Source: Alphaproteobacteria bacterium
GTDB lineage: Bacteria; Pseudomonadota; Alphaproteobacteria; BNTO01
Direction of reading: 5' to 3'
NCBI GenBank assembly: GCA_025996655.1
Contig: BNTO01000001.1
Location: 1-17,140, forward strand
DNA: 17,140 bases
A model generated the notes under the pieces. The model did no database searches and was not told the DNA's origin. It saw only the letters and a program-made list of their open reading frames with translations. Both the position numbers and the translations under genes were made by a program. Shown here in pieces: positions 1 through 17,140 of this stretch (its first letter is position 1; each line of letters starts with the position of its first letter).

Positions 1-3000
1 TCAAAACTCCCGTTCCTTTTAACGCCTTGAGCGACAACGTCTCTTCGGATTCCATTTTGGTTCCCTTTTTGAGTGTGAGCGACATTTCTTTTCCGAGGGT
101 ATATCCGGCATCTACCATTATCTCCCCTTCTTCAAGTGTGATGTCGGCTTGCTGCAGTGAGCTTTTCGCTTGAAAACGAAGGCGCCCCGCTCCCGTTTTG
201 AAAAGTTGGCCCATCCCTTGCACATAGCCTTTCCAGTTGGCTTCTCCCTCCGCAACGTTGAGCGTCACAGAAGAGGCGGGCGTCTTTTTGCAAAGCTCCA
301 GCGTTTGCGTCAAAGAAAAATCCGAAGGCACATTGAGTCGAACGGAATCAGCCAAAGAAAATCCGACGTCAGCGCCTAACACTCCTTCGCGGAAATTCCA
401 GGTCGACTTTCCTTCTAAGAGAATCGTTTTGGGGTTGTAAACGCTCGCGCTTCTTAAGTCGACATTTTGATCGATTACTTTCAAAATGCCCTTGGGAGAC
501 GTGCCTTCTGCCACGACATCGCTCGTCAAAATTTGCTGAGAGGAGGGGCCTCCCTTCAAAATGAGGAGCGGACTTTCTATGCGCCCACAGAACATCTGCA
601 ATTCGCTCGCATCTGCTTCTAAGGTGAGCTCCGGCGTCTTAATTTTCCCTTTTCCTAAGAGCGCTGAGAATGTCACGGGTTTCTTGAAGGAAAGAGTCGA
701 ATCTTCGGAAACTTGGAATTGAATGTCCATTTTGGGTTCCGATTCTTCTATTTCTAAGACGGACGCCTGAGAAAGAGTGATCTTAGGCGGCGCTTTTTGC
801 GTTGGGAGTTGCTTGAAAACCGCAGAATAACTCTCCAAATTCAAAACCGTTCCTCCGATAAAGACGCCCCCAAACACGACCGAAGCACCCTCCCCTTCCC
901 CGCCGCGCAAGGTGCATACGTACCCTCCGGCGTACACGGTTCCAAGGCCTTCCAAATGACGGAAAGTCGTATCGTTCCTCAGGCTCAGAGCGGTTCTTTC
1001 CTCTTTAAGACAGAGAGACATATTTTCAAATTCTGCCGAAAGCGTACGAGGCACCGTGACTTTCGCTCCTTTTTCAAGGACAAGAGACGAACAATGCGTC
1101 AGGTGTGGTAGGAGGCAGGAGCTGCTTCCTGAAAGCGTCAAAAGGCTCACATTTTGAAGAGTCCCCGAAAAGTCTTCCGCTTGCCCCAAGGTCCACGTCA
1201 CCTTGTGCCCCGTTCCATCTAATGTTCCTTTCCCTAAAAGCGTAGCTATCTTTTGATCGGCCCCTAAGGCGAGCGTTGCTTCGTCTTCTATCTTCAGCGT
1301 CAACGGCTCCTTCACTGACACACCGTCCTCAAGATTGAGCACCGTGCCCCTTTCAAGGATCCATGCGCTTTGCGTTTTGGCGCCTCCTTTCCAATGCCAC
1401 GTCCCATTTTTAAGAGTGACCGCTCCCGTTCCTTTTATATCGCCTTCAAAGGTTCGGGTTTGTCCTAAAAGATTGAAGGTGAACGGCACTGTGTGAATCA
1501 ACGTCCCCGATCCCTCGAGCACGCTTGCCGTTTCGGACGTTTGAAACGTGACCGTCGTCCCGGGTTCCGTCACGATACGCGTCCCCTCCAGCTCTCCTTC
1601 GGCTTCAAAGAAGAGCGCAGACTTTCCTTCCAGGCGAAGTGTCCCTTGAAACGCCTTGCGACCGCCGCCCCAATGCCATTTTTGAGCGCCCTTCAGCACA
1701 ATATTTCCTGCAGAAAAATCTCCAGAAAACACCGTGTCTTGACTCAAACTCTGAGAAAGCGTGAGCGTTTGCCCTTGAAGGAGAGCCTGACCTTTTCCGC
1801 TGACCGATGTAAGCGTTTGGGGGGATTCTATCCTCACTTGGCTTTCGGGTTCGTTCAAAACCAAGCTGGACTGAGGATTCAGTTGAACAGCCTCGGTCAC
1901 ATGGAGAGCTACAGAATCCGCCAAAATCCACGATCCCGTTGCCGACAAAAGGGCTGGCGCTCCCTCTTGGGTTGAATCCAACGTGAGCGAGCCTCCTCCC
2001 TTGAGAGTCAGCGGCGAAAAACTTACAATATCTCCGGAGAAACGCTGATCTTGGCCGTTTGTATCAAGCGTCATGCCTTTCTGGGCTTCCAAAATTCCTT
2101 CTCCCTCTAAGTGCGTGAAGCGCGCCCCTTTTTCAAAGACAAGGCGACTTCCTTTTTCGAGAAGAACGCCGTCCCAATCCGCGTCGAAAGGAACCTGCAC
2201 GCACAGGTTTTCTCCCACGTGGAGTTTCTTGAACGCATTTTTCCCACATTCTGAAATCAAGCGTACCGTCTTCATAGTGGGCCCCTTTCCTTCAAACGCG
2301 AGCGTCGCGGCATTCAAAAGAATGTTCTTGAAACTCTGACTTTCGCCCACCATCACTTTTAGATTGTTGTCGTTCATAGAAACGGTCCCCGTCCCCCGCA
2401 GGGCCTCAAATGTTGTAGCGTACGCAACCGACAACTGAGCGTCGGGCCCGATATCGAGAGCGCCCGTCCATTGCGCATTCCACTGTTCGTTTGTAACGGT
2501 CCATGCCCCTGTGCCCTGAAGACTCAAGGTTTTATTGCCTTCCAACGTCCCACTAAACTCTTGATTTTGATGGAGGGAGAGCGTGAGTTTATTTTGGGTT
2601 TGGATATGCCCCGCTCCCTCAAGTGCGCCCAAAGTCCCCTCTTTTTCGAGAACAAGGGTTCCTTCCTGAAGCAACAGCGTGGGCGCTTGGGTGAGTGCAC
2701 CCTTCAAAAGGAGACGACCCTCGCCCGCCTTCGTCAGCTGTTTTGCTCCGGTAAACTGAAGGGAAGCCACACTCAACGTCGTATTTTCAAGGATCTCTAA
2801 GCGTCCGGTTTCAATTGTGATTCCCTTAGAACGACTCCAATCTTTGTTGATCCGTAACGTTCCTTCCATCAGCGCGATGTCGCCCCCTATAAAGGGCTGT
2901 TCCATGTCTTCTTCATTTTCTTTAGCAATTTCCAAAACCGCATTCTGCGTCACGCGAATCGGACTTTTTCCAAAAGACGCCGTTCCTGTCAGAATCACGC

Positions 3001-6000
3001 TTCCGTCTTCAACGGTATACGTCCCATAGAAATTTTGATAATTTCCTCCGACGCTATACGTTCCTGCACCTCTTTTGATGACGTCGCTGTTTCCTTTCCA
3101 GTCTCCCGCAAAGGAAACGTCGCCCGAAACATTCAAAAAGACTCTTCCCGGACTTACGACCGTTCCAAAACCCGAAATACACATTTCCTGATCCGTCCCT
3201 TGCAGGGTCAAAAGGGCCCCTTCGGCTAAATCAATCGTTCCATAATTTTGTTCGTTCTTCTGTAGCGTCAAGGCTTGTAAGACATTCAGGGAACCGTCAT
3301 TCCTAACATTGCCACCCAAAACGCTTGCCCCGCTTAGAGTGAGAGCATAGCCTCTCCCGTCAAGGGTCGAAGACGGAGGTTCACTGATGACGTCTTTAAG
3401 CGTTTGGTCCGCGCTAAGAGCAAACTGAGCGTTGTTTTTTATAAGAACGGAACTGTCTTTCTCTAAGTGTCCTTCAACGCTTCCCGCTTCGATTTCCCAA
3501 TTCATTTTCGATGTGACTGGGGTCGCAAGAAGGAGCGCACCCGCTCCCGCCTTTTGAATAAGCCCCGTTCCCGCTATTGTCCCCGAAAAAGTGATATCTT
3601 TCCGAATGTCTAAGCGTAAGGCCTTCGCAACGTCAATATTCGCCTTCAGCTCCCCGCCTTCCCTAAGCATCAGAACGGGCTTTCCTGTCGAGGCAACAAT
3701 TTTAGAATTCTCATCGAGACTCTGCGGCTGATAGATGTCCAAATAGGTAGCATTTCCTTCGGAAATATCCCAGTCAAACAAACGAAACGTCGTGTTGGTT
3801 ACGTTCGCAGAAGGAGCCAAAACAAGTTTCCCATCCACATCCACATCAACATGGGTCATCGCCCCGCCTAAAGTAAGGGAACCTGTGCCCTTTGCTTGTA
3901 CGCTCACCGTTCCAGGTCCTTCCAAAGAATAATTAAAGGTACTCTCTTCCGAAGTCTTCCATGTCAGAGTTTTCTCGTTAAGACGGATCCCCGCATCCAA
4001 TAAATCTTCGGTTGCTTCCGTATCTGCGGAAAGAGTCTTTGTTTCGTTCGAAACAAAAACGCCGGGAGCAGGAAGCGGATTTCCATCGATTCCGAGAAGG
4101 GTCACGTTTTCTGCTGGGATAATTTGACCGGAAAAATTCTTCACGTTTTCTCCGTTAAGATAAAAGATCGCGTGCTCCACCGAAGCCGTCGTCTTCAAAT
4201 AAAGGGTCCCCTTCCCTTGCAAAATCCCGTCAAACCGATTGTTTTCCTCCGACAGCGTTAGGTCGAAGGAGCGCCCTCCTAATTTTAAGACGCCCTCTCC
4301 CGATAACCCTGCAATCGCTTGATTCCCTCTCACGTCGACCGTTCCCCCTCTTTCGAGCGTCAAGGTTTCTGCGGCGTTCAGCAAGGCGCCCTCTCCTAAC
4401 ACTAAAACGGCTGCGTTGCCGACAACAATGCCTTCGGTATGGGCTTTGGCTTCGTTGGAACCGTCCCAACGGAAGGTTTGTTCGCCTTGGAGCGTCAGCT
4501 TAAAGCCTTGAATATCGCCCGAAAAGATTTGAGCCCCTGCCTCATGAAGCGTCAGAGACAGCAGCGCATCGTCGGGGCTTTCTCCCTTCAAAAGCCCTTC
4601 CCCTTTCAAGCCCGTCAACGTTAAATTCTGCGGGACAAGAATTTTGCTATTTTTCCAAATATGGAACCGCGCATCGTCGGACATGTCGGAAGGAATCTCC
4701 AAAACGCCGTTTTCTTTCACTTCAAGTTTTCCATGGAAATCTGCGAGCGTTCCCGCCTCGAAAGCCACATTCCCAAAAACGGCCAAGCTGCTCTTCGCAT
4801 TGGCGACCAAAGGCGTAGCGATGGAGGACGCGCTTTGCAGATGTAAGGTTAACGTTTGATCGGCAAACGTCACCCTCCCCTGCCCCGTCAAGGTTTGGAT
4901 TTCTTGCGTCGACACAAAATCCAAAACTTGGTCTTGGGCCACAAAGAAGGACGTCTCTCTTCCCAAAATGGTCTGATCAGAAACAAGGACATGCCCATCT
5001 TCCAAACGCAGCGTCCCTTTCCAATTCTTCGCCCTTAAGCCTTGAAGCTTTAATTCCCCGCCGCCACTCAAGGAAAGATTTCCCGTTCCAGAAACATCAC
5101 CTTTCAGCGTCAAAGATTTGCCCGCCTCCAGCGCATCAAGCTGCATCACAATCCCCAAATCTTTTTGCAGAACCAAATCCACATTCATGGCTCGCGTTCC
5201 ATAGATCTGCCACAGCGCTTGTTCGGCCTCGACGTGGATCGCCGCTTTCACGCCATCCGCATAAATCCCAAGCACCGGCGCCGTTTCTTTCATGGTGACA
5301 AAAGTTTCGAGATTCCCGTGGACATTCAACGTTCCAGGCCCCAAAACGACGACATCTTTCGTCTCCGTAAAATCTGCCTTGAGCGTGAGAGCGCCGTTGA
5401 TGATTTGTACTTTCTTTATATTCACGCGGCCACTTAGCACCTGCTCGCCCTCCCCTTCTTTGCTTAAAAGACCCGCTCCTAAAAGATTTCCGGAAAAATC
5501 TCCCCCCTCTTCAAAAATTGTTAAACTCTTTCCTTCTAATAGTGTGAGTGTTCCTGCCCCATCGATGCCCTTCCAATACTGCGCGCCCGTCAGCGTGTAC
5601 GCAGATGAAGAACCGAGCGTCAAGATATGAGCCGGAGCATCATGTTGACCAACGGCCGCAACGGTCAAAGAGCCTCCATTTTCAGCAACCGTGATATTCC
5701 CGGTGAAATTTGTAAGGGGGCCCCTCAACGTTTGCGCCGCGCTTCCATTTTTAATCAGCGTTCCGTAACCAGCCTCCGCGCTGTTCAGCGTCCCTGAAAA
5801 ATCTCCATCGGCCGTACCATTCAGTGTCAACGTGCTGTCTTGCTTAAAGTCGAGCGTCCCCGTTCCGGCCAAAGAACCTGCCGAAAACGTTCCTACGCGC
5901 CCAATATTAAGAGCTGAAGAAACAGTTAGTCCTTCAGAAACATTCAAACTTCCCGTTCCGCCTGAAGTTCCGTTGTATCCCAAATGAACAGGATTTGTTG

Positions 6001-9000
6001 CTACCGACATAGTACCTGTGACATTAACAATTCCAACGGATGCTGCGGTGCTTTCATTGCCAATATGAAAAGCGGTTCCTGTATATCTAAGACCATTGAC
6101 AAAATTTAACGTTCCTTTCCCGGTATGCCCCACGCGGAAAGCGCCATTACCAAAGTATGTATCTGTATCTTTGACAGTGATCGATAAAAACCCGTCGCCT
6201 CCGTCATATCCCAAATAAAGAGTTGGGCCCATGACAACGCGACTAAGAACATAAATACTCGAACCTTCTGTCGTATTGAGATAAATGTCCTCTGTTAGCG
6301 TAAGACGCCCCCCCGAACTTGTAATTTTCCCTGCAAAAGGTGAAAGACTTGTCGTTTTCGTAGTAAGACTGTAGCCCTTCAAATCCAACGTCCCCGACCC
6401 CTCGAGCACACTTATTGTCTGATTCCCGCCTAATTCATAAGTCCCTTTTTCGCCAATGTTCACAAGGCCCTCACCCGAAACAGCGTTCACCTTCAAATAG
6501 CCCTCGGCTGCATCCGTTCCTATATGAAGCTTGACTTCCTTCGAAAATCCTTCAAGTTCAGGACTTGTTTTATCGGCAAATTCAACCGCGCCAAGCGTCG
6601 AACCGGGCTGTGTCTTAAACGTATGGTCTCCCTCCCAAAACGTCATCTTCCCCGAAGCGCCGTTCAGCATTCCGTCAAAAGATTCCGTTTCACTTCCCTC
6701 CATTAAGGTCAACGTATAGGTATTCATCGTCAATTCCCCAGGCCCCATGACGTATGTATACGCTTCCGACGCCGTTAGAGGATAGCCATCGGGATCAGGA
6801 ACATAAAGAAACTCAGGCCTCCCATCGGGCGTGCAATATTTTCCCGTAAAACTATTACTCCCCAGTATCGTTAACTTGTGCCCATCTCGGATAATGGTTC
6901 CGCTGCCCGAGAGATCGTAAACGGCTTGATTGCCCGAGAGCATATACGTTCCATCAACCGTAAGAGATCTTAGTGTTGGCGCAGCCCCTGTTATCAACTT
7001 TCCACTGAGAACTTTGACGTCCCCCGTGAAATCGGCTATCCCCTGTAAGGTTTGCACTCCCGCCGCATCATCCATAGTAATGACGCCGTCTCCCGAGACA
7101 TCCCCCAAATAAACTCCTCCCGCTCCTAGGATCGTTAGATTGTTACTGCCTAGGGCGAGCGTTCCTGCCCCATTGATTCCCTTCCAATACTGAGGACCCG
7201 TCATGGTATACGAAGAATAAACCGTTAATATATTCGCCGGAGCCACAGGTCGCGCCACAGCCGCCACCGTCATGGCCCCACCCTCTTCAGAAACCGTCAT
7301 ACTTCCTGCGAAATTTAGGAGCGCACCGCTCAAAGTCTGCGCGGAAGCTCCATTCTTAATAATCATCCCGTAATCGCTTGCAGCGCTGCTGAACGTTCCT
7401 GAAAAATTCCCGTTGGCTATCCCATCCAAAGTCAACGTGCTGTCTTGCAAGAAAGCAAAGGTTCCCGTCCCAGCCAAAGAACCTGCCGAAAACGTTCCGA
7501 CACGACCAATGTTAAGGGTTGAAGAAACCGTAAGGCCGCCCGAAACAAGCAAACTTCCTATTCCTCCTGCAGTTCCGTTGTAGCCCAAAGCCAGAGCTGC
7601 CCCTACCGTCGCGGTTCCTGTAACGTTAACAATTCCAACAGAAGCCGCACTGCTATCATCACCAATATGAAAAGCTGTTCCTACATAAGTAAGACCTTTC
7701 AGGAAATTTAACGTTCCTTTCCCGGTATGTCCCACGCGGAATGTGCCTGCGTTATAGTTTTGACAGCCACCACCAATAGATAAAAACCCTTCGCCCCCCC
7801 CATAGCCCAAAACAAAACTATAAGCCGCGCTATAGGCTGATCGGTCGAAATAATAGACACTTGAACCTTCTTTCGTATTAAGATAGGTATGCCCAATCAA
7901 GGCAAAGGTGCCGCTCGTAGCTGGACTCATAATTTTCCCAGCAAACGGCGAATCCTCCGTCGCCATAGTTATCAGCGTATTCCCTTGAATATTCACATCT
8001 CCGGCTCCCACAAGTTGCGCCCACTCTTGGTTTCCAGACAAAGTATACGTTCCGCCAACGGTTAATACGTTCGCTTTGGTGATAGCTCCCGTCTCTACGA
8101 CTGTCCCAGCATCGACCGTCAAATTTCCCGTAAATCCTGCAGGATTCCTTAAAATTTGCGTCCCTTCCGTTGTTTTGTGGACCGTTCCGCCACCTACGAA
8201 GGCCCCTTCATAACTTCCATCGCCTTGTAAGGTTAAGGTTTTCCCTCCTACGTCGACTCTCCCAGCCGGATTTGCCCCTTGAAAGGTGTTCCAAGTCTGA
8301 TCGCCTAAAATGTTATACGTTCCCTCAGAAACCGTAAGCGTCTTGGCCGAAACCGCCCCTACGGCCAACGTTCCCGACTCAACCGTCACATCGCCGGTAA
8401 AGTCTTTAAGCTCGCCTGAAAACGTTTGTGCCGCGTCTCCTAATTTTGTGATCAGGCCCGTTCCTGAAAGTGAGCCGCCATAGGCACCGCCTCCTTTGTT
8501 AAGGGTAAGATTGTTGGAGCCTAACGTTAGCGCGGCGCTTGCCTCCGTCCCTTCAATCGTCTCCCATGTTTGATTTCCCAACGCGCTGTAGGTTCCCCCG
8601 TTTAGGGTCAATTGGTTCCCTGAAACCGCGCGCGCCACCAGCATCCCCGCCTCGACGAGGATATCTCCTGCAAAACCTGCCAAGTTTCCTGAAAACGTGT
8701 GCGTTCCACTCCCAGCTTTCGTGATCCTTCCGATTCCTGAAACCGATCCGGTTGAAACTGTCGTCGCAGACCCAGCAAGAGCAAGCGTCCCTGCCACAGC
8801 CACGGGCCCGGCTCCCGTTAGCCCCGCCGAAGCATTTAACGTTCCTTTTGTAATGGTTATTGTGCCATTATTCGTCAAAAGCCCGGATGAAACCGTAAGG
8901 ACTCCAGGGGTAGAGGCTCCCCCCATAGTAAACGTTTTTCCTGAAGAAACCGTTAGGCCCGTCGCATGACTCGCAAGCAACTCGCCCGCCAAAACCGTGA

Positions 9001-12000
9001 CCATTCCGGTGAAGTTGGCAAGTGACCCTGAAAACGTTTGTTTGGCGAGCCCTTCCTTAAAGAGCGTCCCGTTCCCCACAGTTGAACTTTTAACAACGCC
9101 TGAAAAATCTCCGTCGGCCGTACCATTTAAAGTCAGCAGGCTGTTTTGGAGGAAATCAAGCGTTCCCGCGCCTGCTAAGTATCCCGCCGAAAATGTTCCA
9201 ACGCGCCCCACACGAATCGTGTTAGAAGTAATAAGTCCTCCTGTTACCGTTAGATTCCCTGTTCCACCATCGGTCGCGTTGTAGCCCAACTCAAGAGGTG
9301 ACACTAGCACCATATTTCCTGTCACATTAACCGTCCCCTCCGTCTCATTTGTCTTTTCATTCCCGATACGAAGAGGTACGGTATAGCCATAACCATTCTC
9401 ACAATTTAGCGTCCCTTTCCCAGTGTATCCTATGTAAAGGGATAGCAGATTAGTGTAAAGGGAGCCTGGGGTTCCAAAGGATAAGAACCCCTCTCCCCCT
9501 CCATATCCCAAATAGAGATTGTGATTTGCGGTATCACCCACCAACGTTTCAAAAGCATACACTCTTGAACCTTTTGCTGTATTGAAATAGGTATGCGCGA
9601 TCATAAAGACACCGCCACCTGTGGCTAAACTTATAAACTTCCCAGAAAAAGGAGACGCTGCAGACGACATGGTCCCCAGAATATTTCCTTGAAGATTCAC
9701 ATCCCCGGCTCCCACAAGCTGCGCCCAGGTCTGATTTCCGGACAAAGTATACGTTCCACCAACAGTTAATATATTCGCTTTGGTGATAGCTCCCGTCTCC
9801 ACCGCTGTCCCGGCAGCAACCGTCAGATTGCCCGTAAATCCGGCCGGATCCCTTAAAATTTGCGTCCCTCCTGTTGTCTTGTTGATGATTCCCGCCCCCG
9901 CTAGAGCCCCACGGTAACTCCCATCGTCTGTTAACGTTAAAGTCTTTCCGCCCAAATTAACCTTCCCCGCAGGATTGGTTCCATTAAAAGATTGCCATGT
10001 CTGATTGCCTGAAATGTTAAAGGTCCCACCGTTGATTTCGAGATCCCGAGCCGAAATCGCCCCTGCCGTCAGCGTTCCCGCTTCCAGCGTTATATTGCCA
10101 GTAAAGCCTGTCAGATTCCCCGAAAACGTTTGCACGTCTTCGCTTTCTTTTGTAAGCGTCCCCGTGCCTGAAAGCGAGCCGCTATAGGCGCCGCCGCCTA
10201 CAGTCAGATTGTTCGCGCCTAACGTTATGGCAGCAGTGGCCGACGCCCCTTCAACCTTTTTCCAAGACTGATGTCCTGATGCGATGTACGCTCCACCGTT
10301 CATGGTTAGCGTGTTTCCCGCCAAAACCGTGCCTACCGTCAAGGTCCCTAGGGCCAGCGCGATATTTCCTTTGAAATCTACCAAACTTTCCGTTAAGTCT
10401 TGCCCTACGCCTTGGTCAGCATTAATAAGTCCGCTCCCACGCACTGTTCCATTAAAAACCGCTGCCGTACTCGCATAAAGGCCGAGGGACCCTTCTTCTC
10501 CCACATCAAAACTCCCCGTTCCCGTTAACCCTCGCATACAGATCGGGCCCTTCGTAACCGTAATCGTTCCATAGTGCACGAGGGGGCCACCAAGGCAAAA
10601 ATGCCCCTCGGTAGACGCAGTTCCTACCGTTATCGTTTGCCCCAAAGGAAGCGTTCGCCCAGCTTTACTTGGTATGCTCACAAGCCCTTCGTCGTCATGA
10701 AAACTTCCAGTGAAATTCGTTACATTTCCGGTAAAATTTTGTACATAGGCCCCGGATTTCGTGATCAGCCCCGATCCGCTCAAGGCGCCGCTCCATGTTC
10801 GGTCCGTTGCTCCATTCAAAGCGAGCGCACCATTCACCGTAACAGGCCCAGCGCCGGCTAGCCCCGACTGCGCGTTGAGGGTGCCTTTTGTGAGGGTGAT
10901 GGTACCAGAATTTGTTAAAAGCCCCGCGACATTAAAAGTCCCAGACGTCGCTAAGGTCCCAATCGTAAGAATTTTCGCGGAAGAAACCGTGAAGCCCGCA
11001 GAATGGCTTGCACTCAAAGCTCCATTCTCAATGGTGACATTCCCCGTGAAATTTGTCAAGCTTTGCAAGAATGTTTGTGCCGCCGTTCCATTTTTTATAA
11101 GCGTTCCATAGCCGTTCGTTGAGCTTTTAATCAAACCCGAGAACGTTCCGTCGGCGGTTCCCGTCAGCGTCAGCGTACTGTTTTGTTTAAAGTCAATCGT
11201 TCCCGTTCCGGCGAGGTATCCCGCCGAAAATGTTCCGACGCGGCCAATATTAAGAGTGGAAGAGACGGTAAGGCCGCCTGTAACCGTTAAATTCCCCGTT
11301 CCTCCTGCGGTTCCGTTGTATCCCAAATCAAGACTTACGCCTAAGGTCATATCCCCAGTCACGTTAACTGTTCCAACAGAACCCGCTAGGTTTCTATTCC
11401 CAATATGAAGATATGTTCCCACAAAACTAAGCCCTCCTTCAAAATTTACCGTTCCTTTCCCTCCAGTTCCAACATACAAAGAGCGTTGCGTAATATTGGG
11501 ATCTGTTTTGACAGATAAGAATCCCTCTCCGCCCTTCACTCCTACAAAAAGATCCGTGTTCGACCAGCCAAGGCTATAAATGCTTGAACCTTCTACGGTA
11601 TTAAGATAAGTCGAACTTTCTGCTAGGGTAGCTCCCGACGCCAAAACAAAGGTGCCGCCTGTGGCTAAACTCGTTATCTTTCCAGCGAAAGGCGAATCTT
11701 CCGTCGCTCGGGTCGTCAGCGTATACCCTTTCAAATCCAAAGTCCCCGACCCTTCGAGCGCACTTATTGTCTGGTCCCCGCCCACTTCATAAGTCCCTTT
11801 TTCGCCCATATTTACCATGCCATCGCCAGAAACAGCGTCTACCTTCAAATAACTCTCGGTTGAAGCATCGCCCAAATTAAGTCTTGTTCCCGCCGCTAAC
11901 GTGACAGTACCAAGGATTGAGCCGGGTTGTGTCTTAAAAGTGTGAGCCCCCGCGAGAAGTTCAACACCACCTGACGCACCGCTCAGGACGCCTGAGAAAG

Positions 12001-15000
12001 ATTCCGTTTCACTTCCCTCCGACAATCTTAAGGTCGAGTCACCTAATATGAGCGTTCCTGTTCCCATGACGTACTTATACCTTCTCGCTTCTTCCGTAAA
12101 AGAATACCCTTGCGGGAAAGGGACCTCTAGATAGTCAACGTCCATCTTCCCAGTGAAATTATTTTCACCTGTTATTGTTAACATGTTGCCATTTCTAATA
12201 ATGTTTCCATTTCCAGAAAGAGCGGAGAATGTTTGATCTCCAGAAAGCATATAAGTCCCATTAACGGTAAGGGTTCCTGTTGTGAAAAGAGGCCCCGTTG
12301 TCAACAGGCCGTGGAGAACTTGGATATCCCCCGTAAAGGATGTTAGCTCCGTAAAGGTTTGCGCACCACTCGCATTATCCATGGTAATGACGCCACTCCC
12401 AAAAATTGCTCCCGAATAATCTCCGCCACTCCCCAAAATGGTTAAAGCATAATCTTCTAAAGTGAGCGTTCCTTGTCCGTTAACACCCTTCCAATACTGA
12501 GGGCCTGCCATCGTATACGCCGCAGAAGAACTTACGGTTAATATATTCGCCGGATTATAAGGCTGAGCAACGTCGGCAACCGTCATAGCGCCCCCATTTT
12601 CAGCAACGGTGATATTTCCTATGAAACTGGTCAGGAGGCCTAAGAAGTCTTGGGACTTCTCCCCTAATTTCGTGATGGTTCCGTCTCCTTCAATTTCGCC
12701 CTTATAGACAGATTCTGTCTGTCCCAACAGATTGAAGTTGTTGGTTCCCAACAAGACTTTCGCGGTCTCGGATGCGCCGGCCAGAAGCCCCCATGCTTGA
12801 TCTCCGGACGTGATGTACATTCCCCCGTCTACAGTCAAGAGGGTTCCTGCAGACACAACCCCCGCCGTCAACGTTCCCTTCGACACCGTTATATTGCCCG
12901 TGAATCCTGTGAGATTCCCAAGCGTTTGATCTTCTTCCCCTGCTTTGACAATCAGTCCTGTTCCTGAAAGCAATCCACTGTAGGTGCCGCCGCCTGTGCG
13001 AATGGTGAGATTATTCGCGCCTAACGTTAGCGTAGTGCCTGTTCCTTCAATCTTCGCCCAGGTTTGCGCCCCAGATGCCTCGTATATCCCGCCACTTACC
13101 GTCAACGTTCCGCCTCCAGCGGCTCCCACCTTTAACGTCCCTCCTGACACCGTTATATTTCCAGTAAATCCTGACAGCGTTCCTGAAAACGTTTGTGTCC
13201 CTGATCCATTTTTCGTAATAAGTCCTGTTCCTGAAAGCAATCCACTGTAGGTACCGCCGCCTGTACTTATCGTGAGATTTTGGGCCCCTAGCGCTAGCGC
13301 GGTGCCGGTTCCTTCAATCTTCGTCCAAGTTTGCGCACCGGATGTCTCGTATGTCCCGCCGCTCACCGTCAAGGTTCCACCTCCTAAAACGGCCCCCGCC
13401 TTTAACGTTCCTACTTCCACTTGTATATTTCCCACAAAATTTGTTAGGTCTCCTGCAAGAGTTTGAGTATTTGCGGCAAACGCTTTCGTAATCAATCCGG
13501 ATCCACGCACCGTTCCCGTGAAAGGCGCGGAGCCTCCTGCGAACCTAAGCTCACCGTCTGCCGCCACATCAATGCTCCCCGTTCCGGATAACCCGTTCGT
13601 ATGCATACAAACAACACCGTGCGTAATCGTAATCGCCCCATGGTTCACGAGAGGCCCGGGATTCAAGCAAAGCCCATAATCTATACTCGAAGTCTCAATC
13701 ACCACAGTTTTCCCGGCAGAAATCGTTAGGCCGTCAGCATGATTGACGCGTAGAATATACCCTTTCACAACGATATTTCCTGAAAAATCCTTCATCGATC
13801 CTGTAAATATTTGCTCACTGTTTCCCATTTTGGTAATTGTCTCTGTTCCTGAAATCGATCCGCTGTAGGTCCCGCCGCCTACGCTAAGGGTAAGATTATT
13901 CGCCCCTAACGCTATCGCGGCGGCGGCGTTTGTCCCAACAATTTTTGTCCACGTTTGTGCGCCTGTTGCGGTGTAGGTGCCACCACTCACCGTCAGTGTT
14001 TTCCCAGCAGAGAGCGCACTCGCCGTCAACGTCCCCGCGGACACCGTCATATTTCCTGTGAAACTTGCTAAAGACCCTGAAAACGTTTGTGTCCCTGATC
14101 CATTTTTCGTAATAAGTCCTGTTCCTGAAAGCGCTCCGCTGTAGGTGCCGCCGCCTGTGCTTATCGTCAGATTATGGGCCCCTAGCGTTAGCGCGGTGCC
14201 GGTTCCTTCAATCTTCGTCCAGGTTTGCGCTCCCGTTGCATTATACGTCCCACCGTTCACCGTCAGCGTTCCTCCTATCGTTATCGTACTCGTCGTCAAC
14301 GTCCCAGCTGACACCGTCATACTTCCTGTGAAACTTGCTAAAGACCCTGAAAACGTTTGTGTTCCCGATCCATTTTTCGTGATAAGGCCGCTTCCTGAAA
14401 GCACTCCACTGTAGGTGCCGCCACCCACACGGATCGTGAGATTTTGGGCCCCTAGCGTTAGCGCAGTGCCGGTTCCTTCAATCTTCGTCCAAGTTTGCGC
14501 ACCCGTTGCATTATACGTCCCACCGTTCACCGCCAACATTCCTCCCGCTGTTATTGCGCTTGCCGTCAACGTTCCAGCTGACACCGTTATATTTCCTGTG
14601 AAACTTGCTAAAGACCCTGAAAACGTTTGTATTCCTGATCCATTTTTCGTGATAAGGCCGCTTCCTGAAAGCGAGCCAGCGTAGGTGCCGCCTGTGCTGA
14701 TCGTCAGATTATAGGCTCCTAGTGTTAGCGCTGTGCCAGTTCCCTCAACCTTCGTCCAAGTTTGCGCACCAGAGGCCTCATATATCCCACCGCTCACCGT
14801 CAACGTTCCGCCTCCAACGGCTCCCACCTTTAACGTCCCTCCTGACACCGTTATATTTCCAGTAAATCCTGACAGCGTTCCTGAAAACGTTTGTGTCCCT
14901 GATCCATTTTTCGTAATAAGTCCTGTTCCTGAAAGCAATCCACTGTAGGTACCGCCGCCTGTACTTATCGTGAGATTTTGGGCCCCTAGCGCTAGCGCGG

Positions 15001-17140
15001 TGCCGGTTCCTTCAATCTTCGTCCAGGTTTGTGCACCGGATGTCTCGTATGTCCCGCCGCTCACTGTCAAGGTTCCACCTATCGTTATCGTACTCGCCGT
15101 CAACGTCCCAGCTGACACCGTCATACTTCCTGTGAAACTTGCTAAAGACCCTGAAAACGTTTGTGTTCCCGATCCATTCTTCGTGATAAGGCCGCTTCCT
15201 GAAAGCGCTCCACTGTAGGTGCCGCCTGTGCTGATCGTCAGATTATAGGCTCCTAGTGTTAGCGCTGTGCCAGTTCCCTCAACCTTCGTCCAAGTTTGCG
15301 CACCAGATGCCTCATATATCCCACCGCTCACCGTCAACGTTCCGCCTCCAACGGCCCCCGCCTTTAACGTCCCAGCGGACACCGTCATATTTCCTGTGAA
15401 ACTTGCTAAAGACCCTGAAAATGTTTGTATTCCTGATCCATTTTTCATGATAAATCCTGTTCCTGAAAGCGCTCCGCCGTAGTCGCCGCCCCCCACACGG
15501 ATCGTGAGATTTTGGGTACCAAGCGTGATGACCGCGGCAGCAGAGGTCCCGTTGATCCTTGCCCAGCCCTGCGCGCCGGACGCTTTGTATTCTACACCGT
15601 CCACCGTCAGTGTTTCCCCGGCAGAGAGTGCACTCGCCATCAACCTTCCCGCGTTCACTGTGAAATTTCCCTTAAAAGTTGTTAAATTTCCAGAAAACGT
15701 TTGCGTGGCGCTTCCGTTTTTAACAACCGATCCGTAGCTCGCTACCGCGCTGTTTAGAATGCCTGAAAAAGCTCCATCGGCCGTCCCATTCAAAGTCAGC
15801 GTACTGTCTTGGAGGAAGTCCAGTGTTCCCGTTCCAGCCAGGATATTCGCAGAAAATGCTCCGACACGACCAATATTAAGGGTGGATGTAACAGTAAGTC
15901 CTCCTGTAATAATTAAACTTCCTGTCCCGCCATTGGCCGCGTTATAGCCTAAATAGAGACAATTTGTCTCTACCGACATATTTCCTATAACGTTAACAAT
16001 TCCAACTGAATCCTGCGAGATCTCATTTCCGATATGAATCTGCCCGCCTTTATAAAGGAGATTATTTTCAAAATTCACCATTCCTTTTCCGGTATAGCCA
16101 ACGTAAAAAGCACCCGTATTGTAGGCTGAGCCTCGGATGGCTAGGAATCCCTCGCCACCCTCAACTCCAAAATAAGCCGTATTGCCATTTCGAGTAAATG
16201 ACGAAACCCTCGAGAGATTACTCGTATTAAAATAAGACGTACCATTTAATACGAAATCACCACTTGTAGCTGAAGCCACAAGACTTCCTGTAAAAGGAGA
16301 AGTTGCTGTGTGCGTAGTTAATGTGTATCCCTTCAAATCTAAAACTCCAGCCCCATCAATCGCGCCGATGGTCTGATTCCCCCCCACTTCGTAAGTTCCT
16401 TTCTCGCCAAGATGAACAACGCCTGAGCCCGAAACGACATTCACTTTTAAATATCCTTCTTTTGAATCACTTCCTACGTTCAGCGTTCCCGCTGTCAGCG
16501 CGGCTGTTCCAAGGACAGAACCGGCCTGTGTCGTGAAAGTATGAGGTCCAGTCAAAAACTTGATCGTCCCCGAGGCGCCGTCAAGCCTCCCCCAGAAAGA
16601 TTCTATCGGGCTCCCCCTTTCCAATACTAAGGTCAAATTGCCTAACGTTAATACCCCAGGCCCCAGAACGTACGCATAAGATTCTTCCGCTGCCACTAAG
16701 GAATACCCTTCTGGGGAAGGAACATAGAGGTAATTAATAAACTCTCCCGTAAAATTATCGTTTGTATATTGTAAATTATAGCCACCCGTAATAATGGTTC
16801 CACTCCCGGAAAGGGTTAAGAATGTTTGATCCCCTGAAAGAACATAAGTTCCATTGACGGTAAGGGTTCCCCCTGCTGGGATTGCCCCCGCTTTCACTGT
16901 TCCGTCGTCAAGTTGGATGTTCCCTGAGAAATTGGTTAGGTTTCCTAACGTTTGCGAGCTGTCCCCTTTTACAATAAGCGTTCCGGCACCGTAGATTCCC
17001 CTCCAATATTGGGGGGCCGTCATAGTGTAGGTCGCCGAAGAACTAACGGTAAGGACATTGGCAGGATCGTCCGGTTGAGCGACAGCCCCCACAATCATGT
17101 CGCCACCATTTTCATCAACAGTAATGTTCCCCGTGAAACT
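1..17140 (-). CDS. Giant repeat-rich autotransporter-type surface protein (internal fragment, both ends missing)
   Basis: One minus-strand frame is open across the whole window: 5,713 complete codons, with frame checks at about 3017, 8177, 11606, 13601 and 17138 all in the same phase. The product is rich in Gly, Thr, Ser, Leu, Val and Asn, poor in Cys, and made of short beta-strand motifs. The motif GTGLITKNGSGTQTFSG with FTGNITVSAGTL recurs throughout and is the PATR signature. A second family, with RVGHTGKGTLNF and LGYNGTAGGTGSL, matches T5SS/PEP-CTERM-associated repeats. Known proteins of this make-up are beta-helical passengers of type V secreted adhesins, exported by Sec and displayed on the outer membrane; that role is inferred here. 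No signal peptide, linker, beta-barrel, start or stop falls in the window, so the protein exceeds 5,713 residues. Most autotransporters have about 700 to 4,000 residues. It could instead be a PEP-CTERM-anchored or otherwise secreted giant. I am sure of the coding frame, fairly sure of the family, and cannot name the ligand. Confidence 0.93.
2..5539 (-). other. Degenerate C-terminal beta-helix region of the same protein
   Basis: About residues 3868-5713 of the fragment. The frame continues without a break, but the modules above no longer occur. Short-strand motifs still dominate, such as SGTGNLSLSGGGELKLQG, LTGQGRVTFADQTLTLHL, LSGEGVLKLGGRSFDLTL, IAGTGLIQKAGAGALLLATP and LKGTGVL at the window edge. 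Charged residues (Glu, Lys, Asp) are commoner than in the upper region. Two stretches are less repetitive: around 3740-3830 (RLFDWDISEGNATYLDIYQP) and around 3990-4090 (PLPAPGVFVSNETKTL). I see no beta-barrel, alpha-helical linker or stop. It is probably an older, diverged part of the same beta-helix. Confidence 0.8.
1190..2660 (-). repeat. Weak 80-105-residue repeats with W-x-W motifs
   Basis: Within the C-terminal region the pattern L-x-G-x-G recurs near 1220 (LLGKGTLDGTG), 1510 (LEGSGTLIHT), 1790 (VSGKGQALLQG), 2085 (LEGEGILEAQKG), 2385 (LRGTGTVSMND) and 2615 (LEGAGHIQTQN). It is often paired with a tryptophan strand: GTWHWKGGAKTQ, QKWHWGGGRKAFQG, GAWTVTNEQWNAQWTG. Steps are roughly 230-315 nt. 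No close nucleotide identity remains, so these look like old relatives of the ~90-residue S unit. Confidence 0.6.
5540..5713 (-). repeat. V block copy 1, at the boundary of the repetitive domain
   Basis: About residues 3810-3867. It reads FTGNITVAENGGSLTVAAV, GQHDAPAHILTLGSSS, AYTLTGAQYWKGIDGAG and TLTLLEGKSLTI. It is the most altered V copy (APAHILTL for xPANILTV, GAQYW for GPQYW). It is the last recognisable shuffled module before the degenerate C-terminal part. Confidence 0.75.
5745..6290 (-). repeat. L block copy 1
   Basis: About residues 3617-3799 and the last L block in protein order. It reads DIYLNTTEGSSIYVL, LYLGYDGGDGFLSIT, FRVGHTGKGTLNFVNG, FHIGNESTAASVGIVNVTG, LGYNGTSGGTGSLNVSEG and LNIGRVGTFSAGSLAGTG, ending GYGTLIKNGSAAQTLRG. 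Its second half is nearly the same as L block 2, including IGNESTAASVG versus IGDDSSAASVG. Confidence 0.8.
6361..6957 (-). repeat. JK block copy 1
   Basis: About residues 3395-3594. It begins DGTYMLSGNQAVYDLSGSG and contains the loop FLYVPDPDGYPLTASEAY and TYVMGPGELTM, then ESFDGMLNGASGKMTF and HTFKTQPGSTLG. A unique segment with SPELEGFSKEVKLHIG precedes EGYLKVNAVSGEG, IGEKGTYELGGNQTISVL and LDLKGYSLTT. It is the longest of the three JK copies. Confidence 0.77.
7155..7314 (-). repeat. V block copy 2
   Basis: About residues 3276-3329. It reads FAGSMTVSEEGGAMTVAAVA, RPVAPANILTVYSS, YTMTGPQYWKGINGAG and TLALGSNNLTILG. It keeps PANILTV and GPQYWKG but has Arg where other copies have Gln before the first proline, and it is slightly shorter around YSS. 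It connects L block 2 to JK block 1. Confidence 0.77.
7345..7892 (-). repeat. L block copy 2
   Basis: About residues 3083-3266. It begins IGHTYLNTKEGSSVYYF, then FVLGYGGGEGFLSIGGG, FRVGHTGKGTLNFLKG, FHIGDDSSAASVGIVNVTG, LGYNGTAGGIGSLLVSGG and LNIGRVGTFSAGSLAGTG, ending DYGMIIKNGASAQTLSG. Unlike L3 and L4 it is followed by a V block, not an H block. This shows that the L block's C-terminal side is a junction where modules are exchanged. Confidence 0.8.
8000..8699 (-). repeat. D block copy 1: three diverged PATR units
   Basis: About residues 2814-3047. Anchors are LGNQTWETIEGTEASAAL (near 8570), LGDQTWNTFQGANPAGRV (near 8290) and LSGNQEWAQLVGAGDVNI (near 8030). It carries LITKLGDAAQTFSGELKDF and HKTTEGTQILRNPAGFTG. 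The match with D2 is strongest in the last unit, around GTVVETGAITKANVLTVGG, which is almost unchanged in the other copy. Confidence 0.8.
8700..9000 (-). repeat. H block copy 1
   Basis: About residues 2714-2814. It reads LLASHATGLTVSSGKTFTMG, GLLTNNGTITITKGTLNAS, GLTGAGPVAVAGTLALAG and VSGIGRITKAGSGTHTFSG. It follows L block 3 and precedes D block 1. It is close to H3 and lacks the cysteines of H2 and H4. Confidence 0.76.
9050..9594 (-). repeat. L block copy 3
   Basis: About residues 2516-2697. It opens AHTYFNTAKGSRVYAFETL, with LYLGYGGGEGFLSFG, LYIGYTGKGTLNCENG, LRIGNEKTNETEGTVNVTG, LGYNATDGGTGNLTVTGG and IRVGRVGTFSAGYLAGAG. It ends in GNGTLFKEGLAKQTF. A cysteine replaces the usual phenylalanine in TLNFENG. 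It sits exactly 1,704 bp from L block 2. Confidence 0.8.
9690..10400 (-). repeat. D block copy 2: three diverged PATR units
   Basis: About residues 2247-2484. Three S-like units are anchored by SGHQSWKKVEGASATAAI (near 10270), SGNQTWQSFNGTNPAGKV (near 9990) and LSGNQTWAQLVGAGDVNL (near 9735). Between them lie LTKESEDVQTFSGNLTGFTG and INKTTGGTQILRDPAGFTG. The block corresponds to D1 at an offset of 1,704 bp, so the two arose as part of a larger duplication. Confidence 0.8.
10440..10690 (-). repeat. H block copy 2, with cysteine pair
   Basis: About residues 2151-2234. It reads STEGHFCLGGPLVHYGTITV, TKGPICMRGLTGTGSFDV and AAVFNGTVRGSGLINAD. Cysteine codons lie at 10595-10597 and 10538-10540, 18 residues apart. 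It stands in tandem with H block 3 and accounts for the 105 extra codons between L3 and L4 compared with L2 and L3. It resembles H4 more than its neighbour H3, as the shared Cys pair and GTVRGSGLI show. Confidence 0.72.
10770..11040 (-). repeat. H block copy 3
   Basis: About residues 2034-2124. It reads LSASHSAGFTVSSAKILTIG, GLLTNSGTITLTKGTLNAQ, GLAGAGPVTVNGALALNG and WSGALSGSGLITKSG. It directly follows L block 4, as H block 1 follows L block 3. It has no cysteine at the two positions used in H2 and H4. Confidence 0.75.
11085..11612 (-). repeat. L block copy 4
   Basis: About residues 1843-2019. It starts STYLNTVEGSSIYSLG, then LFVGVKGGEGFLSVK, LYVGTGGKGTVNFEGG, LHIGNRNLAGSVGTVNVTG, LGYNGTAGGTGNLTVTGG and LNIGRVGTFSAGYLAGTG, ending in GYGTLIKNGTAAQTF. 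The repeated (V/L)GxGGxG and SVGTVNVTG elements are those of the T5SS/PEP-CTERM-associated family. It lies 2,019 bp (673 codons) from L block 3. Confidence 0.8.
11713..12265 (-). repeat. JK block copy 2
   Basis: About residues 1626-1810. It begins NGTYMLSGDQTFSALSGNG, contains the loop YLEVPFPQGYSFTEEARRY and KYVMGTGTLIL, then ESFSGVLSGASGGVEL and HTFKTQPGSILG. It closes with ESYLKVDAVSGDG, MGEKGTYEVGGDQTISAL and LDLKGYTLTT. Compared with JK1 it lacks a short stretch after GSxLGxV, where JK1 has ADKTSPELEGFSKEVKLHIG. Confidence 0.77.
12462..12630 (-). repeat. V block copy 3
   Basis: About residues 1504-1560. It reads FIGNITVAENGGAMTVADV, AQPYNPANILTVSSS, AAYTMAGPQYWKGVNGQG and TLTLEDYALTILG. 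It is the first complete copy in protein order, and a PATR unit (ITMDNASGAQTFTEL) then leads on to JK block 2. It keeps the QP and PAN residues seen in V block 4. Confidence 0.78.
12640..13499 (-). repeat. S array, part 2: three further ~90-residue PATR units
   Basis: About residues 1214-1500. Anchors lie near 13321 (SGAQTWTKIEG), 13051 (SGAQTWAKIEG) and 12785 (SGDQAWGLLAGASETAKV). The first two are near copies of units in part 1. The third is diverged and leads to TKLGEKSQDFLGLLTSF and V block 3. Its codons and motif are closer to the D-block units than to the homogenised array, so it probably escaped recent conversion. Confidence 0.82.
13101..13382 (-). repeat. Near-identical direct repeat, copy A (partner 14799-15080)
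   Basis: This segment of S units 8 and 9 matches 14799-15080 at all but four of 282 positions by my count (positions near 13119, 13328, 13333 and 13368 differ). It shows that the two halves of the S array, now separated by H block 4, exchanged or copied sequence recently. Confidence 0.85.
13500..13779 (-). repeat. H block copy 4, with cysteine pair
   Basis: About residues 1121-1213, interrupting the S array. It reads ILRVNHADGLTISAGKTVVI, then YGLCLNPGPLVNHGAITIT, HGVVCMHTNGLSGTGSIDV and SAPFTGTVRGSGLITK. It shares the order L/V-N-H/N-G-x-I-T with three other H blocks. Two cysteines, at codons 13667-13669 and 13607-13609, are 19 residues apart and have counterparts only in H block 2. In a beta-helix this spacing is about one rung, so they could face each other on neighbouring rungs (inference). 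Confidence 0.7.
13780..15704 (-). repeat. S array, part 1: seven tandem ~90-residue PATR units
   Basis: About residues 479-1120. Each unit runs LTVSGTYETSGAQTWTKIEG, TGTALTLGAQNLTI, GGGTYSGALSGTGLITKNG, SGTQTFSGSLASFTG and NITVSAGTLTA. The TW-TK anchors fall near 15556, 15285, 15018, 14751, 14486, 14216 and 13945, so the step is 267 or 270 nt. The unit nearest the N-terminus is degenerate (AQGWARINGTSAA), and so is the last (KIVGTNAAAAIALG). The inner five are very alike down to synonymous codons, which points to recent duplication or gene conversion. The lost codons (GGTYSG for GGGTYSG) explain the 267 versus 270 step. Confidence 0.88.
14799..15080 (-). repeat. Near-identical direct repeat, copy B (partner 13101-13382)
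   Basis: Compared with 13101-13382, offset 1,698 bp (566 codons), I count four differences in 282 positions, including a perfectly matching run of about 208 bp. The similarity stops abruptly at 15080, where the next bases instead match 14275 onwards. Such identity across synonymous sites indicates a recent copying event, not selection on the protein. Confidence 0.85.
15711..16242 (-). repeat. L block copy 5 (T5SS/PEP-CTERM-associated repeats)
   Basis: About residues 300-477. It begins at SYFNTSNLSRVSSF, passes YFGVEGGEGFLAI, FYVGYTGKGMVNFENN, HIGNEISQDSVGIVNVIG, YLGYNAANGGTGSLIITGG and LNIGRVGAFSANILAGTG, and ends with TLTLNGTADGAFSG and SYGSVVKNGS. The evenly spaced (V/I/L)G(Y/H/N)xGxGG(T)GxLxxxGG motifs are typical of the T5SS/PEP-CTERM-associated repeat. 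This is the most diverged of the five L copies: it has SNLSRVSSF where others have xEGSSIY. Confidence 0.78.
16316..16859 (-). repeat. JK block copy 3 (PATR strands plus conserved Pro/aromatic loop)
   Basis: About residues 95-275. It opens with NGTYVLSGDQTFLTLSGSG and continues to a loop reading YLYVPSPEGYSLVAAEE and SYAYVLGPG. The strand ESFWGRLDGASGTIKF follows, then HTFTTQAGSVLG. The second half (EGYLKVNVVSGSG, HLGEKGTYEVGGNQTIGAI, LDLKGYTLTT) is a beta-helix segment ending just before L block 5. Two other JK blocks share this order and the same junction with an L block. The loop is the only part that does not read as regular short beta strands. Confidence 0.75.
16976..17140 (-). repeat. 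V block copy 4 (truncated by the window edge)
   Basis: This is the first block in protein order, about residues 1-55 of the fragment. It reads FTGNITVDENGG, then AVAQPDDPANVLTVSSS, then ATYTMTAPQYWRGIYGAG. The same pattern (ENGG, QPxxPANxLTVSS, YTMxxPQYWKGxxGAGTL) occurs in three further places in this window. It is flanked by PATR strands and looks like a PATR rung with a conserved 15-20 residue insertion carrying Gln-Pro and Pro-Ala-Asn. Its upstream part is cut by the window edge. Confidence 0.75.

Follow-up and report, generated by a model that had tools for sequence, protein, structure and literature searches.

We found that a 17,140-nt stretch of DNA (hereafter the window), from a Holosporales-type alphaproteobacterium, falls inside a single giant gene, of which it spans the middle together with most of the C-terminal part. 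The reading that best accounts for the evidence overall, to which we give a probability of roughly 0.62, is that the gene encodes a giant Sec-exported, passenger-like beta-helix lacking a translocator of its own and probably serving as an extended adhesin or coat.

The window carries a single uninterrupted minus-strand frame.

2..17140, minus strand: giant open reading frame, internal part, open at both ends (5,713 stop-free codons, ~582 kDa)

The initial annotation had described this frame, with neither end visible, and the recomputed translation bears it out. The remaining five frames contain 168-406 stops apiece with longest open runs of 69-168 codons, and across 100 mononucleotide shuffles of the window the longest open run was 216 codons, by which comparison a chance origin of the frame is rejected. 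That it is a real gene under selection is practically certain. No RNA families were found in the window at gathering thresholds. The window is the entire contig C1 of the MAG G000 (1,225,391 bases, 318 contigs, 92% completeness), and therefore both gene ends lie out of view; C1 exceeds the 20 other G000 contigs compared, the numbering seemingly following falling length. The annotation had also placed the protein at the extreme of known bacterial surface proteins, which is overstated, as the PATR proteins listed in the homologue search reach 7,978 aa. Across life, PMC11573180 puts the number of proteins longer than 5,000 aa at over 41,000, eukaryotic for the most part.

Upon searching for protein homologues, we observe that P0002 (3,896 aa), encoded on a separate contig of 11,823 bases, is identical to residues 2,120-5,713 of the window protein, the start-codon residue excepted.

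2..10783, minus strand: stretch matched residue for residue by P0002, start residue apart

Extension of the contig, which had been proposed for both sides, thus succeeded on the low-coordinate side, where P0002 continues for 302 residues past the window end before the protein ends; the gene product therefore has at least 6,015 aa (~614 kDa), N-terminus excluded. Through this match, window 2-10783 is backed by a second contig (an independent sample, or the same reads assembled again), and window 10784-17140 stands without such backing. All exact repeats of 208, 93 and 81 nt fall within window 13120-15307.

13120..13327, minus strand: exact 208-nt repeat, copy 1, identical to copy 2, a possible assembly crossover point
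14818..15025, minus strand: exact 208-nt repeat, copy 2, identical to 13120..13327

Contigs C14, C15, C16 and C27 terminate about 125-127 nt inside an insertion sequence, so that the assembly k was probably close to 127; as the 208-nt repeat is longer than these ~126-nt contig-end overlaps, it would have been resolved by read pairs or guessed. Given this repeat and the single contig, the repeat order and copy number in window 10784-17140 are provisional. An assembly chimera, in which two or more paralogues were fused at the exact repeats, is nevertheless quite unlikely, and for window 10784-17140 it would be compatible with the beta-helix reading. The exact repeats would permit such a fusion, and the bin does hold two further N-termini (on C71 and C27) and a contig, C145, that is 82% identical to the window over 1.1 kb; against it, the second contig matches window 2-10783 and relatives carry genes of such size (6,327 aa, and partial genes of at least 3,828 and at least 2,895 aa). 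Even after a wrong join the frame would probably stay open, every repeat match found being in phase. No other bin contig matches the 200 bases at either window end better than E 0.39, the last 300 bases of C71 do not overlap the window end, and the 302-aa extension of P0002 was not found in the G000 bin, the one genome searched.

Next, we examined the internal repeats, among them short PATR motifs, a tandem array and long diverged copies.

14015..15490, minus strand: tandem 270-nt (90-aa) repeat array, 5.5 copies, 80% matches (repeat detection and AlphaFold)
13127..15445, minus strand: PATR (PF12951) motifs, seven of which score over the curated cut-off (Pfam; TIGR02601 agrees)
15641-15727, 8636-8725 and 8360-8452, minus strand: weaker PATR motifs (Pfam)
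11014..12626, minus strand: long diverged repeat, 65.6% DNA identity to 5665-7313 (dN/dS)
5665..7313, minus strand: long diverged repeat, partner of 11014-12626 (DNA match, dN/dS)
15660..16870, minus strand: long diverged repeat, partner of 11034-12277 (DNA match, dN/dS)
7398..8608, minus strand: long diverged repeat, partner of 9099-10306, 68% DNA identity (DNA match)
9099..10306, minus strand: long diverged repeat, partner of 7398-8608 (DNA match)

Membership in the PATR family is clear from both databases (Pfam PF12951, 81 bits against a cut-off of 27; NCBIfam TIGR02601, 94.7 against 19.85). Part of the diverged repeat 11014-12626, namely 11034-12277, also matches 15660-16870, and the whole and the part give dN/dS values of 0.26 and 0.24 against their respective partners. 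Codon phase is equal in all 63 listed DNA repeat matches among C1, C71, C145 and C27, the 26 matches inside C1 included. Furthermore, all 13 repeat pairs compared show more change per synonymous than per non-synonymous site, with dN/dS of 0.18-0.35 in 12 of them and 0.62 in the thirteenth (59 codons), these pairs being our own choice from the longest matches, partly overlapping and not independent. The repeats are mostly under purifying selection. The initial annotation had argued from frame maintenance that the full-length product is selected. The common phase, the low dN/dS in 12 of the 13 pairs and the collinearity of the C-terminal ~2,250 residues in two genomes and one metagenome protein speak in its favour; the argument does not extend to every copy, as the paralogue on C27 is cut by an insertion sequence.

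For the repeats in window 13994-15223, AlphaFold predicts an all-beta fold (pLDDT 91.7), with 49 strands in 410 residues. Structural matches of the models include the type Va passengers pertactin, UpaB, Ssp and an IcsA fragment, as well as the barrel-less beta-helix exoproteins EtpA and HMW1, the alignments covering the Foldseek-ranked chains (40 and 194); sequence searches against solved structures gave no match. The beta-helical passenger that characterizes type Va autotransporters is thus present in the predicted models, and the protein very probably folds into a right-handed beta-helix of great length that resembles the passenger of an autotransporter, a prediction of high confidence for the repeats and moderate confidence for the C-terminus. 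A beta-helix rises 0.48 nm per rung; at 49 strands per 410 residues and three strands per rung, the rod would, as a rough estimate, have a length of the order of 100 nm.

We then compared the C-terminal region with relatives from nine genomes of the same order, all of one family. Two contigs carry a C-terminal part followed by a stop codon, G003:C108 after 3,828 codons and G007:C23 after 2,895 codons. Both are collinear with P0002 over 2,200-2,350 alignment columns (23-25% identity) and share 34% identity with each other. A further metagenome protein, P0003 (6,327 aa, on a contig of 24,385 bases), is collinear with G003 over 3,724 columns (36%) and with G007 over 2,794 (37%); against the window plus P0002, the collinear stretch is 2,248 columns (24%). 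Both ends of P0003 probably lie inside its contig, judging by these lengths, its C-terminus and its first residue, a V that aligns with a GTG start in G002. In G003, an N-terminal piece on C45 and the C-terminal piece on C108 may belong to one gene.

2..5572, minus strand: C-terminal region collinear with G003, G007 and P0003, 23-25% identity, followed by 302 aa in P0002 to the end of the protein (alignment)

The four C-termini (P0002, G003, G007 and P0003) finish within seven alignment columns of each other, an end that G003 and G007 establish through their stop codons and P0002 through its alignment with them. A collinear ~2,250-aa C-terminal region and a common end unite these four as members of one Holosporales giant family; judged by alignment, the giant gene has relatives across three genera within one Holosporales family, the one further metagenome protein being a relative too. 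A contig scan with a peptide pattern from window 2-4240 found no relative, and one with the C-terminal alignment pattern found the G003 and G007 contigs only, so that, as far as these two patterns reach, there was no sign of a wide distribution. A homologue search from the G003 C-terminus returned that protein alone despite the related P0003, which marks its limited sensitivity.

An autotransporter barrel (PF03797) or a PEP-CTERM motif had been expected at the low-coordinate end, an expectation contradicted by the end of P0002, which aligns with the two observed stops and carries neither. Pfam found no PF03797 barrel, nor any family above the cut-off, in the C-termini of P0002, G003 and G007, and no RTX families in the window or these three C-termini at E<=0.1, so that the protein is not classed with the RTX adhesins; by eye, a PEP-CTERM motif, transmembrane segment or basic tail is absent from all four aligned C-termini, and the precomputed Pfam entry of P0003 lists PF12951 alone. 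The C-terminal ~430 residues resemble an autotransporter passenger base, but the protein, as its sequence shows, stops there without linker or barrel, so that it would act as a passenger without a built-in translocator. Additionally, PF03797 was detected in 0/9 genomes of the order at E<=0.1, the E. coli and Caulobacter controls being positive; at 74-92% completeness, the nine draft genomes make any single absence less certain than this joint one. The protein is, with high probability, barrel-less.

These results bear directly on the alternative of a classical type Va autotransporter with its barrel encoded outside the contig. Such a protein would show both the PATR repeats and the modelled beta-helix, and the giant PATR proteins P0008 and P0009 end, by eye, like outer-membrane barrels. 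Yet P0002 passes the window end and finishes barrel-less, G003 and G007 have stop codons at the aligned place, PF03797 is missing throughout the nine genomes, and P0002, G003, G007 and P0003 would all have to end by error at one place, which makes this alternative highly improbable. A barrel past the contig end is rejected on the aligned C-terminal ends and the PF03797 survey. By definition, a protein without the barrel is not a type Va autotransporter; it may still act as a passenger.

The opposite end of the protein can be approached through paralogues and homologues. A paralogue on C71 of the same bin (1,137 codons, running to the contig end) and another on C27 begin with closely similar hydrophobic N-termini; G002, G003 and P0003 have a longer N-terminal extension, then a hydrophobic core and then a common 'LSAD'. 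By hydropathy, all five have hydrophobic-core, signal-peptide-like N-termini. The Sec signal that the initial annotation anticipated at the high-coordinate end is therefore seen in the paralogues and homologues and not in the window itself, where the N-terminus is missing. From these two paralogues and three homologues, Sec export is quite likely.

Several observations concern the paralogous loci themselves. Upstream of the start, C71 (2063-2137) and C27 (1395-1469) have ~50 bases in common, in which one can make out by eye a stretch resembling a promoter (TATAAAATAG / CATAGAATAG) and, as a likely ribosome-binding site, AGAAGGGA. The C71 giant gene has a DDE transposase gene (PF13359; C71 1003-1917) as its immediate upstream neighbour. 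The C27 paralogue (1-1409), with its signal-peptide-like start, is cut after ~427 codons by a multi-copy insertion sequence, IS630-like by eye, the end of which recurs on C5, C10, C14, C15 and C16 (5/17 of contigs C2-C18); this element may explain part of the assembly fragmentation. C145 is open along its entire length (1-3150, 1,050 codons), and its 82% match to the window at the DNA level is bordered by differing repeats on both flanks, which looks like segment shuffling among paralogues.

Without a built-in translocator, passage of the outer membrane, if any, would need a partner in trans, such as an Omp85 protein or TolC, both of which are encoded, or another route. Omp85 was found in 9/9 genomes, TolC-family PF02321 in 8/9 and PATR in 4/9. 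A two-partner (type Vb) exoprotein with a separate TpsB barrel overlaps with the beta-helix reading, as one possible trans partner. EtpA and HMW1 are among the structural matches and G000:C10 encodes a POTRA-bearing Omp85 protein, which fit this arrangement; against it, Pfam detected no TPS domain at E<=0.1 in four N-terminal fragments of paralogues and homologues (the gene's own N-terminus lies outside the window), ShlB PF03865 was found in 0/9 genomes in a weak search where no control genome passed the cut-off, and the C10 protein matches POTRA PF07244 and Omp85 only, which we take to be more like BamA or TamA. We consider type Vb secretion improbable.

A periplasmic or Sec/TolC-exported giant, acting as an envelope scaffold or released rather than displayed on the surface, is likewise unlikely. 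It would agree with the lack of an outer-membrane domain and with the frequency of the TolC family, and a passage in PMC9992710 suggests a two-step Sec and TolC route for Hepatincola. However, nothing ties TolC directly to the giant protein, TolC is present also in genomes without a detected PATR gene, and a ~100-nm rod would be large for the periplasm. A host-associated alphaproteobacterial lineage devoid of PF03797 barrels could keep giant autotransporter-type passengers that are exported by a separate translocator, a split in trans unlike known two-partner systems, which is a conceivable if doubtful arrangement.

Under the beta-helix reading, the product would form, outside the cell, a rod of the length estimated above; its likeliest role would be that of a stalk-like adhesin, or of a coat, turned towards a eukaryotic host. 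That it reaches the outside is somewhat favoured, and host contact as its function is a tentative proposal. The aspartyl-tRNA synthetase AspRS on G000:C27 has 73% identity to P0046 (Holosporales bacterium) and 67% to P0065 (Paracaedibacteraceae), the closest matches reaching 76%, and the G003 and G007 contigs are titled as Holosporales bacterium, isolate Nc350_bin178 and isolate Pcl387_bin139 respectively. PMC12887300 gives Pcl387 as a source of lower-termite MAGs, and PMC11909080 describes, in passages on the group, a Paracaedibacteraceae clade frequent in animal guts, termites especially. Hence the source bacterium is inferred to be a gut-associated relative of protist endosymbionts, "gut-associated" resting on its relatives. 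The same passages describe Holosporales as largely obligate protist associates with poorly known host-interaction factors and name a type VI system as the most credible candidate; the words autotransporter and adhesin do not occur in the main text of PMC11909080. For Holospora, PMC5911502 reports a search for PF12951 and one PF03797 protein in H. curviuscula, possibly a false positive, and its passages on these two families make no mention of the giant gene; among the listed titles on Holosporales with autotransporters or termites, we found none on the giant gene family.

The giant gene takes at least 1.4% of a 1.2-Mb genome. Together with purifying selection among the repeats and a C-terminal region conserved in three genera, this share makes the product a strong candidate for a main envelope structure, and its passenger-like end without a pore poses the question of how a beta-helix of ~6,000 residues crosses the outer membrane without a cis barrel.

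When comparing the protein with known systems, the closest are its Holosporales homologues. P0003, P0158 (= G003:C108, Nc350_bin178) and the G007:C23 protein (Pcl387_bin139) share the beta-strand repeats, the collinear C-terminal region, the lack of a barrel and the same end, and P0003 also has a start that is signal-peptide-like by hydropathy; they differ from the window protein in low identity (23-25% only) and in other repeat content in the N-terminal half. Type Va passengers such as those matched structurally have in common with it the right-handed beta-helix, here predicted, the PATR motif and the passenger-base-like C-terminus, whereas the window protein is several times longer and has no C-terminal PF03797 barrel in the gene or the nine genomes. 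The Chlamydiia giant PATR protein P0008 (6,709 aa) is comparable in repeat type and length and aligns to 53% of the query at 28% identity, with a C-terminus that is barrel-like by eye, in contrast to that of the window gene. Finally, PMC12863079 describes Giant1-5 of Apilactobacillus kunkeei, likewise giant surface proteins (3,000-8,000 aa) that are beta-solenoid in part and come from a small symbiont genome; the likeness is one of description, and these differ in belonging to a Gram-positive bacterium and in a beta-solenoid predicted at the N-terminal ends.

Other large or envelope-related genes were observed in the surveyed genomes. Four large genes with signal-peptide-like starts by eye, at L087 11653-13806, L087 17472-20000, L088 3047-5095 and L090 4398-6458, share contigs with giant pieces in G003 and G007 and have a Pfam match in 0/4 cases at E<=0.01. 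On G000:C10, an ABC-ATPase and a permease-like gene (189-4113; FtsE/FtsX-like by eye) precede the Omp85/POTRA gene, which is possibly TamA-like, and the 1,148-aa product of 4233-7679 has, by eye, ankyrin-like repeats along with a long linker rich in serine.
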